In this document: piece by piece, positions 1 through 64,000 of the stretch | Layout: every line of letters starts with the position of its first letter | Position numbering within the stretch: the first letter of the stretch is position 1 | Program-made: the position numbers and the translations under genes | The notes under the pieces: model-generated | The model's input: only the letters and a program-made list of their open reading frames with translations | What the model was told of the DNA's origin: nothing | Databases searched by the model: none | DNA from: Endomicrobium sp. | Lineage (GTDB): Bacteria; Elusimicrobiota; Endomicrobiia; Endomicrobiales; Endomicrobiaceae | Direction of reading: 5' to 3' | Assembly (NCBI GenBank): GCA_031260705.1 | Contig: JAISLA010000009.1 | Span: 1-64,000 of the forward strand | Length of the DNA: 64,000 nt

Positions 1-1731
1 TCTCAAATCCTGAGGTATTTTATCGCCAAATTTAGCATAGAATTCCTCTATCATTATCACTTCTCTTTTCCAATCTTCCTTATCAACTTTTAATAGTTTT
101 TCCATAGTTTCTTTTTTAATATCCAAGCCGCTCAAATCTATGGCGTTTTCTTCAGGAAATAAACCTATTTCAGATTCTTTGGCTCCGGTTTTTCCTTCAA
201 TTCTGTCTATCATCCATTTTATAATTCTTGAATTGTCCCTAAATCCCGGCCACATAAATCTGCCATTTTCATCTTTTCTAAACCAGTTTACCATAAAAAT
301 TTTAGGAAGCTTTTTCACTTTCTTGCCGATATTAAGCCAATGCTGAAAATATTCTCCCATATTATATCCACAGAAAGGGAGCATAGCCATCGGGTCACGT
401 CTAACATTTCCCAGCTGTCCGCTTGAAGCTGCGGTTGTTTCAGAACCTATTATTGAAGCCGTGAACACACCGCTGTTCCAGTCTTTTGCCTCATATACAA
501 GCGGAATCGTGTCTTTCCTGCGTCCGCCAAAAATTATTCCAGAAATGGGAACACCTTTGGGATTATCGTATTCAGGCGAAAGCGTAGGACAGTTATAAAT
601 TGAGACAGTAAATCTCGAATTCGGATGAGCCGCAGCTTTACCTAAATTTTTGTCATATTTTTGTCCCTGCCAATCGGTTAAATCCGATGGAACTTCATCA
701 GAAGCTCCCTCCCACCAGGGAGTATTGTCGCTGTTGTCAACAGCGATATTTGTAAATAACGTAGGGAAAAATTTATCGTTTTTGAGAGTTTTTATCATAA
801 CGGGATTTGTCTTTAACCCTGTTCCCGGTGCAACTCCGAAAAATCCGGCTTCAGGATTAATCGCATAAAGCTGTCCGTCTTCTCCGACGTTAATCCAGGC
901 AATATCATCTCCCAAAGTCCAGACTTTATATCCTTTAAGCACAGGTTCCAAAAGAGCGAGATTTGTTTTTCCGCATGCAGACGGGAAAGCCCCGAGAAAA
1001 TATGTTACTTTTCCGTCAGGGGCTTCTACGCCTACAATAATCATATGTTCAGCAAGCCAGCCCTCCTGATAACCCAAATAAGAGCCAATTCTCAGAGAAT
1101 AACATTTCTTACCAAGTAAAGCATTTCCACCGTATCCTGAACCAAAACTCATAACAAGATTTTCCTGCGGAAAATGCATAATAAATCTTCTGTCGGGATT
1201 TACATCTCCGATTGAATGAATCCCTCTGAAAAAATCAGAAGAACTGCCTATTCTTTCAACAGCTTGTTTTCCGACTCTGGACATGATTCTCATGCTTAAA
1301 GCCACATAAACAGAATCTGTCACCTGAACACAGTTTTTCGCATATTTTGATTTGGGTGTTCCCATAACAAAAGGAATAATATACATAGTTCTTCCTTTCA
1401 TCGCACCTTTAAAAAATTCCATCATTTTTTTTTTTGCTTCTACGGGGTCCATCCAGTTATTGTTCGGTCCCGCCTCTATTTTTGAAGGAGTGCAGACAAA
1501 AGTTAAATGCTCGGTACGCGCAACGTCATTAGGATTTGAACGGTGACAGTATGAATTCGGATATTCTTTTTCATTTAATTTTTCTAAAACAATTCTTCCG
1601 TCTACTTTTGACTTCTGAGCAATATTTGTCAGTTTCTCCGCTTCTTCATGGGATCCGTCCATTAAGTAAACTTCATCGGGCTGAAAAAGCTTCTGCATTT
1701 CTTCAACAAATGATTCCATTGGCGTTGCCAT
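1..1731 (-). CDS. pckG: Phosphoenolpyruvate carboxykinase (GTP), 3' end cut by window edge
   Basis: Interconverts oxaloacetate + GTP and PEP + CO2 + GDP in the cytosol. The 577 codons visible run unbroken from an ATG at 1731 to base 1. The GTP-class nucleotide-binding motif FPSACGKTN is at about residues 249-257, and conserved GTP-PEPCK blocks are recognisable throughout (for example the stretch ending in PQENLVMSFGSGYGGNAL near 188-205). The family is about 600 residues, so only a short C-terminal tail is missing. A purine-rich AAAGGAGTG element lies about 12 bases before the ATG. In a fermenter it probably fixes CO2 into oxaloacetate or makes PEP from C4 acids; the direction is inferred. 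The next gene upstream, ndk, makes the NTP partner. Confidence 0.96.
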   Translation of the reverse strand, partial: MATPMESFVEEMQKLFQPDEVYLMDGSHEEAEKLTNIAQKSKVDGRIVLEKLNEKEYPNSYCHRSNPNDVARTEHLTFVCTPSKIEAGPNNNWMDPVEAKKKMMEFFKGAMKGRTMYIIPFVMGTPKSKYAKNCVQVTDSVYVALSMRIMSRVGKQAVERIGSSSDFFRGIHSIGDVNPDRRFIMHFPQENLVMSFGSGYGGNALLGKKCYSLRIGSYLGYQEGWLAEHMIIVGVEAPDGKVTYFLGAFPSACGKTNLALLEPVLKGYKVWTLGDDIAWINVGEDGQLYAINPEAGFFGVAPGTGLKTNPVMIKTLKNDKFFPTLFTNIAVDNSDNTPWWEGASDEVPSDLTDWQGQKYDKNLGKAAAHPNSRFTVSIYNCPTLSPEYDNPKGVPISGIIFGGRRKDTIPLVYEAKDWNSGVFTASIIGSETTAASSGQLGNVRRDPMAMLPFCGYNMGEYFQHWLNIGKKVKKLPKIFMVNWFRKDENGRFMWPGFRDNSRIIKWMIDRIEGKTGAKESEIGLFPEENAIDLSGLDIKKETMEKLLKVDKEDWKREVIMIEEFYAKFGDKIPQDLR

Positions 1732-1856
1732 TTCTTTTTAACACTCCTTTTACCGTTAACTCCATTTTAGCGTTTGTTTATAAATAATATAAAGCTTTTG
1801 ATTTTGTCACTACAGGAAAAATATAGTTTTTTTCAACTTTTTATTCTACGCCAAAA

Positions 1857-2369
1857 CTATGCCCAAACTATTTTCTCTTCTTTCTCAACTACAATTTTTT
1901 TCACCGGATATATTTCTTTCAGTATTTCTTCAGGCTTAAACCACAGTTTAATTTCTCTTGCGGCTCCCGAAAGATCTGAAGAACAGTGTATGACATTCTC
2001 ATACACGCCTTTAGTTGTTATTCTTCCGTACGATCCTCTGATTGAAACGTGATCTGCTTCCTCAGGATTTGTCGCTCCAGCAATTTTTCTCATCCTTGAA
2101 ACGGCATCCTCGCCTTGATAGATAAATGCCAACACTCTGTCCCAAGGCTCTCCATATATTTTACCCTGAATATAATCTAGAAGTTCGTTGAAAAAAGGCT
2201 TATCTTTGAGATGACAATAATGTGCTTCTGCCAAATCTCTGCTTACCTTAACTGCTTTTGCTCCTATAATAACCATTCTGGACTCTGAAAGTTTAGTTAA
2301 AATATTTCCTGTCAAAGACTTCTTAATTCCATCCGGTTTAATTAAAATTAAGAGCTGTTCAATTTCCAT
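1857..2369 (-). CDS. ndk: Nucleoside diphosphate kinase
   Basis: Transfers the gamma phosphate of ATP to NDPs through a phospho-histidine. 170 residues, somewhat longer than the usual 140-150. The N-terminal LILIKPDG strand is typical. The catalytic segment reads NVIHCSSD at about residues 126-133; the active-site His is present, but the usual following Gly is Cys. The start is an ATG whose first 11 bases overlap the end of pssA, which suggests translational coupling in a pssA-ndk unit. Downstream 1732-1856 holds no gene. Confidence 0.93.
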   Translation of the reverse strand: MEIEQLLILIKPDGIKKSLTGNILTKLSESRMVIIGAKAVKVSRDLAEAHYCHLKDKPFFNELLDYIQGKIYGEPWDRVLAFIYQGEDAVSRMRKIAGATNPEEADHVSIRGSYGRITTKGVYENVIHCSSDLSGAAREIKLWFKPEEILKEIYPVKKIVVEKEEKIVWA

Positions 2370-3162
2370 TATTTTTTACTTTTGACGGATAAAATTTTTT
2401 TAAAATTTTCCAATACTTAGCCGCATAGGCAAGTGTACCAGAAAAAACATATAAAGTAAACAATATAAAAATAATATTTTGCGGGAATGTAACTATAAGC
2501 CATATAAGAAACACCATCAAAATTAAAAGCCTAAACACTTTAGGCTTTGAAAATTCCATTTTTTTAAACGAGACATAAGGAATATTTGAAACCATAAGTA
2601 AAGACAAAAGCCCCATCATGACAGGCATTGTTTTAAAAAATACCGGCATATTCTTCATCAAAATTGGTATTGTCTTAAATGTCAAAGATTGATCCAGACC
2701 TGCAATAAATAATTCGTAACTTAATACAAAAGATATTAACAGTCCCGCCGACGCCGGCGTCGGCAATCCCATAAAAGAACTATGAACCTCTTTGCCATTT
2801 GCCCTAACATTAAATTTGGCAAGTCTTAAAGCGCTGCACAAAATAAATAATACAGCAATCGACTTGCCGACCTTTCCCATAGAATTTAAAACAAGTTGAT
2901 ACATCATTACTGCAGGTGCAATTCCGAACGACGTTAAATCGCTTAAAGAATCCAGTTGAACGCCAAACTCGCTTGTCGTTTTTGTCAGTCTTGCAATTCT
3001 TCCGTCCATCATATCAAAAGCTATGGCAAACATAAGAAGCCACGCCGCTTTTGTAAAATTTCCGTTTATCGACGATATTACAGATAAACAGCCGCAGCTT
3101 ATATTTCCACATGTAAAAAGACTCGGTATTATATAAATACCCTTTTTCAATTTTTTGCTCAC
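2359..3162 (-). CDS. pssA: CDP-diacylglycerol--serine O-phosphatidyltransferase
   Basis: Integral membrane enzyme making phosphatidylserine from CDP-diacylglycerol and serine. 267 residues with several hydrophobic helices. The CDP-alcohol phosphotransferase signature is intact at about residues 49-75: D, then DG, AR, a conserved G, and two more Asp in the expected spacing (FDMMDGRIAR followed by G-V-Q-L-D-S-L-S-D). It lies 9 bases downstream of psd and overlaps ndk by 11 bases, so psd-pssA-ndk looks like one transcript. PssA and Psd together make phosphatidylethanolamine, fitting a diderm envelope. Confidence 0.94.
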   Translation of the reverse strand: MSKKLKKGIYIIPSLFTCGNISCGCLSVISSINGNFTKAAWLLMFAIAFDMMDGRIARLTKTTSEFGVQLDSLSDLTSFGIAPAVMMYQLVLNSMGKVGKSIAVLFILCSALRLAKFNVRANGKEVHSSFMGLPTPASAGLLISFVLSYELFIAGLDQSLTFKTIPILMKNMPVFFKTMPVMMGLLSLLMVSNIPYVSFKKMEFSKPKVFRLLILMVFLIWLIVTFPQNIIFILFTLYVFSGTLAYAAKYWKILKKFYPSKVKNNGN

Positions 3163-3171
3163 AACGGTTTC

Positions 3172-3792
3172 CTATTTATTTAAAGTTGCAAAAATTGTTA
3201 CGCCCGACACAACCTTATCACCTCGACTTACTTTAATATCAGTGTTTCTGGGAATATGCAAATCCACTTGAGAACTGAACTTTATTACGCCTATTTTATC
3301 GCCGGGCTTTAAAATATCGCCGGGCTTTACCCACGAAACGCATCTTCTTGCAAGTATGCCAGCAATCTGTTTGACAAGATACTTACCGCCTTCATTTTCT
3401 ATAGTTATAATGTTTTGTTCGTTAACTATATGAGCCTGAGGTTCCATAGCTTTTAAAAATTTCCCGGGCTTATATTCAACACTTTTAACTTTTCCCAAAA
3501 TTGGCGAACGCTGCAAATGCACATCCAAAACCGATAAAAATACTCTTATAACTTTTTCCGTTTCATTTTCGCTCACTTCCAAAACTGTTCCGTTGCACGG
3601 AGAAAGAATTAAATTATCTCCTCTTGTTATCTCTATTTCAGGATCTCTAAAAAAATACAGACAGAACAACGAAACCAAAACACACAAAGTTCCCACCGCA
3701 ATTAAAATTACGCCCCGACCCGCAATCAGAAATACCAAACCTAAAATAAGCGGAACTATAATGAACTGATACCCTTCTTTCACAATTCGCAT
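3172..3792 (-). CDS. psd: Phosphatidylserine decarboxylase proenzyme with Ser-Ser cleavage site
   Basis: Decarboxylates phosphatidylserine to phosphatidylethanolamine using a pyruvoyl group made by self-cleavage. About 206 residues, the short form of the family. N-terminal hydrophobic segments lie at about 9-45, and the C-terminal alpha-chain region reads VDLHIPRNTDIKV. The ATG at 3792 was chosen because AAGGA precedes it by 8 bases; the frame is open to 3858, which adds 22 unlikely residues. Odd: the maturation site, normally Gly-Ser (FGS), reads KFSSQVDL at about 171-178, so the residue before the pyruvoyl Ser is Ser. Ser-Ser cleavage is known in bacterial histidine decarboxylase, so activity is possible but unproven. 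Confidence 0.88.
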   Translation of the reverse strand: MRIVKEGYQFIIVPLILGLVFLIAGRGVILIAVGTLCVLVSLFCLYFFRDPEIEITRGDNLILSPCNGTVLEVSENETEKVIRVFLSVLDVHLQRSPILGKVKSVEYKPGKFLKAMEPQAHIVNEQNIITIENEGGKYLVKQIAGILARRCVSWVKPGDILKPGDKIGVIKFSSQVDLHIPRNTDIKVSRGDKVVSGVTIFATLNK

Positions 3793-3927
3793 GCCAGCAT
3801 TCCTTCCATACAGCCACTTTTTATACGCCTCTGGCATAAATTTTATAAAAAAACACAATCTTATGCAAAAAAAATTATTGAAAATCAGGCATTTTTTTAA
3901 TGCTAAAACCGCGCCAGTCTGCCCTAA

Positions 3928-5014
3928 TTATTTCTTTTTCTCAAGTTTCCATGACAAATACGCACTTATAAAATCGTCAATATCTCCATCCATAACTAAA
4001 TCCACCCGCGACGTTTCATATCCTGTTCTGTGATCCTTCACAAGCTGATACGGCATAAAAACATAAGAACGTATCTGGCTGCCCCATTCTATGGCGCCTT
4101 TTTCATTATAGTGTTTCTCATAAGAAGCCCGCTGTTTTTCCTGTTCAAACTCATATAGTCTGGCTTTTAAAAGTTTCATTGCAGTTGCCCTGTTTTTTAT
4201 TTGTGAACGGTCATTTTGAGACTGGACTGTTATTTCCGTTGCCAAATGCGTGATTCTCACTGCGGAATCGGTTTTATTTATGTGCTGCCCTCCGGCTCCG
4301 GAAGCTCTATAAGTGTCAATTCTTATATCTTTATCTTCAATAATTATATCGATACTATCTTCCACTTCTGGTATAACGTCAACCGAGCTGAAAGATGTAT
4401 GTCTTCTTTTGTTTGAATCAAACGGAGAGATTCTAACCAGTCTATGGACGCCTATTTCTGACTGTAAAAATCCGTAAGCATATTCACCCCTTATTACCAT
4501 AGTTATATTTTTTATCCCGGCTTCGTCGCCATCCAGACTGTCAACAACTTCTGTTTCAAAGCCCTTATCTTCAGCCCATCTTGAATACATTCTTACTAAA
4601 ATCTGAGCCCAATCGCACGATTCCGTTCCTCCAGCGCCGGCGTGTATAGAGATAATTGCATTGTTTTTGTCGTGTTCTCCGCAGAGTTTTATTCTGGTTT
4701 CAAAAACTGAAAGTTCTTTTTCAAGTTTTTTACTGCCGTCTTCAACATCTTTTAAAAGTTTTTCATCGTTTTCGTTCGCCGCAAGCCTGCTCAAATCGAT
4801 TAAATCTTTAACTTCTCTGCCCATATCATGCCATAACCGGCATGCGTTTTTTAAACCATCGAGTTCTGCCATAGTTTTTTTGGCTTTATTTTGATCATTC
4901 CAAAAATCCGGTTCCGATATTTCAAGCTCAAGGCTTTTGATTCGATTCAGTTTTGAATCAATATCAAAGAGCCCCCCTTAAAACATCTATTCTATCTTTC
5001 TGCTGTTTAAGCAT
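3928..5014 (-). CDS. prfB: Peptide chain release factor 2 (programmed +1 frameshift)
   Basis: Terminates translation at UGA and UAA. Translation starts at the ATG at 5014 (AGGGGG lies 5 bases before it), runs 16 codons to CTT, meets an in-frame TGA at 4966-4964, and must slip +1 by skipping the T at 4966. It then continues in the frame that ends at 3928, giving about 361 residues. The RF2 tripeptide SPF is in RISPFDSNKRRHTSF, and the catalytic GGQ is in SGAGGQHINK near residue 250. The length matches the family. It lies downstream of lptE; 3793-3927, after the stop, is empty. Confidence 0.96.
4964..4980 (-). promoter_or_regulatory. prfB: prfB programmed frameshift site (internal SD, CTT, TGA)
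   Basis: Reads AGG GGG GCT CTT TGA T on the coding strand. The internal Shine-Dalgarno AGGGGG sits 3 bases before CTT, the same spacing as in the classic bacterial prfB site. The slippery CTT is followed by TGA, the stop that RF2 itself reads. The downstream +1 frame encodes the conserved RF2 N-terminal helix. Known mechanism: low RF2 lets the ribosome pause and slip, so RF2 autoregulates. Confidence 0.95.
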
Positions 5015-5178
5015 TTTAACCCCCTTTTACGTCCGCACCGGCATAACACAGCTCTGTCTGTTTATGCAGCATTTCCGTCCTGCTCCTTTACTGCCCGGAG
5101 TTGTATTCTCTTCTTTTTATTTTTTAGCATTTTACTAACGGTATTTTTTCTTTCTGTCTGCAAACGAGCAAAAATTTT

Positions 5179-5712
5179 TCATTTTACCGCTTGTCTTACA
5201 ATATATTTTGAAAAGTTATTAAAGATAACTCTTCTGGCCTTTCTTTCACTCATTCTGTCATAAAACATTTCATTGTATGGATGATTACACACATAATCCT
5301 TGTAAATATACATTCTTTCCATGTTCGAATCTTTCCAAACTACGTTTTTATTTTTGTCAACAAGCGAAATATTCGCTTCAATAGAAAGCTTACATTTACC
5401 CATCCTCTTATCTTTCTCATAAGTGAGTGGTTGCAAAACATATTTTTCAATTATAGCAATAAAAACGACGTCAGCCTCTTCTTCGGTATCTGCCAAAGAA
5501 AGACGACTGTCCATTATTATTTCTTTTTCAATAGCATCTGTAAATTCTATTTCAATATCAAACTGATTGATACTATTAAAAGACTTTACATAAACTTTCT
5601 TAATATATTCCGGCAACACCTCAATAGCAACATGACTGCGTAAATAAGAACATGACATTAAATATGCTGAAAGCAAAATAAATAAAGACAAACTCAGCAT
5701 AATTTTTTTCAT
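5179..5712 (-). CDS. lptE: LPS-assembly lipoprotein LptE
   Basis: 177 residues with a signal peptide and lipobox LMSC at about residues 18-21, then a mixed alpha/beta domain with the LptE pattern. That pattern is LPEYIKKVYVKSF, a central T-DAIEKEIIMDSRLSL block and an EADVVF strand. LptE is the outer-membrane partner of LptD that inserts lipopolysaccharide. It begins 19 bases downstream of leuS; leuS-lptE is a conserved gene order in proteobacteria, which supports the call. Primary-sequence conservation in this family is low. The 164 bases between it and prfB hold no clear gene. Confidence 0.78.
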   Translation of the reverse strand: MKKIMLSLSLFILLSAYLMSCSYLRSHVAIEVLPEYIKKVYVKSFNSINQFDIEIEFTDAIEKEIIMDSRLSLADTEEEADVVFIAIIEKYVLQPLTYEKDKRMGKCKLSIEANISLVDKNKNVVWKDSNMERMYIYKDYVCNHPYNEMFYDRMSERKARRVIFNNFSKYIVRQAVK

Positions 5713-5731
5713 TAATCCTCCAAAGCATCAG

Positions 5732-8185
5732 CTATCTAACAAATATTGTGACGATCCTGCCTCTAACATATATAAATTTTGCTATCTGCCTACCTTTTAA
5801 CTGCGAGGCAATTTTCTCGTCTTTTTCTATAATTTTTTTAACTTCGTCTTCGCCGTCTTCTGCAGAAACTATTATTTTACCTCTCAATTTTCCGTTTATC
5901 TGCACGGGAAGTTCAACAGAAGACTGTTTCATCATACTTTCGTCAAAAGAAGGCCACGGATAAGCCGACACATATTCTTTATACCCTAACCTCTCCCATA
6001 TTTCCTCACAGAAATGAGGCGTAAACGGAGACATTAAAAGTATAACAGTTTTATATACTTCGGCAGATGTTCCATCATCATTTGAATGATATTTATAAGT
6101 ATATAAAGCATTTACAAGTTCCATAACAGAAGAAATCGCCGTATTAAATTGAAACTCTTTTTCAATGTCAACAGTAACTTTTTTAATTGTCTGATGCATT
6201 ATTCTTAAAATATCATTTTTATCTTTTTCAGCTGCCGGAAACTCAGTCTTCGTATGGACTACATCAAAAAGACGCCATATTCTATTTATAAATCTCCAGC
6301 ATCCTTCAACGCCTTCCATTGACCAATCGAGTTGTTTCTGCGGCGGCGCGGCAAAAAGAGTAAAAAGTCTAGCCGTATCCGCACCGTACTTTTTAATTAT
6401 TTCATCGGGACTTACGATATTCCCCTTTGATTTAGACATAACGCTGCCGTTTAGAGTCACCATACCTTGAGTTAAAAGATTCTCAAAAGGTTCGTCATGC
6501 TTTACAATCCCCAAATCTCTCATAACTTTATACCAAAACCTTGAATATATCAAATGCATGCACGCATGCTCTATTCCGCCTACGTACTGATTTACCGGCA
6601 TCCAATAATTCACTTTCGCGCTGTCAAAAGCCGCATTATCATTGCGGTTATCGCAGTATCTCGTATAATACCATGAAGAATCCACAAAAGTGTCCATTGT
6701 ATCAGTTTCTCTTTTAGCGTCCATACCGCATTTAGGACATTTTACATTTACAAAAGTCTTGCTTGATTTTAATGGCGATTCTCCCTCTCCGGTAAATTCA
6801 GCGTCTTCAGGAAGCATTACCGGCAAATCTTTTTCCGGCACGGGAACAGTACCGCACATTTTGCAATGAATCATAGGTATCGGAGTTCCCCAATATCTCC
6901 GCCTTGATATAAGCCAGTCTTTAAGTTTGAAATTTATTGTTTTTTTGCCGAAATTTTGTTTTTCAACCCACTCTGAAATTACGTTAAAAGCTTTAGAAGA
7001 TTTTATTCCGCTAAACTGCCTAGAATTTACAAGCACGCCTTCATCTTCGTAAACACCTTTATCAACAGATTGATTTCCATCGCAAGAATTACTGCTTTTT
7101 ATAACTTCTATAACAGGAATATTATATTTCTTTGCAAATTCCCAATCTCTTTGATCATGAGCCGGTACCGCCATAATTGCGCCGGTACCGTAACCCGCTA
7201 AAACATAATCCGCCGTAAAAATCGGAATTTCTTTTCCGGTAGCAGGGTTCAATGCATTAATACCTTCAAGTCTTATTCCGGTTTTTTCTTTACATGAAGA
7301 TCTTTCTATATTTGATTTTCCGCCGCTTTCAATCACATATTGTGCAATTTCATTATAATTTGTAATTTGAGATTTTATCTCGTCTATAATTTTATGCTCC
7401 GGCGCCACAACTACAAAAGTTGCTCCGAAAAGCGTGTCGGGTCTTGTTGTAAATATCTTTAATTTTTTGCCGGTTCCCGTCACTGCGAACTCAATTTCCG
7501 TTCCAAAAGATTTGCCTATCCAGTCTTTCTGCATCGATAAAACCTGCTCAGGCCAGCCGCACAGCTGTTTATGTCCTTCTAAAAGTTCATCAGCATAATC
7601 TGTAATTTTTATAAACCACTGCTCTAAATCCCTTTGCTGCGTATGGCTGTCGCATCTCCAGCACAATCCCTTTGAAACTTGCTCATTTGCAAGAACAGTA
7701 TTGCATGACGGACACCAGTTGACATTCGCACTTTTTCTAAAAATCAACCCTCTTTCCCACATTTTTATAAAAAACCATTGATTCCATCTATAGTATTCGG
7801 GAGTACACGTCGCAAATTCTCTGTTCCAGTCATAAGAGATACCAAGAACTTTTAACTGCTCTCTCATACGGGCAATATTTTGTTTTGTCCATTTTGCAGG
7901 ATGAATTTTGTTTTTTATGGCCGCATTCTCCGCGGGAAGTCCAAAGGCATCCCAGCCTATGGGATGTAAAATATTTTTTCCTTTCATCTTGTGAAAACGC
8001 GCAAAAACATCTCCGATACCGTAATTCCTCACATGCCCCATGTGTAAATTACCCGAAGGGTAAGGAAGCATAACAAGACAATAATATTTTTCTTTTCCTT
8101 GCTGTTCTTTAGTTTCAAAAACTCTATCTTCTTCCCATTTTTTCTGCCATTTTTTCTCAATTTCAGAATGGTTGTACTCTGTCAT
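5732..8185 (-). CDS. leuS: Leucyl-tRNA synthetase
   Basis: Class I aminoacyl-tRNA synthetase charging tRNA-Leu. 817 residues, normal bacterial size. The HIGH-type motif is in PYPSGNLHMGHVRN near residues 41-54 and the KMSKS motif in VMSKSKGN near 580. The CP1 editing domain, with TTRPDTLFGATF and an intact GTGAIMAVPAHDQRDWEF block, lies between them. A zinc-ribbon-like stretch with CX2C pairs (CPSCN, CWRC) is also present. An AGGGG element precedes the ATG. No T-box or leader was recognised upstream. Confidence 0.98.
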   Translation of the reverse strand: MTEYNHSEIEKKWQKKWEEDRVFETKEQQGKEKYYCLVMLPYPSGNLHMGHVRNYGIGDVFARFHKMKGKNILHPIGWDAFGLPAENAAIKNKIHPAKWTKQNIARMREQLKVLGISYDWNREFATCTPEYYRWNQWFFIKMWERGLIFRKSANVNWCPSCNTVLANEQVSKGLCWRCDSHTQQRDLEQWFIKITDYADELLEGHKQLCGWPEQVLSMQKDWIGKSFGTEIEFAVTGTGKKLKIFTTRPDTLFGATFVVVAPEHKIIDEIKSQITNYNEIAQYVIESGGKSNIERSSCKEKTGIRLEGINALNPATGKEIPIFTADYVLAGYGTGAIMAVPAHDQRDWEFAKKYNIPVIEVIKSSNSCDGNQSVDKGVYEDEGVLVNSRQFSGIKSSKAFNVISEWVEKQNFGKKTINFKLKDWLISRRRYWGTPIPMIHCKMCGTVPVPEKDLPVMLPEDAEFTGEGESPLKSSKTFVNVKCPKCGMDAKRETDTMDTFVDSSWYYTRYCDNRNDNAAFDSAKVNYWMPVNQYVGGIEHACMHLIYSRFWYKVMRDLGIVKHDEPFENLLTQGMVTLNGSVMSKSKGNIVSPDEIIKKYGADTARLFTLFAAPPQKQLDWSMEGVEGCWRFINRIWRLFDVVHTKTEFPAAEKDKNDILRIMHQTIKKVTVDIEKEFQFNTAISSVMELVNALYTYKYHSNDDGTSAEVYKTVILLMSPFTPHFCEEIWERLGYKEYVSAYPWPSFDESMMKQSSVELPVQINGKLRGKIIVSAEDGEDEVKKIIEKDEKIASQLKGRQIAKFIYVRGRIVTIFVR

Positions 8186-8515
8186 TTTCCCCTCGATTAA
8201 ATGCTGTTTCTCTAAACCTTCTATAATATCGCAATATCATACTCAGCTGTCTCAATGAGACTTTAATATTGACTCAAACAGAATATTTAAAACAAATGCT
8301 TAAAAAATTGTATTGAAGCTTCTCCTACAATTTCAATTGCAATCACTACTGCCTCAAGTTAAACTCCGGTTATATTTTTCAGCAACTTTTTTTAAAACAT
8401 TTCTTGACATTACAGATAAGTCTATCAGATTCAGACAGTATTTTTAGAGACGTAGATTCTCTAAAACCCGCAATAAAACTTTGAAAAAATCGCGCTGCGG
8501 CAATAAAATATAAAT
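8186..8515. other. 330-bp gene-free gap with an inverted repeat
   Basis: No ORF or recognisable gene fragment between leuS and the tlyA pseudogene. It contains a perfect 9-bp inverted repeat (8442-8466, TTTTAGAGA and TCTCTAAAA around a 7-base loop) and a short palindrome GTCTCATTGAGAC near 8245-8260. A TATTAT hexamer about 45 bases before leuS could be a -10 element, but no matching -35 is convincing. Confidence 0.5.
8442..8466. repeat. Perfect 9-bp inverted repeat downstream of tlyA
   Basis: Arms TTTTAGAGA (8442-8450) and TCTCTAAAA (8458-8466) around the loop cgtagat. It lies about 50 bases past the tlyA stop. Neither side has the T-run of a standard intrinsic terminator beyond the arm itself, so a terminator role is possible but weakly supported. 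Confidence 0.45.
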
Positions 8516-9270
8516 TCAAAAGACAATATGTTTTTTACTCAAAAAAATAAAATGTTCTAGATTTCCTCTGGGTCCCTTGAGACAGGAATCGGCTTCGGAA
8601 ATTATTTTAAAGCCCAGATCCAATGCGACTTTTTTAATTTTATTTATGGCTTTATGCCTTAATTTTTCATCTCTTACAATGCCTTTTTTTATTTCCGACG
8701 CTTCAAGCTCAAACTGCGGCTTTATCATAGCTAAAACAAAACCATTTTCCGAAATATTTCTGTATGCTACAGGCAAAATTTTATCAAGAGATATAAAAGA
8801 AACATCTATCGCCGCAAAGTTTATATTGTCTTTTAAAAAAGAGCCGTCAAAATACCTGAAATTAACATTTTCAACATTGATAGCACATTTGTCTTGTCTC
8901 AACTTATAATGCAGCTGACCTGCTCCGACATCTACCGCATAAACTTTAATTGCGCCTTTTTGAAGCATACAATCTCCGTAAAACCTCCTGTCGACGCCCC
9001 TATATCTAAACAAATATATCCCTCTACATCAATAGCAAGAGTTTCCAAAGCAGATTCCAGTTTTAATCCGCCGCGCGAAACATACGGATTTGCGTTTTTC
9101 ACTTCAACCGAATCTTCTTTTCCCACTAAAGTTCCGGGTCTATACTGAACTTGATTGTTTACAAAAATATTTCCGCCTATTATAAAAGCCTGCGCTTTTG
9201 TACGAGTTTCTGCAAACCCTTTTTCAAAAAGCAAAACATCAAGACGTTTTTTATTTTTCTTTTTTTCCAT
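8516..9270 (-). pseudogene. tlyA: TlyA family rRNA methyltransferase/hemolysin, frameshifted
   Basis: Two overlapping frames together make one TlyA. The first (from the ATG at 9270) holds the S4 RNA-binding domain (KKRLDVLLFEKGFAETRTKA) and the start of the Rossmann methyltransferase (VSRGGLKL, ICLDIGASTGGFT). The second resumes at DCMLQKGAIKVYAVDVG and runs to 8516 with the IDVSFISL and MIKPQFE motifs. The break lies at about 8970-8980, where GAGATT stands in place of the expected GATT, consistent with a 2-base GA duplication. TlyA proteins 2'-O-methylate ribosomal RNA. A sequencing error is the main alternative to a true lesion. Confidence 0.85.
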
Positions 9271-9293
9271 AATTGATTTCTAAACAGATTGAC

Positions 9294-9301
9294 GGGGGGG
9301 G
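9294..9301. repeat. G8 homopolymer between tlyA and dxs
   Basis: Eight consecutive G (plus strand) in the 36-bp spacer between the dxs stop and the tlyA start. Such a run is unexpected by chance in DNA this AT-rich; four others occur in the window. Confidence 0.9.
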
Positions 9302-9306
9302 TATAA

Positions 9307-11148
9307 TCACAGCATTTGCAATGCCTTCTCCGCTATGCTTTCCGGCGTAAAACCGTATTTTTTCCTTAAAAATCTCAAACTTCCGTGCTCTATAAACTTA
9401 TCGGGTAGACCTATGCATTCAACGACAGCTCCGCTGCCGCATAAAAAAGCTTTTACGGTTTCGCCAAACCCGCCTGTCAAAGCATTTTCTTCAACCGTAA
9501 TAAATTTCTTTGTTTTTAAAAGCATTTCTTCTAAGGTATTAATGTCAAGCGGCTTCAAAAATCTCATGTTTACAACAGAAGCATTTACATTTTTCTCTAA
9601 AAGCAAATCTGAGGCTTTTAAACATGTCTCCACATGATTTCCGACTGCAAGAAAACAAATATCGCTTCCTTGTCTTAAAACCGTAGCTTTTCCTATCTGC
9701 AGTATATACGGCGATTTATACAATGCTGCACCTATACCGGCGCCTCTGGGGTATCTTATGGCGCAGGGCTTATTTGAATTTAAAGCCGTTTTAAGCATAT
9801 TCTGCAATTCGTTTTCATCAGACGGAGACATGACAATGAGATTTGGAATATAATTTAAATAGGATAAATCAAAAGCTCCGTGATGAGTTCCGCCGTCTTC
9901 CCCGACAAGGCCCGCTCTGTCTATAGCAAAAACAACCGGAAGATTCTGCAAAGCTACGTCATGTATAACATTGTCAATCGCTCTCTGCATAAAAGTCGAG
10001 TATATTGCGCACACCGGATGCATACCGCCAGCCGCCATTGCAGCTGCAAAAGTTACAGCATGTCCTTCGGCAATACCGACATCAAAATATCTGTCGGGAA
10101 ATTTTTCAGCAAATTTATCAAGACCGGTCCCTTCAGGCATAGCTGCCGTTACTGCGACTATTTTATCATCAGATTGAGCTAATTCTATGAGAGTATCAGA
10201 AAAAACCTTTGTATAAGTAACAACTTCGCCTTTTGCGATTCTGCCGCTTTTAATATCAAATTTTCCAACGCTGTGAAATTTTACGGGATTTTCCTCAGCC
10301 GGGGCATACCCTTTTCCCTTTTTTGTAATAACGTGCAGCAGTACAGGGTTTTTTATATCTTTCAGGTTTTCAAGAATCACGGTCAGATTGTTTATGTTAT
10401 GCCCCTGCACGGGACCTATATACGTAAAACCCATTTCTTCAAAAAGCATGCCGGGGAAAAGCATAACTTTTACCCTTTTTATAAATTTTCCAAACGGCGA
10501 CCCAAAACCGTGAAACCTGCTTACGGTCTTCATAACTTTTTCTTCAAATTTCCACGCCATGCCCGCAGTTAAAAGCTTTGCAAGATATCCGGCGACAGCG
10601 CCGACTTTCTGCGAAATAAACATTTCATTATCATTTAATATAACGAGCATATTTTTTTTTAAATGTCCCGCGTTCTGTAAACCTTCAAAAGCAAGTCCGC
10701 CCGTCATAGAACCATCGCCTATAACAGCAACTATTTTATAATCTTCATTTTTTAAATCTCTCGCGGCGGCAAACCCTAATGCTGCTGAAATTGAAGTTGA
10801 AGAATGTCCTGCGCTGAAAGCATCGTATTCTGATTCAGATCTTTTCGGAAAACCGCTTAAACCGCCATGTGTTCTTATAGTTTTGAATTTATTTTTTCTT
10901 CCGGTAAGAATTTTATGTGCATAAGACTGATGCCCTACATCCCAGATTATTTTATCATAAGGAGAATCAAATACGTAATGGATTGCAATGGACAGATCAA
11001 CAACTCCGAGACTTGAGGCTAAATGTCCGCCATTTTCTGAGACTGTATTTATTATTTCTTCTCTTATTTCTTTTGCAAGATCGCCGAGATTTCCTTTTTT
11101 TAATTTCTTTAAATCCTGAGGATTGTTTATACCGCCTAATACTTTCAA
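9307..11148 (-). CDS. dxs: 1-deoxy-D-xylulose-5-phosphate synthase
   Basis: First enzyme of the MEP isoprenoid pathway: pyruvate + glyceraldehyde 3-phosphate to DXP, with thiamine diphosphate. 613 residues, typical length. It has the DXS N-terminal block IWDVGHQSYAHKILTGR, the TPP-binding motif GDGSMTGG ending in LNDNEMFIS, and the transketolase-like C-terminal domains with GIAEGHAVTFAAAMA and DRAGLVGEDGGTHHG. It sits between ispA and the tlyA pseudogene in an xseA-xseB-ispA-dxs-tlyA order common in bacteria. It supplies the precursors used by IspA. Confidence 0.98.
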   Translation of the reverse strand: MKVLGGINNPQDLKKLKKGNLGDLAKEIREEIINTVSENGGHLASSLGVVDLSIAIHYVFDSPYDKIIWDVGHQSYAHKILTGRKNKFKTIRTHGGLSGFPKRSESEYDAFSAGHSSTSISAALGFAAARDLKNEDYKIVAVIGDGSMTGGLAFEGLQNAGHLKKNMLVILNDNEMFISQKVGAVAGYLAKLLTAGMAWKFEEKVMKTVSRFHGFGSPFGKFIKRVKVMLFPGMLFEEMGFTYIGPVQGHNINNLTVILENLKDIKNPVLLHVITKKGKGYAPAEENPVKFHSVGKFDIKSGRIAKGEVVTYTKVFSDTLIELAQSDDKIVAVTAAMPEGTGLDKFAEKFPDRYFDVGIAEGHAVTFAAAMAAGGMHPVCAIYSTFMQRAIDNVIHDVALQNLPVVFAIDRAGLVGEDGGTHHGAFDLSYLNYIPNLIVMSPSDENELQNMLKTALNSNKPCAIRYPRGAGIGAALYKSPYILQIGKATVLRQGSDICFLAVGNHVETCLKASDLLLEKNVNASVVNMRFLKPLDINTLEEMLLKTKKFITVEENALTGGFGETVKAFLCGSGAVVECIGLPDKFIEHGSLRFLRKKYGFTPESIAEKALQML

Positions 11149-11381
11149 CTATTACTCCAATTAGTTATCCTAAAACAAACTCTGTTTAGAAATCTTGCAA
11201 CTTTGTCCGCAACAGTGTTCTTCCTGCTTATACTTGTTGAAATCTTTTGCGTCTGAAATCATTCTTTTTTTTGCTCAAAGACTGCGGCTTTTATTAAAGG
11301 CAGATTTTCAATGCTTTTTAAACAATTAAACAGTTTTACTGACAAAAATCTTTTTATAAGTTCGTCCGCAACAACGACAAC

Positions 11382-12275
11382 CTAATATGTTCTGCCTGCT
11401 ATATAATCCGCAAGGTAAACAAATATTTCTGATTTATTCCCAAATACCACCACTGCCTTTTTTGCTTTCTTGATATGTTCGTATGCTTTCTTTTCTGCTT
11501 CCCGTTTTCCATATAAGGAAAGAACCGTAAGTTTATCGTTTTCTACATCACTGCCTTCTTTACCCAACAGTTTTTTATCAGCATATACATCTAAAATATC
11601 ATCAACTATCTGAAAAGCTATGCCCGCATTTTTACCATAAACTTCAAGCGCTTTTAAACCTTCTTTATCTGCGTCGGCTAAAACTGCACCTATTTTCAAG
11701 CTTGCGACTATTAAATCCGCCGTTTTTTGGATTTGTATAAATTTTAATTTTTTCCCCAACAGAATTTTATTTTTTCCGCTCCACCTTCCGGTTTCAAGAG
11801 TATCTTCAATCTGTCCTGCAATCATCCCTTTATAACCGCCGTAATACGCAAGAATTCTTACAGTCTCATTTATATTTCTTTCGCTGCTTTTTGATTTTGT
11901 TATAAGATTAAAAGATTCCGTAAGAAGAGCATCACCGCACAAAATAGCTGCAGCTTCGCCAAATTTCTTATGATTTGTGGGCATTCCTCTGCGCAAATCG
12001 TCATTATCCATCGCAGGCAAATCGTCATGTATCAAAGAATAAGTATGCAGATATTCAACGGCACAGGCAGCTGGAATTACGTTCTCCGCTTTTACGCCAA
12101 AAAGTTCAGCCGCCAAAATAACCAATGTGGGACGAAGTCTTTTGCCGCCGGCCAAAACGCTATAACGCATACCTTGAGAAACAACGGAATTATCCTTAGG
12201 CAGAAAATTTTTTAACGCTAAATTTATATATTCCGCTTTCTGTAAAATATATTTTTTAAAATCAACGACTTTCAT
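11382..12275 (-). CDS. ispA: Polyprenyl synthetase (farnesyl/geranylgeranyl diphosphate synthase)
   Basis: Condenses IPP with allylic diphosphates to make C15-C20 prenyl diphosphates. 297 residues. The first Asp-rich motif is in HTYSLIHDDLPAMDNDDLRRG near residues 79-97, and the second is DDILD in FQIVDDILDVYADKKLLGK near 212. It starts 8 bases after xseB and belongs to the xseA-xseB-ispA unit. The 233-bp gap on to dxs holds a 42-codon open stretch continuing in frame past the ispA stop (11381-11256), with no recognised homology. Product chain length cannot be set from motifs alone. Confidence 0.94.
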   Translation of the reverse strand: MKVVDFKKYILQKAEYINLALKNFLPKDNSVVSQGMRYSVLAGGKRLRPTLVILAAELFGVKAENVIPAACAVEYLHTYSLIHDDLPAMDNDDLRRGMPTNHKKFGEAAAILCGDALLTESFNLITKSKSSERNINETVRILAYYGGYKGMIAGQIEDTLETGRWSGKNKILLGKKLKFIQIQKTADLIVASLKIGAVLADADKEGLKALEVYGKNAGIAFQIVDDILDVYADKKLLGKEGSDVENDKLTVLSLYGKREAEKKAYEHIKKAKKAVVVFGNKSEIFVYLADYIAGRTY

Positions 12276-12282
12276 TAAAATT

Positions 12283-12498
12283 TTACTCCTTAAAAGGCTC
12301 TGTTTTTCCCGAAGAAGTTATAATTTCAACTTTTTTCTTTGTCTCATTTAATTTTGCCAAACAAGATTTTACAAGTTCAGCCCCCTCTGTAAACAAAGCC
12401 AGAGCTTTATCCAAATCAGGGTCGGCATTTTCTATTTCAGAAACTATTTCTTCAAGTCTTTTAAGAGATTTCTCAAAATTTAACTGTTTTTTACTCAC
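12283..12498 (-). CDS. xseB: Exodeoxyribonuclease VII small subunit
   Basis: 71-residue helical protein with the XseB signature: LNFEKSLKRLEEIVSEIE, then DLDKALALFTEGAELVK and a C-terminal charged helix. It binds XseA in multiple copies to form the ssDNA exonuclease VII. It overlaps the xseA 3' end by 8 bases (coupled translation) and is followed at once by ispA. Confidence 0.95.
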   Translation of the reverse strand: MSKKQLNFEKSLKRLEEIVSEIENADPDLDKALALFTEGAELVKSCLAKLNETKKKVEIITSSGKTEPFKE

Positions 12499-13729
12499 AG
12501 CTTTTCACCTGTGCGTTTAAACTGCCTGACGCAAACTTTATACTAATATCATCGCCGTCATTAACGTTTTTTGAATCTTTAATAATTTCATTATTGCTGT
12601 CAAAGCAAATGGAAAAACCTCTTTTCAAAACAGACAGCGGAGACACAATATCCAATCTGCGCGAAACGTTTTTTAAATTTTCAGATTTTGATTCAAACAA
12701 TCTACCGATATTTTTTAAAAGACAGCTATCCAGTTCGTCCAAATAAGATATTTTATCTTCATATATCAGATGCGGCTTTGTCAACGCTCTTGATGAGATC
12801 AGCCTGTCAAGTTCTGCGCTACGATCGCCCAATATAAAATTTATTGCCCCGCTAAGAGATTCTCTTAAAAGTTCTATGCGTTTTTTAATATCATTTCTGC
12901 TTCTTAAAACCATTTCGGCCGCTGCAGATGGCGTCGGAGCCCTCATATCTGCAACGAAGTCTGCTATAGTAAAATCAACTTCATGCCCTACACACGACAC
13001 TACCGGTATTTCTGAAACAAAAATTGCTCTTGCCACAGACTCCGTATTGAAAGCCCACAAATCTTCCGCCGAACCGCCGCCTCTGCCTACAAGTAAAACA
13101 TCCAAATCTTTATGACGGGAATTTAAATATTCTATCGCCTGCGGAATTTCTTTTTCGGCTTCGTTTCCCTGAACTCTCACAGGACATATTAAAATTTCAA
13201 TGTTTGCGTTTAAGCTATCTATTATTTTTAAAATATCGCGCAGTGCGGCACCATCTTGCGAAGTAACAATTCCTATTCTGTTTACAATATCCGGTATCGG
13301 TTTTTTTGCGCTTTTGTCAAAAAATCCTTCCGCTTTCAATTTTCCCTTTAATTTCTCATACGCTTCATACAGCTCGCCTCTACCATACCGTTCTATACGG
13401 TTTACAATTACCTGATAATCACCGCGTTTGGGATAAGAACTCACTCTGCCGTAAACCAAAACTTTCATTCCGTCTTCAGGTGAAAAACTTAAACTTATAC
13501 TTGCGCTTTGAAATATCACCGCTCTTATCTGCGCATTTTTATCTCTGATATTGAAATATATATGCCCGGAATTATAGAGTTTAAAATTTGAAATTTCTCC
13601 CCTTATCCATACGGCGGGATAAGAATCTTCAAGAATAAGTTTTATCTCGTCGCTTATCTGCGTAACAGTATATATAAGCCGTCTATCACCGCTGTCGCCA
13701 CCGCAATTAAATTCTAAATCCTCAGACAT
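12491..13729 (-). CDS. xseA: Exodeoxyribonuclease VII large subunit
   Basis: 412-residue catalytic subunit. It has an N-terminal OB-fold (VWIRGEISNFKLYNSGHIYF at about 40-59), the catalytic domain with IGIVTSQDGAALRDI, DVLLVGRGGGSAEDLWAFN and VVSCVGHEVDFTIADFVAD, and a C-terminal coiled coil. It is slightly shorter than the E. coli enzyme. It probably starts the xseA-xseB-ispA-dxs transcript; no promoter was identified in the 474-bp gap upstream. Confidence 0.97.
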   Translation of the reverse strand: MSEDLEFNCGGDSGDRRLIYTVTQISDEIKLILEDSYPAVWIRGEISNFKLYNSGHIYFNIRDKNAQIRAVIFQSASISLSFSPEDGMKVLVYGRVSSYPKRGDYQVIVNRIERYGRGELYEAYEKLKGKLKAEGFFDKSAKKPIPDIVNRIGIVTSQDGAALRDILKIIDSLNANIEILICPVRVQGNEAEKEIPQAIEYLNSRHKDLDVLLVGRGGGSAEDLWAFNTESVARAIFVSEIPVVSCVGHEVDFTIADFVADMRAPTPSAAAEMVLRSRNDIKKRIELLRESLSGAINFILGDRSAELDRLISSRALTKPHLIYEDKISYLDELDSCLLKNIGRLFESKSENLKNVSRRLDIVSPLSVLKRGFSICFDSNNEIIKDSKNVNDGDDISIKFASGSLNAQVKSCE

Positions 13730-13985
13730 TTACGTATCCTTAAAAATGAAATAAGAATTAAGAAGAACTGAAGTTTTCTTATAACTTTTCTCAAACGTCA
13801 AATCGTTTGCAGTATCAAACTTTCTAAACAGATAAGCTGCCGTCCGCATTTTGTACAACAGCCACTCATCGTTTGTTTTTATTTTCCTAATTTAGAGATT
13901 TGTTTCAGCTTAAACTTTTCTAGGAACACAGCCTGCCAAGTATCTGAACTCTCTGTATAAACTTATAAAGATTGTTAATATCAAA
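13730..13985. other. Gene-free spacer upstream of xseA
   Basis: The half of the rny-xseA gap nearer xseA. All frames are broken by stops; no promoter, hairpin or protein fragment was recognised. Confidence 0.4.
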
Positions 13986-14203
13986 ACTGCAAAACCCACT
14001 TTTTCATCACAAAAATCTAAGTGAGCAATCGCTATCTCTGCTTTTACTCTCCGACTTTCCCTATATTCCGCTTGGAATACTTCAACCGTCTAAAACACTG
14101 CTTTTCTTCTCCGTACAATTTGTCCTCTACGCTAAAACCGACATCTGCCGCACAGGTTATATAAACTCTGTCGTTATAACTTAAAAGGCACAAAGCAAAA
14201 AAT
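13986..14203 (-). pseudogene. Possible C-terminal remnant of a YmdB-type metallophosphoesterase
   Basis: Directly downstream of rny the minus strand has open stretches that look once-coding. One reads VYIT-AADVGFSVEDKLYG-EEKQ, resembling the conserved YITDVG...DSVLGVEK block near the C-terminus of TIGR00282/YmdB phosphodiesterases. A frame-shifted continuation reads VKAEIAIAHLDF. YmdB is commonly encoded just after rny, so the position fits. The match is by eye and short; the N-terminal two thirds and all catalytic residues are absent, so any remnant would be non-functional. Confidence 0.35.
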
Positions 14204-15760
14204 TTACTTTGCTATTTCCTGCACTCTTGTTTCGCGAACAACAGTAATCTTAATTTGTCCCGGATATTCCAGTTCCTGTTCAACTTTCTTAGCTATATCG
14301 CGCGCTAAAATTTGTGTTTGATTATCGTCAATTTTTTCGGGTTCTACAAGTATTCTTACTTCTCTTCCGGCCTGCATTGCATAAGCCATTGAAACGCCGC
14401 GAAATTCTTTTACTACTTTTTCAAGTTTCTCAAGACGTTTAAGATAGCGTTCCACCGACTCTTTTCTTGCACCGGGTCTTGCCGCTGAAATCGCGTCTGC
14501 CGTTGCTACAACAAAAGCTTCGGGACTTGACGGAACTTCAAAACCTTCATGGTGCGCTAAAATTGCATTTACTATTTTAGGAGATTCGCCGGATTTTTTA
14601 GCTATATCGGCGGAAATTTGATGATGAGTTCCCTCAACTTCATGATCAACGGCTTTGCCTATATCGTGCAGCAACGCTGCTTTTTTACAAAACATTACGT
14701 CAAGTCCCAGCTCGCCCGCTATAGCGCCTGCAAGCCATGTAACTTCCAATGTGTGCTGAAGCTGGTTTTGTCCATAAGAAGTTCTGTATTTTAATTTTCC
14801 TAGCAATTTAATAATTTCAAGATTGGAACAGGGAATTCCCGCCTCGATTGCAGCTTGTTCTCCGGTTTCTTTAAGGTGCTGTTCCATATCTTTCTTTACT
14901 TTTTCGACAACTTCCTCAATTCTTGCAGGATGAATTCTGCCGTCGGCAATCAATTTCTCCAAAGCAATCTTTGCTACTTGCCTTCTTACGCCATCAAAAG
15001 CTGAAACAGTTATCGCTTCTGGAGTATCGTCAACTATCAAATCAACGCCTGTCGCCTGTTCAAATGCTTTGATATTTCTACCCTCTCTTCCTATAATTCT
15101 GCCCTTTATCTCGTCATTTGAAATTTGAACCGTAGAAGTAGTGATATCCGACGTATGGTCTACGGCTACACGCTGTATTGCAATAGAAAGAATCTCTTTT
15201 GATTTTTTATCAGCGTTTTCGCGCGTTTCCTGTTCAAGTCTCTGCAATAAAACTGCGGCGCTTTGTTTTGCATCCTCTTTCATTTCGTCTATAAGAATTT
15301 TCTTTGCCTCTTCTCTTGTTATTCCTGAAATTTTTTCAAGAATTTTTTTCTGTTCTTCTTTTATCTTATCAATTTCTGAAAATTTTACAGAAACCAGATG
15401 CTCTTTTGAGGAAAAATCTTTTTCTCTCTTGCTTAAATCCTTTTCTTTCTTGTCGACTGTATCCATTTTGCGATATAAATTTTCCTCGCGCTGATTAAGC
15501 CTGTTTTCCATATTCTGGATAGACTGTCTTCTCTCTTTTATCTTATGTTCAAACTCTTTTCTCTCTCTGTCAACCACTAAGCTCGCATCTAAAAGAATTT
15601 CTTTTGACTTTGTTTCCGATATCATTCTCGCTTCTTCCATAATTTTTTTTGAAGTCTGTTCTGCCGATTTAAGATTTAATCTTGCATAAATAAGACGTAA
15701 AATATATCCTGCAGCTGAAGCTGCAAAAGCGGTTATAACAAGCACTATAATGTTTTTCAT
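14204..15760 (-). CDS. rny: Ribonuclease Y
   Basis: Membrane-anchored endoribonuclease that initiates mRNA decay. About 518 residues from the ATG at 15760, chosen because GAGGAG precedes it by about 7 bases; the open frame extends 24 codons further without support. Order: N-terminal membrane helix ([18 protein letters not shown]), a long charged coiled coil (about 30-200), a KH domain with [13 protein letters not shown], then an HD domain with [13 protein letters not shown]. It begins 10 bases after the 5-formyl-THF cyclo-ligase gene. Confidence 0.97.
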
Positions 15761-15770
15761 TATCCGCTCC

Positions 15771-16364
15771 TCAATTTTCCTTAATTTGTATGACTCTTTT
15801 TTCAGTAATAATAATACCAACTGGCATATCATATTTTCCTATCGGAAGTTGTTTCGTAACTTGAAAATCATAAGCAAGCCCTACGGTTTTTTCAAACGGC
15901 ACACTTTTAAGCCATCTGTCATAGCAGCCTTTGCCGTAACCTGTCCTGTATCCTTTGATATCAAAAGCAAGTCCCGGAACAAAAACCAAATCGATATTGT
16001 CTTTTTCTACTATATTGTCGGAATTTATCTCAGGCTGCCTTATGCCGCAAGCAGACAGATAGGCATCTTCAAGCCTTGAAATCTTTACGGCGTACATCTC
16101 TCCATTTCTAAAATTTTTTATTGACGGAACAACAACGCTCTTTCCATTGCCCAAAGCGGAATTTATCATAAAATCAGTAAGAACTTCAGAACCGCAAGAT
16201 AAATAAAACATCACAGTTTTCGTTTTTTCGTATGCAGAAAGTTTTTTAATTCCGGCAAAAATACCAGCGCTGCAGACTGCTGCCGAATCCGAATCCATTC
16301 TGTTTCTTAAAGCCAAAAACTCATGCCTTATTTTTCTTTTTTCTGATTCCAAGCAACCACTCAT
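15771..16364 (-). CDS. 5-formyltetrahydrofolate cyclo-ligase
   Basis: Converts 5-formyl-THF to 5,10-methenyl-THF with ATP. 197 residues from the ATG at 16364, which has GAGGAGA about 7 bases upstream; a longer reading from 16511 lies inside rarA and is rejected. The C-terminal signature [11 protein letters not shown] is at about 143-153, preceded by [11 protein letters not shown]. The N-terminal basic helix [17 protein letters not shown] is also typical. It overlaps rarA by 44 bases. In proteobacteria this gene (ygfA) sits by zapA and 6S RNA; here zapA is only 1.4 kb away. Confidence 0.93.
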
Positions 16365-17640
16365 GAATTTTCTCCTCACAGCCTTCTTTTGTAGGTACAT
16401 AAAATTCCACAGGATCAGTCCAATATTCCTGCTGCGTATAATGTCCTTCAAAATCATGCGGATATTTGTATCCCCACCCATGCCCCAGCTTTTCGCCATC
16501 AAGATTTGCATCTTTTAAATGATTGGGAACATTTCTGGCTTTACCCTTTTTAACTTCCGACAAAGCTTGTTCAACAGCCATATAAGAAGCGTTTGACTTC
16601 GGAGCGCAAGCTACGTAAATAGCCGCCTGAGCTAAAATTATCCTCGCTTCAGGCATGCCGACAAATTGAACCGCATTAAGCGCAGAAACCGCAAGCGTTA
16701 AAGCCCCGGGATCTGCCATACCGACATCTTCAGAGGCACAGATTATTATTCTTCTTGCAATAAAACGGGGATCTTCTCCGGCTACAAGCATTTTTGCCAT
16801 CCAGTAAACAGCCGCATCGGGATCTGTTCCCCGCATTGATTTAATGAATGCAGAAATATGATCATAATGAGCGTCTCCTGAATGATTGTATAAAACTGCT
16901 CTTTTCTGCATTGATTCCTGAGCCACGCCAATATCAAAAATTCTTATACCTTTTCCGTCAACTTCTGTGGAAAGAACACCTATTTCAAGAGCATTAAGAA
17001 GTTTTCTGGCATCGCCACACGCATTTGCAAGCAAATGTTCTCTTGCTTCTTCTGACATTTTAACTTTGTAGCTTCCAAGTCCGTTTTCTTTATTTTTTAA
17101 AGCCGATTTCATAACATATAAAAGCGCTTTTTTCGACAAAGGTTGAAATTCAAAAACCGTACTTCTTGAAATAATGGCAGCATTGATATAAAAAAAAGGA
17201 TTTTCCGTTGTTATGCCGATTAACGTTACTATTCCTCTTTCAACATCTGGAAGCAACGCATCCTGTTGCGAACGGTTGAAATGATGAATTTCGTCAAGCA
17301 TAAGAATAGTTTTCCTGTCTGACATCTCTGTTCTTGCTTTTGCAGCCTCTATTATTTTTCTTATATCGGCTATGCCGGTCGTTACTGCGTTTGCTTCTTC
17401 AAAGTATGCTTTCGTTTTTGAAGCAATAATTCTTGCCAATGCACTTTTACCCGTTCCAGGTGGACCGAAAAAAATTACAGAACCAAGATTATCTGCTTCT
17501 ATTAAACGACGCAAAAGCTTACCGTCTCCCACAATATTGTCTTGTCCCGCAAATTCTTCAAAACTACTAGGCGTCATCCTTGCCGCTAGGGGTTTATTCT
17601 TTCGATTTGCAGCATTTTCAAGGAAATTTGTCTGTTTCAT
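16321..17640 (-). CDS. rarA: Replication-associated recombination protein A (AAA+ ATPase)
   Basis: RarA/MgsA clamp-loader-like ATPase acting at stalled forks. 439 residues, full length. Walker A is GPPGTGKSALA at about 59-69. Walker B is MLDEIHHFNRSQQDALLP near 110, with sensor 1 in GITTENPFF. The C-terminal tetramerisation region has the family hallmarks SAFIKSMRGTDPDAAVYWM and HPHD-like YPHDFEGHYTQQEY. N-terminal PLAARMTPSSFEEFAGQ is also typical. It lies 54 bases after the long hairpin that follows zapA. Confidence 0.96.
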   Translation of the reverse strand: MKQTNFLENAANRKNKPLAARMTPSSFEEFAGQDNIVGDGKLLRRLIEADNLGSVIFFGPPGTGKSALARIIASKTKAYFEEANAVTTGIADIRKIIEAAKARTEMSDRKTILMLDEIHHFNRSQQDALLPDVERGIVTLIGITTENPFFYINAAIISRSTVFEFQPLSKKALLYVMKSALKNKENGLGSYKVKMSEEAREHLLANACGDARKLLNALEIGVLSTEVDGKGIRIFDIGVAQESMQKRAVLYNHSGDAHYDHISAFIKSMRGTDPDAAVYWMAKMLVAGEDPRFIARRIIICASEDVGMADPGALTLAVSALNAVQFVGMPEARIILAQAAIYVACAPKSNASYMAVEQALSEVKKGKARNVPNHLKDANLDGEKLGHGWGYKYPHDFEGHYTQQEYWTDPVEFYVPTKEGCEEKIHEWLLGIRKKKNKA

Positions 17641-17693
17641 TGCTGCCGCCGTTACTTTCTGTCGTTAATTTTAATCCCATCTCCAACTCTAAA

Positions 17694-17793
17694 TAAAAAA
17701 GCTGTAATGCTGCAAATTTTAATTAATTTAAACATCTTTTTCCAAACGCGTCGCTCTTAGAAATAAATTGATTAAAACTCTACAGCACTACAG
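17694..17793 (-). terminator. Long imperfect hairpin plus U-run downstream of zapA
   Basis: On the minus strand, CTGTAGTGCTG (17793-17783) pairs with CAGCATTACAG (17712-17702). Inside it, a further 16-nt AT-rich stem (AGTTTTAATCAATTTA with TAAATTAATTAAAATT) pairs with one mismatch and one wobble. A 33-nt loop caps it, and TTTTTTATTT follows. It begins 19 bases after the zapA stop. The simplest reading is an intrinsic terminator for zapB-zapA. The rod shape and the zapA to cyclo-ligase neighbourhood recall 6S RNA, but at about 92 nt it is too short for that. Confidence 0.6.
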
Positions 17794-17811
17794 ATTAAGT
17801 TTAAAAATATT

Positions 17812-18102
17812 TCAATTTATATAATCAGCTTCATCTAACTGCCTAATAAATTCTTTGATTTTATTCTCATAACTATTCGAAATACTTTCCTGCAAACATT
17901 TTAATTTAAGCAGTTCTGCTGCAATTTTTACAGCCGTCAAAGCCGCTATTTTCTGCGTGTCAGCAATATTAGCATTTTCTCTTTTTACTTCCAGCCACTG
18001 CTCATTCACAAAATTCACTATTCTGTTAAAACTCAATTCATCTATATTGTCTATATTTAGATCTATATCTCTTCCCATAATTCTCTCACGGGTAACTGTC
18101 AT
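17812..18102 (-). CDS. zapA: Cell division protein ZapA
   Basis: 96 residues with the ZapA layout. An N-terminal beta region carries an IMGRDIDLNID strand, then a long amphipathic helix runs from about residue 25 to the end with NEQWLEVKRENANIADTQKIAALTAVKIAAELL. ZapA bundles FtsZ filaments at the septum. It starts 2 bases after the upstream coiled-coil gene, so the two are co-transcribed and coupled. zapA homologs are hard to separate from other short helical proteins by eye, but the IADTQKIAALTAVKIAAEL pattern is characteristic. Confidence 0.8.
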   Translation of the reverse strand: MTVTRERIMGRDIDLNIDNIDELSFNRIVNFVNEQWLEVKRENANIADTQKIAALTAVKIAAELLKLKCLQESISNSYENKIKEFIRQLDEADYIN

Positions 18103-18104
18103 AA

Positions 18105-18335
18105 TTACGAAACCTTTGCCGTATCAATTTTTTTTATAATTCTTTCAATTTTAGCAGCGGCTTCTTCAGTATTTTTTCTCAACGACACATATTCACCCGC
18201 CTGTTTCCTGCCACGTTCGCTCTCTTTTCTTAAATATTCCACTTCCAGTCTAAGTTTGAGGTTCTCATCGGTAAGTCTTCTTAATCTCTCTGCCGCTTTT
18301 TTAACTTTTACAGCTAAAATTTCAATATTTTCCAT
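18105..18335 (-). CDS. ZapB-like coiled-coil protein
   Basis: 76 residues, almost all predicted coiled coil: heptads with many Glu, Lys and Leu (AERLRRLTDENLKLRLEVEY), ending in a second amphipathic helix. Size and shape match ZapB-type division proteins that partner ZapA. The ATG at 18335 fits the family start (MEN-IEIL). No Shine-Dalgarno precedes it, because a near-consensus promoter ends only 6 bases before the ATG, so the mRNA would be leaderless. Assignment to ZapB rests on form and linkage to zapA. Confidence 0.6.
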   Translation of the reverse strand: MENIEILAVKVKKAAERLRRLTDENLKLRLEVEYLRKESERGRKQAGEYVSLRKNTEEAAAKIERIIKKIDTAKVS

Positions 18336-18341
18336 ATCAAC

Positions 18342-18370
18342 ATTTTATAACTTGCCCCTAGAATTGTCAA
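18342..18370 (-). promoter_or_regulatory. Sigma-70 type promoter for zapB-zapA
   Basis: -35 TTGACA (18370-18365), 17-bp spacer, -10 TAAAAT (18347-18342). The start codon ATG begins 7 bases after the last base of the -10, just where transcription should start. Confidence 0.75.
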
Positions 18371-18789
18371 TGAATATTGTTCAGGTAAGGTACAGTAATA
18401 TAAAAAATAGTAATTTTACTAGTTTTCAATAAAATACCTAATAATAGAAGAACAGGATTTTATGAATAATATGATAATCTCTTATCAATATTTATATATG
18501 TTATTGAAAACATCCAACTTTGCGTTCAGCCAACAAGTAGAGATATTCTTACCAAAGAGCAAATTAAAAACGTCTGTGAAACATGCACCATCCGACAATA
18601 AAAGTGAAAAGAAGAAATATGCAACAGCTACTTGATATGAAACGTTCAATCTTAAGACAGGTGGCATCGTTTATTAGAAGGCTTTTTATTTGCATCTTTT
18701 TCTGCTGTCTTTTTTTTCCTTAGTATTTTACTTTCAGCTTTTTCGCATATTCGTTTTAATCCATCCATGCGGTATACCAGTCATATTAA

Positions 18790-18818
18790 TTGACAACAAG
18801 TTGAAAATACTATAAAAT
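18790..18818 (+). promoter_or_regulatory. Strong plus-strand promoter in the gap before ackA
   Basis: TTGACA (18790-18795), 17-bp spacer, TAAAAT (18813-18818). Expected start near 18825. It faces ackA, about 830 bases away, with no intact gene between, so it may drive a long ackA leader, a small RNA or a dead gene. Confidence 0.6.
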
Positions 18819-19592
18819 CAAATGCAAAATATCAGAGACTTGTAACCGTCGTTAAATACTCCTAAAAATTTAAGAGAGGAGCAGAAAACTAATTTAACTT
18901 TCCAATAATAAAAATAAAAGAACACTTTTTAAACGTCAATAAAACCTATTTTCAGTAGGAAAAGAATTGCAGATTGTTTCTAAATACGTCCTAAATTATA
19001 ACATATATAGAGGAATGAAATATTTTGTATGAAAATATTCGAGTTCGAATCCAAAGCAAAAAAAAGCCGTCATAATTTAAAAAAAGAAGAAAATCACTAA
19101 ATGGCTGTTCGTATTCTGACAATAAAATACTTTCCCGGCATTATTAATGGTCTTTAACATTGGCAAAAGATTAATTTAGAATTTTAAAATCAGGCGTATT
19201 GGCTTGCATTACCGGCAAAAAACTTGTCGTTGCATATCGCTAAACGTCGTTTTATAAATATATGTCTGCCAGGTCAAGTCTTATGGCATAAAAACTCAGC
19301 ATTGTTTATTGAAGATAATGGGATATTTTACCGGCAAATAAAATACATAAAACGGCTGGGAAATAACTTACATATATCCGCAAAACCTTATAAACAGTCG
19401 CAGCGATACTTATAAACCTGACAATTATTATAAATGATTGTTTTAAATCCTTTTTGTGGCAGAGGCACGACGCCGCAAAATTAAAGAGAAAATATATCGG
19501 CAAAACTTGACGAAACACATTGTAATACTAAAGCTAAAAGCACTAAAAAATTTGAACAAGACAATAAAATCAATTTATTTTTTAACAGATTA

Positions 19593-19601
19593 CCCCCCCC
19601 C
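19593..19601. repeat. C9 homopolymer upstream of ackA
   Basis: Nine consecutive C (plus strand) about 55 bases before the ackA start codon, in otherwise AT-rich non-coding DNA. It would lie in or near the ackA leader. Confidence 0.9.
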
Positions 19602-19656
19602 TTTCCGCAGATTTTAATAAATAAACTTTATATAAAAAGAGGAGGCTTTACATCAA

Positions 19657-20886
19657 ATGAAAGTATTAGTGGTTAATTGCGGGTCGTCGTCTGTTAAGTA
19701 CACTCTTTTTGAAATGGAAAATGAAAAAAAGATCGCATGGGGAATAGTTGAGTGCATTGGTTTTCCCGAATCATATTATAAAAGACAAACAGCCATCACT
19801 GAAGAGAAAAAAAATTCCGTCAAAGCCGCTAGCCACACGGAAGCCGTTGAACTTATAATAAACAATCTTTTAGATAAAGAAATCGGAAGCATTGCAAATA
19901 TAGATGAAATTGACGTAATAGGACATAGAATAGTACATGGCGGCGATAGATTTTCAAGGTCGGTTTTAGTAACAAAAGAAGTAAAAAAAGGATTAAAAGA
20001 ATGTTTTTCAATAGCACCTTTACATACCCCGGCACACTATGCCGGTATTCTTGCCGTAGAAAAAATGCTTCCCGGAATTCCGTCGGTTTTAGTTTTTGAT
20101 ACCGCTTTCCACCAGACAATGCCCGATTACGCATATATGTACGCTCTTCCTTATGAATATTATGAGAAATATCATATAAGAAAATATGGATTTCACGGAA
20201 CTTCGCATAATTATGTTTCACAGAGAGCGGCTACAATGCTTGGAAAACCTTTAAACGAACTAAAATTAATTACGGCCCATTTAGGCAACGGCAGCAGCAT
20301 AACAGCAATTGAAAAAGGGAAAGTTATAGATACTTCTATGGGTTTTACTCCGCTTCAAGGAGTTATAATGGGAACTAGATGCGGAGATATAGACCCTGCA
20401 ATTATAGCTTATATTATAAAAATATATCCTAAATATAGAAACAGCGAGGCTTTAAACGCTCTAATGAATAAAGAAAGCGGACTGCTCGGCATATCGGGGA
20501 TTTCAGGCGATATGAGAAGCATTGTTAAAGCAACCGCGGAAAACAACAAAAAAGCAAAACTCGCTTTTGAAATGCTTTGTTACAGCATAAAAAAGTATAT
20601 AAGTTCTTATTATGGAATATTAAACGGCATTGACGGTTTGGTTTTTACGGCAGGCATAGGGGAAAATTCTCCGGTGGTAAGAGAAAAAATATGCGTAAAT
20701 CTGCATGCCATGGGAATTAAGATAGATACGAAAAAGAATAACAAATCCTCAAGTAAAGAAAGGTTCGTCTCAACTGCGGATTCTAGAGTAAAAATTATGA
20801 TAATTCCTACTAACGAAGAGCTGATGATTGCAAGGGAGTCAAGAGCCTGCCTGCATGCGGGTATAAATTCTGTAAGTTCGATCTGA
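19657..20886 (+). CDS. ackA: Acetate kinase
   Basis: Acetyl phosphate + ADP to acetate + ATP, the ATP-yielding step of acetate fermentation. 409 residues. Signature 1 [15 protein letters not shown] is at 4-18 and signature 2 [14 protein letters not shown] near 179-192. [15 protein letters not shown] and [14 protein letters not shown] are conserved. GAGGAGG lies about 10 bases before the ATG. No phosphotransacetylase gene is beside it, unlike the usual pta-ackA pair. It and the next gene are the only clear plus-strand genes in the window. Confidence 0.97.
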
Positions 20887-20921
20887 AACTACCGCGATAT
20901 CGATATATAATGGAGATAATT

Positions 20922-21428
20922 ATGAATAAAGTCGTATTTATAACCGCCCCCGAAACATTTAGAGATGAAGAATATTATAAACCTAAAAAAACTCTTGAGG
21001 ATGCAGGTATTGAAGTCATAACTGCAAGCGTAAAAACCGGAGAACTTAAGGGCAGATTCGGGTTTAAAACAACAAGCACGCTTTTAATTCAAGAGATCAA
21101 TCCAAATGATTTTGATGCAATAGTATATATAGGCGGAAGCGGATCAGCCGTATTTTTTGATAACCACTATGCATTAAAACTTGCAAATGATTTTTTTAAA
21201 CAGCGGAAACCTGCGGCTTCAATATGTATAGCGGGCGTGATTCTTGCAAATGCAGGCATTTTAAAAGGTAAAAAAGCAACGGTTTTCATTGATGGAAAAG
21301 AAGTATTGATAAAAGGCGGCGCTATATATACCGGCAATCCTTTGGAAATTGACGGAAATATTATTACTGCAAATGGTCCCGACGTCGCAGAAGATTTCGG
21401 TAAAGCTGTCTTAAAATCTCTTGAATAA
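20922..21428 (+). CDS. DJ-1/PfpI family protein
   Basis: 168 residues from the ATG at 20922, which has TGGAGAT about 5 bases upstream (an in-frame ATG 12 bases earlier lacks one). Alpha/beta flavodoxin-like fold: KVVFITAPETFRDEEY, IVYIGGSGSAVFF, then the nucleophile elbow SICIAGVILANAG near 100-112 with the conserved Cys. Family members act as proteases, glyoxalases or deglycases; which applies here is unknown. The usual Cys-His pair is Cys-Ile. It is 35 bases downstream of ackA, so probably co-transcribed. Confidence 0.85.
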   Translation: MNKVVFITAPETFRDEEYYKPKKTLEDAGIEVITASVKTGELKGRFGFKTTSTLLIQEINPNDFDAIVYIGGSGSAVFFDNHYALKLANDFFKQRKPAASICIAGVILANAGILKGKKATVFIDGKEVLIKGGAIYTGNPLEIDGNIITANGPDVAEDFGKAVLKSLE

Positions 21429-21567
21429 AGACGTCTTTGATTTTCACCCTGAAAATTTCAAACTAAGATTATTTTTCTATGACAACATAAACAAAAAAAA
21501 TGTTTTTTTAGTACCACTCAGCCTGTTAGTGCTTCAACATTAATAGAAAAGATTGTAATGACAGCCT

Positions 21568-22418
21568 TCATTTTTTAAAATACTTATCAATTAACAAAGA
21601 CACATTTCTATAATGCGGACTTGCCATCACTTCATCAGGAGAGGTCATAAGCGATTTCTTTAGTGAACAACTGCAACAGGAACATTTTATTTCTCTGGTT
21701 GCGATAACAGCATCTTTGTCACTTCTTATCCTTCTTTCCATACGTCAAAATCAGTTACAAGAGAGATTTTCGTATAGCACATTTCAGCTTCTCTGGCAAG
21801 TTTTGCTTCTGGAAAAAGCGTTATTCCGACTACCGAAAACCCAGACTGTCTGTTAATTTTCGATCCAGCTTTTGTAGAAAATTGCGGACACTCAATACAT
21901 ACATAAGTTCCGCAGAAATGATGTTTTATTCCTATCTCACAAACAGTTTGACGAATTAAATTTCTTATCTCATTAACAGAAAGGATATGCCATTGAGACA
22001 TGAGCGACTATACCTTTTTCAAAAAAAGTCAGCGGTCTATTTTTTGTTCTATCAAAAACCTGATCCGGAATAATAAAATATTTGGGTTTTATTTCCTCTT
22101 TTAAAGAACAGCGTGCCGTAAATGAAACTATCTGCTCCACACCTAAAGATTTCAACGCATATATATTTTTGCTCTATGGTTAATCTCTGATGGATTTAAA
22201 ATATGCCCTCTGCCGTGTCTAGGCAAAAAAGCGCAATCTATACCGTTTATCACACCCGTAATTATTTTATCGGGTCTTCCAAAGGGCGTATCAATATCTT
22301 TCTCAACAATATTTTCAATACCGTCAATTTCATATAGCCCGCTGCTGACTATAAATGCAATTTTTATCGGATTATCACTCATTTCTATACTCTGAATACT
22401 CTGATTTTGAGATTTCAC
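21568..22418 (-). pseudogene. mtnP: S-methyl-5'-thioadenosine phosphorylase, multiply frameshifted
   Basis: Four consecutive fragments in different frames reconstruct MtnP. They are KIAFIVSSGLYEIDGIEN with TPFGRPDKIITG and AFLPRHGRGH (22152-22418); LKSLGVEQIVSFTA with FIIPDQVFDRTKNRP and [11 protein letters not shown] (21973-22155); [17 protein letters not shown] with [10 protein letters not shown] and TDFDVW (21726-22001); and a Cys-rich tail ending LLIDKYFKK (21568-21725). The first break is at an ATATATAT run near 22160, which looks 2 bases too long. The enzyme salvages methylthioadenosine; its loss would leave the downstream PNP as the only related phosphorylase here. Confidence 0.88.
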
Positions 22419-22720
22419 TCCTGCTTTTAAGAATATACTTTTAAAAAAAGACGGCAGCCAGCTAAGTTCTAAAGCATTATATTAAAATTATTTTATCTTT
22501 AAAAAGAGTATTGTTTCAGACACTCAGACTCGGACTAAAAGATTTTTTATATCCCGCTGTTCAATATTTCTTTAAAATTTATTTTATTTAAATCAGTTTT
22601 CTCATTTTTAAGGGGAGGCTATCTGTGTTAGCATGTGCTACAACACATTAATATATTACACGCAGCAAGATCCAGCGTTCTTACATCTTTACATTAATAA
22701 TCATCCCCCCCCCCTATTAC
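22419..22720. repeat. Gap containing a C10 homopolymer (22705-22714)
   Basis: No gene. Ten consecutive C lie 6 bases past the stop of the decayed lipoprotein gene to the right. The rest is AT-rich with stops in all frames. Confidence 0.85.
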
Positions 22721-23066
22721 TTAGGCAACATCCCGATCATCATTCGTCTGTCCACTGCCCGACCCGAGAGTAGCTTTGCAAGCAGCTTCGATTCTTTCTA
22801 ACAATAAATTCGTCTTAACTTTTTCTTTTTTAAGATAATTTAGAAACAAACTACCAAATATAACCGCACTAGGAATTATGAAAGCATTTGCTTTACCGTA
22901 CTCCTTGGCCCAATAAACAAAGTCGTCCGTACTATCCCACCTTCTGGAAGAAACCGACCTAACGCTCGCCAAATTCTTACCTGAATCTAAGGGGGAGGGG
23001 GTATATTGACTTGTCACAAGCGTTTAAGAAAAATACCATTAATAAAATTACAACTATTTTTTTTAT
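22721..23066 (-). pseudogene. Decayed small lipoprotein with one transmembrane segment (locus B)
   Basis: A lipoprotein signal, KKIVVILLMVFFLNACD with lipobox LNAC, is encoded just upstream of and one frame away from an open stretch of 98 codons. GAGGAGA lies 5 bases before its first codon, which is ATA where ATG is expected (23066-23064). The frames meet at a CCCCCTCCCCC run (about 22990-23002), a likely slippage site. The downstream part has one membrane segment (ANAFIIPSAVIFGSLFLNYL) and a polar tail. I do not recognise the family; similar designs recur at 49.8-50.6 kb and 53.2-54.1 kb. Confidence 0.6.
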
Positions 23067-23140
23067 TTTATCTCCTCTAAATTGAGAGTTTATGTTTATT
23101 TTTTTCCATTATAAATTAATACAATAAATTTTCGTTATTA

Positions 23141-23974
23141 TTATAGATTATCAGCAAAACTAATAGTATTTTTTACTATTTTTGACATACTGACACTTAC
23201 TTTTTTCCCATTCTCAAGAACTTCGGCGTGGCTTAACGGTCTATTATGAATACCTGCAGCCATATTTGAAACGTATGCCAAACCTAAAACTCTCATTTTC
23301 ATTTGAGCCGCAACAGTCGCTTCATAAACTACCGACATTCCCACTACATCACCTCCAAGAATTTGATATGCTTTTACGGATGCGGGAGTTTCATAAGATG
23401 GACCGGAAACACCAAAATAAATTCCTTCGCAGGCTTTAATTTTAAATTTTTTTGCTAAACTCAACGCTTTTTTTCTTAAAACAGCATCATATACATTTTC
23501 CATACTTGGAAAACGTTCGCCGAACTCGTCATAATGAACACCTATTAAGGGATTATTTCCAGTGAAATCTATATGATCTTTTAAAACGACAATATCACCG
23601 ACAGAATATTTTTTATTCAATCCGCCGGTTGCAGCGGTAATTATAAGAGTTTTAATCCCTAAAAATTTCATAACTCTCACAGGATAGACAACTTCCTGAG
23701 GATGATGCCCTTCATAATAGTGAAATCGTCCATTAAAAATCAGCATATCGGCACTGCCATAAGAGCAAAGAAGTAAATCTCCGACATGTCCTTGAACCAC
23801 AGTCTTAAGAAAGTAAGGAATGTCTGAATATTTTATTGTCTTGCGTATTGTAAATTGTTTGCTTATTTCGCCGAGTCCTGATCCGGCAATAACTGCCGTT
23901 GTGGGATTAAAGCCATGTAAAGACAAGATTGTCTTTTTTGTTTCCTGAATTTTTTTAAATATGTTTAATTTCAC
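23141..23974 (-). CDS. punA: Purine nucleoside phosphorylase
   Basis: Cleaves inosine and guanosine with phosphate to base and ribose 1-phosphate. About 277 residues from a GTG at 23974 preceded by AGGTGGG; an upstream reading to 24034 is not needed. Trimeric PNP motifs: TAVIAGSGLGEI, GHVGDLL, FNGRFHYYEGH, ITAATGGLNKKY, the base-pocket SGPSYETPASVKA, VGMSVVYEATVAA, and the Asn of YVSNMAAGI. It is 172 bases after deoB, whose phosphopentomutase uses the ribose 1-phosphate, so the two form a nucleoside-salvage pair. Confidence 0.94.
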   Translation of the reverse strand: MKLNIFKKIQETKKTILSLHGFNPTTAVIAGSGLGEISKQFTIRKTIKYSDIPYFLKTVVQGHVGDLLLCSYGSADMLIFNGRFHYYEGHHPQEVVYPVRVMKFLGIKTLIITAATGGLNKKYSVGDIVVLKDHIDFTGNNPLIGVHYDEFGERFPSMENVYDAVLRKKALSLAKKFKIKACEGIYFGVSGPSYETPASVKAYQILGGDVVGMSVVYEATVAAQMKMRVLGLAYVSNMAAGIHNRPLSHAEVLENGKKVSVSMSKIVKNTISFADNL

Positions 23975-24146
23975 GTTCCCACCTGTAAATAAACAAGATA
24001 AATAGACAATTTTTTTCCAGCTTGCGCCGCACAAGATATTTAAGACTGATAGTTTGAAAGTTATATTTACTCATTACGAAAAACTGATGAGAAGTGCAGA
24101 TATATCAAATCAAATGCCAAACTCAAGTTTTTCAGTAAAGCGGTAA

Positions 24147-25331
24147 TCAAAAAATCAAATTTTTAAAACTTTTCCCGCTTTGCATAGCCGGAAGTCCGAA
24201 AATATCAGCAATGGTCTGCGCGGTATCCGACAGCGTTTCTCTTATTCCCAAATCAATATTTTTCTTTAATTTTTTTCCGCATAGCAGAAGCGGAACATAT
24301 TCTCTCGTATGATCCGTATGCAGCCCATACGTCGGATCACAGCCGTGATCTGCCGTAATGATAAGTATGTCATCGTCTTTTAATTCTTCAATCAGCACGG
24401 GCAAAAAATTATCAAAATTTTTAAGTCCTTCCGCATAAGCTGAAACATCTCGCCTGTGTCCCCAAAGCATGTCAAAATCAACAAGATTGGTAAAAATCAA
24501 TGTTTGTTTTTCAAAAGGACGTTTCACCTTATCTAAAGTTATTTCCATACCGTTTAAATTCCCTTCGGTATGAACGGCCTCAGTTATTCCTTTACCGTTA
24601 AAAATATCTTCTATCTTTCCTATTGCAATAACGTCACCGCCGGAATTTTTTATTTTATCTAAAACCGTAATTTCAAACGGAGTTAAAGAATAATCTTTCC
24701 TGTTTACCGTCCTTCTGTAACTGCCGTCTATTCCTATAAAAGGTCTCGCAATGACTCTTCCTACAGCATTTTCACCGCACAAAATATTTCGTGCAATTTC
24801 GCATACTTTATGCAGTCTGTCCAATCCGAAAGTTTCTTCGTGAACTGCTATCTGAAAAACCGAATCGGCTGAAGTATAAATAATGGGACAGCCTGTTTTC
24901 TGATGCTCTGATCCGAGCCGTTTTATTATTTCAGTTCCGGAAGTGCTACAGTTGCCTATTATTTTCGCGTCTATTTGTTTCTCAAATTCTTCTATTATTT
25001 TTTTAGGAAATCCTTTCGGATACACAGGAAAAGGGGTTTTCAAAATTATACCTGACATTTCCCAGTGTCCTGCTATAGTATCTTTTGCCGGCGATTTTGT
25101 CATCATTTTGCCGTAACAACCCGCAACAACATCTGTACAGAGCAGAGAATCTTTTCTATTTAAAAGTTTATACAATCCGAGTTTTGCCATGTTCGACAGA
25201 GAAAAAGATTTTTCAGCCCTATCAAAAATATGCCCGATTGTATCCGCGCCCGCATCATTATAAGAAACAGCATCAGGAAGTTCTCCGACACCGGCGCTGT
25301 CCAAAACGATTAATACGATTCTTTCCGGCAT
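24147..25331 (-). CDS. deoB: Phosphopentomutase
   Basis: Interconverts ribose (or deoxyribose) 1- and 5-phosphates; alkaline-phosphatase superfamily with two Mn ions. 394 residues, normal length. Metal-binding IVLIVLDSAGVGELPDA is at 5-21, the phospho-Thr region is KDTIAGHWEMSGI (Thr of DT kept), and YTSADSVFQIAVHEE, VDFDMLWGHRRD, ITADHGCDPTYGLHTDHTRE follow. It starts one base after the transketolase C-subunit stop, so it is in that operon and feeds pentose phosphates to transketolase. Confidence 0.97.
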   Translation of the reverse strand: MPERIVLIVLDSAGVGELPDAVSYNDAGADTIGHIFDRAEKSFSLSNMAKLGLYKLLNRKDSLLCTDVVAGCYGKMMTKSPAKDTIAGHWEMSGIILKTPFPVYPKGFPKKIIEEFEKQIDAKIIGNCSTSGTEIIKRLGSEHQKTGCPIIYTSADSVFQIAVHEETFGLDRLHKVCEIARNILCGENAVGRVIARPFIGIDGSYRRTVNRKDYSLTPFEITVLDKIKNSGGDVIAIGKIEDIFNGKGITEAVHTEGNLNGMEITLDKVKRPFEKQTLIFTNLVDFDMLWGHRRDVSAYAEGLKNFDNFLPVLIEELKDDDILIITADHGCDPTYGLHTDHTREYVPLLLCGKKLKKNIDLGIRETLSDTAQTIADIFGLPAMQSGKSFKNLIF

Positions 25332-25332
25332 A

Positions 25333-26280
25333 TCATTTTCTTTTTAAAACTTTTAAAACTGCGTCCGCAATATTTACGTCTCTTAATCCGAATCTACTCA
25401 TTAAATCCATAGGCTCGCCGGACTCACCGAATCTGTCAGCAACTCCTACCATTTCAACCGGAATAGGATAATTTTTGACAAGCACTTCAGCGACTGCAGA
25501 GCCAAACCCGCCGTAAACCTGATGTTCTTCCGCGGTTACTACCGCACCGCATTCTCTTGCGGCGTCAATGATTGTTTTCTCATCTATAGGTTTAACCGTG
25601 TGGATATTTATAACTCTCGCTTTAATGCCTTTTTTTTCTAAAATCTCGGCACTCATTAAAGACTCGTAAACCATCGTTCCGCAGGATATAATCGCAACAT
25701 CATTTCCGTCTCTTAAAATATTCGCTTTACCTACCTCAAAAGGAGCGTCATCTTTTGTAAACACCGGTATATTTTCTCTTCCGTATCTTATATATACGGG
25801 TCCGTCCGAATATGCGCTTGCCACCACCGCCTTTTTCGTCTCAACTAAATCACACGGCACTATAACTTTCATCCTAGGAAGACATCTCATTATAGCAATA
25901 TCTTCTAAAGCCTGATGAGTTGCGCCGTCCGGTCCTACCATAATTCCCGAATGTGAACCGCCTATTTTCACGTTTAAATTTGAATAACACACCGTTGTTC
26001 TTATATGCTCCCATGGTCTTCCAGACGCAAAAACTCCATAAGTTGACACAAACGGAATAAATCCCGCTACGGCAAGCCCCGCGGCCATACCTATTAAATT
26101 GGTTTCCGCGATACCGACATTAATAAATCTATCGGGAAATATCTTTTTAAAACCATCTATTACAACTGAAGAAATAGTATCTGCACCTAAAACAAAAATT
26201 TTAGGATTTTCCTTTCCAAGCTCGATAATACCTTCGCCAAAACCAAATCTCGTAGCCTTTTTTCCAAAAACTTCTACCAT
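25333..26280 (-). CDS. Transketolase, C-terminal subunit
   Basis: 315-residue half of a split transketolase: the pyrimidine-binding and C-terminal domains. Motifs: INVGAIAETN-like FINVGIAETNLIGMAAGLA near 51-69, SHSGIMVGPDGATHQALEDIA near 108-128, IRYGRENIP, and AEEHQVYGGFGSAVAE. CAGGAGAA precedes the ATG. The N-terminal subunit gene lies 132 bases upstream in the same direction. Split transketolases are common in archaea and many anaerobes. It works in the non-oxidative pentose phosphate pathway. Confidence 0.94.
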   Translation of the reverse strand: MVEVFGKKATRFGFGEGIIELGKENPKIFVLGADTISSVVIDGFKKIFPDRFINVGIAETNLIGMAAGLAVAGFIPFVSTYGVFASGRPWEHIRTTVCYSNLNVKIGGSHSGIMVGPDGATHQALEDIAIMRCLPRMKVIVPCDLVETKKAVVASAYSDGPVYIRYGRENIPVFTKDDAPFEVGKANILRDGNDVAIISCGTMVYESLMSAEILEKKGIKARVINIHTVKPIDEKTIIDAARECGAVVTAEEHQVYGGFGSAVAEVLVKNYPIPVEMVGVADRFGESGEPMDLMSRFGLRDVNIADAVLKVLKRK

Positions 26281-26412
26281 ATTTTTCTCCTGATCGAATA
26301 TATACTTCTAATAGTTATGACGCATCGCCGTCACTATCTTCATTTTCTCATACATATTCTCCATCTTTTTCCGCGACGCTTTCTCAAAAGACGATTATAT
26401 AGTCCGCTATCT

Positions 26413-27237
26413 CTATCGCAATGATCCGTCAATTTCTGCCAACGCTCTTTCAACCAATTCTTTTGACGGAATCTTTCCGTGCCATTCGACAAGATTTTCC
26501 ATATAAGAAACTCCCTTGCCTTTAACAGTTTTCGCTATTATCGCTGTAGGGCTTCCTTTTTCTGTTTTAAACTGCAAATACGCTTTGTCAACCGCTTCAA
26601 GATTGTGTCCGTCTATCTCTATAACATTCCAGCCAAAAGCTCTGTATTTATCAGCTAAAGGATAAACATTCATTACATCTTTTGTAGTGCCGTCTATCTG
26701 CAAACCGTTATCGTCAACAATAGCGCAGAGATTGTCAAATTTAAAGTGAGCCGCAGACATTGCAGCTTCCCAGATACTTCCCTCCTGCTGCTCGCCATCG
26801 CCCATAAGAACATAAACTCTATTATTTTTCTTTGACTGTTTCATTCCTGCGGCAATTCCCGCTCCTATAGATAAACCGTATCCTAAAGAACCGGTGGATA
26901 TTTCTATTCCCGGAAGTTCTTTGTCTTTTGCCGGATGTCCCTGAAGTCTGCTTCCGGTTTTTCTTAAGGTACACAATTCATCAGGATTAAAATATCCTCG
27001 CCGCGCTAAAACCGCATAAAGTACGGGACAAACGTGTCCTTTTGACAATATAAAATAATCTCTATTCTGGTCATTTGCGTCTTTGAGATTAAATTTCATA
27101 TGCTTAAAATATAACGATACCAAAAGCTCAACCGAAGATAAACTGCCGCCCGGGTGTCCCGTACCCGCAAGACTAAGCATTTTAATAATATCTTTTCTGA
27201 CATCAGCAGATATTATTTTTAAGTCTGAAGTCTCCAT
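26413..27237 (-). CDS. Transketolase, N-terminal (TPP-binding) subunit
   Basis: 274 residues carrying the thiamine diphosphate-binding domain: MLSLAGTGHPGGSLSSVELL near 19-38, FILSKGHVCPVLYA, STGSLGYGLSIGAGIA, and the GDG...N motif as MGDGEQQEGSIWEAA ending in AIVDDNGLQIDG. It pairs with the C-terminal half encoded next. AAAGGAGC lies about 10 bases before the ATG. It follows rpiB by about 130 bases; together with tpiA and rpiB it forms a sugar-phosphate cluster. Confidence 0.95.
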   Translation of the reverse strand: METSDLKIISADVRKDIIKMLSLAGTGHPGGSLSSVELLVSLYFKHMKFNLKDANDQNRDYFILSKGHVCPVLYAVLARRGYFNPDELCTLRKTGSRLQGHPAKDKELPGIEISTGSLGYGLSIGAGIAAGMKQSKKNNRVYVLMGDGEQQEGSIWEAAMSAAHFKFDNLCAIVDDNGLQIDGTTKDVMNVYPLADKYRAFGWNVIEIDGHNLEAVDKAYLQFKTEKGSPTAIIAKTVKGKGVSYMENLVEWHGKIPSKELVERALAEIDGSLR

Positions 27238-27364
27238 AATATAACAGCTCCTTTTTAAACTCTGTAAATAAAACTATAGAAAAATCATAATTCGTTTTTA
27301 TAACGACTGTATTTACGACTATAAAAAATAGAAAAAACAGCAGTGAAAATTAATCTTTTAATTA

Positions 27365-27826
27365 TTATTGCCGACACTGTTGTTTTTCAATTTCTTCAAT
27401 TTTTCTTATTCTCTGCAAATGCCTTTCTTCAAACGGAGTTCCAAGAAATATTTTTATTCTTTGGCACAGTTCGCTTAAGGTAGCGGTTCTTGAGCCCAGG
27501 CATAAAACATTTGCGCCGTTATGTTGCGCCGCAAGTTTTGCAGTGTCTTCATCCCAGCAAACCGCCGCGATAATGCCTTTAATCTTATTTGCCGCAATAG
27601 ACATACCTATTCCGGTTCCGCATATAAGAATGCCTCTATCCGCTTTTTTGCTGACAACAGCTTCCGCAACTTTAACAGCATAATCCGGATAATCGCAACT
27701 TCCCTCTCCGCAGAAACCGAAGTCTTCGATTTCATAGCCGCCGCTTTGAAAATACTCTTTTACTTTATTTCTCACTTCAGCAGCAGCATGATCTGTGCCA
27801 AAAGCCAATTTCATAATTTCATCCAT
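27365..27826 (-). CDS. rpiB: Ribose-5-phosphate isomerase B
   Basis: Interconverts ribose 5-phosphate and ribulose 5-phosphate. 153 residues. Motifs: KLAFGTDHAAAEVRNKVKEY near 6-25, DYPDYA, ILICGTGIGMSIAANKIKGI with the active-site Cys, and QHNGANVLCLGSR. Two in-frame ATGs (27826 and 27814) are possible; the first has GGAAGAA and the second GGATG upstream. It is 24 bases after tpiA, in one transcript. Confidence 0.95.
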   Translation of the reverse strand: MDEIMKLAFGTDHAAAEVRNKVKEYFQSGGYEIEDFGFCGEGSCDYPDYAVKVAEAVVSKKADRGILICGTGIGMSIAANKIKGIIAAVCWDEDTAKLAAQHNGANVLCLGSRTATLSELCQRIKIFLGTPFEERHLQRIRKIEEIEKQQCRQ

Positions 27827-27850
27827 ATATTCTTCCGTCCTATGCTTATG

Positions 27851-28603
27851 TTACTTAGAATATTTGACAAGTTTTGTAAAAGATTCGGCTTCCAAACTTG
27901 CTCCGCCTACTAAACCGCCATCAATATCGGACTTTTTCATAAGATCTGACACATTGCCCGGATTTACGGAACCGCCGTAAAGAATTCTCACCTTCTCGGC
28001 AGATTCCTTGTACATCTGCGCATATATTTTTCTTATAAACGAGTGGACTTCCTGAGCCTGATCGGGAGTTGCAGTCTTTCCCGTTCCTATAGCCCATACG
28101 GGTTCATAAGCTATAACAGTTAAAGACGCCTGCTGCAAAGTAATATCCGCCAAGCCGTTCCGCACCTGTTTTTCTATAACACTAAAAGTTGCATTGTCTT
28201 CTCTTTCTTTAAGAGTTTCGCCTACACAAACTATGGGAGTAATATCTGCTGCAAGAGCTGCTTTTGTTTTTTTGTTTACGGTTTCGTCAGTTTCGCCGAA
28301 ATATTGTCTGCGCTCCGAATGACCTACTATAACGTAAGAGCAGCCGGCGTCTCTTATCATCGCTGTAGAAATCTCACCGGTAAATGCTCCTTTTGCCTCC
28401 CAAAAAAGATTCTGCGCTCCTAAATTAATATTTGAACCTTTAATTTCATTATTCACCTCATAAAGCGCCGTAAAAGCAGGACAAACCAAAATTTCAACAT
28501 CTAATACGCCGGTAACCGCGCCCTTAAGTGCTTTTACAACACTCACAGCCTCTGAAACAGTTTTATTCATCTTCCAATTTCCTGCCATCAACGGTTTCCT
28601 CAT
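27851..28603 (-). CDS. tpiA: Triosephosphate isomerase
   Basis: Interconverts DHAP and glyceraldehyde 3-phosphate. 250 residues, standard length. N-terminal AGNWKMNKT has the substrate Lys, the catalytic His is in YVIVGHSERRQYFGE near 92-106, the catalytic Glu in AYEPVWAIGTGKTA near 165-178, and the phosphate loop in ILYGGSVNPGN and GGLVGGASL. AAAGGAGTTG precedes the ATG. A good promoter lies about 42 bases upstream. Confidence 0.98.
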   Translation of the reverse strand: MRKPLMAGNWKMNKTVSEAVSVVKALKGAVTGVLDVEILVCPAFTALYEVNNEIKGSNINLGAQNLFWEAKGAFTGEISTAMIRDAGCSYVIVGHSERRQYFGETDETVNKKTKAALAADITPIVCVGETLKEREDNATFSVIEKQVRNGLADITLQQASLTVIAYEPVWAIGTGKTATPDQAQEVHSFIRKIYAQMYKESAEKVRILYGGSVNPGNVSDLMKKSDIDGGLVGGASLEAESFTKLVKYSK

Positions 28604-28644
28604 AGAACAACTCCTTTTCTCTTAAACAAATTTATTATCGGACA

Positions 28645-28674
28645 ATTATATCAGATTTAACATTGTCTTTTCAA
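28645..28674 (-). promoter_or_regulatory. Promoter for tpiA-rpiB
   Basis: -35 TTGAAA (28674-28669), 18-bp spacer, -10 TATAAT (28650-28645, perfect consensus), about 42 bases before the tpiA ATG. A plain sigma-70 type promoter; no operator was seen. Confidence 0.75.
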
Positions 28675-28952
28675 CACTTCTTTTGATTTTAATAATTTAC
28701 ACAAGGAACACTTTTGTCCGCATACGAGATGTCAATATGCTCTTTAATCTGATAATTTTAAATAATTAAAAAACAGCGGAAATATAGTTAACAACATATT
28801 AAACGTTATAAGAACTATACTATTAATATAATGCTGACACAGATAAGTTCTTACAGTTCTGACGATAGTTTTTTTGAAAAATGCCAGAAGACGTAAAATC
28901 TTGCAGCACTGCACAAAATTCTATATAATATTTGGGCAATAAATAAAAAGGA

Positions 28953-29351
28953 TTGATTCAAAATGAAAAAATTAATCTGTATTTACACGATGTTGTGTTT
29001 TGGATAACTGCATCATATTATCAGTTAATGCAAGAAGTGAAAAACAATGTGAAATACTCATTTTATGAAAGAAACGCATTTTATAATTTGAGAACAACAA
29101 ATTTTTGGGGAATAATATATGTTCTTCTATTCAAATTATTGTATAATGTAGCCTTTGCACCATTAATTTCACTTGTGCCAATCTTAATAGAAACGGGTTT
29201 TATTGTTGCCCAACTTAGAACTGTAAGAAAATGCCTAGAACTCGAATTACCCATTGTTTGGAGTGGTATAAAAATCTATTATTCTATTATCTTTAGTCGT
29301 CCTTTAAAAAAATTATACTCATGGGTAAAACCCGGATTATCCTTTGCTTGA
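28953..29351 (+). pseudogene. Possible fragment of a membrane protein gene, unidentified
   Basis: A 132-codon open stretch begins TTG at 28953. It has two to three hydrophobic segments (GIIYVLLFKLLYNVAFAPL, LISLVPILIETGFIVAQL) and ends in LYSWVKPGLSFA. In another frame, AAAGGA and an ATG at 28964 start MKKLICIYTMLCFG and then stop, which looks like a signal peptide cut off by a frameshift. I do not recognise the family. The composition looks coding rather than random. The 29352-29564 stretch beyond it is empty. Confidence 0.35.
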
Positions 29352-29564
29352 GATTGATGAATCTTTAAATATTACCAGTAAAAGTTAAAAATTTTTAATA
29401 CGAGACTGTTAAACTTTGTGATTGCAGATAGAAGTAAGGTTGACAAGAATAAGAGTTATAGCCGCACAATAGTTCGACTTATGCTGTAATATAGATTTTA
29501 CTTTGTGGTTTGTGCTTAATGATGTCATTATATAACTAATCGTTTACATCAATCATTCTAAAAA

Positions 29565-30752
29565 TTATGAAAATTTATGCTTTTTATAAGCTGATAGTGC
29601 TTCCGGAAAAACTTCAAGCACTTTTTCTATAACGTCGTGTATAACCGATATTGCAATACAATAATTTGTTATCGGCACTCCGATTTCAACAGCTTTATTA
29701 AGTCTTAAAAGCTAAAGTACAGCCGCCGCAATGGATTATAATTTTATAACTTGCAACGTCTTTAGGATAATCTTGTCCTGATACATAATTTCTAAACTTT
29801 TATTTGAATATTCCCTAATTCACTTCGGAAGTTTTATTTTTCCGATATCATCCGCGGATGCATGATGCGTACACACTTCGGAGATCAACACCTTATCGAC
29901 ATCCTGAAGATTGTTAATAACAGCAGCGCTTTTAGTCATTTCAACTATGTCGGATTTATTTGCAGCGTAAATTATTGAAAAAATCGTAAGTTTAACATCG
30001 GCAGGTGTTTTTGCCGCTATACGATTGACAACCTGTGAGTTCGTTATTGTAATTACCGGAGGGGGGGGGAGTCTTTAAATTCTGCAAGACAATTTCATAT
30101 TCGCTATCCTACCACCGTATATGAAGCAGCGTTTAAATCCCAAATATGCCTTACAGTCTGCACCTGAGGCATTATTATCTTTCCGTGCGGAGTACCTAAA
30201 TCTATAGGCATAACCAAAACGACCGTATCACCTTTTTTTACTATGTTCCTTAAAACCGAATAATTTTCAATATAATTATCAGGAAGCACTTCCAAAAGAA
30301 TTTTTTTTAAGGCATTGAGAAAATCATCCCTGTTTCCGATAACGCTAGAAAAAAGCATAACATATTTCGTATATTTTTTTAATTTTTTCAAAAACATTCC
30401 ATCAGTCGGTTTTAAATCAGTTTTGCTTACAACAATCACACGCGGCGTTTTTCTTTTGTCTGCTTCTCTAATAATATTTTCTTCAAAGCTACCGAACTTT
30501 CCAGTTTCGCACATTAAAATCACAATATCGGAAGAATCAAAAGTTTTATGCGTTTTTCCTATTCTCTTACTTCCCAGGACAGACGTACCGTCAATCCCCG
30601 CAGTGTCAAACAGCGTTACAGATCCCAAAGGATTGAGTTCCAGCTGTTTCTGAAACGATAGACGTGCTTTGGTTTGTAATAAAATTCATAAGCAACGACT
30701 TTCCGACATTTGTCCTGCCAAATATTCCAATTTGAATTGTTAATGCTTTCAT
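29565..30752 (-). pseudogene. hydF: [FeFe]-hydrogenase maturation GTPase HydF, heavily degraded
   Basis: HydF is the scaffold GTPase that carries the H-cluster precursor. The start (30752) gives the G domain: IGIFGRTNVGKSLLMN, then after a frameshift LFDTAGIDGTSVLGSKR, VIVVSKTDL and VLVMPIDLGTPHGKIIMPQVQTVR. Further frames downstream give SEYEIVLQNLKTPP, ITNSQVVNRIAAKTPADVKL, the cluster-ligand region CTHHASADDIGKIKLP, and HCGGCTL. Lesions include frameshifts near 30620 and 30105, one at a C9 run (30061-30069), a TGA at 29820-29822, and others near 29790 and 29715. It is clearly dead. Confidence 0.93.
30061..30069. repeat. G9/C9 homopolymer inside hydF
   Basis: Nine G on plus (C9 on the hydF coding strand) at the point where the frame changes between LQNLKTPP and ITNSQVVNR. 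The family has only a Pro codon or two here, so expansion of this run is a likely cause of one hydF frameshift. Confidence 0.85.
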
Positions 30753-30844
30753 TCCGCCCCCCAGCACTTCCCGCAATCCAGCATTTTTAATCAAAAAATC
30801 CGAAATTATACCACAGAGCATTTTAAAAGTTTTTTATAGAACAT

Positions 30845-32215
30845 TTATTTTTGATTGAGATAACCCGCTATAAATCTTGCCGCTTTTTTACCCATTCCCA
30901 TCGCTTCTATAACAGTATCTCCGCCGACAACGTCGCCGCCCGCAAAAACGCCTGATATTGAAGTCATATAGTTATCATCAATTATAATATAACCATGCTC
31001 GTCGGTATTTAAACCTTCGGTAAGCAGCGGTAAAACCGGATTGGGGTGCAGCCCCAAAGCCAAAATAACCATATCTGTTTCTATCGCATAATTTGATTTC
31101 TTGATTTCTTGAGGATGTCTTCTTCCGGAACCGTCATAGTCGCCAAGTTCCATTTTTATACATTCAACGGCTTTGACGAATTTCTTTTCGTCTCCTATAA
31201 ACTTTACCGGATTTGTTAAAACTATAAATTCTATACCTTCTTTTTTTGCGTGCAAATGCTCCTCTTCTCTTGCCGGCATTTCTTTTTCGGTTCTTCTATA
31301 AATAAGCTTGACACTTTCTGCTCCGAGCCGCAAAGCTGTTCTTGCCGAATCCATCGCAGTATTTCCGCCGCCGACCACTACGACATTTTTGCCTCTATAT
31401 ACAGGTGTATCATAATCAGGGAAATCAAAAGAACGCATCAGATTTACACGCACCAAAAATTCATTTGAACAGTAAACGTGGTTTAAATTCTCGCCTTCTA
31501 TTCCCGGAAATACGGGAAGTCCCGCGCCAACCGAAATAAATATGGCTTTGTAGCCTTCATTAAATAACTCTTTCACCGTTTTTGTTCTCCCTATAAGAGT
31601 GTTCAGAATCATTTTCAGCCCAAGTTTTTTTAAATTGTCTATTTCTTTATCTAAAACATCCTTCGGAAGTCTGAATTCAGGTATACCGTAACGCAAAACA
31701 CCGCCAGCACTGTGAAGAGATTCGTAAACTGTAACATCATATCCCATTTTTAACAGATCGCCGCCGCAAGTAAGCCCTGCCGGACCCGAACCGACAACAG
31801 CAACTTTTACGCCGCTCTTTTCAGCCGCCGCACTGTTATCCTCATTTTCAGATGCGGCGTCAGCCGCATATCTTTCCAGATTTCCGATACAAATGCTTTC
31901 GCCTTTTTTTGTCAAAATACACAATTTTTCACACTGGTTTTCCTGAGGGCAAACCCTGCCGCATACAGCGGGAAGATTATTTTTTTGTTTTAAAACTTTT
32001 AAGGCTTGAGAGGGATTATCATCGGCAAGATATTTTATAAATCCAGGAATACCAATTTCAACAGGACAGCCACGACTGCAGGACGGGTTCTTACACTGCA
32101 GACACCTTTTTGCCTCTTTAAGCATTTCATCACGCGTATAACCTGTATTTACCTGCTTAAAATCTTTTTTTCTTATTTTTGGATCCCTTTCGGGCATTTT
32201 TACTCTTTGTGACAT
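30845..32215 (-). CDS. nfnB: NADH-dependent ferredoxin:NADP oxidoreductase, large subunit (NfnB)
   Basis: Flavoprotein like the small subunit of glutamate synthase. About 456 residues from the ATG at 32215, which has AGGAG 5 bases upstream. An N-terminal double [4Fe-4S] domain (EAKRCLQCKNPSCSRGCPVEIG, with further Cys at VCGRVCPQENQCEKLC) is followed by an FAD motif (VAVVGSGPAGLTCGGDLLKMG) and an NADPH motif (VVVVGGGNTAMDSARTALRLG). With NfnA it bifurcates electrons between NADH, ferredoxin and NADPH. It overlaps nfnA by 16 bases. Glutamate synthase is a weaker alternative, since nfnA adjoins. Confidence 0.9.
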   Translation of the reverse strand: MSQRVKMPERDPKIRKKDFKQVNTGYTRDEMLKEAKRCLQCKNPSCSRGCPVEIGIPGFIKYLADDNPSQALKVLKQKNNLPAVCGRVCPQENQCEKLCILTKKGESICIGNLERYAADAASENEDNSAAAEKSGVKVAVVGSGPAGLTCGGDLLKMGYDVTVYESLHSAGGVLRYGIPEFRLPKDVLDKEIDNLKKLGLKMILNTLIGRTKTVKELFNEGYKAIFISVGAGLPVFPGIEGENLNHVYCSNEFLVRVNLMRSFDFPDYDTPVYRGKNVVVVGGGNTAMDSARTALRLGAESVKLIYRRTEKEMPAREEEHLHAKKEGIEFIVLTNPVKFIGDEKKFVKAVECIKMELGDYDGSGRRHPQEIKKSNYAIETDMVILALGLHPNPVLPLLTEGLNTDEHGYIIIDDNYMTSISGVFAGGDVVGGDTVIEAMGMGKKAARFIAGYLNQK

Positions 32216-33045
32216 TTGCACTCCTGATTATATTTAAATTTATCAATTGATATTTTTTCAAGATTTTTAAATAGCTCAAGTCTTGAAACAAGTTCTTCCC
32301 AATTTATGCAATGGGCATCAAATTCCGGACCATCAACGCAGACAAACTTTATTTCCCCCCCGATACTGACCCTGCATGCTCCGCACATCCCGGTGCCGTC
32401 AAGCATTATAGGATTTAAAGAAACTAAAGTTTTTATACGTTCTGATCTGGTAAGTTCCGCAACGGCTTTCATCATAGGCACCGGACCTATGGCATACACT
32501 ACATCTATTTTTTCTTTGCTTATGACATCTTTCAAAACATCTGTGACAAATCCTTTTATACCTAATGTTCCGTCATTTGTGGCGAAAAGAAGCAAATCGC
32601 TTTCCCGTTTTAATTCATCTTCAAGTATTATTAAATCTTTACATCTTGCTCCAACTACAGTAATAATTTTATTGCCGGCTTTTTTAAATTCCTTTATAAC
32701 CGGCAAAACCTCAGCAGTACCTACACCGCCGGCAATTGCAACAACAGTGCCGTATTTTTTAATTTCCGTAGGACATCCCAAAGGACCTGCAAAATCTTTT
32801 ATACAGTCGCCTTCGCAAAGAGAGGCGAGCTGCATCGTGCTTTTACCCACCTCCTGAAAAATTATCCTCACTAAACCTTTTTGAGGATCCGTTCCAGCTA
32901 TGGTTAAAGGAACGCGCTCTCCCTTATCATCAATCCTGAATATGACAAACTGTCCGGCTTTTGCATTTCTTGCAATTTCGGGAGCATAAATTTCATAAGT
33001 CCGCACTTTCGGTCCGATTTCTTTTTTGCTTACAATTTTATACAT
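32200..33045 (-). CDS. nfnA: NADH-dependent ferredoxin:NADP oxidoreductase, small subunit (NfnA)
   Basis: 281 residues of the ferredoxin-NADP reductase/DHOD-K type. The FAD domain has AGQFVIFRIDDKGERVPLTI, the NAD domain VVAIAGGVGTAEVLPVIKEF and YAIGPVPMMKAVAEL, and the C-terminal [2Fe-2S] loop GTGMCGACRVSIGG has a fourth Cys in FVCVDGPEFDAHCINWEEL. The last string is highly characteristic of NfnA/sulfide dehydrogenase beta subunits. The 176 bp upstream hold no gene; two GAGGATAAA repeats lie just before the ATG. Confidence 0.92.
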   Translation of the reverse strand: MYKIVSKKEIGPKVRTYEIYAPEIARNAKAGQFVIFRIDDKGERVPLTIAGTDPQKGLVRIIFQEVGKSTMQLASLCEGDCIKDFAGPLGCPTEIKKYGTVVAIAGGVGTAEVLPVIKEFKKAGNKIITVVGARCKDLIILEDELKRESDLLLFATNDGTLGIKGFVTDVLKDVISKEKIDVVYAIGPVPMMKAVAELTRSERIKTLVSLNPIMLDGTGMCGACRVSIGGEIKFVCVDGPEFDAHCINWEELVSRLELFKNLEKISIDKFKYNQECKCHKE

Positions 33046-33221
33046 TTTTTATCCTCAAACTTTATCCTCAAAAAAATATAAATAAAAAGTTTTTCATATT
33101 TTAAATACAACTTAAACTATAACAGAATTCCTTCTATTACTGCCCTGACCTGCGGAAAGGAGTAAAAATTCCGCCGCAGACAAACCAACAGTAAAAAAAT
33201 ATGCCGCTGTTTTTAGCGACT

Positions 33222-34388
33222 TCAATTTTTTTCTCTTATTATCCTGTTAAATCTTCTTTTACCCACCTGAATAACAAACGGACTTTCAGATTTAACCGCA
33301 AAATCCCCAACTGCCTTTTGCGAATCTATTTTTACGCCACCCTGTTCTATAATACGCCTTGCTTCGTTCCGGCTTAAAACCATACCGCTTTTAACAAGCA
33401 AATCAGACAGCTTTATTTCTTTGTCTTTTATTCTATATTCTCTGATGTCGTCTGGAATGTTTTTCTTTGCAAAAATTTTATCAAATTTCTCTTCCGCCTT
33501 TAAAGCTTCTTCTTTTCCGTGATATCTTCCCACAATCTCCCTGGCCAGCGCAGATTTCGCCTCTTTTGGATGCATATTCTTAACGACATTTAAGTCTGCC
33601 TGGGTAAGAAGTTCGTAATATCTGTACATAAGCTCGTCAGAAATTGACATTATCTTTCCAAATACATCTTCAGGCAAATCATTTAAAGCTATGCAGTTTT
33701 TATACGATTTCGACATTTTTTTAACGCCGTCAGTCCCCTCTAAAAGAGGCATAGTAACCACAATCTGCGGGTCTTTAATTCCGTAATCTCTTTGTATTTC
33801 TCTTCCGAGAAGCAGATTAAATTTTTGATCGCTTCCGCCAAGTTCAACGTCAGCATTTAAAGCTACAGAATCATAAGCCTGAAGCAAAGGATAGAGAAAT
33901 TCAACTATGCTTAACGGACTGTCCTCTTTATATCTCTTTTTAAAATCATCTCTCACAAGCATCTGAGCTACCGTACTCTTTGCGGCAAGATTTAAAAGCC
34001 CCTTTACGCCAAGTTCACTCAGCCAGTTACTGTTATATGCAACCTCTGTTTTATCTCTGTTGAGAATTTTAAATACCTGATCGGCGTAAGTCTGTGCATT
34101 AATCTTTATCTGTTTATCCGTCATAACGGGACGCATTTCCGATCTGCCGGACGGATCACCTATTCTTGCGGTAAAATCGCCGATTAAAAATACTATCTGA
34201 TGTCCTAAATCCTGAAAAGTTTTTAATTTATTTATAATAACAGTATGTCCCAAATGCAAATCCGCAGCGGTAGGATCAATTCCCAGTTTTATCCTTAATT
34301 TTTTACTGGAAGCAAGTTTCTTTTCAAGTTCTTCAAGAGAAATAATTTCATTTGTTCCGCGCTTAATTTTTTCTAACGCTTCGTTCAT
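33222..34388 (-). CDS. tyrS: Tyrosyl-tRNA synthetase
   Basis: Class I synthetase charging tRNA-Tyr. 388 residues. The HIGH-type motif is DLHLGHTVII near 44-53, the tyrosine pocket GDFTARIGDPSGRS follows, the KMSKS loop is KKMSKSYKNCIAL near 228-240, and a C-terminal S4-like domain (RNEARRIIEQGGVKI) ends the protein. The DLHLGHT form marks the TyrZ-like bacterial subgroup rather than the E. coli type. It lies 39 bases after pfkA. Confidence 0.97.
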   Translation of the reverse strand: MNEALEKIKRGTNEIISLEELEKKLASSKKLRIKLGIDPTAADLHLGHTVIINKLKTFQDLGHQIVFLIGDFTARIGDPSGRSEMRPVMTDKQIKINAQTYADQVFKILNRDKTEVAYNSNWLSELGVKGLLNLAAKSTVAQMLVRDDFKKRYKEDSPLSIVEFLYPLLQAYDSVALNADVELGGSDQKFNLLLGREIQRDYGIKDPQIVVTMPLLEGTDGVKKMSKSYKNCIALNDLPEDVFGKIMSISDELMYRYYELLTQADLNVVKNMHPKEAKSALAREIVGRYHGKEEALKAEEKFDKIFAKKNIPDDIREYRIKDKEIKLSDLLVKSGMVLSRNEARRIIEQGGVKIDSQKAVGDFAVKSESPFVIQVGKRRFNRIIREKN

Positions 34389-34427
34389 CTCTTTTCCTTC
34401 TTTTTTACAGCTTTGCTATACCTGGGG

Positions 34428-35390
34428 TCAAACTGATAAATCTCTCACTATTCTAGCGGTCTTTACATCAAATTTCTTTTCACATTTCATAGCCTTACAA
34501 ATCGGTATTGCAGACACGTTGCCGTCAGTTATTCCTACAAGAAGATTCACTTTTCCCTTATGAAAAAGATCCATCGCGGCATGTCCGAATTTTGAAGCAA
34601 GTATCCTTGTCCTAGCAGTCGGTCTTCCACCGCGCTGTATATATCCGAGATTGCTTACTCTTACATCAAGACCTGTAAGTTTCTCCACTTTTTTTGCAAA
34701 CTCAGATGAACAACCGCACCCTTCAGCAAAAGCTATAATTTCAGACGTTTTTCCTCTGTTTTTTCCTTTCTTGAGTTCTACAGTAAGTTTTTGCATATCA
34801 ACTTTCATTTCCGGCACCACTATATATTCACAACCCGCTGCAAGTCCGACGTCAACAGTTAAAAATCCGTGTTCCCTGCCCATAATTTCAACTACAAAAA
34901 CCCTGTCGTGACTTTTTGCAGTATCCCTTATTTTATCTATAGCTTCTACGGCAGTATTTAAAGCCGTGTCATAACCTATAGTTTCATCTGTGCCATATAT
35001 GTCGTTATCAATAGATGCTGCAATATTTATAACCTTTATTCCGTGTTTCGACAAGGAGTTACCAGCAGCCAGAGAACCGTCCCCTCCTATAATTGTCACA
35101 CCGTCCAATCCAAGATCTTTTATAGCCTTAACGGCTCTACCTATTCCAATTCTTGTTTTCATTTCAGGACATCTTCCCGTGTGCAACATCGTTCCGCCAG
35201 TATTTATTATACCGCTTACCGATCGCAAAGTAAGCGTCATAAATTCATCGTCAAGAAGTCCTTTAAATCCTCTTTTTATGCCTATCATCTGGTATCCCCA
35301 AAAAACCCCGCGTCTTGCGACGGCTCTGATAGCTGCATTCATTCCCGGGGCATCCCCGCCTGAAGTTATAATACCTACTCTTTTTGCCAT
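34428..35390 (-). CDS. pfkA: 6-phosphofructokinase (ATP-dependent type)
   Basis: Phosphorylates fructose 6-phosphate to the 1,6-bisphosphate. 320 residues from the ATG at 35390, with AGGAGAATTC before it; an open extension to 35450 is unsupported. Motifs: IGIITSGGDAPGMNAAIRA at 5-23, IGIGGDGS-type VTIIGGDGSLAAG near 98-110, the catalytic loop ASIDNDIYGTDETIGYDTA, and VEIMGREHGFL. The GGDGS (Gly, not Asp) suggests ATP rather than PPi as donor. With tpiA it covers part of glycolysis in this window. Confidence 0.96.
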   Translation of the reverse strand: MAKRVGIITSGGDAPGMNAAIRAVARRGVFWGYQMIGIKRGFKGLLDDEFMTLTLRSVSGIINTGGTMLHTGRCPEMKTRIGIGRAVKAIKDLGLDGVTIIGGDGSLAAGNSLSKHGIKVINIAASIDNDIYGTDETIGYDTALNTAVEAIDKIRDTAKSHDRVFVVEIMGREHGFLTVDVGLAAGCEYIVVPEMKVDMQKLTVELKKGKNRGKTSEIIAFAEGCGCSSEFAKKVEKLTGLDVRVSNLGYIQRGGRPTARTRILASKFGHAAMDLFHKGKVNLLVGITDGNVSAIPICKAMKCEKKFDVKTARIVRDLSV

Positions 35391-35814
35391 TGAATTCTCC
35401 TGATATAACATCCCGGAACAGAACTGCCCGGGGCAAAACACACGCAACATACCCGTCTATATTTACTGCATCAATTCATACGCAATACCAGCGTTCTCTC
35501 CGCAGTCTTTTCAGTTTTTCTTGCGGTTCTTTATCTTATACAGAACTGCAAATTCAATAAATATCGCAGTTTACAACGACTTTTTTGTACACAAGTCGCA
35601 AAAGTTTTCCTGTTTGCTTTAAAATCTTTTATTTATCCATTCTCAACAACACAATTTTGACATTAGATTCGGCAAATTTTCAAACGCACATACTACGATT
35701 TTTGAATACGTTTCTTTTTTAACCGGGATAGACATTCTTCTTGCTGTCTTTTAGATCCAAATTGACATAAGCGACATGTAAATAACCGGTACAACTTTAT
35801 TATAAACGCTTATT
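35391..35814. other. 424-bp gap, no recognisable gene
   Basis: Between the AI-2E-type transporter and pfkA. All frames are broken; small minus-strand fragments (for example NAGIAYELMQ just before pfkA) hint at an eroded gene, but nothing can be identified. No clear promoter was seen. Confidence 0.4.
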
Positions 35815-36891
35815 CTATATTTCCACGCTGTTGTATTTTTGTATAAGCATTATAAAAATTGTTTTAAATACCGCCATAACAGGAATAGCAAAAACCATAC
35901 CCAGAAGTCCGAAAATCTGACCGCCTGCAAGTATCGCAAAAATCATCGCAACAGGGCCCAAATTTAAGTTATATCCAATAACAAAAGGCTGTACCAAATT
36001 GTTGTCTAAAAACTGTATTGCCGCATACACAACGACTATTTTAACCGCCACTGCAAAAGTCTGAAACTGTATGATTCCAACCGTAAGAGCCAAAACCAGC
36101 CCTACCAAAGGACCCAGATAGGGAATCATATTTGCAAATCCCGCGATAATTCCGATAATTAATGCAAAATTAACCCCAAACGCGCTTAAAAATATCACGG
36201 ACATACCGCCTACAAAAAAAACTTCTATAATCTGTCCGCGTATAAATTTTCCTAGTATGGCATCCATCTTGTAAATAACGGAAAACAGCGTTTCAATGTA
36301 CTTCGACGGCAGAAAATTCAAAGCCGCATTTATACTTTTATCCGCGCCAAGCAGCATAAAAAGGACAAGCATCGGAATTAAAACTATAATTGAAAAAACT
36401 GAGAAAACACTCATAAGATATGCGGGTATCTTCTGTACCTCCGAGAGTATAAAATCGCGGGTTCTTTCAATAATTATATCTGAAATGTTATAGCTTTTAA
36501 TCACGGGAATCGCTATTTCGACTTTCCTCCTTAAAATGTCAAGATAATCTGAAAAACATTTATAATAATCCGAATAGTTGACTTTAAACTTCTCAATTTC
36601 GCTAATTAAAAGGGGAATAAAAATTATTAAGAAAGCAGCAAGCACGGCGGCAAGAATAACGGCAATTACCGCTACACCTACCCATCTTCTATAACCATAA
36701 GACTGTATTTTTAAAACTAATGGAAATATTAAATATGCGACAAATGCAGCTATGAGAAAAGGCATAAGAATAGCTCTTGCAAAGTACAAAAACAGGCAAA
36801 CTACAAGAAAAATCATTACCATAACAATAAAAACTTTATTTTTTGACGATTCCGCCACTGTTTTCCCTCTGTATTGTTTCCCGTCTTTCAT
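35815..36891 (-). CDS. AI-2E family transporter (PerM-type membrane protein)
   Basis: 358 residues with about seven to eight hydrophobic helices. A short basic cytosolic N-terminus is followed by helices at about 20-70, a large soluble loop (about 95-150), and C-terminal helices with the conserved GFANMIPYLGPLVG and NLVQPFVIGYNLNLGP, which mark the AI-2E transporter/UPF0118 family. Family members export signalling molecules or act as Na+/H+ antiporters; the substrate here is unknown. No Shine-Dalgarno is obvious. Confidence 0.88.
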   Translation of the reverse strand: MKDGKQYRGKTVAESSKNKVFIVMVMIFLVVCLFLYFARAILMPFLIAAFVAYLIFPLVLKIQSYGYRRWVGVAVIAVILAAVLAAFLIIFIPLLISEIEKFKVNYSDYYKCFSDYLDILRRKVEIAIPVIKSYNISDIIIERTRDFILSEVQKIPAYLMSVFSVFSIIVLIPMLVLFMLLGADKSINAALNFLPSKYIETLFSVIYKMDAILGKFIRGQIIEVFFVGGMSVIFLSAFGVNFALIIGIIAGFANMIPYLGPLVGLVLALTVGIIQFQTFAVAVKIVVVYAAIQFLDNNLVQPFVIGYNLNLGPVAMIFAILAGGQIFGLLGMVFAIPVMAVFKTIFIMLIQKYNSVEI

Positions 36892-36932
36892 TGTAAAAGG
36901 TTCTGCCTTTCAAATGGCGACAGCAACCATCG

Positions 36933-37391
36933 TTAAATCTCAGAATATTTGAGTCTCTTTGCAAATATCGACGCAAGATTCCTCATTACTATCAACCCTG
37001 CTTTATTGTTCGACGACGACATATCGTCAAATTTGGAGCGGTAAATAAGATAAAGTTCGCTGTCTTTTAAAGCAACTGCGCTGCAATTATGCTTACGATT
37101 TCCAATCAAAGAGATCTCACCGAAAAAATTTTCAGCTTCAACAATTTTGCCGCCGCTGACGGCGCTCAGCTTGACCTGCCCGCTTTTAATTATATAAACA
37201 ACATTTGCTTCATGATAAATTTCATAAATTTTTTCTCCGGCAAGATAAGTTTTCTTAAAAACGATTAATGCCAATTTCGCCAGACATCTCTCTGAAATAT
37301 CCCGGAATAAAACAATCTTTTTTAAAAAATCAATGTCTTTTTTTAAAATATTGTCGGTAAATAAAAACTTTAACAGTTTTTTTATCATCAA
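36933..37391 (-). CDS. Cyclic nucleotide-binding domain protein
   Basis: 152 residues forming one cNMP-binding/cupin-like domain: FRDISERCLAKLALIVFKKTYLAGEKIYEIYHEANVVYI is the start of the beta roll, with FFGEISLIGNRKHNCSAVAL as the phosphate-binding cassette. No helix-turn-helix follows, so it is not a complete Crp/Fnr regulator. AAAGGAAAAAA precedes the ATG. It is 41 bases upstream of the transporter gene and probably co-transcribed. The usual cassette Arg is replaced (GNRKHNCSA), so ligand binding is uncertain. The 268-bp gap behind it holds nothing convincing. Confidence 0.8.
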   Translation of the reverse strand: MMIKKLLKFLFTDNILKKDIDFLKKIVLFRDISERCLAKLALIVFKKTYLAGEKIYEIYHEANVVYIIKSGQVKLSAVSGGKIVEAENFFGEISLIGNRKHNCSAVALKDSELYLIYRSKFDDMSSSNNKAGLIVMRNLASIFAKRLKYSEI

Positions 37392-37659
37392 TTTTTTCCT
37401 TTCATGCCTTTTACATTTGTTATATCATGGAAGAAATAAGATACTTCATTCCAGCTGTATAATTCCGACTACGCAACATAACAAGTTTCCTGTCTGCGGC
37501 AAAAAAAGCAATAAAACAGGACTAACGGTTAATATCTTATCTTCAGTGTCAGGATACGTGCGAAATAAGGGACTAATTTTTATCAGATGTTTTTGCACAA
37601 CGCTAGGCAAATCAAACGTTGTCGGAACAATAAGAAACATTACAAAACAAATATATTTT

Positions 37660-39030
37660 CTACATACTATCATCGCCACTGCCATTAATTCTCCACAAAA
37701 CAATCCACAACGCACAAAACAGCAGCAAAACAGGTATTACTGAATTCAGTATAATTTCATTAGTATCGGCAACTTTTTTTACGATTACATAAAAATATAA
37801 GGTGCCAGAAGCAAAAATACTCGTCATCGCAAGCGGCAGATATTTCTTTATATATTTAAAAAACCTGCTTCTAAAAATAACAAAAATAACAGCAATCCAA
37901 ACCGTAAATGATATAATATACTTCAAACCTGCATTTTCTATATAATAATAAAAAGCGGCAAATGGTTCAAAAACAAACCTTAAATTTGATTTCGACTGCT
38001 CCTGCTTGTATAAAATTACCTGCGTTTTAGGCTTCTTTGCAAGCTGTTTCTCTACATTTTCCGGATTGTCACCCTGAAAAACAGTCCAAACATTAGACAT
38101 ATACCCCCAGCCGTGCCAATCCGTAACGCCAAACATTAAAAGATTGTTTTCTTTTGAAAAATTTATTAAAGCCCTGCAGTCATCTTCTCTAAAATTTCTG
38201 TACCCGCAGTTATATATTTCAAAACCGTCAATCCCAAAATCTTTGAGTTCTGCAAAAGTATGTTTGTGCCATTTCCACCAGTGCGGCATAATAACAAGCA
38301 TTTTATTTTCATGCGCTTTTCTTATAACGTCTGCAAGCATCATATTTTTATAATCTCGTCCGTCAAACTTTTCAGAAGACAAAAGTATAACTGACACTCC
38401 GTTTTCGGTCTGCACCTGCATTCCCGGATAAACCGTTTTATACAATGTATCTTTAGGAAACATTGCAAAACCCTTCGTCTGATTGTGTTCTGTATTAAAG
38501 AAAGCGTCAAATCCTTGCCATAAATGTACTTTCAAACTTATTTCGGCAGGTGCGACATTATCATGCGAACTTATCGTATGAGAATGAATATCAACCGCAA
38601 TACAATTCTGCGGTTTCTCAAGTTTAGGACCGGGTATGGGAATTAAAACCGCAAAAACAAATGCAGTCGCAAGAATCATCAACGAATAGAATATATTATT
38701 TAAAATTTGTCCTAGTTTCTTTTTATCAGCCAAACAATAAATCAACACAGTACCCGCAACCCATAAAACCCATGAAATTACAACCGGCCTGTAAAAATCT
38801 CTGTTTAATGTCAATATATAAAACGAAAAAGAATAAAAAGGCTCGATAAAAAGTCTTACCTTAGGCCAATTCAGCGAAAAATCGGGAGTATGCAACCCTG
38901 TTATCAAATCATAAAGCGGCACCGGAGAATAAAAAATAATGCTTGAACCGATAAGCAAACACAAACAAATCAACAACAGACCCAATGATTTTAACGTTTT
39001 CATTACCACTCTGTAATAATATTTTGACAT
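37660..39030 (-). CDS. Membrane-anchored PHP-domain phosphoesterase-like protein
   Basis: 456 residues. N-terminal hydrophobic segments (about 12-32, 60-75, 85-100, 115-135) precede a PHP domain starting at IAVDIHSHTISSHDN near 145, with further metal-ligand motifs NTEHNQ, VIMPHWWKWHKH, and GVTDWHGWGY. Three more hydrophobic segments close the protein. PHP domains hydrolyse phosphoesters; the substrate is unknown. ATGs at 39030 and 39003 are both possible starts. It sits alone between the tol operon and the cNMP gene. Confidence 0.75.
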   Translation of the reverse strand: MSKYYYRVVMKTLKSLGLLLICLCLLIGSSIIFYSPVPLYDLITGLHTPDFSLNWPKVRLFIEPFYSFSFYILTLNRDFYRPVVISWVLWVAGTVLIYCLADKKKLGQILNNIFYSLMILATAFVFAVLIPIPGPKLEKPQNCIAVDIHSHTISSHDNVAPAEISLKVHLWQGFDAFFNTEHNQTKGFAMFPKDTLYKTVYPGMQVQTENGVSVILLSSEKFDGRDYKNMMLADVIRKAHENKMLVIMPHWWKWHKHTFAELKDFGIDGFEIYNCGYRNFREDDCRALINFSKENNLLMFGVTDWHGWGYMSNVWTVFQGDNPENVEKQLAKKPKTQVILYKQEQSKSNLRFVFEPFAAFYYYIENAGLKYIISFTVWIAVIFVIFRSRFFKYIKKYLPLAMTSIFASGTLYFYVIVKKVADTNEIILNSVIPVLLLFCALWIVLWRINGSGDDSM

Positions 39031-39126
39031 GATAAACTATAAATTCACGAAAATTGCGTCATAACGAACAAATCCGTCTATTTACAATAGCAAAATGATG
39101 CACATGCAATTGTCAAATGTGCAGTT

Positions 39127-39543
39127 TTAGTTTTCAGGAACATTATTGTTGTCAACCGCGAGAGCAAATTTTGTTACCCCCGCTTTCTTAGCCTTATCCA
39201 TAAATTGTATTATGTAATCATACTGAACTTCCTTATCGCCCTTTATAATCACGGTTTTATCCGGGTGAGAAGATATTAAAATGCGCATTACATCTGCGAC
39301 GTTTGAATCATGTATTTGTTTACCCTGCGCATAAACATATCCGTTTTTTGAAATCAAAACCTCTATACTTGAGGTATCTTCGCTATCGGATATCTGCGTT
39401 TTTGGAAGATTAACTTTTATACCCGGCTGCATAAGCATAGGCGCAGTTATCATAAAGATAATAAGAAGCACAAGCATAACATCAGTAAACGGCGTTATGT
39501 TAATTTCCGAAATAATAGTGTTTTTTTTTCTTTTTAAAGTCAT
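39127..39543 (-). CDS. tolR: Biopolymer transport protein TolR/ExbD
   Basis: 138 residues: a cytoplasmic N-terminus, one membrane helix with the key Asp (INITPFTDVMLVLLIIFMITAP near 15-36), and a periplasmic domain. With TolQ it forms the proton channel that energises TolA. It overlaps tolQ by 4 bases and is the last gene of the pal-cpoB-tolA-tolB-tolQ-tolR order. ExbD of a TonB system is the alternative; the tolB and pal neighbours favour TolR. Confidence 0.92.
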   Translation of the reverse strand: MTLKRKKNTIISEINITPFTDVMLVLLIIFMITAPMLMQPGIKVNLPKTQISDSEDTSSIEVLISKNGYVYAQGKQIHDSNVADVMRILISSHPDKTVIIKGDKEVQYDYIIQFMDKAKKAGVTKFALAVDNNNVPEN

Positions 39544-40172
39544 CTGACTGTTTTTCCTTTTAGTGTATCTACAACCGCTGAAGAACAGTATTCCATATTT
39601 ACAATAAATTTATCTATGAGTTTTGTAAAAAAGTTATATGCAATAACTGCGGGAATCGCTACAAAAAGACCCGCCGCCGTTGCAACAAGAGCCTCCGAAA
39701 CACCGCCGATAACAACAGATATACCGTCCGAACCCATCTTTGAAATATCGTGAAACGCTCTTATAATGCCCAAAACCGTTCCAAATAAACCTATATAAAC
39801 CGCAATGCTTCCCAGCGTTCCTAAAACAGCGGTAAATCTTTCAAGCTTTACGGTCTGAATCATTATCTCTCTTTCCATAGCTTCGCCTATATTTCTTTCA
39901 TTTTCTTTAAAAGCAACTATGCCCGCCTTTGCAACCGGCGACATGGGAGAATTAACCGCATCGCAAAAATCAACAGCTTCGTCAAGCTTGTCTTTTTTAA
40001 TTTTTTCCATCAGTTTACACATAAACTGAGACCTTGTTATCTTTGATTTTATCCAAAATTCAACCAGCTTAAAACAAATTATTGTTACTGAAAAGATTGA
40101 AGCTCCCAAAAGCACGAAAAGCGTCCAACCGCCCATATTGAGTATATCTATAAAACTTTTCCCCTCAAACAT
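39540..40172 (-). CDS. tolQ: Biopolymer transport protein TolQ/ExbB
   Basis: 210 residues with three membrane helices (about 12-34, 110-135, 150-175) and the MotA/TolQ/ExbB domain: LGTLGSIAVYIGLFGTVLGI, then SEALVATAAGLFVAIPAVIAYN. It forms the pentameric proton channel of Tol-Pal. It is 24 bases downstream of tolB. It is the inner-membrane motor for outer-membrane constriction at division. Confidence 0.94.
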   Translation of the reverse strand: MFEGKSFIDILNMGGWTLFVLLGASIFSVTIICFKLVEFWIKSKITRSQFMCKLMEKIKKDKLDEAVDFCDAVNSPMSPVAKAGIVAFKENERNIGEAMEREIMIQTVKLERFTAVLGTLGSIAVYIGLFGTVLGIIRAFHDISKMGSDGISVVIGGVSEALVATAAGLFVAIPAVIAYNFFTKLIDKFIVNMEYCSSAVVDTLKGKTVR

Positions 40173-40196
40173 TTTATCCTCTTACATAAAAATTTT

Positions 40197-41489
40197 TTAT
40201 CTTGTTAAAACAGGAGACCATGATGGACTACAAGACATTCCCGGAATTTCCGCGAGCTTTCTTGTTCCCGAACCGTCGATAGCCATTACATAAATTTCGC
40301 CTTTACCGGATCTGTTTGAATAAAATGTTATAAATCTTCCGTCTGGCGACCATGTCGGATTTTCATTGTTTCGCTGATTATTTGTAAGTTTTGTTATCTT
40401 TGCAGTAGGCAGATCATAGACATATAAATCATAATTTCCTTTTGGCTGCCTCATTGTAAAAACAATTTTATCGCCGCGCGGAGACCATGACGGAGAATCG
40501 CAGAAACCGCTTGTCGTAAGCCTTCTTATATTTCCACCCTCGACATTCATTATATAAAGCTGCGGATAGCCGGGTCTATCTGAAATAAATACTATCTCCC
40601 GCCCATTAGGAGCAAAAGAAGGACTTGTATCAATGTACAAACCGTCATTCATCCGCTGTAGTATTTCACCGGATGTATTTATCAAATACAAATTCGGATA
40701 TCTGCCCCGTGATAAAGTCAGAAGTATTTTTTTCCCATCCGTAGAAAACGAACCGGCGGCATTCAATCCCTGATATTTTGAAATAATGCTGCGTCTGTTT
40801 TTGACAAGATTTAATACAAATAAATCGGGATTATTGTAGAGATAACTTGTATAAATTATCTGTTCCCCGTCCGGCGACCACTTAGGAAGAATATTTATTT
40901 TACCGTCTTCCGTAAGTCTGCGAATATTATATCCGTCATAATCAATAATGTATAACTCTTTAAATCTCGTACTGTCATTTACAAAAACTATTTTTGAACG
41001 CGCTATGCCCGTTTCACCCGTAAACTTTCTCACAATTTCGTCGCTTGCCTCGTGAGCCATATATCTATAGTTTAAAGATTCGTTTTTGTAATTATGCTTC
41101 CATATTGTTTCTCCGCTGACAACATCAAACATTTTTGTTTCAAGAACGAGTTTATCACCGTCAATAGACACAGAAGCCGTAAGAAGAACTGATGCTCCTC
41201 TCTTTTCCCATAAAAACAACTTTTCCTTAAAAGCGGTCGCCTCACCGTCTTCAAATGCGTTTTGTATTACATTAAAATATCTGGAAAGAATGAGATCATT
41301 TTCTATTATTTCTTTTAAAAGTTTTGCATATTTTGCGGCATCGTTTTTTTCATCCGCGGCAATAAAATATTCTACGGCAATATCAGATCTTTTTCCGGTC
41401 GCGGAAAGAGAAAGATAAACATCGCTCTGCGCATAGATAGCCGCTGCAAAAAACAAAACCGCAAAAATAAATAAGAATTTTTTTTTCAT
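40197..41489 (-). CDS. tolB: Tol-Pal system beta-propeller protein TolB
   Basis: Periplasmic protein linking Pal to TolA. About 430 residues from the ATG at 41489 (MKKKFLFIFAVLFFAAAIYAQ, a cleavable signal peptide). An N-terminal alpha/beta domain (about 25-160) is followed by a six-bladed WD40-like propeller with repeated SPDG/SPRG blades: LPKWSPDGEQIIYTS, SPSFAPNGREIVFISDR, SPSWSPRGDKIVFT, NPTWSPDGRFITFYS, SPSWSP. No clear Shine-Dalgarno; translation is probably coupled to tolA, whose stop is 7 bases upstream. Confidence 0.95.
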   Translation of the reverse strand: MKKKFLFIFAVLFFAAAIYAQSDVYLSLSATGKRSDIAVEYFIAADEKNDAAKYAKLLKEIIENDLILSRYFNVIQNAFEDGEATAFKEKLFLWEKRGASVLLTASVSIDGDKLVLETKMFDVVSGETIWKHNYKNESLNYRYMAHEASDEIVRKFTGETGIARSKIVFVNDSTRFKELYIIDYDGYNIRRLTEDGKINILPKWSPDGEQIIYTSYLYNNPDLFVLNLVKNRRSIISKYQGLNAAGSFSTDGKKILLTLSRGRYPNLYLINTSGEILQRMNDGLYIDTSPSFAPNGREIVFISDRPGYPQLYIMNVEGGNIRRLTTSGFCDSPSWSPRGDKIVFTMRQPKGNYDLYVYDLPTAKITKLTNNQRNNENPTWSPDGRFITFYSNRSGKGEIYVMAIDGSGTRKLAEIPGMSCSPSWSPVLTR

Positions 41490-41496
41490 TATTATT

Positions 41497-42267
41497 TTAA
41501 TATTTGAATTCAAAAAAAACTCCCAGCGAATCGTCTTCATAACCGTCAGGCAAATCAGGAAAGGGCGTCGCTCTGCGGATTGTGTCTAAAGCATACTTAT
41601 CGTATTCGCCGCTTCCCGAAGATTCTCTGATAGAAACATCATATACTGTTCCGTCTCTGCAGATTTTAAAATATACAAGCGCTCTAAGCTTTCCGTAATT
41701 CTCACACCACATCCACTGTCTCCCTATTTTCCTTATTATCTGCCCACTATAGTAAGGATACTTGAAACTCTTAGCATCAAAAGAAAGTCCCTCGTACTGC
41801 GAGTCTGCTCCGGCAGGCAGTTTATCGGAATTCAGCGATTGAAAAGTTTCAACATTACTGTTATCTCCCGAAAATTCAGTCGTTTCAGTTTTTTTCTCTC
41901 CAATGGATTTTGCGGATTGCTTATCCGATTTTGTTGCATCAGTTTCAATTTGGACTTTCGGCTTCTCTTCGGGTTTTAATCTGTCCACTTTTTTTTCCGG
42001 AGATTTTTTTTTCTTTACGACTATATCTTCTTTTGTATCATTGCTTTCTATCTGTTCCCATGCGGATGCAGCCGTCGCTCCGGTTTTTTTTGAAGAAACT
42101 GCAGCCGGCGATTGTTCTGCTCTCTGACTGGAGAGAGAATAAAAAGAAACTTCTATAGGCAAAGACAAAAAGACAGGATTTTCCTTACCGTGAAACAGAA
42201 AATAAATCGTTACATGCAAAAATATTGAAACTATTAAATAAGGAAATAAATTATCTCTTTTGAGCAT
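41497..42267 (-). CDS. tolA: TolA/TonB-type energy transducer
   Basis: 256 residues: an inner-membrane anchor (LFPYLIVSIFLHVTIYFLF at 7-25), a long charged Lys/Glu/Pro-rich spacer (about 60-150) spanning the periplasm, and a C-terminal TonB/TolA domain (LRALVYFKICRDGTVYDVSIRESSG... with ATPFPDLP near 240). It transmits TolQR motion to TolB-Pal. It overlaps cpoB by 17 bases. The spacer is shorter than in E. coli TolA. TonB is excluded mainly by context. Confidence 0.88.
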   Translation of the reverse strand: MLKRDNLFPYLIVSIFLHVTIYFLFHGKENPVFLSLPIEVSFYSLSSQRAEQSPAAVSSKKTGATAASAWEQIESNDTKEDIVVKKKKSPEKKVDRLKPEEKPKVQIETDATKSDKQSAKSIGEKKTETTEFSGDNSNVETFQSLNSDKLPAGADSQYEGLSFDAKSFKYPYYSGQIIRKIGRQWMWCENYGKLRALVYFKICRDGTVYDVSIRESSGSGEYDKYALDTIRRATPFPDLPDGYEDDSLGVFFEFKY

Positions 42268-42949
42268 TATTATATATTTCGATATTTTCTTTTGCTGTTA
42301 AAAATTCCGGACTTTGCGGAAAATCTTTTATTATTGACGAAAACATTCTTATCGCTTCCTCATTCTTATCAAGCTTTTGGCAGCATAAAGCTATTTTAAA
42401 TCTTACAGACGACACCAAATTTGATCTTTTTTTATAATGCTGTTCTACTTTTTTGTATTCTTCAAGAGCTTTGTCCCACATACTCATAGAATAAAAACAT
42501 TCGCCCATATAAAACTGAGCCTGCGACGCAAGTTCAGCATTAGGATATTTATCTATAAACGACTGAAATCCCGAATACGCAAGGTCAAATTTTCCCATTG
42601 AGTAATCGCCGTAAGCGTTCTGGTAAATAGATGAAAGCAGAACAGATTGGTCATCACTTTTTGATTTTTTATCTGTAACAACTTTCAAATCATGTATTGT
42701 CTGGCTTAATACAGAAATCTTATTTTGCAAATCCTGCAGTGAAGCGCTAAGAACGTCAAGCATCGTATAAGTTGAATCAACTTTTGTATATAAATCGGCT
42801 TGGTTTTCCCGAAGTTCTTTATCCTGTATCTGCAACTGTGACAGTTCGCCTTTCAAATCCGCAATTGAATTTGAATTTAACGTAACGCATCCAGTGGCAA
42901 AAACCATCATAAATATAAAATATACCGGTATAAATCTGTAATGTTTCAT
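42251..42949 (-). CDS. cpoB: Tol-Pal system protein CpoB/YbgF (TPR lipoprotein)
   Basis: 232 residues. A signal peptide with lipobox ATGC at about 18-21 is followed by a coiled coil (about 30-95, QLQIQDKELRENQADLYTKV), then three tetratricopeptide-type repeats (YQNAYGDYSMGKFDLAYSGFQ, AQFYMGECFYSMSMWDKALEEY, FKIALCCQKLDKNEEAIRMF). CpoB couples outer-membrane constriction to peptidoglycan synthesis. E. coli CpoB is soluble; a lipidated form is plausible in other phyla. It starts 1 base after the pal stop. Confidence 0.9.
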   Translation of the reverse strand: MKHYRFIPVYFIFMMVFATGCVTLNSNSIADLKGELSQLQIQDKELRENQADLYTKVDSTYTMLDVLSASLQDLQNKISVLSQTIHDLKVVTDKKSKSDDQSVLLSSIYQNAYGDYSMGKFDLAYSGFQSFIDKYPNAELASQAQFYMGECFYSMSMWDKALEEYKKVEQHYKKRSNLVSSVRFKIALCCQKLDKNEEAIRMFSSIIKDFPQSPEFLTAKENIEIYNNAQKR

Positions 42950-43453
42950 CTATTTTTGTCTCACCAGCAGTTTCGTTTCCACTCTCCGGTTATTTGCCCA
43001 TCCTAATTCATTTTTTCTAAAATCAACAGGTTTTTCACGTCCGTAGGAAATTGTTGCAATCCTGTTGGCAGCAACTCCAAGCTGCGTATAATACTCCTTA
43101 ACTTTTAAAGCTCTGCGCTGTCCTAAAGACAAATTATATTCGGTAGTGCCTCTCTCGTCAGTATGACCTTCAAGAACAACCTTTATATCAGGATTGCTTT
43201 TTAAATAATCCGCATTTTCTTTTAATATTTCCATAGAATCTTTTATTAAATCATTTTTATCAAAATCAAAATATATGATATTAAGATTTATATCTCTATC
43301 GGAATAATTACCTCTTATTGACGGTTCGTCACTAAAAACAACTGTTTCTACGCTGTCTGTACTGTCCACATTATCATGCTTTATGTCTTGTTTTTTACAG
43401 CCTGCTGTAAAAATAAACGCGGCAGCTAGCACCGGCAATAAAAACTTTTTCAT
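42950..43453 (-). CDS. pal: Peptidoglycan-associated lipoprotein Pal
   Basis: 167 residues with a lipoprotein signal peptide (MKKFLLPVLAAAFIFTAGC), a short linker and an OmpA domain binding diaminopimelate: IYFDFDKNDL near 60, VVLEGHTDERGTTEYNLSLGQRRA near 95-118, and ISYGREKP, NRRVE. It anchors the outer membrane to the cell wall. It is the first gene of the tol operon, with a good promoter 43 bases upstream. Confidence 0.97.
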   Translation of the reverse strand: MKKFLLPVLAAAFIFTAGCKKQDIKHDNVDSTDSVETVVFSDEPSIRGNYSDRDINLNIIYFDFDKNDLIKDSMEILKENADYLKSNPDIKVVLEGHTDERGTTEYNLSLGQRRALKVKEYYTQLGVAANRIATISYGREKPVDFRKNELGWANNRRVETKLLVRQK

Positions 43454-43495
43454 TTAAAAATTCCCCTGCTTTAACTGTCTTTTCAATTGTCGATT

Positions 43496-43525
43496 ATTTT
43501 ACATATTATTATGCTTTTCTGTCAA
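43496..43525 (-). promoter_or_regulatory. Promoter of the pal-tol operon
   Basis: -35 TTGACA (43525-43520), 18-bp spacer, -10 TAAAAT (43501-43496), 43 bases before the pal ATG. It lies just downstream of the dus stop (43556) and serves pal through tolR. Confidence 0.75.
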
Positions 43526-43555
43526 CAGAAAGCGGCTGAATTCCAGCAGCAAGTC

Positions 43556-44515
43556 TTAAAAAAGTTTTATTAACTCATTAAAATCCGACAATGTAACTAT
43601 TTTCTTATTAAACATATCCCGTATTTTTGCGGCATTTGGTAGATCTTTGACATAGTAATGAAAAACTTTCCTCATAACGACAAATCCTTTTTTTTCACCA
43701 TAATATTCCATTGAATATCGGGCGTGTTTCTTTAACCATTCCGCTTTTTCTTTTTTTGATGGCAATGGCAGTTTTTTGCCGCTGCTAAAAAATTCTTCAA
43801 GCCTTTTAAATATCGAATAATTACCTAAGGCGCCGCGTCCTATCATAATTCCGGCGCAGTTTGGCACCCGTAAAAAATCAGCCGCAGTTTTTTCATCTAC
43901 AATACCGCCGTTTGCAATAACGGGAATTTTTGCGCCGGCGCAGGAAGCAGCGAATAATTTTAAATCAGGGAATCCGGAGTGTACCTGCGAGGCAGGTCTT
44001 GCATGCACCGCAACCATTTTTATCCCGCAATTATACGCTACCCTGATAATTTCTGTTGCCACATTATGTTCCGGCAAAAGACCAGTGCGAATTTTAGCTG
44101 TAACGGGGACATCAACACTTTTTACAACAGATTCTAAAATTTCCGAAACAAGCTTTTCATCGGTGAGAAGTCTTGCACCAGCACCGGCTTTCGCTATTTT
44201 CCTTACGGGACAGCCAAGATTGACATCTATGATGTCAACGCCCCTGTCTCTGACAATTTTTGCCGCTTCCGTCATAATATAAGCATCACTGCCGAAAAGC
44301 TGCGCTGCAACAGGTCTCTCGTCGTCTGCCGTTTTTAAAAGTTTTTCTGTTTTTTCATCACTGCGGATAAGCGCTCTAGCAGACAGCATCCCCGTATATA
44401 CAAGCCCGGCTCCGCCGCTTTTTGCAAGGCGACGCAAAGGCAAATCCGTTATCCCAGCCATAGGGGCAAGAACGATATTATTGCCAAGTTCAATATTTCC
44501 TATACTTAACTTCTT
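43556..44515 (-). CDS. dus: tRNA-dihydrouridine synthase
   Basis: FMN enzyme that reduces uridines in tRNA. About 319 residues from a GTG at 44515 with GAGG 5 bases before it; the frame is open to 44659 but that part spans a terminator hairpin. Motifs: NIVLAPMAGITDLPLRRLAK near 11-30, the catalytic Cys in DVNLGCPVRKIAKAGAGA, VPVTAKIRTG, VHARPASQ, IPVIANGGI and GIMIGRGALGN. This is the DusB-like class. It lies downstream of tsaD. Confidence 0.95.
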   Translation of the reverse strand, partial: KKLSIGNIELGNNIVLAPMAGITDLPLRRLAKSGGAGLVYTGMLSARALIRSDEKTEKLLKTADDERPVAAQLFGSDAYIMTEAAKIVRDRGVDIIDVNLGCPVRKIAKAGAGARLLTDEKLVSEILESVVKSVDVPVTAKIRTGLLPEHNVATEIIRVAYNCGIKMVAVHARPASQVHSGFPDLKLFAASCAGAKIPVIANGGIVDEKTAADFLRVPNCAGIMIGRGALGNYSIFKRLEEFFSSGKKLPLPSKKEKAEWLKKHARYSMEYYGEKKGFVVMRKVFHYYVKDLPNAAKIRDMFNKKIVTLSDFNELIKLF

Positions 44516-44589
44516 CACTTTCACCTCGACAGACACATCATTTTTACGCCGCATTTGCCAACTATTTTGCAACAGTTTAGAAATACAAA

Positions 44590-44640
44590 ATGAAAAAACA
44601 AAAGCGCGCGCCGCCTTAAGAAAAGCAGAGCAAGCGGCGC
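44590..44640 (-). terminator. Intrinsic terminator after tsaD
   Basis: Perfect 7-bp GC stem GCGCCGC (44640-44634) and GCGGCGC (44614-44608) with a 19-nt loop, followed on the minus strand by GCGCTTTTGTTTTTTC. It lies between the tsaD stop and the chosen dus start, so dus may need its own promoter. Confidence 0.65.
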
Positions 44641-44684
44641 ATAAGCTCATACTTTTCAAAGTTATATCCGAAATATTATCCTGC

Positions 44685-45713
44685 TTATAATCGCCAGTTT
44701 TCCAACAGAAGAGACGGATTGGGTTTGAGTTGAATATCGTCGTATTTCAAACCACATTTTTTTTGTCTAAAATACGCAGCACAGCCTATCATCGCGGCAT
44801 TATCGGTAGAATAAATAAGAGACGGAATAAAGACCTTTATCTTATTTTTTTGACCGGTTTCCAAAAAGATTTTTCTTATAAGAGAATTTGCGCTTACTCC
44901 GCCCCCCAGCACAATCCGTTTTAAATTAAATTTCTTCGCAGCTTCAAAAGATTTAAAACAAATCGTCTCCGCAACAGCCTGTCTAAAAGAAGCGCAGATG
45001 TTATTTAACTGTTTTTCGTTTCTAACAGGATTTGTTTTAAGGTAATTTAAAAGAGCCGTTTTAATTCCAGAAAAAGAAAAATCCCAGCTTCCTTTCAAAT
45101 AAGGTCTTGTAAACCTGACAGCTTCAGGGTTTCCATTTTCCGCCATTTTATCTATGACAGGACCGCCCGGATAAGACAGCCCGAGCATTTTAGCGGCTTT
45201 GTCAAACGCCTCACCTGCGGCATCGTCTCTTGTGCTTCCGAGTACTTTATATTTTCCAAAATCTTCCACTGCGATTAATTCCGTATGTCCACCTGATATT
45301 ATTAAGCTTAAAAACGGCAGTTTTATAGACATATTTTCAATAAATGAAGAATAGAGATGTCCATCTAAATGATTTACCGGTATTAAAGGTTTTTTATAAA
45401 CGCAGGCTAGCGATTTTGCGGCAATTGCTCCGACAAGCAAAGCGCCTGCAAGACCGGGTCCAGAGGTAAAAGCAACAGCGTCTACTTTTTGAGAAAAATC
45501 AGTAAAATTTATACCGGCATTGTTTAAAGCCCGCCATATTACGTGATTGATATTTTCTATATGCGCGCGACTCGCAAGCTCCGGAACAACGCCGAAAAAT
45601 CCGGCGTGTATTTTTATCTGGGAAGAAATTACAACCGACCTTACTTTCAAACCATTCGAAACTACAGACGCTGAAGTTTCGTCACATGAAGTTTCTATTG
45701 CAAATATATTCAT
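44685..45713 (-). CDS. tsaD: tRNA N6-adenosine threonylcarbamoyltransferase
   Basis: Attaches threonylcarbamoyl to A37 of ANN-decoding tRNAs. 342 residues from the ATG at 45713 (MNIFAIETSCDETSASVV); a TTG 9 bases earlier is an alternative. The ASKHA fold has the metal-binding pair HLDGHLYS near 110, FLSLIISGGHTEL, YPGGP, GVSANSLIR and the C-terminal YSTDNAAMIGCAAYF. It begins 9 bases after the small unidentified gene upstream. Confidence 0.97.
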   Translation of the reverse strand: MNIFAIETSCDETSASVVSNGLKVRSVVISSQIKIHAGFFGVVPELASRAHIENINHVIWRALNNAGINFTDFSQKVDAVAFTSGPGLAGALLVGAIAAKSLACVYKKPLIPVNHLDGHLYSSFIENMSIKLPFLSLIISGGHTELIAVEDFGKYKVLGSTRDDAAGEAFDKAAKMLGLSYPGGPVIDKMAENGNPEAVRFTRPYLKGSWDFSFSGIKTALLNYLKTNPVRNEKQLNNICASFRQAVAETICFKSFEAAKKFNLKRIVLGGGVSANSLIRKIFLETGQKNKIKVFIPSLIYSTDNAAMIGCAAYFRQKKCGLKYDDIQLKPNPSLLLENWRL

Positions 45714-45722
45714 ACTCCACAA

Positions 45723-46163
45723 TCAGCCTTTTGAAGATTTTTTTGGACTCATAAAAGTTACATTGAAATAATTTTTGTCAGACGAATAAAACTTATACGC
45801 TACCGAACCGTCGGCATTATCCGTTCTGCTCAAACCCACTTTCATGGAGCGGACAACACTTCTAAAACTCTTTTCAAAAGTTCGGGCGGCTTTACCGGAT
45901 TTAAGTTTTATTATTTTATAAAATTCATTCCCTGCAGTTGTCTTTTTATTCCGCTCTCTTATATACTGGCTTAAGATGTCATTTTTAACGATACCGTTTT
46001 CAACCAAAACGCTCTCTATCTTTCTATTAAGCGCCGCATTCGTATATATTTTCTGATTATGTGCAGGCTGTATAAAGGAAAACCATATTTCTATACCGCA
46101 AAAAAATAATACTATTACATACATTTTAACCAATATACTTTCTTTTCTTACTTTGTGCGACAC
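45723..46163 (-). CDS. Small membrane-anchored protein, possibly the N-terminal part of a divergent polysaccharide deacetylase
   Basis: About 146 residues from a GTG at 46163 with AGGAG 6 bases before it. One N-terminal membrane segment (VKMYVIVLFFCGIEIWFSFI) is followed by a soluble region with LNRKIESVLVENGIVKND and a C-terminal YKFYSSDKNYFNVTF. I do not firmly recognise it. In many diderms envC-ctpA is followed by a YibQ-type deacetylase whose non-catalytic N-terminal domain looks similar, so this may be a truncated YibQ without its catalytic half. Spacing to tsaD is tight and the frame intact, so it may still be expressed. Confidence 0.5.
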   Translation of the reverse strand: MSHKVRKESILVKMYVIVLFFCGIEIWFSFIQPAHNQKIYTNAALNRKIESVLVENGIVKNDILSQYIRERNKKTTAGNEFYKIIKLKSGKAARTFEKSFRSVVRSMKVGLSRTDNADGSVAYKFYSSDKNYFNVTFMSPKKSSKG

Positions 46164-46183
46164 AGTATTCTCCTGACAAAATC

Positions 46184-46217
46184 TCATCCTGAAAAAAGCT
46201 TAGTTTTTTTAGGATGA
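46184..46217 (-). terminator. Hairpin between ctpA remnant and the next gene
   Basis: Inverted repeat TCATCCT...AGGATGA with A- and T-rich inner arms (a 14-bp stem with a G-T pair) around a 5-nt loop. It falls 20 bases past the ctpA-fragment stop and about 20 before the next start. It reads as a bidirectional terminator-like hairpin. Confidence 0.5.
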
Positions 46218-46237
46218 CAATAATATGTACGAATCAA

Positions 46238-46620
46238 TCATTCTTTCTTTTTATCCATTTTATTATCTTTATCGTTTTTTGCCCCGCTTAGAACCGTTGA
46301 AGATTTTATCATTTCGGCAACTTTATTTTCTTTTATGATTTCTACAGCTTCATCTAAAGCACTGTCTCCAACTCTGTCCCTTTGCATATAAAGTCTGATT
46401 TCCTCTTCAACGCTAACTTTAATTTCTACATTAGAAATTATGCCTTTCTCTACATTTTTATTATCAGAATAGTTTATAAGACGACCTGACGGAAGATAAT
46501 ACTCTGCAACTGTAAGTCTTAAAGCCGCCCCATTAGACAAAGGCACAACAGACTGAAAGTTTCCCTTTCCAAAACGTATTATTTTTTGTTATTAAAGTTC
46601 TTTTGTTGAAAACTGACGGC
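46238..46620 (-). pseudogene. ctpA: C-terminal remnant of carboxyl-terminal processing protease
   Basis: The open part reads FGKGNFQSVVPLSNGAALRL then TVAEYYLPSGRLI, the S41 protease block that normally follows the catalytic Lys region, then an acidic tail ending KMDKKKE. Upstream frames are broken (stops within about 60 bases), and the PDZ domain and catalytic Ser/Lys, about 300 residues, are gone; envC lies only 100 bases further on. A large deletion is therefore likely. S41 proteases next to envC-ftsX process envelope proteins or wall hydrolases. Confidence 0.82.
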
Positions 46621-46724
46621 AAAAAGACAGGTTTCGGATTACACTATCCGCAATAACAGCTTATAAATGTTGTTGGACTTTTAGTGCCGTAATACTAAAA
46701 AGACTGGCAGAAAGAAGACGGTCT

Positions 46725-47852
46725 TCATTTAGCCTGAAGCCACAATATCGGATCGTCAGGAACATTATTATGTCTTATTTCAAAATACAAAACGCTGTTC
46801 CCTCCTCTGTTGCCAAGCTCTGCAATAACAGTGCCTTTTGAAACTTTTTGTTCTACTTTAACAAATATTTTGTCTAAAAGACCGTAAACGCCAAAATTTG
46901 AATCACTGTGATCTATTATAATAACTTTTCCGTAAGAGCGGAATTGTCCGGCAAAAACTACAATCCCAGATTCAACGCTTTTTACCTTACTGAAATCAGC
47001 GGCTTCTATTTTTATTCCGTTACTTATTACATAAGTATCAAGATCAGGATGTTTATTCCTGCCGAAACCGACGACAACTCTCCCGTCTACAGGCCACGGA
47101 AGAGATTTTTTTCTTTCCGCCTGCACAGCAGGAGGACGCACTGCGGCTGTCCGTTTCTTTTTGTTTGCCTCATTTATTTTATCTATCAGGCTCTGCAGCG
47201 CTTTTGCGCTTTCGTTTAAAGCTCTTATTTCCCGTTCCGCGGCATGCCTTTTGTTTAATGTAATCTTCAAAAATTCATTTTTTTCTTTGAGCACATTTTT
47301 ATGACGTTCTACAAATTTGCTTTCTTTCCGCTGCAGATTTAAAAGATCTTTTTTTGATCTTTCACACCTTTTCATATTTGCTGCAGAAATTGCTGCCGAC
47401 TTTTTTTCTTTTTCAAAATTCTCTTTCTTATATTCCAAAGATTTTTGTCTTATCTTATACTCCACAGGATTTTGCTCATAAGAAAATGAAAAAGTCATTT
47501 TATTGAAAAATTTGATACCGTCAAGCACAGCCTGATTCCAAACGGTGCTTCTTGAAGAAGCAACATTGTATACTTTTGAAAAGTTCTCAAGGTTATATTG
47601 AGCGGTTTTTATATCTGTCGAGAGTTTTACAAGTTTTTTTTCGGTTTTTTCTATACTATCGTTAATAGACTTCAGCTCTTCTTTAAAAATTCTTTCCCGA
47701 CGTATAAGTTTATTCTTTTCCTGCTCTTTTTCTTTTATTGATTTTTTAACTTCGGAAAGCTTTTTTGACTGCGATTTTATATCTTCGCTCTGTCCTGATG
47801 CCGATAGAAAAAAACAAACCAACAAAAAAATCAAAGTAAATATTTTTTTCAT
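46725..47852 (-). CDS. envC: EnvC-like murein hydrolase activator
   Basis: 375 residues: a signal peptide (MKKIFTLIFLLVCFFLSASG), a long coiled coil (about 22-235) and a C-terminal LytM/M23 domain (VDGRVVVGFGRN onwards). The M23 zinc ligands are replaced: the HxxxD position reads SNGIKIEA and the HxH region YFEIRHNN, as in EnvC-type activators that switch on amidases rather than cut wall. It starts 1 base after ftsX; the FtsEX-EnvC complex controls septal peptidoglycan splitting. Confidence 0.88.
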   Translation of the reverse strand: MKKIFTLIFLLVCFFLSASGQSEDIKSQSKKLSEVKKSIKEKEQEKNKLIRRERIFKEELKSINDSIEKTEKKLVKLSTDIKTAQYNLENFSKVYNVASSRSTVWNQAVLDGIKFFNKMTFSFSYEQNPVEYKIRQKSLEYKKENFEKEKKSAAISAANMKRCERSKKDLLNLQRKESKFVERHKNVLKEKNEFLKITLNKRHAAEREIRALNESAKALQSLIDKINEANKKKRTAAVRPPAVQAERKKSLPWPVDGRVVVGFGRNKHPDLDTYVISNGIKIEAADFSKVKSVESGIVVFAGQFRSYGKVIIIDHSDSNFGVYGLLDKIFVKVEQKVSKGTVIAELGNRGGNSVLYFEIRHNNVPDDPILWLQAK

Positions 47853-47853
47853 A

Positions 47854-48591
47854 TCAGTCCAATATGACTCCTAAAACAGCGATAAAAGGTATTATTGAAA
47901 ATATTGCTATCTTATCGGTTAACAAAGGATACCGCACACAAATGCAGACAGTCCACAAAATAAGAAAACCGGACGCCGAAGATAGTAAATAAGGGAAAAT
48001 GTTTGCAACAATCTTTCTTGTATCCAACTTCTGTTCCAAAACGAAAAATATGCATTTGAAAACAAATAAAATAAAAATAATAACTGCAAAAACAAAAAAT
48101 ATTTTCCGGTAAAACAACAATAAATTTTCGATTTCTGCATAATGCTTAAAAACCGGCATATCAAATACGATTTCATCAATGCCGGAAATTCTCTCTAAAA
48201 CACTTTTCATCTCCGAAAGAAAATTTTCATACGGTATGGATTTTGGAGCAACTAGCGCGTACGACTGAACTGATTTTGCGGCATCCGGCACGGAAATATC
48301 TTTTAAAAACGGGTTTTTTTCAACAGCTTTTGAGTAAGCTTCGGCTGCGTTTACATACTCTTTTACCGACACCAAACCCGTAGCTTCGATCTCTCCTCTT
48401 ATAACTGCGTCATCTGCGGAATTTTTGTCAAAAAAGACGACTATATTGAGATTTTCCGACAATATTTTAGCATAGTCTTTAATTCGGTAATAATGTCCTG
48501 AAACTAAAATGCAGAATGCGCACAAAGATGCAACAGCAACAAGTTTCAGCGACTCAGAGGCTGTTTTTATTGTAAACTTACCAATTTTCAT
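47854..48591 (-). CDS. ftsX: Cell division protein FtsX-like
   Basis: 245 residues with the FtsX topology: a short cytoplasmic tail, helix 1 (about 15-32), a periplasmic loop with IVVFFDKNSADDAVIRGEIEATG, then three helices at the C-terminus. It is shorter than E. coli FtsX (352) because the N-terminal tail is trimmed. It acts with FtsE and EnvC. No ftsE gene precedes it; the upstream 341 bp are empty. Confidence 0.8.
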   Translation of the reverse strand: MKIGKFTIKTASESLKLVAVASLCAFCILVSGHYYRIKDYAKILSENLNIVVFFDKNSADDAVIRGEIEATGLVSVKEYVNAAEAYSKAVEKNPFLKDISVPDAAKSVQSYALVAPKSIPYENFLSEMKSVLERISGIDEIVFDMPVFKHYAEIENLLLFYRKIFFVFAVIIFILFVFKCIFFVLEQKLDTRKIVANIFPYLLSSASGFLILWTVCICVRYPLLTDKIAIFSIIPFIAVLGVILD

Positions 48592-48932
48592 ATCAACACT
48601 CCATAAAAAATATTTTTACATTTTTTATAAATTTCCGCCGCCACATCAAAAACCAAAAAAAAATCTTTTACGGCGTCTTATCCTGCATTTACCAGACTTT
48701 TTAGTTTTTACATAATAAAACCTTCATAGAAATTCGATCATGATATTTACAGCATTTTCTTTAACCGCCGTTATCATTATTTAATACCTCAGACAGTACA
48801 AAAATAAGCGCGCCCATAAAAAACGTACGACATTTAATTATATACTAAAAATCCCAGCCATTTTCTATGATACGAATTTCGGCACGCATCTCTGCTTTTA
48901 TCAAATACCTATGTCTGATTAAATTTTCAGTT
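48592..48932. other. 341-bp gap upstream of ftsX where ftsE would be expected
   Basis: No ABC-ATPase motif (Walker A, signature or Walker B) in any frame. Short broken frames only. A TATAAT at the scpB 3' end (about 48837-48842) lacks a fitting -35. Confidence 0.5.
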
Positions 48933-49604
48933 TCAAGTATTTTCTTTTTCAGTTCCAACCGGATTTTCAGCAGCACCAGCCAACTCTTTTTTAGTAACAT
49001 CAACTGGAACATCACCACCGGAATTTTCGTCGTCAAAAGGCAGTTCCGGTTCAGGATCATTATCGGACTGCTGCACATCTTTAGGCATATCCTCAATAAG
49101 AGGAAGCTCGCTCAGATGCGCAAGCCCGAAATGTTTTAAAAAGCACTGCGTTGTACCGTAAAGCAAAGGTTTTCCCAAAGCTTCTTTTCTACCTGCTACT
49201 CTTACCAATTTCCTATCAAGAAGAGTATCGATAACACCTGAAGATTCAACGCCTCTGACTTCATCAATTTCAACCCGCGTTATGGGCTGTTTATAGGCAA
49301 TAATTGCCAGAGTTTCAAGAGCCGACGGAGATAATTTCAAGACAAATTTTTCTTTGAGAAGTTTTTTTATCCACGGATAATACTGCGGTTTTGTAGCAAA
49401 AGTCCAGCCATCTGCGACAAACTTAATTTCATAAGGTTTATTTAAATCTGCATATTCTTCTTTGAGTTCGTTTAAAATATTTTCAATATTATCCGTATCG
49501 GCGTAATCCGCTTTTATCAATTTCTTTAATTCTCTTAAACTTAAAGGTCTTTCAGAAACAAAAAGCAGTGCTTCCAAAATTTGTCTGACTTCAGATATTT
49601 CCAT
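48933..49604 (-). CDS. scpB: Segregation and condensation protein B
   Basis: Winged-helix kleisin partner of the SMC complex. About 223 residues from the ATG at 49604, chosen because GAGGGAG lies just upstream and the family begins at this point (EISEVRQILEALLFVSERPLS). Motifs: KLSPSALETLAIIAYKQPITRVEIDEVRGV near 100-130 and GKPLLYGTTQCFLKHFGLA. The C-terminal tail is acidic and low-complexity. The frame stays open upstream with coding-like text to about 49757; see findings. Confidence 0.93.
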   Translation of the reverse strand: MEISEVRQILEALLFVSERPLSLRELKKLIKADYADTDNIENILNELKEEYADLNKPYEIKFVADGWTFATKPQYYPWIKKLLKEKFVLKLSPSALETLAIIAYKQPITRVEIDEVRGVESSGVIDTLLDRKLVRVAGRKEALGKPLLYGTTQCFLKHFGLAHLSELPLIEDMPKDVQQSDNDPEPELPFDDENSGGDVPVDVTKKELAGAAENPVGTEKENT

Positions 49605-49765
49605 CATCTCCCTCTTATACTTATCAGTTTCAGAAGCCAATTTCAAACCAGAGGCAACAGATTCCTGCGAAAGCCGTTTTTGTTCGTCTTCTTTTTCCAC
49701 ATCTTTTAAAATATATTTATTACTATTATCTTCTTCCAGTTCAGACTCAATATAATTTCAGACAT

Positions 49766-50574
49766 TTGCTGTTTCAAAGTCCTCGTAAGATATTTAGTTT
49801 GATATAGAGCCGATTCTACGTCCCTTTTTGAGGGTTTGAGTGTGTTATAGTACAGAGCTTTCATCTTCCAGCTCGTTCAAATAACTGTTCTATAAAAATG
49901 CTGCTTTTTTAATTTTGACCGTGAGGATTTTGACCGTTCATCGGATTAAATTGAATTGGCGGCTTCTCCGTCGGATCCAATTGAGCATTCACTTCTAGTT
50001 CTTGAGTAATAGAAAAGAAGTCTGCCAACCATCAAACACCTTAACTACGCTACAGTATACACCTATCCGTCACAACGCCGGTAGAATTCTCAACTGCATT
50101 CTCGTTAAACGGTCGCTGAGGAATTGTACCCAGCTAACAGTACTATGTTGCGCGTCAACGATCAAATTAGCAAGACTTCGATGCTCCATACTTATCACCT
50201 CAATGAATTTGTTTATTATATTATTAGCTGTGTTACATTATACCTCTCGTCTACCTCACCTAATTTATTCCCCATCCGGTTTAATATATTGGGTAGACTT
50301 GTTTTCCTGTTTCTGGCATAGAGCATACGATCCATACAGCTATTTAACAAGCATAGCAGTACCAATTACAGTCAAAGTATAACTCTCGCACCAAATTGAT
50401 AAGCACTAACTAATCGATTAGCGTCCTGCTTTACTTCGGGACGATAGACGATATTTGATGATTTCACCTATGTTCTTCTTTTGACAGTATATCTGTTGGT
50501 TTCGGGATAACGTTATGGCAGGCAGACAACATAAATAGTGGTGTTAACAATAAAACAAATAATTTAATTTTCAC
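49766..50574 (-). pseudogene. Decayed lipoprotein-plus-membrane-segment locus between scpA and scpB (locus A)
   Basis: Begins with GTG at 50574, inside the scpA stop region, preceded by AAGGGG. It encodes KIKLFVLLLTPLFMLSACHN with lipobox LSAC, then IPKPTDILSKEEH and a stop. Other frames continue with IVYRPEVKQDANRLVSAYQF, a membrane-like TLTVIGTAMLVK, MLYARNRKTSLPNILNRMGN, MEHRSLANLIVDAQHSTVSW and ELEVNAQLDPTEKPPIQF. These look once-coding but are split by several frameshifts and stops. Families not recognised; the layout resembles loci B and C. It has inserted or persisted between two normally adjacent genes. Confidence 0.55.
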
Positions 50575-51277
50575 TATCCCCTTTATTATAAATCTTATAA
50601 ATTCTTATTTCCGAAAATAATTCGGACTGTTTAGCGGCGATCTGCTTATTTTTTACAAGCTCCAAAACAGCCATAAAACACACTATCAGCGCTGTTTTAG
50701 TCTTTTGCATTCTTAGTATCTCATTAAAAGAAATATATTGTCTTCCCTCTAAAACATCAAGAATTTCCCTGATTTTTGTCTCAATGGGAATTTCATGATA
50801 CATAATTTCTTTTATATTTTCTGGAAGCGTCGTTAAAGCTGTGCGGAAACTGCCCACCAAATCAAAAATCGTAGCATCTAAAACAAAATCCTGTTTATTT
50901 ACCGGGAGAGCCGGTCTGTAGTAAATCTGCGAATTTTCTATAATTTTATACGACAAGAGTTTTCCAAGTTCTTTATATTTCCGATATTCAAGAAGTCTGT
51001 TTTTAAGAAAACTTAAAGAATCGTCCTCTAAGATGTCTTTTTCGTTATTTGACGGAATAAGAATTCTCGCCTTTATCTGCATAAGAGTCGACGCCATAAC
51101 AAGAAATTCACCCGCTATATCAATATTAAGTTCCTGCATCAAATCAAGATACGCAAGATACTCGGCTGTTATTTCGGCTATTTTTATCTCATTAATTTCC
51201 AAATCGTTCTTTTTTATAAGATGCAGAAGAAGATCTAAAGGTCCTTCAAATGTATCAAGATGTATGTCATAAACCAT
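50564..51277 (-). CDS. scpA: Segregation and condensation protein A
   Basis: Kleisin subunit of the SMC-ScpAB condensin. 237 residues. N-terminal DIHLDTFEGPLDLLLHLIKKNDLEINEI (at 4-31, the SMC-binding part) and LVMASTLMQIKARILIP are hallmarks. The C-terminal winged helix has ISFNEILRMQKTKTALIVCFMAVLELVKNKQI. A purine-rich GGAGAATGGGA stretch lies about 5 bases before the ATG. scpB, its usual neighbour, is separated by about 0.9 kb of decayed sequence. Confidence 0.96.
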   Translation of the reverse strand: MVYDIHLDTFEGPLDLLLHLIKKNDLEINEIKIAEITAEYLAYLDLMQELNIDIAGEFLVMASTLMQIKARILIPSNNEKDILEDDSLSFLKNRLLEYRKYKELGKLLSYKIIENSQIYYRPALPVNKQDFVLDATIFDLVGSFRTALTTLPENIKEIMYHEIPIETKIREILDVLEGRQYISFNEILRMQKTKTALIVCFMAVLELVKNKQIAAKQSELFSEIRIYKIYNKGDSEN

Positions 51278-51403
51278 AACAATCCCATTCTCCTGTCACA
51301 ACGAGCAGAGCTTGTCCTCGGGAGTATCTGTGTTTTTACATTCTTTTCAGGATATTTAAAACTTGATTTTTTCAAAAGAAGCCAAACACCCGGCAAACAT
51401 CTC

Positions 51404-52375
51404 TTAAAACTTCATTGCTTTGCGGATCTCTTCCATAGTTTGCTGCGCAATTTCCACAGCTTTTCGGCATCCCGTTTCAACTATCTTTTCCAAATACGCT
51501 TTATCGGCAATTAAATCTTTTCTTTTCTCAGTCAAAGGTTTCATAAATTCAGAAAGCATTTCTATTAACTGTTTTTTACACGACACACAGCCTATTGTGC
51601 CGACCTTGCATTCTTCTTCTCTGTTTTTATATTCTCTGTTAAATATTTCGTGAAACGCAAAAACTACACAACCGCATGGATGTCCGGGATCGGCTTTTTT
51701 TATCTTTAGAGGATCCGTAAACATACTTTTAACCTTATCCCTTAAAATATCGTTGCTTTCGCCAAGCAGAATTGAGTTGCCGTAAGATTTTGACATTTTT
51801 CTTCCGTCTAAGCCCAGAACTCTTGCAGCTTTTGTAAGTTCTTCTTTAGGTTCAATGAAAGTATCACCGTAAAAGTTGTTAAATCTTCTTGCTATTTCGC
51901 GGGTAAGCTCCAGATGCGAGAGCTGATCTTCTCCGACAGGAACAATATCGGCTTTATAGAGAAGAATATCTGCAGACATTAAAATAGGATAGCCTAAAAA
52001 ACCGTAATTGCTGAGATCTTTATTTTTGATTTCACTTATTTGTTCTTTGTACGTAGGACATCTCTGAAGCCAGCTCAGAGGAGTTATCATAGAAAGTATT
52101 AAAAACAATTCACTGTGATGAGGTACTCCTGATTGCTTAAAAAGTACGCTTTTTTCGGGATCTATACCCGCGGTAATCCAATCAGCAACCATTTCTAAAG
52201 TATTTTCATTAACTGCAGAAGTATCAGCATAATTGGTGGTTAAAGCATGCCAGTCTGCCGACATATAATAACACTCATATTCATTTTGAAATTTAACCCA
52301 GTTCCGCAGAGCGCCGAAATAATGACCCAAATGAAGTCTGCCCGTCGGACGCATGCCTGACAACACTTTACTCAT
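51404..52375 (-). CDS. trpS: Tryptophanyl-tRNA synthetase
   Basis: 323 residues, class Ic synthetase. Motifs: LSGMRPTGRLHLGHYFGALRNW at 5-26 (the HIGH motif is HLGH), MLSADILLYKA-type ILMSADILLYKADIVPVGEDQ near 135-155, and KMSKS in GRKMSKSYGNSILL near 193. A Cys cluster (CGCVV, CKVGTIGCVSCKKQ) suggests the metal-binding insertion seen in some bacteria. It follows the M50 protease gene by 53 bases. Confidence 0.97.
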   Translation of the reverse strand: MSKVLSGMRPTGRLHLGHYFGALRNWVKFQNEYECYYMSADWHALTTNYADTSAVNENTLEMVADWITAGIDPEKSVLFKQSGVPHHSELFLILSMITPLSWLQRCPTYKEQISEIKNKDLSNYGFLGYPILMSADILLYKADIVPVGEDQLSHLELTREIARRFNNFYGDTFIEPKEELTKAARVLGLDGRKMSKSYGNSILLGESNDILRDKVKSMFTDPLKIKKADPGHPCGCVVFAFHEIFNREYKNREEECKVGTIGCVSCKKQLIEMLSEFMKPLTEKRKDLIADKAYLEKIVETGCRKAVEIAQQTMEEIRKAMKF

Positions 52376-52428
52376 ACAATTTTCTCTGTTTATTTTAAAA
52401 TTTTCTTTTTATTTAACTCGGAAAAACA

Positions 52429-53064
52429 TCAAAAAGCAATCATTCTGGAAGTCGCTACAAAAAAATTTGCTATAGAATATATAAACTTCCACACTATTTC
52501 AGACGACAATATCACACATAACAACATTAAACAAATATATGGATTTAAATTTAAGTATCTTGCCGCAATTTTTTCAGGCAAAAAATATATTATAATTTTT
52601 GAACCGTCAAAAGGCGGAACAGGGATAAGATTTATAACTGCAAGAATAATATTTATGACAATCATCATATATAAAGAATGTTCTATCAACCGGTTATGCA
52701 TAAGTTCAAAATTCGGAAAATATTTCACAATATGCATCCCCAGTCCGGATAGAAAAGCAAGCAATATATTGGAGGCAGGTCCGGCAAGACAAACAAGCGG
52801 AATATCCTTTCTCGGATTTTTTAAATTTTTGTAATTTAAAGGAACGGGTTTTGCCCATCCTAAAAGAACAGGCACTTTCAAAAGAAATAATATTGTTGGA
52901 AGTAAAATAGTTCCAAATAATTCTATATGCGGTATAGGATTTAAAGTAATGCGTCTTGCCATTTTGGCTGTATCATCACCTCTTAAATAAGCGACATATC
53001 CGTGCGCTACTTCATGAATTATTGCTGAAAAAAGCAAAATTACAATATATACAAATACCGTCAT
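52429..53064 (-). CDS. Site-2 protease family (M50) membrane metalloprotease
   Basis: 211 residues with about five to six hydrophobic helices. Zinc ligands HExxH are in AIIHEVAHGYVAYLRGD at 15-31, and the third ligand Asp in NLIPVPPFDGSKII near 146-159. ARRITLNPIPHIELFGTILLPT is the conserved loop. This is the small, non-PDZ (SpoIVFB/YwhC-like) class; the substrate is unknown. Often adjacent to trpS and scpAB in bacteria, as here. Confidence 0.92.
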   Translation of the reverse strand: MTVFVYIVILLFSAIIHEVAHGYVAYLRGDDTAKMARRITLNPIPHIELFGTILLPTILFLLKVPVLLGWAKPVPLNYKNLKNPRKDIPLVCLAGPASNILLAFLSGLGMHIVKYFPNFELMHNRLIEHSLYMMIVINIILAVINLIPVPPFDGSKIIIYFLPEKIAARYLNLNPYICLMLLCVILSSEIVWKFIYSIANFFVATSRMIAF

Positions 53065-53225
53065 TGCTGTCCTTTCATATCACTTATTGAAATATCATAC
53101 AAAAATTGATAAGTAATTTTATGTTTTTTTGAATTTCTTTGTCAAACTTGTGTATTATGCGAAATTTTCAGAATTGGTATCCTCATTTTAGCTTTATTTA
53201 TAAGCGACTTCCGTTTCGGCTTGCA

Positions 53226-53480
53226 TCATTTTTTTGCCTTTTTCTTTTTTAATTTTTTCAGGATGTCCCTGCCGACAATCTGTTTGTCTGTTATTCTATC
53301 ATTTGCCATCATAATAATCTGCATATAATCAATGTTTTTAAGGTACGCTCTTGCCTCTCCTACACCCGCTATGAAGTAGTACAACGTGTGCTTTTCCACC
53401 CGTTGATAAACACCCAGTCGCTTCCTAGAAAACTTGATAAATTGGATATAGTATTCCTCCTGCTGTGATTGATTTAAATT
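53226..53480 (-). pseudogene. Unidentified gene fragment (part of locus C)
   Basis: About 80 open codons ending in a stop at 53226: EEYYIQFIKFSRKRLGVYQR, then HTLYYFIAGVGEARAYLKN, MMANDRITDKQIVGRDILKK and a Lys-rich end. It is bounded upstream by a TAG in frame and has no start codon with a Shine-Dalgarno, so it reads as the tail of a broken gene. Base use is less AT-rich than its surroundings, hinting at acquired DNA. Family unknown. Confidence 0.45.
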
Positions 53481-53509
53481 CTACAAAAGCTTTTAGGTCA
53501 AGGTATTAT

Positions 53510-54120
53510 CTAAGTTTAATACAAAAGGCATATAGCTGAACACTATACACCTCATTTTTTTCTTCTCTTTTACTATTATACATTCTCGATTTCGCCTCCG
53601 TCTTTGTTAATTCCGTCCCACACGCTATAGCCAGTTGCTGAGCAGTCGGTTCATTGTGAAATATGTTTGCGTAAATAGGAATAAGAAAAAAGTGGGAAGC
53701 AGTCTAAAAAAACTGCTCACCATTTTTGATAAACTGGCTTTTTGCTGATTTAATTCCTTAATCTGGTTTATCTGTTCTGCAATCTCCTGTTGAAGTTCTG
53801 AACACCTCTATCAGACTGCTCTTCCTATTCCTCTGTCGGAGAAACACTAGCCAAGTCCGCTATTTTTTTCATTGTCGGCTTATAAAAGCCAAAATACCAA
53901 ACAGCAGAGGTAACACCAACCGCCAGAATAGCTAGAACGTACGGATTGTTAACGGCACTCCATACCGTTTCACCCACATTTTCCCTTGACTGGCTTCCTC
54001 TTTCTTCATAACTCCAGACACTTTATTCGCTGGGTTTACCATCTGCTTCCTGTCAGCACAACCGCTAAAATTTAACAAGACTAAAAATATCAAAATGTAA
54101 ACATTAATTAGTTTTTTCAT
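53510..54120 (-). pseudogene. Decayed lipoprotein with one transmembrane segment and coiled-coil remnant (locus C)
   Basis: Starts with an ATG at 54120: MKKLINVYILIFLVLLNFSG, then Cys (lipobox FSGC) and MVNPANKVSGVMKK. A frameshift near 54000 moves coding to SRENVGETVWSAVNNPYVLA, then a membrane segment ILAVGVTSAVWYFGFY and MKKIADLASVSPTEE before a stop. Next comes a coiled-coil stretch ELQQEIAEQINQIKELNQQK and, in another frame, NEPTAQQLAIACGTELTK. The AGGA before the ATG is buried in a GGATT-AAA-AATCC repeat. Family not recognised; the layout matches loci A and B. Confidence 0.55.
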
Positions 54121-54213
54121 TATTCAGGATTTTTAATCCTTTAATTTCTATGTCCGCAAATGTATAGTTGCGCCGGCTTTCCTTTCCTAATCTCAACACG
54201 CTTACCGGACTTC

Positions 54214-54223
54214 GGGGGGGGGG
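54214..54223. repeat. G10 homopolymer beside locus C
   Basis: Ten consecutive G (plus strand) in the 167-bp spacer between the GlcD-like gene and the decayed lipoprotein gene. Confidence 0.9.
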
Positions 54224-54287
54224 CCGTACTTGCTTGAAAAACACTGAACAAGCAGTGTACAACACTATTTTTTGCCTTCTTACTTAA

Positions 54288-55793
54288 TCATTGAATCCGT
54301 TGAATATAATTTTTCGGGAATATATTATCTTGCCCCAAAATCCCGGATTCATCAAGGCTCTTTTTAAATTTCGCCATTTCTTTAAAGCCTTCCTTGCCAA
54401 GCATCTTCTCCAATAAAATATGTTTAAGTTTTCCTATTCCATGTTCCGCAGAAACCGTTCCACCAAGCTCAACAGCTTTCTGGGCAATATCTACACATAT
54501 TCGTCTGCATCGTTCGTATTCTTCTTTATTTGAAGCTATAATATTTGCATGCAGATGATTTTCCCCTATATGTCCGAAAGTTAAATTAAAAATGCCGGAT
54601 TTTTTAAATTCCCTGTCACAAAAGTCAACAATTTCAGGCAGTTTCCCTTCAGGAACAGCAAAATCCGTACCGGATTTCGGAATTTTATTCTTTCTTACAA
54701 TTTCATTTACGCGCTCTGGAATTCTGTGCCTGAAAACCCTGAATTCTTCCTGCTGTGCCAAATTTGAAGCAAACCAAACTTTTTCCAAATCAATGCCGCT
54801 GCCGCTGATGGCTTCAATCCATTTTTCCATTAGAATATCAAAATTATCTTCGTATATATCCTGTTCAAACATAATACTGGCCTCAACATTTTCAGGTATG
54901 ACAGGATAATCTTTTTTTATCATAAGCAATGTATTCTTATCAAAATATTCTAAAGCCATAGCACTGATTGAATCTTTTAAATTTTCTTTTTCCGTATTTT
55001 TAGAAATAATTTTTATTTTATTTACAAATTCACATGCACTGTCGCGACTCTCAAAAAATATTATCCCACCGAAAACTTCTTTAAAATGAGGAATAAGTTT
55101 AAGCACAGCCTCCACAATAACGCAAAGAGTGCCATCCGAACCTATAAAAACATCCGTTAAATCGGCAGCGGGATAATTGTAATATCCCGTGACATTTTTT
55201 ATTGCAGGCAAATGATACTTTGGAAGCAGTATATGTTTTTTACCCTTATTCGTATCAAAAGTTATTCTGCCGTTTTTATCAGCAAAATATTTACCCCTCT
55301 CAATATAACTTTGAGAACCATCTGAAAAAACAACTTTTAAAGCTTTGATATGATCTCTCGTTACGCCGAATTTAAAGCCTCTGCCTCCAGAAGCATTAGT
55401 TGAAATATTTCCGCCAATAGACGCATTCTTTTCAGTAGGATCCGGCGAATACATCCAGCCTCTGCCGAAAGCTTTCAATTTTATATCACAAATTTTTGCT
55501 CCAGCCTGAACAGTAATAAGAGCGTTTTTATTATCAATCTCTTTTATTTCGCTGATATTATTTAACTTTTCCAAAGATAATATACTTCCGCCAAACGCAA
55601 GTCCGGAAGCAGTATTTCCCGTAAGCGCGCCTACAACCGTTACCGGTGTTTTAGACTTAGACATTTCAACAAGAAAGCCGGATATATCGTCTTCAGTTTC
55701 CGCCACCGCAACAAAATCGGCGCTGGAACCTATGACACCCGAATTATCTTCAAAATAATTTTGAATTATATCTTTATCTCTCTTTATTATCAT
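54288..55793 (-). CDS. FAD-linked oxidase, GlcD/D-lactate dehydrogenase family
   Basis: About 501 residues from the ATG at 55793. The N-terminal PCMH-type FAD domain has VTVVGALTGNTASGLAFGGSIL, YSPDPTEKNASIGGNISTNASGGRGFKFG and GSDGTLCVIVEAVLKLIP. The C-terminal cap domain has FGHIGENHLHANII and TVSAEHGIGKLKH. Such enzymes oxidise D-2-hydroxy acids (lactate, glycolate, 2-hydroxyglutarate) to the keto acid; the exact substrate is not set. No Fe-S GlcF partner adjoins. It follows pheT by 56 bases. Confidence 0.88.
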   Translation of the reverse strand: MIIKRDKDIIQNYFEDNSGVIGSSADFVAVAETEDDISGFLVEMSKSKTPVTVVGALTGNTASGLAFGGSILSLEKLNNISEIKEIDNKNALITVQAGAKICDIKLKAFGRGWMYSPDPTEKNASIGGNISTNASGGRGFKFGVTRDHIKALKVVFSDGSQSYIERGKYFADKNGRITFDTNKGKKHILLPKYHLPAIKNVTGYYNYPAADLTDVFIGSDGTLCVIVEAVLKLIPHFKEVFGGIIFFESRDSACEFVNKIKIISKNTEKENLKDSISAMALEYFDKNTLLMIKKDYPVIPENVEASIMFEQDIYEDNFDILMEKWIEAISGSGIDLEKVWFASNLAQQEEFRVFRHRIPERVNEIVRKNKIPKSGTDFAVPEGKLPEIVDFCDREFKKSGIFNLTFGHIGENHLHANIIASNKEEYERCRRICVDIAQKAVELGGTVSAEHGIGKLKHILLEKMLGKEGFKEMAKFKKSLDESGILGQDNIFPKNYIQRIQ

Positions 55794-55849
55794 TTTATTT
55801 TCCCGCAATATAGTTCAAACGTCATCAGTTATCTACCCAACTATTATTT

Positions 55850-58219
55850 TTAACATCTTAATTTGACGCCGAAATCAGTATCGAGTTTCTGTAATAGAAC
55901 ATTCATATCTTTATTGACTTCTTCGTCGGTCAATGTTCTTTCGCTGTTTTTATAAGACAATCTGAACGAGTAGCTGATTTTGCCATTACCTATTTTAGAC
56001 TCATCGGAATACACTGAAAATAACGAATACTCTTTTAAAATACCACCGGATTTCATAACATTTTTAATGACTTTTTCTATTTCAGAAAACTGCAAAGCTT
56101 TATCCGCAGTAATTGAGATGTCTCTTTTTACCTCAGGAAATTTTGAATATGCTTTATATAGAGATTTCTTTCCGGCACAAACATTCTCAAACGGCTCTAA
56201 ATCAATTTCAAAATAGAATACGTCGCTTTCAACGTCATCATCAGTTATTGACGGCTTCAAAACACCGAAGTGACCTACAGGTTTCCCTTTATAAACAACA
56301 GACGCGGTTTTTCCAGAGTGATAATAGCTCTCAGCATTTAAATTTTCAGCAATTATAAATTCATCTGACGATAAAATATTTCTTATTATTCCGCCGCCGA
56401 AATAAAAGTCATATTTCGGACTAATTTTTTGTTCCGCCCATTTCCACCATTTCTGCCAAACTTTACCATACATTATAACCGCAAAAGCTTTTCTTTCGCC
56501 AAGTCCGGTAAAAATTTTACCATACTCAAATAAAGTTACAGTCTCAGAACCCCGCCCGATATTAAGCAGTAGATTTTTATACAGCGCCGGCAGTAAAGAC
56601 GGTCTTAAAACTTCGTTTTCTTTTGATATAGGGTTTGCTATTTTGTAAGAATATTTCAAATCAAATTTTTCCAGTTCAGCGATCTCCGAAAAACTATAAT
56701 TCAGGGCTTCGCTGAAACCAAGTCCGTTTAACTTAACTCTAAACTCTTCAGCAACAGCATGAAGAAATGAATTATCCGTTGCACAAACTTCAGCAGCACA
56801 CCTTTTTTCAGGAGACGTTATGACGTCATATCCTTTAATTCTTGCAATTTCTTCAATTAAATCCACTTCCTTTTTTATATCGTTGCGCCACGATGGAACA
56901 GTACAGAAAATTATTGTGCCTCTGGACTGTAAATCTATTCCTAAAAATCTTAAAATTTCCGCTATTTCGTCTTCTTTGACAGCACAGCCCAAAATTTTAG
57001 ATACTTTTTCAACTCTTAAAGCTATATCTGCCCTTTCATATTTTACAATCTGCAAATCTTCTCTTGCCTCCATTCTGCCGCCTGCAATTTCAATTATGAG
57101 ATTAGCGGCTCTCCACGACGCAAGCTCGGTTATATTCCATCCCAATCCTCTTTCAAATCTGTAAGAAGAACCGCTCGAAAGATTTAATTTTTTTGAAGTT
57201 TTTCTTATTGAAACCGCATCAAAAATTGCGCTTTCTAAAAATACGGTTTCAGTTTTTTCATCAATACCAGAATACTCTCCTCCCATCACTCCAGCAATCG
57301 CAACAGGCTTTTTACTGTCCGCTATAACGAGCATTTCAGAATCAAGTTTATATTCTTTGCCGTCGAGAGCAGTTATCTTCTCGAAATCGACAGCTTTTCT
57401 TACGACAATCTTTTTAGACGAAAGTTTCGTTATGTCAAAAGCATGCAGAGGCTGTCCTAGTTCAATCATAACGTAGTTGGTTATGTCAACAACATTATTG
57501 ACGGGTCTTATTCCGCTTTTCTCCAAAGCATCTGCAATCCAGCCGGGCGACGGACATATTTTAACACCGGATATAACGCTTCCTATATATCGACGGCACA
57601 AATCAGATTTTACTTCAATGCAGTTTAAGTACGGGATATTGAAAGTCTTTATTATCGGAAAAGATAGTATTTTACGCAGTTTCGCACCTATCTCTCTTGC
57701 AACTCCTAAATGACTTAAACAATCGCCTCTATTTGTAGTTATTTCTATTTCGAGTATAGAATCAAGTCCGCTTAAAACGTTTTCAAGAGCAACGCCCATC
57801 TTTGTATTTTTGTCAAGAATCAAAATGCCGTCGGATTCTTTCTTAAGACCGAGATCCGCTTCAGAACATATCATACCTTCAGACACTGTTCCTCTTATTT
57901 TGGATTTATTTATTTTAAAATTTCCAGGTAATACGGCGCCTATCTTTGCAAGAGGAACAATTTGCCCCGCAGCAATATTTTTTGCACCGCATACTATTGA
58001 ATAATCTTTTGAACCGTCATTGACCTTACACAAAGAAAGTCTGTCTGCCCCGGGATGTTTTAGCACCTCCAAAACTTCTACCGTAACGACATTACACCAG
58101 TCGCACCCCGTTGAAACAACAGAAGTTTCAATGCCTACAGAAATAAGCATTGAGGCAAGTTCTTGCGGGCTTAACTCAAAATCTACAAACTTTTTAAGCC
58201 AATTATACGATAACTTCAT
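55850..58219 (-). CDS. pheT: Phenylalanyl-tRNA synthetase beta subunit
   Basis: 789 residues from the ATG at 58219 (MKLSYNWLKKFVDFELSPQE), preceded by AAGGAATTGGGA; an open extension to 58285 is rejected. Domains: B1, a tRNA-binding EMAP-like fold (VVTVEVLEVLKHPGADRLSLCKV near 45-67), B3/B4 editing (GQPLHAFD, IAGVMGGEYSGI), B5, the catalytic-like B6/B7, and a C-terminal B8 anticodon domain (SKFPEVKRDISI). Partner of PheS, from which it is separated by an unusual 338-bp gap. Confidence 0.97.
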   Translation of the reverse strand: MKLSYNWLKKFVDFELSPQELASMLISVGIETSVVSTGCDWCNVVTVEVLEVLKHPGADRLSLCKVNDGSKDYSIVCGAKNIAAGQIVPLAKIGAVLPGNFKINKSKIRGTVSEGMICSEADLGLKKESDGILILDKNTKMGVALENVLSGLDSILEIEITTNRGDCLSHLGVAREIGAKLRKILSFPIIKTFNIPYLNCIEVKSDLCRRYIGSVISGVKICPSPGWIADALEKSGIRPVNNVVDITNYVMIELGQPLHAFDITKLSSKKIVVRKAVDFEKITALDGKEYKLDSEMLVIADSKKPVAIAGVMGGEYSGIDEKTETVFLESAIFDAVSIRKTSKKLNLSSGSSYRFERGLGWNITELASWRAANLIIEIAGGRMEAREDLQIVKYERADIALRVEKVSKILGCAVKEDEIAEILRFLGIDLQSRGTIIFCTVPSWRNDIKKEVDLIEEIARIKGYDVITSPEKRCAAEVCATDNSFLHAVAEEFRVKLNGLGFSEALNYSFSEIAELEKFDLKYSYKIANPISKENEVLRPSLLPALYKNLLLNIGRGSETVTLFEYGKIFTGLGERKAFAVIMYGKVWQKWWKWAEQKISPKYDFYFGGGIIRNILSSDEFIIAENLNAESYYHSGKTASVVYKGKPVGHFGVLKPSITDDDVESDVFYFEIDLEPFENVCAGKKSLYKAYSKFPEVKRDISITADKALQFSEIEKVIKNVMKSGGILKEYSLFSVYSDESKIGNGKISYSFRLSYKNSERTLTDEEVNKDMNVLLQKLDTDFGVKLRC

Positions 58220-58557
58220 TTCCCAATTCCTTACTTTTCCCGTCAGTTCGGGACAACGACGCAAAAAGCCCAACTCCATATACAAGTTCCGTCATTACGA
58301 ACTTGATCCAGAATCTGTCGCGCCGAAGTCATTTATCGCCATTTAGCATCCCGTCTTTCGCTGCCCGCTTACTTACTTTATTACATCAAGAATTCCTAAT
58401 TTTGAGACACGACAAACGGAATAAATCCAAATTCTTTAAGGATATTGTATCCAAGATAACAAGACAAGTTTTTGAAATATCTGTTTTTTCTGCAAATCTT
58501 TCAAAATCCGCGATTTTTCACAATGACAGAGACCGATAAAAACAATATTATATAACT
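58220..58557. other. 338-bp spacer between pheS and pheT with a repeat-like stretch
   Basis: No gene. Near 58291-58316 it reads GTCATTACGAACTTG followed by ATCCAGAATCT, resembling dispersed palindromic intergenic repeats seen in several bacteria (GTCATTCCGAACTTG type). Only this copy is in the window. GC content here is higher than in most gaps. Confidence 0.4.
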
Positions 58558-59577
58558 TTAAAACTGCTTCAAAAATCTTAAATCGTTTTCATACAGAAGC
58601 CGTATATCATCTATTCCGTATTTAAGCATCGCAATTCTTTCAACTCCCATACCGAAAGCATAGCCTGTATATTTTTCAGAATCGTAATTAACGGCTTTTA
58701 AAACATCAGGATGAACCATTCCGCAACCCAATGTTTCAATCCATCCCGAATTTTTGCATATTCTGCAGCCCTCGCCTTTACAGAAAAAACACTGAATATC
58801 AACCTCAGCAGACGGCTCCGTAAATTGAAAATGCGACGGTTTGAACCGTACACCTAATTCAGAACCAAAAAATTGGTGTATAAAATTGATAAGTACGGCT
58901 TTTAAATCCACAAACGATATATTTTCATCTACTTCAAACCCTTCAATCTGATGGAAAGTTGACGAATGTGAAGCGTCAGAAGCTTCATTTCTGTAAACTC
59001 TTCCGGGGACAATAACTTTTACTGGAGGATTTTGTTTTTCCATAACATGAATCTGTACCGGAGAAGTATGGGTTCTGAGCAGATTTTTCATACCCTCAAT
59101 ATAAAAAGTATCCTGGGTATCTCTTGACGGATGACTTTCAGGTATATTTAAAGCTTCAAAGTTGTACCAATCGGTTTCTATTTCAGGTCCTTCCACAACA
59201 CTAAAGCCAAGCGACTTAAAAACAGAACTTATATTCTTTATCGTCTGCACAACAGGATGAAAACTCCCTTTTGAAAATGGGAAATAAAAACTTGGAGAAT
59301 AATCCAGTTTATCCTTATGCATTTTTTCGTCAAGCAAAACTTTTTTAAGACTTTTCTTTCTTTTCTCAATTTCACTTACAATAATATCTTTTGCTCCATT
59401 CGCTTCCGAGCCGATTATTTTTCTATCCTTAATAGAGTACTGCGACAGAGATTTTAAAATCTGCGTCAACACGCCATTTTTTCCCAAATATCTGGTTTTT
59501 ATGTCTTCAAGCGCTGTAAAATCGGCATTTTTTATTTCTTCTGATGCTCTATCAATAATCTGTTTAATATCATCCAT
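58558..59577 (-). CDS. pheS: Phenylalanyl-tRNA synthetase alpha subunit
   Basis: Class II catalytic subunit. 339 residues. An N-terminal coiled coil (about 1-85) with TRYLGKNGVLTQILKSL is followed by motif 2-type VYRNEASDASHSSTFHQIEGF near 200-220 and motif 3 GYAFGMGVERIAMLKYGIDDIR near 308-329. A CX2C-type insertion (CFFCKGEGCRICKNSGW) is the usual one. It is downstream of the TPR gene by 85 bases. Confidence 0.98.
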   Translation of the reverse strand: MDDIKQIIDRASEEIKNADFTALEDIKTRYLGKNGVLTQILKSLSQYSIKDRKIIGSEANGAKDIIVSEIEKRKKSLKKVLLDEKMHKDKLDYSPSFYFPFSKGSFHPVVQTIKNISSVFKSLGFSVVEGPEIETDWYNFEALNIPESHPSRDTQDTFYIEGMKNLLRTHTSPVQIHVMEKQNPPVKVIVPGRVYRNEASDASHSSTFHQIEGFEVDENISFVDLKAVLINFIHQFFGSELGVRFKPSHFQFTEPSAEVDIQCFFCKGEGCRICKNSGWIETLGCGMVHPDVLKAVNYDSEKYTGYAFGMGVERIAMLKYGIDDIRLLYENDLRFLKQF

Positions 59578-59662
59578 TGCAGAATCTCTATATCATTTTA
59601 TGTTATGTATAAATATTTAAAGTCTGTTTTTTGCTACACCGAAAACCGACATAGCACATATT

Positions 59663-59947
59663 TTAACTCTTAATACCTATAAGTTTATTAAGCCTGACTC
59701 TGACTATTTTGTAGTCGGGTTTAACAGTCAATGCTTTTGAATACATTTCTCTTGCTTCGTCCATTTGATTTGAACTTTCTTTAATAAGACCTATATTATA
59801 ATAAGCCTCAGCGTTGCCCGGATTTATTTCCAAAACTTTTTTAAACTCAGACACGGCTTCATCATACTTATTGTTAAGAAAGTAAAATTTCCCCAATTCT
59901 ATATGGTTTGCCTCGTTTGAAACCGTATTTTTTATATCATTACTCAT
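59663..59947 (-). CDS. Small tetratricopeptide-repeat protein
   Basis: 94 residues with two TPR units: LGKFYFLNNKYDEAVSEFKKVLEINPGNAEAYYNIGLIKESSNQMDEA spans about 18-65 in 34-residue periods (described here by pattern: A at 8, G/Y at 11, A at 20, P at 32). TPRs mediate protein contacts; the partner is unknown. It starts 3 bases after ktrA, so it is in that operon. Confidence 0.85.
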   Translation of the reverse strand: MSNDIKNTVSNEANHIELGKFYFLNNKYDEAVSEFKKVLEINPGNAEAYYNIGLIKESSNQMDEAREMYSKALTVKPDYKIVRVRLNKLIGIKS

Positions 59948-59950
59948 TAA

Positions 59951-60640
59951 TCATCCTCTTAATTTTACCAAAGACTTTACAGAACCTATTACAACCAAAA
60001 TATCATTTTGACTTATTTCATCGTCAGGTCCCGGCATCATATTTACTTCTTCTTTTATATCACTCTGTCCGTCATCATCAATAATCGGAATGCGTTTGCG
60101 CATGGCAATAATATTGACCCCGTAATTGTTTCTGACACCTGAATTTTTTATTGTCTTTCCCCAAATCTCTTTCGGGGCTATCACTTCAACCAAATTATAA
60201 TCTTTTGAAAGTTCTATCTGTTCCAAAATATTCGGCATTACTATATTATCTACAAGTTTTTTTGCCATTTCAAATTCCGGATAAACTACGATATCCACAC
60301 CGAGTTTTGCCGCAACTTTAGAATGCCAACGGCTTGAAGATTTGAGAATGACGTTTTTAACACCGAGTTCCTTAACTATTAACGTGGACAGAATGCTTGT
60401 CTCTATATTTCCGCCTATTGAAATTACAACACTGTCGCAGTCCGCAACACCGGCATCTTCCATAGCCTTTTCATCGGTTGCATCAGCCACTAAAGCCTGC
60501 GTGACAAACCGGCTTATACGGTTGACTGTTTCACTGTCATTGTCAATAGCCAAAACCTGCATATCTTTTTTTACAAGTTCCACCGCAACATTATAACCAA
60601 ACGTCCCAAGTCCTATAATCGCAAACTGTTTCTTTTTCAT
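59951..60640 (-). CDS. ktrA: Potassium uptake regulatory protein KtrA (RCK domain)
   Basis: 229 residues: RCK_N Rossmann domain (FAIIGLGTFGYNVAVELVKK at 6-25, LAIDNDSETVNRIS, ALVADATDEKAMEDAGVADCD, VVISIGGNIETSIL) binding ATP/ADP or NAD, then an RCK_C domain. It forms the ring that gates KtrB. A 111-bp spacer separates it from ktrB. Single-RCK length distinguishes KtrA from the double TrkA. Confidence 0.93.
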   Translation of the reverse strand: MKKKQFAIIGLGTFGYNVAVELVKKDMQVLAIDNDSETVNRISRFVTQALVADATDEKAMEDAGVADCDSVVISIGGNIETSILSTLIVKELGVKNVILKSSSRWHSKVAAKLGVDIVVYPEFEMAKKLVDNIVMPNILEQIELSKDYNLVEVIAPKEIWGKTIKNSGVRNNYGVNIIAMRKRIPIIDDDGQSDIKEEVNMMPGPDDEISQNDILVVIGSVKSLVKLRG

Positions 60641-60751
60641 CGATGATTCGCTCTTTTGTCATAATGAAAAGGCAATATTTTTAAAGCATCCGGTCTTTTC
60701 GTAAAATTTCATATTCATTACGACATATAAACAAAGATAATGCCAGTCGAC

Positions 60752-62056
60752 CTATCCGACTAATATTCTGGCTTCGGGATATCTTATCCTCTTCTTTTTA
60801 CCAACTGGATCTAACACAAGTATCAATAATGTAAGTATCCCTATTCTTCCCGCTATCATTGCAATAATGATAAGCACTTTACCTTCAACTGACAAATCAG
60901 CGGTAATACCCAGTGACAATCCGGCTGTGGCAAATGCCGAAACAACTTCAAAGACAACAGTAAGCGGTTTTAAACAACTTTCAAGCAAAACGATAATCGC
61001 TGAAAAAAATGCAATTGAAGCAAAAAATATAATAAAAACCGCCAGAGCCTTTTTTACTATACCGGCCGGGATCCGCCTTTTAAATAAAACAAAATCGTCG
61101 TCACCTTTCAGCACGCTTCTTACAAATATAAAAACTAACGCAAGCGTAGTAACTTTTACACCACCCGCCGTGCTTCCCGGCGCTGCGCCGGCTGACATTA
61201 AAAATAACAGTATTGCATCAGTAAATTCACTAAACAAATTTACGGGGACAGAATAAAAACCTGCCGTTCTTGCACTTACAGCCTGAAAAAAAGCATTATT
61301 TATTGAATAAAATAGTCCATGTCCTCTTAGCGCACCTGAAAATAAAAACAATATAAATGCAAAAAATGTAATCACCGCCGATATGGAAAGAACAACCTTT
61401 GTATGCGTCCACAAACGCAAACGCTTTTCTTTATATGTATCGTAAATATCAACTATTACAAAAAAGCCAAGTCCACCGATAAGCACTAAGACAGAAATCA
61501 CATACAACAAAGCCGGATCATTTGCAAATCCTGCTAAACTGTCACAAAAAAAACCAAAACCAGCATTACAAAAAGCCGCTATTGAATAAAATATTCCTAA
61601 ATATACTGATCTTAAAAATGAAAAACTGCGGAAAAAAATAAAAGTTAATACAACCGCTCCAGTAAATTCTATGACTAAAACAAAAAAAACAGCTTTTAAA
61701 AGAAGTTTCTTTAAACCGCTGAAAGACGATATATCAAATATATCCTGCATTATACGTCTGTCTTTCAAAGCTATTTTACCAAACAGCAACGTAATAAAGG
61801 TGGAAACAAACATATACCCTATACCGCCAAGCTGCACGAGAATTAAAATAACTATCTGTCCGAACGTTGAATAATATTCACCAATATTTACGACTGAAAG
61901 ACCCGTAACGCATACAGCTGAAACAGATGTAAATAAACTTGTAATAAAAGAAAAATCACCGGAACTGCGCGCGGCAGGAAGCGACAAAAGTAATACGCCT
62001 GTTATTATAAGTCCAAGAAAAAACAATATCAGTGTTTTTGCCGGAGAATAATTCAT
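60752..62056 (-). CDS. ktrB: Potassium uptake channel KtrB/TrkH
   Basis: 434 residues with many membrane helices in four M1-P-M2 repeats. Selectivity-filter strands: TSVSAVCVTGLSVVN near 43-57, YSIAAFCNAGFGFF near 157-170, FQAVSARTAGFYSV near 259-272 and FEVVSAFATAGLSLGI near 366-381, each with the conserved Gly. Length fits KtrB better than TrkH. It starts 6 bases after rplT, inside the translation operon. Confidence 0.93.
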   Translation of the reverse strand: MNYSPAKTLILFFLGLIITGVLLLSLPAARSSGDFSFITSLFTSVSAVCVTGLSVVNIGEYYSTFGQIVILILVQLGGIGYMFVSTFITLLFGKIALKDRRIMQDIFDISSFSGLKKLLLKAVFFVLVIEFTGAVVLTFIFFRSFSFLRSVYLGIFYSIAAFCNAGFGFFCDSLAGFANDPALLYVISVLVLIGGLGFFVIVDIYDTYKEKRLRLWTHTKVVLSISAVITFFAFILFLFSGALRGHGLFYSINNAFFQAVSARTAGFYSVPVNLFSEFTDAILLFLMSAGAAPGSTAGGVKVTTLALVFIFVRSVLKGDDDFVLFKRRIPAGIVKKALAVFIIFFASIAFFSAIIVLLESCLKPLTVVFEVVSAFATAGLSLGITADLSVEGKVLIIIAMIAGRIGILTLLILVLDPVGKKKRIRYPEARILVG

Positions 62057-62062
62057 TTATTT

Positions 62063-62410
62063 CTATGCAGCTTTCGCAACTTCAATCAGCTGTTTAAATG
62101 CAGCATTATCGTTTACCGCTATTTCTGCAAGCATCTTTCTGTCTATTGCAACATTGGCTTTCTTAAGACCGGAAATAAATCTATTATAAGAAATTCCTTC
62201 TTCTCTTACTGCAGCATTAAGACGCACTATCCAAAGAGTTCTGAAATTTGCCTTATTGTCCTTTCTTCCGGTATAAGCATAATTAAGAGATCTTTCTACC
62301 TGCTGGATTACCATTCTCCAACGGTTTTTCTTCGCTGCATAAGATCCTTTTGCAAGTCTGAATATTTTTTTCTTTCTTTGTCTTGTATATACAACACTTT
62401 TCGCACGCAT
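62063..62410 (-). CDS. rplT: Ribosomal protein bL20
   Basis: 115 residues: basic N-terminal extension (RQRKKKIFRLAKGSYAAKKN near 11-30), then RWRMVIQQVERSLNYAYTGR and the globular RTLWIVRLNAAVREEGISYNRFI. It binds 23S rRNA and, in many bacteria, represses its own operon. It is 27 bases after rpmI. Confidence 0.98.
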   Translation of the reverse strand: MRAKSVVYTRQRKKKIFRLAKGSYAAKKNRWRMVIQQVERSLNYAYTGRKDNKANFRTLWIVRLNAAVREEGISYNRFISGLKKANVAIDRKMLAEIAVNDNAAFKQLIEVAKAA

Positions 62411-62437
62411 CTAAGATCTCCCTTCATATAAATATTA

Positions 62438-62638
62438 CTAAAAACTGTACGGCATAATCTTTTTCATCGTTTTCATATCTGCTTTTGTAACTATGACAGG
62501 TTTTCTTGCTTTTCTGTTTTGGTTTCCGGAATCCCCAGCTAAAAGATGTCTCTGTCCTGGTTTCTTATATTTAACTTTTCCTTTTCCCGTGACTTTAAAG
62601 CGTTTTTTTGCGCCGTTGTGCATTTTCATTTTAGGCAC
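62438..62638 (-). CDS. rpmI: Ribosomal protein bL35
   Basis: 66 residues, very basic: MPKMKMHNGAKKRFKVTGKG start, KPGQRHLL, and the C-terminal DMKTMKKIMPYS typical of bL35. It lies between infC (78 bases upstream) and rplT. Confidence 0.97.
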   Translation of the reverse strand: MPKMKMHNGAKKRFKVTGKGKVKYKKPGQRHLLAGDSGNQNRKARKPVIVTKADMKTMKKIMPYSF

Positions 62639-62716
62639 TTTATCCCCCGCTGACTATGACAAACCAATCTATGTCTGCAATCTGCCGAACTTAAAGCAGT
62701 CTGTCATAAATTAAAT

Positions 62717-63265
62717 TTATTTTATTTTCTTTTTTGGGACCAAAGTCAAGAATATCCTCGTACCCATTGAATAAACTTTTCTTTCGGGACATGCAACATC
62801 AGCCAAAGATTCTTTTATTCTGTCCATAATTTTAATTCCCAAATCTTTGTGTTGCATTTCTCTTCCGGAAAATAAAGCCGTAAGCTGCACTTTATTTCCT
62901 CCATCAATAAATTCCCTGGCATGTTTAATTTTAACTTCCAGATCATGCTCGCTGATACGAGATCTTATTCTAACTTCTTTAATATGAGAAATTTTTTGTT
63001 TTTTTCTAGCTTCTTTTTCTTCTTTCTCCATCTCATACTTGAATTTAGAGAAATTAATTATTCTACACACAGGCGGATTTGCCTGCGGAGAAATTTCTAC
63101 TAAATCCAAATCTTTTGCCAGCGCTTTTGCTAAAGCATCAGCTGTTTTTATTACTCCTATCATCGTCCCATCAAAATCAACAAGCCTTACCTCTGGCACT
63201 TTGATAAACTGGTTTATACGAAATTTTCTGTTTTCTACGACTCCTCCCCTGACAATACTTGTCAA
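62717..63265 (-). CDS. infC: Translation initiation factor IF-3
   Basis: IF3 binds the 30S subunit and rejects wrong start codons. N-domain RINQFIKVPEVRLVDFDG, linker DLDLVEISPQANPPVCRIINFSKFKYEMEK, and C-domain IKEVRIRSRISEHDLEVKI with REMQHKDLGIKIMDRI. The start is unclear. The furthest candidate is TTG (63265) and an ATT lies at 63256, but a strong Shine-Dalgarno AGGGGAGGAG (63250-63241) lies downstream of both. Homology suggests the protein begins about 7 residues before RIN, at GTC/GTA/GAA. IF3 genes often use rare starts (AUU in E. coli) for autoregulation. Confidence 0.93.
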   Translation of the reverse strand: MTSIVRGGVVENRKFRINQFIKVPEVRLVDFDGTMIGVIKTADALAKALAKDLDLVEISPQANPPVCRIINFSKFKYEMEKEEKEARKKQKISHIKEVRIRSRISEHDLEVKIKHAREFIDGGNKVQLTALFSGREMQHKDLGIKIMDRIKESLADVACPERKVYSMGTRIFLTLVPKKKIK

Positions 63266-63274
63266 TTTTTAAAT

Positions 63275-63305
63275 AAAAAAATCGGGGCGAACCAACCCCG
63301 CCCCG
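63275..63305 (-). terminator. Attenuator-like intrinsic terminator in the infC leader
   Basis: Minus-strand CGGGGCG, 9-nt loop, CGCCCCG, then ATTTTTTT: a perfect 7-bp all-GC stem and U-run. It lies about 105 nt after the infC promoter start and 10 bases before the first possible infC start, so transcription must read through it to express infC-rpmI-rplT and beyond. Confidence 0.85.
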
Positions 63306-63416
63306 TAAATATACAATGTAAAAACAATTGTTTTATATTCTTTAACCTTTTCCCTTAAATAACATCTGGGTGAAGATGAGCCGGGATTAGCTGCTTTATT
63401 ACTTAGCATTTAGCGA

Positions 63417-63445
63417 ATTGTACAATAACTATCTCTCTTTGTCAA
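63417..63445 (-). promoter_or_regulatory. Promoter of the infC operon
   Basis: -35 TTGACA (63445-63440), 17-bp spacer, -10 TACAAT (63422-63417). Predicted start near 63410, giving a leader of about 145-170 nt with the terminator in it. Confidence 0.85.
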
Positions 63446-63783
63446 TGCAGTGTCAGTATCTTTTTCATCTTAAATACAGACAGAGAAAAAATAACAAAAA
63501 GCATTATCCGGAAAGCAGACGTTATTCCAATCTATAATTCTCACAATTACATCACTATGCAAAAACCTGCCAACAAAATACTTTTGCTCTGACTTAAATA
63601 TTAATGTCGCTCAAGTCTAAAAGAATTTCCGGAAATTCCTCGTTCAAAGTCTTTTGTAAAAACATCAAGATATTTTTGTGTCCCGCTTCTAAAAAACGGT
63701 CTAAATCATATTAAAAGCACAAGGATTTCAAAACGACGCAGATAAAACAACAAACACATCACCATAAATGTAAAAATTTTTTC
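63446..63783. other. 338-bp gap with a short gene remnant
   Basis: Between coaX and the infC promoter. One minus-strand stretch of about 40 open codons (about 63597-63715) reads DLDRFLEAGHKNILMFLQKT and LNEEFPEILLDLSDI, bounded by stops and with no start signal; probably a remnant, family unknown. The rest is empty. Confidence 0.4.
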
Positions 63784-64000
63784 TCAATTCCTGCTATTTA
63801 AGTTACTTTTTTTCCATATAATTCGTATTCCAGCTAAAGTCAAATACGGCAAAACAATTTCTATTTCTTCTATTTCGTCAAACACAAATCCAGCTAAACC
63901 GCCGGTGGCAATTATATGCTTTACTTTCATTTCCTTTTTTATTCTTGCAATAAGTTCTTTTACCAGTCCCGTATAACCAAAATAAAGTCCTGACTGCATG
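63784..64000 (-). CDS. coaX: Type III pantothenate kinase, C-terminal part (5' end beyond window)
   Basis: 72 codons to the edge; the gene continues off the right side. The visible C-terminus has QSGLYFGYTGLVKELI (the G-x-x-x-G-x-x-G helix typical of CoaX), HIIATGGLAGFVFDEI with the ATP-binding ATGG turn, and LPYLTLAGIRIIW. CoaX phosphorylates pantothenate, first step of CoA synthesis, with ASKHA fold. A short tail follows the family end. Confidence 0.9.
   Translation of the reverse strand, partial: MQSGLYFGYTGLVKELIARIKKEMKVKHIIATGGLAGFVFDEIEEIEIVLPYLTLAGIRIIWKKSNLNSRN

Follow-up and report, generated by a model that had tools for sequence, protein, structure and literature searches.

Work on the phosphatidylserine decarboxylases (PSDs) of E. 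coli, yeast and malaria parasites places two elements at the centre of proenzyme maturation, a Gly-Ser pair and an Asp-His-Ser triad. In the sections of PMC7952604 considered here, either of two aspartates, Asp90 or Asp142, suffices for the E. coli enzyme: the D90N and D90A variants undergo maturation and remain active, maturation is likewise seen in D142 mutants, and the D90A/D142A double mutant matures with a delay. For the cleavage site itself, the same sections describe delayed processing that reaches about 70% in G253A and in T255A, while G253P and S254A remain uncleaved. For PSDs with a Ser-Ser pair at this site, the part of the open-licence literature that was searched yielded no paper, a result that argues only weakly for their absence; words starting with phosphatidyl, phospholipid or psd do not occur in the main text of PMC11257099, the Endomicrobia genome paper.

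The window analysed here, the whole 64,000-nucleotide stretch of an Endomicrobium sp. contig, carries a psd gene at 3172..3792 on the minus strand, the strand of all features described below. It encodes a phosphatidylserine decarboxylase proenzyme of 206 amino acids, with ATG 3792 as the likely start (MRIVKEGY...), in agreement with the starts of relatives; the open frame spans 3172-3858 and offers TTG 3858 as an alternative start. The gene adjoins pssA (2359..3162), which encodes the CDP-diacylglycerol--serine O-phosphatidyltransferase that makes the PSD substrate (TIGR00473, 130.9 bits against a cut-off of 107), and it is the single psd match in the window's genome (989,969 bases; assembly 81.4% complete). 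Curated models class the product, on its sequence, as a phosphatidylserine decarboxylase: it scores 124.6 bits against PF02666 (cut-off 22) and 186.8 bits against NF003685 (cut-off 183), and stays below the cut-offs of TIGR00164, NF003678 and the other NCBIfam psd models. Sequence family, length, the FFRDP, SPxxG and D/NxHxxR motifs, the nucleophilic serine and the pssA neighbour are all shared with the short bacterial PSD / archaetidylserine decarboxylase group (PF02666; NF003685). Unlike that group, the window protein has Ser for Gly before the nucleophile and Asn for Asp in SPxDG.

The AlphaFold2 model of the protein (pLDDT 92.3, pTM 0.85; 47 sequences) has E. coli PSD as its best Foldseek match (6l06_A; E 1.5e-05, prob 1.00, TM 0.56 by query length), with a large rmsd for several of the matched chains. 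A profile alignment to PDB 7cnw and 6l06 (E 0.003) pairs SPCNG with E. coli PADG (Asp90) and LDVH with RDYH (Asp142, His144); a single-sequence PDB search returned chance matches only, and a search of viral contigs found no relative. The E. coli enzyme (6l06, 7cnw; PMC7952604) thus shares its fold, by Foldseek, and its aligned Asp90, Asp142 and His144 positions with the window protein, but it is longer and reads LGST at the cut, where the window protein reads FSSQ and also carries Asn at the Asp90 place. His92 (CAT, 3517..3519) is placed on E. coli His144 by the profile alignment, and Ser174 on Ser254 by motif, as the alignment stops short of Ser174.

The original prediction had reported, within 3245-3290, an FSS motif (AGT TCT) in place of FGS, and the codons TTC AGT TCT at 3279-3271 bear this out. 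Phe172 (TTC, 3277..3279) is followed by Ser173 (AGT, 3274..3276), which precedes the scissile bond at the place of the canonical Gly, and by Ser174 (TCT, 3271..3273), the predicted pyruvoyl-forming nucleophile. Strands 166-170 and 174-181 of the model flank the site and leave residues 171-173 between them, a predicted layout as expected for the loop before the cut. Cleavage at the position suggested by homology would yield a beta chain of residues 1-173 (3274..3792, 19.2 kDa) with Ser173 rather than Gly at its C terminus, and an alpha chain of residues 174-206 (3175..3273, 3.6 kDa) with the presumed pyruvoyl precursor Ser174 at its N terminus. Two predicted helices of the beta chain, 5-24 and 28-47, form a putative membrane anchor. 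Pyruvoyl-dependent histidine decarboxylase cleaves at a Ser-Ser pair, with a serine before the one that forms the pyruvoyl group. No match to histidine decarboxylase was present among the Pfam and NCBIfam matches, the PDB profile matches or the 50 Foldseek matches listed, and the parallel would be one of chemistry, without a family link.

The psd site was read in 92 loci, drawn from the order and also from further classes in the phylum; the residue before the nucleophile is Ser in 53 and Gly in 39. Within the Endomicrobiaceae, 76 genomes were searched, giving 66 readable family-type psd genes, nine genomes without a match and one fragment that ends short of the site. Ser-Ser occurs in 52 of these 66 genes and Gly-Ser in 14, across many separate assemblies, and includes genomes of 1.6-2.4 Mb; Candidatus Endomicrobiellum agilis is among the nearest named relatives, which points to the termite-gut Endomicrobiaceae as the source of the window. 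The other 26 loci comprise 25 with Gly, among them two second psd copies in Endomicrobiaceae genomes (L091 and L092), and a single one with Ser (L033), from another family of the same order. A coding pattern for FSSQVD is found in 53 of 340 phylum genomes, namely 52 Endomicrobiaceae, the window's included, and the genome of L033 (G037); the backwards control pattern matched none of the 340. Outside the Elusimicrobiota, two loci from Chloroflexi MAGs (L179 and L184) have FSSR among the best 80 of 137 named loci, the other loci from outside the phylum in those best 80 having Gly with the exception of L154. This last locus, on a contig labelled Paludibacter sp. STD2_198, is 70% identical to the window's psd, with SPCNG and FSS, and is probably a mis-binned Endomicrobiaceae contig. 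The 15 plasmid records that were read, from 59 with a psd match, all have Gly-Ser and the Asp of SPxDG. Ser-Ser is therefore, within this small survey, rare but recurrent outside the phylum.

With this distribution, the gene is a Ser-Ser variant of a known enzyme and a conserved trait of a gut-bacterial family, not a fresh mutation. The probability that the unusual base stems from a sequencing or assembly error is negligible: the same motif is present in 52 other phylum genomes and in named records from separate studies, and nothing was found in favour of an error. FGS relatives, which the original prediction had named together with a base error as what would speak against it, do exist as the 14 Gly-Ser genes, without any sign of the error. 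Its proposal of a single GGT-to-AGT change holds in that the codon lies one base from the Gly codon used by relatives; as a recent change private to this genome it fails, because most of the family shares the pair. A second PF02666 protein of 436-442 amino acids is encoded by some members of the genus (L120 of G016; also G004, G019 and G030), and L120 has a signal-like N-terminal stretch and FGGSD at the expected site.

We propose that the window protein matures by the route of the known enzymes, as set out in parts of PMC7952604 and PMC9385802. His92, aided by Asp90 of the window protein (the E. coli Asp142 position), would activate Ser174 for attack on the carbonyl of Ser173. The ester would then break by beta-elimination, leaving a beta chain that ends in Ser173 and an alpha chain in which Ser174 has become the pyruvoyl group, and the enzyme would decarboxylate the phosphatidylserine supplied by the product of the neighbouring pssA. 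The serine nucleophile and histidine general base of PF02666, Ser174 and His92, are present in all 66 Endomicrobiaceae sequences. The consensus Gly before the nucleophile is replaced by Ser173; it is a consensus residue and not a defining one, as enzymes of the two kinds are intermingled on the same tree. Among the 66, position 173 holds no residue other than Ser or Gly, and an invariant second serine behind a variable first residue points to Ser174 as the pyruvoyl source. Two adjacent serines also make a cut at Phe172|Ser173 chemically conceivable, with the first serine turned into the pyruvoyl group, but this would shift the group by one residue, and the first position is Gly in 14 of 66 genes whereas the second is Ser in all; we consider such a cut highly improbable.

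The Ser/Gly label needs 10 changes on the psd tree (92 rows, site masked), and parsimony arrives at the same 10 with either residue assigned to the family ancestor, an equal cost under which a single origin of Ser-Ser in the Endomicrobiaceae is a candidate history. A tree built from pssA and prfB of 41 loci with flanks, 16 of whose 41 rows hold less than half of the columns, requires 6 changes of the label, and Gly rows nest among Ser rows there too. Twelve of the 14 Gly-Ser genes branch from among congeneric relatives with FSS. In the window's genus, Gly seems to be a return that took place several times, mostly in small genomes, and its repetition suggests that Ser is not the better residue in every setting. 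Estimated genome size within the genus has a median of 0.74 Mb for Gly (n=12) and 1.26 Mb for Ser (n=25; Mann-Whitney p 7.5e-05), a comparison that ignores kinship and carries the uncertainty of MAG completeness. Exceptions to the tendency are the Gly lineage L025, whose genome is at least as large as that of its nearest Ser relative, and the Gly members G086 and G087 of another genus, which are large. We conclude that Ser-Ser is an old, tolerated and selected variant of the Endomicrobiaceae that apparently went back to Gly in some lineages. In one gene (L026, in G003), the sole Endomicrobiaceae psd with Asp at the E. coli Asp90 place, the cleavage site is Gly-Ser too, and both canonical residues appear to have come back. 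The apparent Gly returns, including this one together with Asp, provide ready-made enzyme pairs for comparison.

The psd genes of the Endomicrobiaceae are under purifying selection, with a median dN/dS of 0.144 for the Ser form (Nei-Gojobori, 476 pairs, dS < 1.6) and 0.245 for the Gly form (Nei-Gojobori, 65 pairs). Together with the invariance of Ser174 and His92 and a model that matches E. coli PSD, this makes an inactive enzyme unlikely, although selection is not proof of phosphatidylserine decarboxylation. Loss or decay of psd function alongside a retained pssA, which had been raised as a possibility from the FSS motif, would suit a reduced genome in which a tlyA-like gene close by is broken across two frames. 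That account is very unlikely, as dN/dS is about 0.14, the frame is intact, the catalytic residues are conserved and relatives with genomes of 1.6-2.4 Mb share the motif. It is very probable that the enzyme remains functional. We infer with high confidence that it is a functioning phosphatidylserine decarboxylase; its self-cleavage, the position Ser173|Ser174, the rate and the activity are predictions. Ser may nevertheless slow maturation, to judge from the slow G253A and uncleaved G253P forms in the E. coli mutant data of PMC7952604. The variant or slower maturation that the original prediction envisaged is a reasonable expectation on the same data, where G253A is slow and still largely cleaved.

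The cleavage site is not the only departure from the E. coli enzyme. Asn67 (AAC, 3592..3594), in SPCNG, occupies the place of the triad residue Asp90 of E. coli, and Asp90 of the window protein (GAT, 3523..3525), in LDVH, that of Asp142, the back-up triad aspartate. Of the 66 Endomicrobiaceae proteins, 61 have Asn at the first place, 4 have Ser and 1 has Asp; at the second place, 57 have Asp and 9 have Asn. Outside the family type, the first place holds Asp in 25 of 25 readable loci of the 26 (L092 was not read). The window protein may by analogy be likened to E. coli D90N combined with a change at G253, a combination that is not described in the mutant or discussion sections of PMC7952604. 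In Plasmodium knowlesi, Asp139, at the position of Asn67, is reported as essential in the part of PMC10172927 considered here. The loss of the first triad aspartate sharpens the question of how these enzymes mature, and the Endomicrobiaceae, mostly Ser-Ser and without that aspartate, offer a naturally occurring test of which elements maturation requires.

The nine proteins with Asn at the Asp142 place (L082-L090) belong to one genus, the rumen Ruminimicrobiellum, and also lack Asp at the Asp90 place; they resemble the delayed E. coli D90A/D142A double mutant in being without both aspartates. Most of them have Tyr for His at 121, and eight of the nine have Glu at 123. One tentative scenario, which we hold less likely than not, is that the self-cleavage site was rebuilt early in the Endomicrobiaceae, by the triad change from Asp to Asn and the change from Gly to Ser. 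Ruminimicrobiellum would then mature without the usual Asp-His-Ser triad, perhaps through the hydroxyl of the first serine or through a new residue close to the site, Glu123, probably slowly or under lipid control. It is rather unlikely that slow or conditional maturation was itself selected, as a delayed or lipid-regulated switch in which Asn67 and Ser173 jointly lower self-cleavage. Such a switch would be consistent with the delays of G253A and of D90A/D142A in the E. coli sections of PMC7952604, with Asn67 in 61 of 66 proteins and Asn at the second aspartate in all nine Ruminimicrobiellum-type proteins, and with the regulation of malarial PSD maturation by anionic lipids described in part of PMC10172927. 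Each change also occurs without the other, however: Gly173 accompanies Asn67 in 11 genes and Ser67 in 2, and Asp accompanies Ser173 in L033, L179 and L184, all outside the Endomicrobiaceae. An obligate Asn67-Ser173 coupling was rejected on these 13 genes and on the Asp-Ser173 combinations outside the family. Lipid analysis is made possible by the cultured Endomicrobium proavitum.

A further column may covary with the site. Cys44 (TGT, 3661..3663) lies where E. coli has Phe67, a residue that lines the acyl-chain surface together with Leu252 according to part of PMC7952604. Position 44 is Cys in 52 of 52 Ser173 proteins of the Endomicrobiaceae and Phe in 7 of the 14 Gly173 proteins, and all 5 of its changes fall on Gly173 branches, which account for 35% of the total length of the tree (p 0.005). 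Of the 165 variable columns, only 173 itself ranks higher. A Cys44-Ser173 coupling is a lead only, as the association is not significant after correction for 165 columns.

Two other genes in the window run over two reading frames. At 8516-9270, a gene that we take to be tlyA-like is divided between two frames, which suggests a pseudogene in a reduced genome. A programmed frameshift is a family feature of release factor 2. In prfB, at 4966-5014, the frame opens at ATG 5014, meets CTT TGA after an AGGGGGG run and continues in the next frame, which looks like this usual programmed frameshift.
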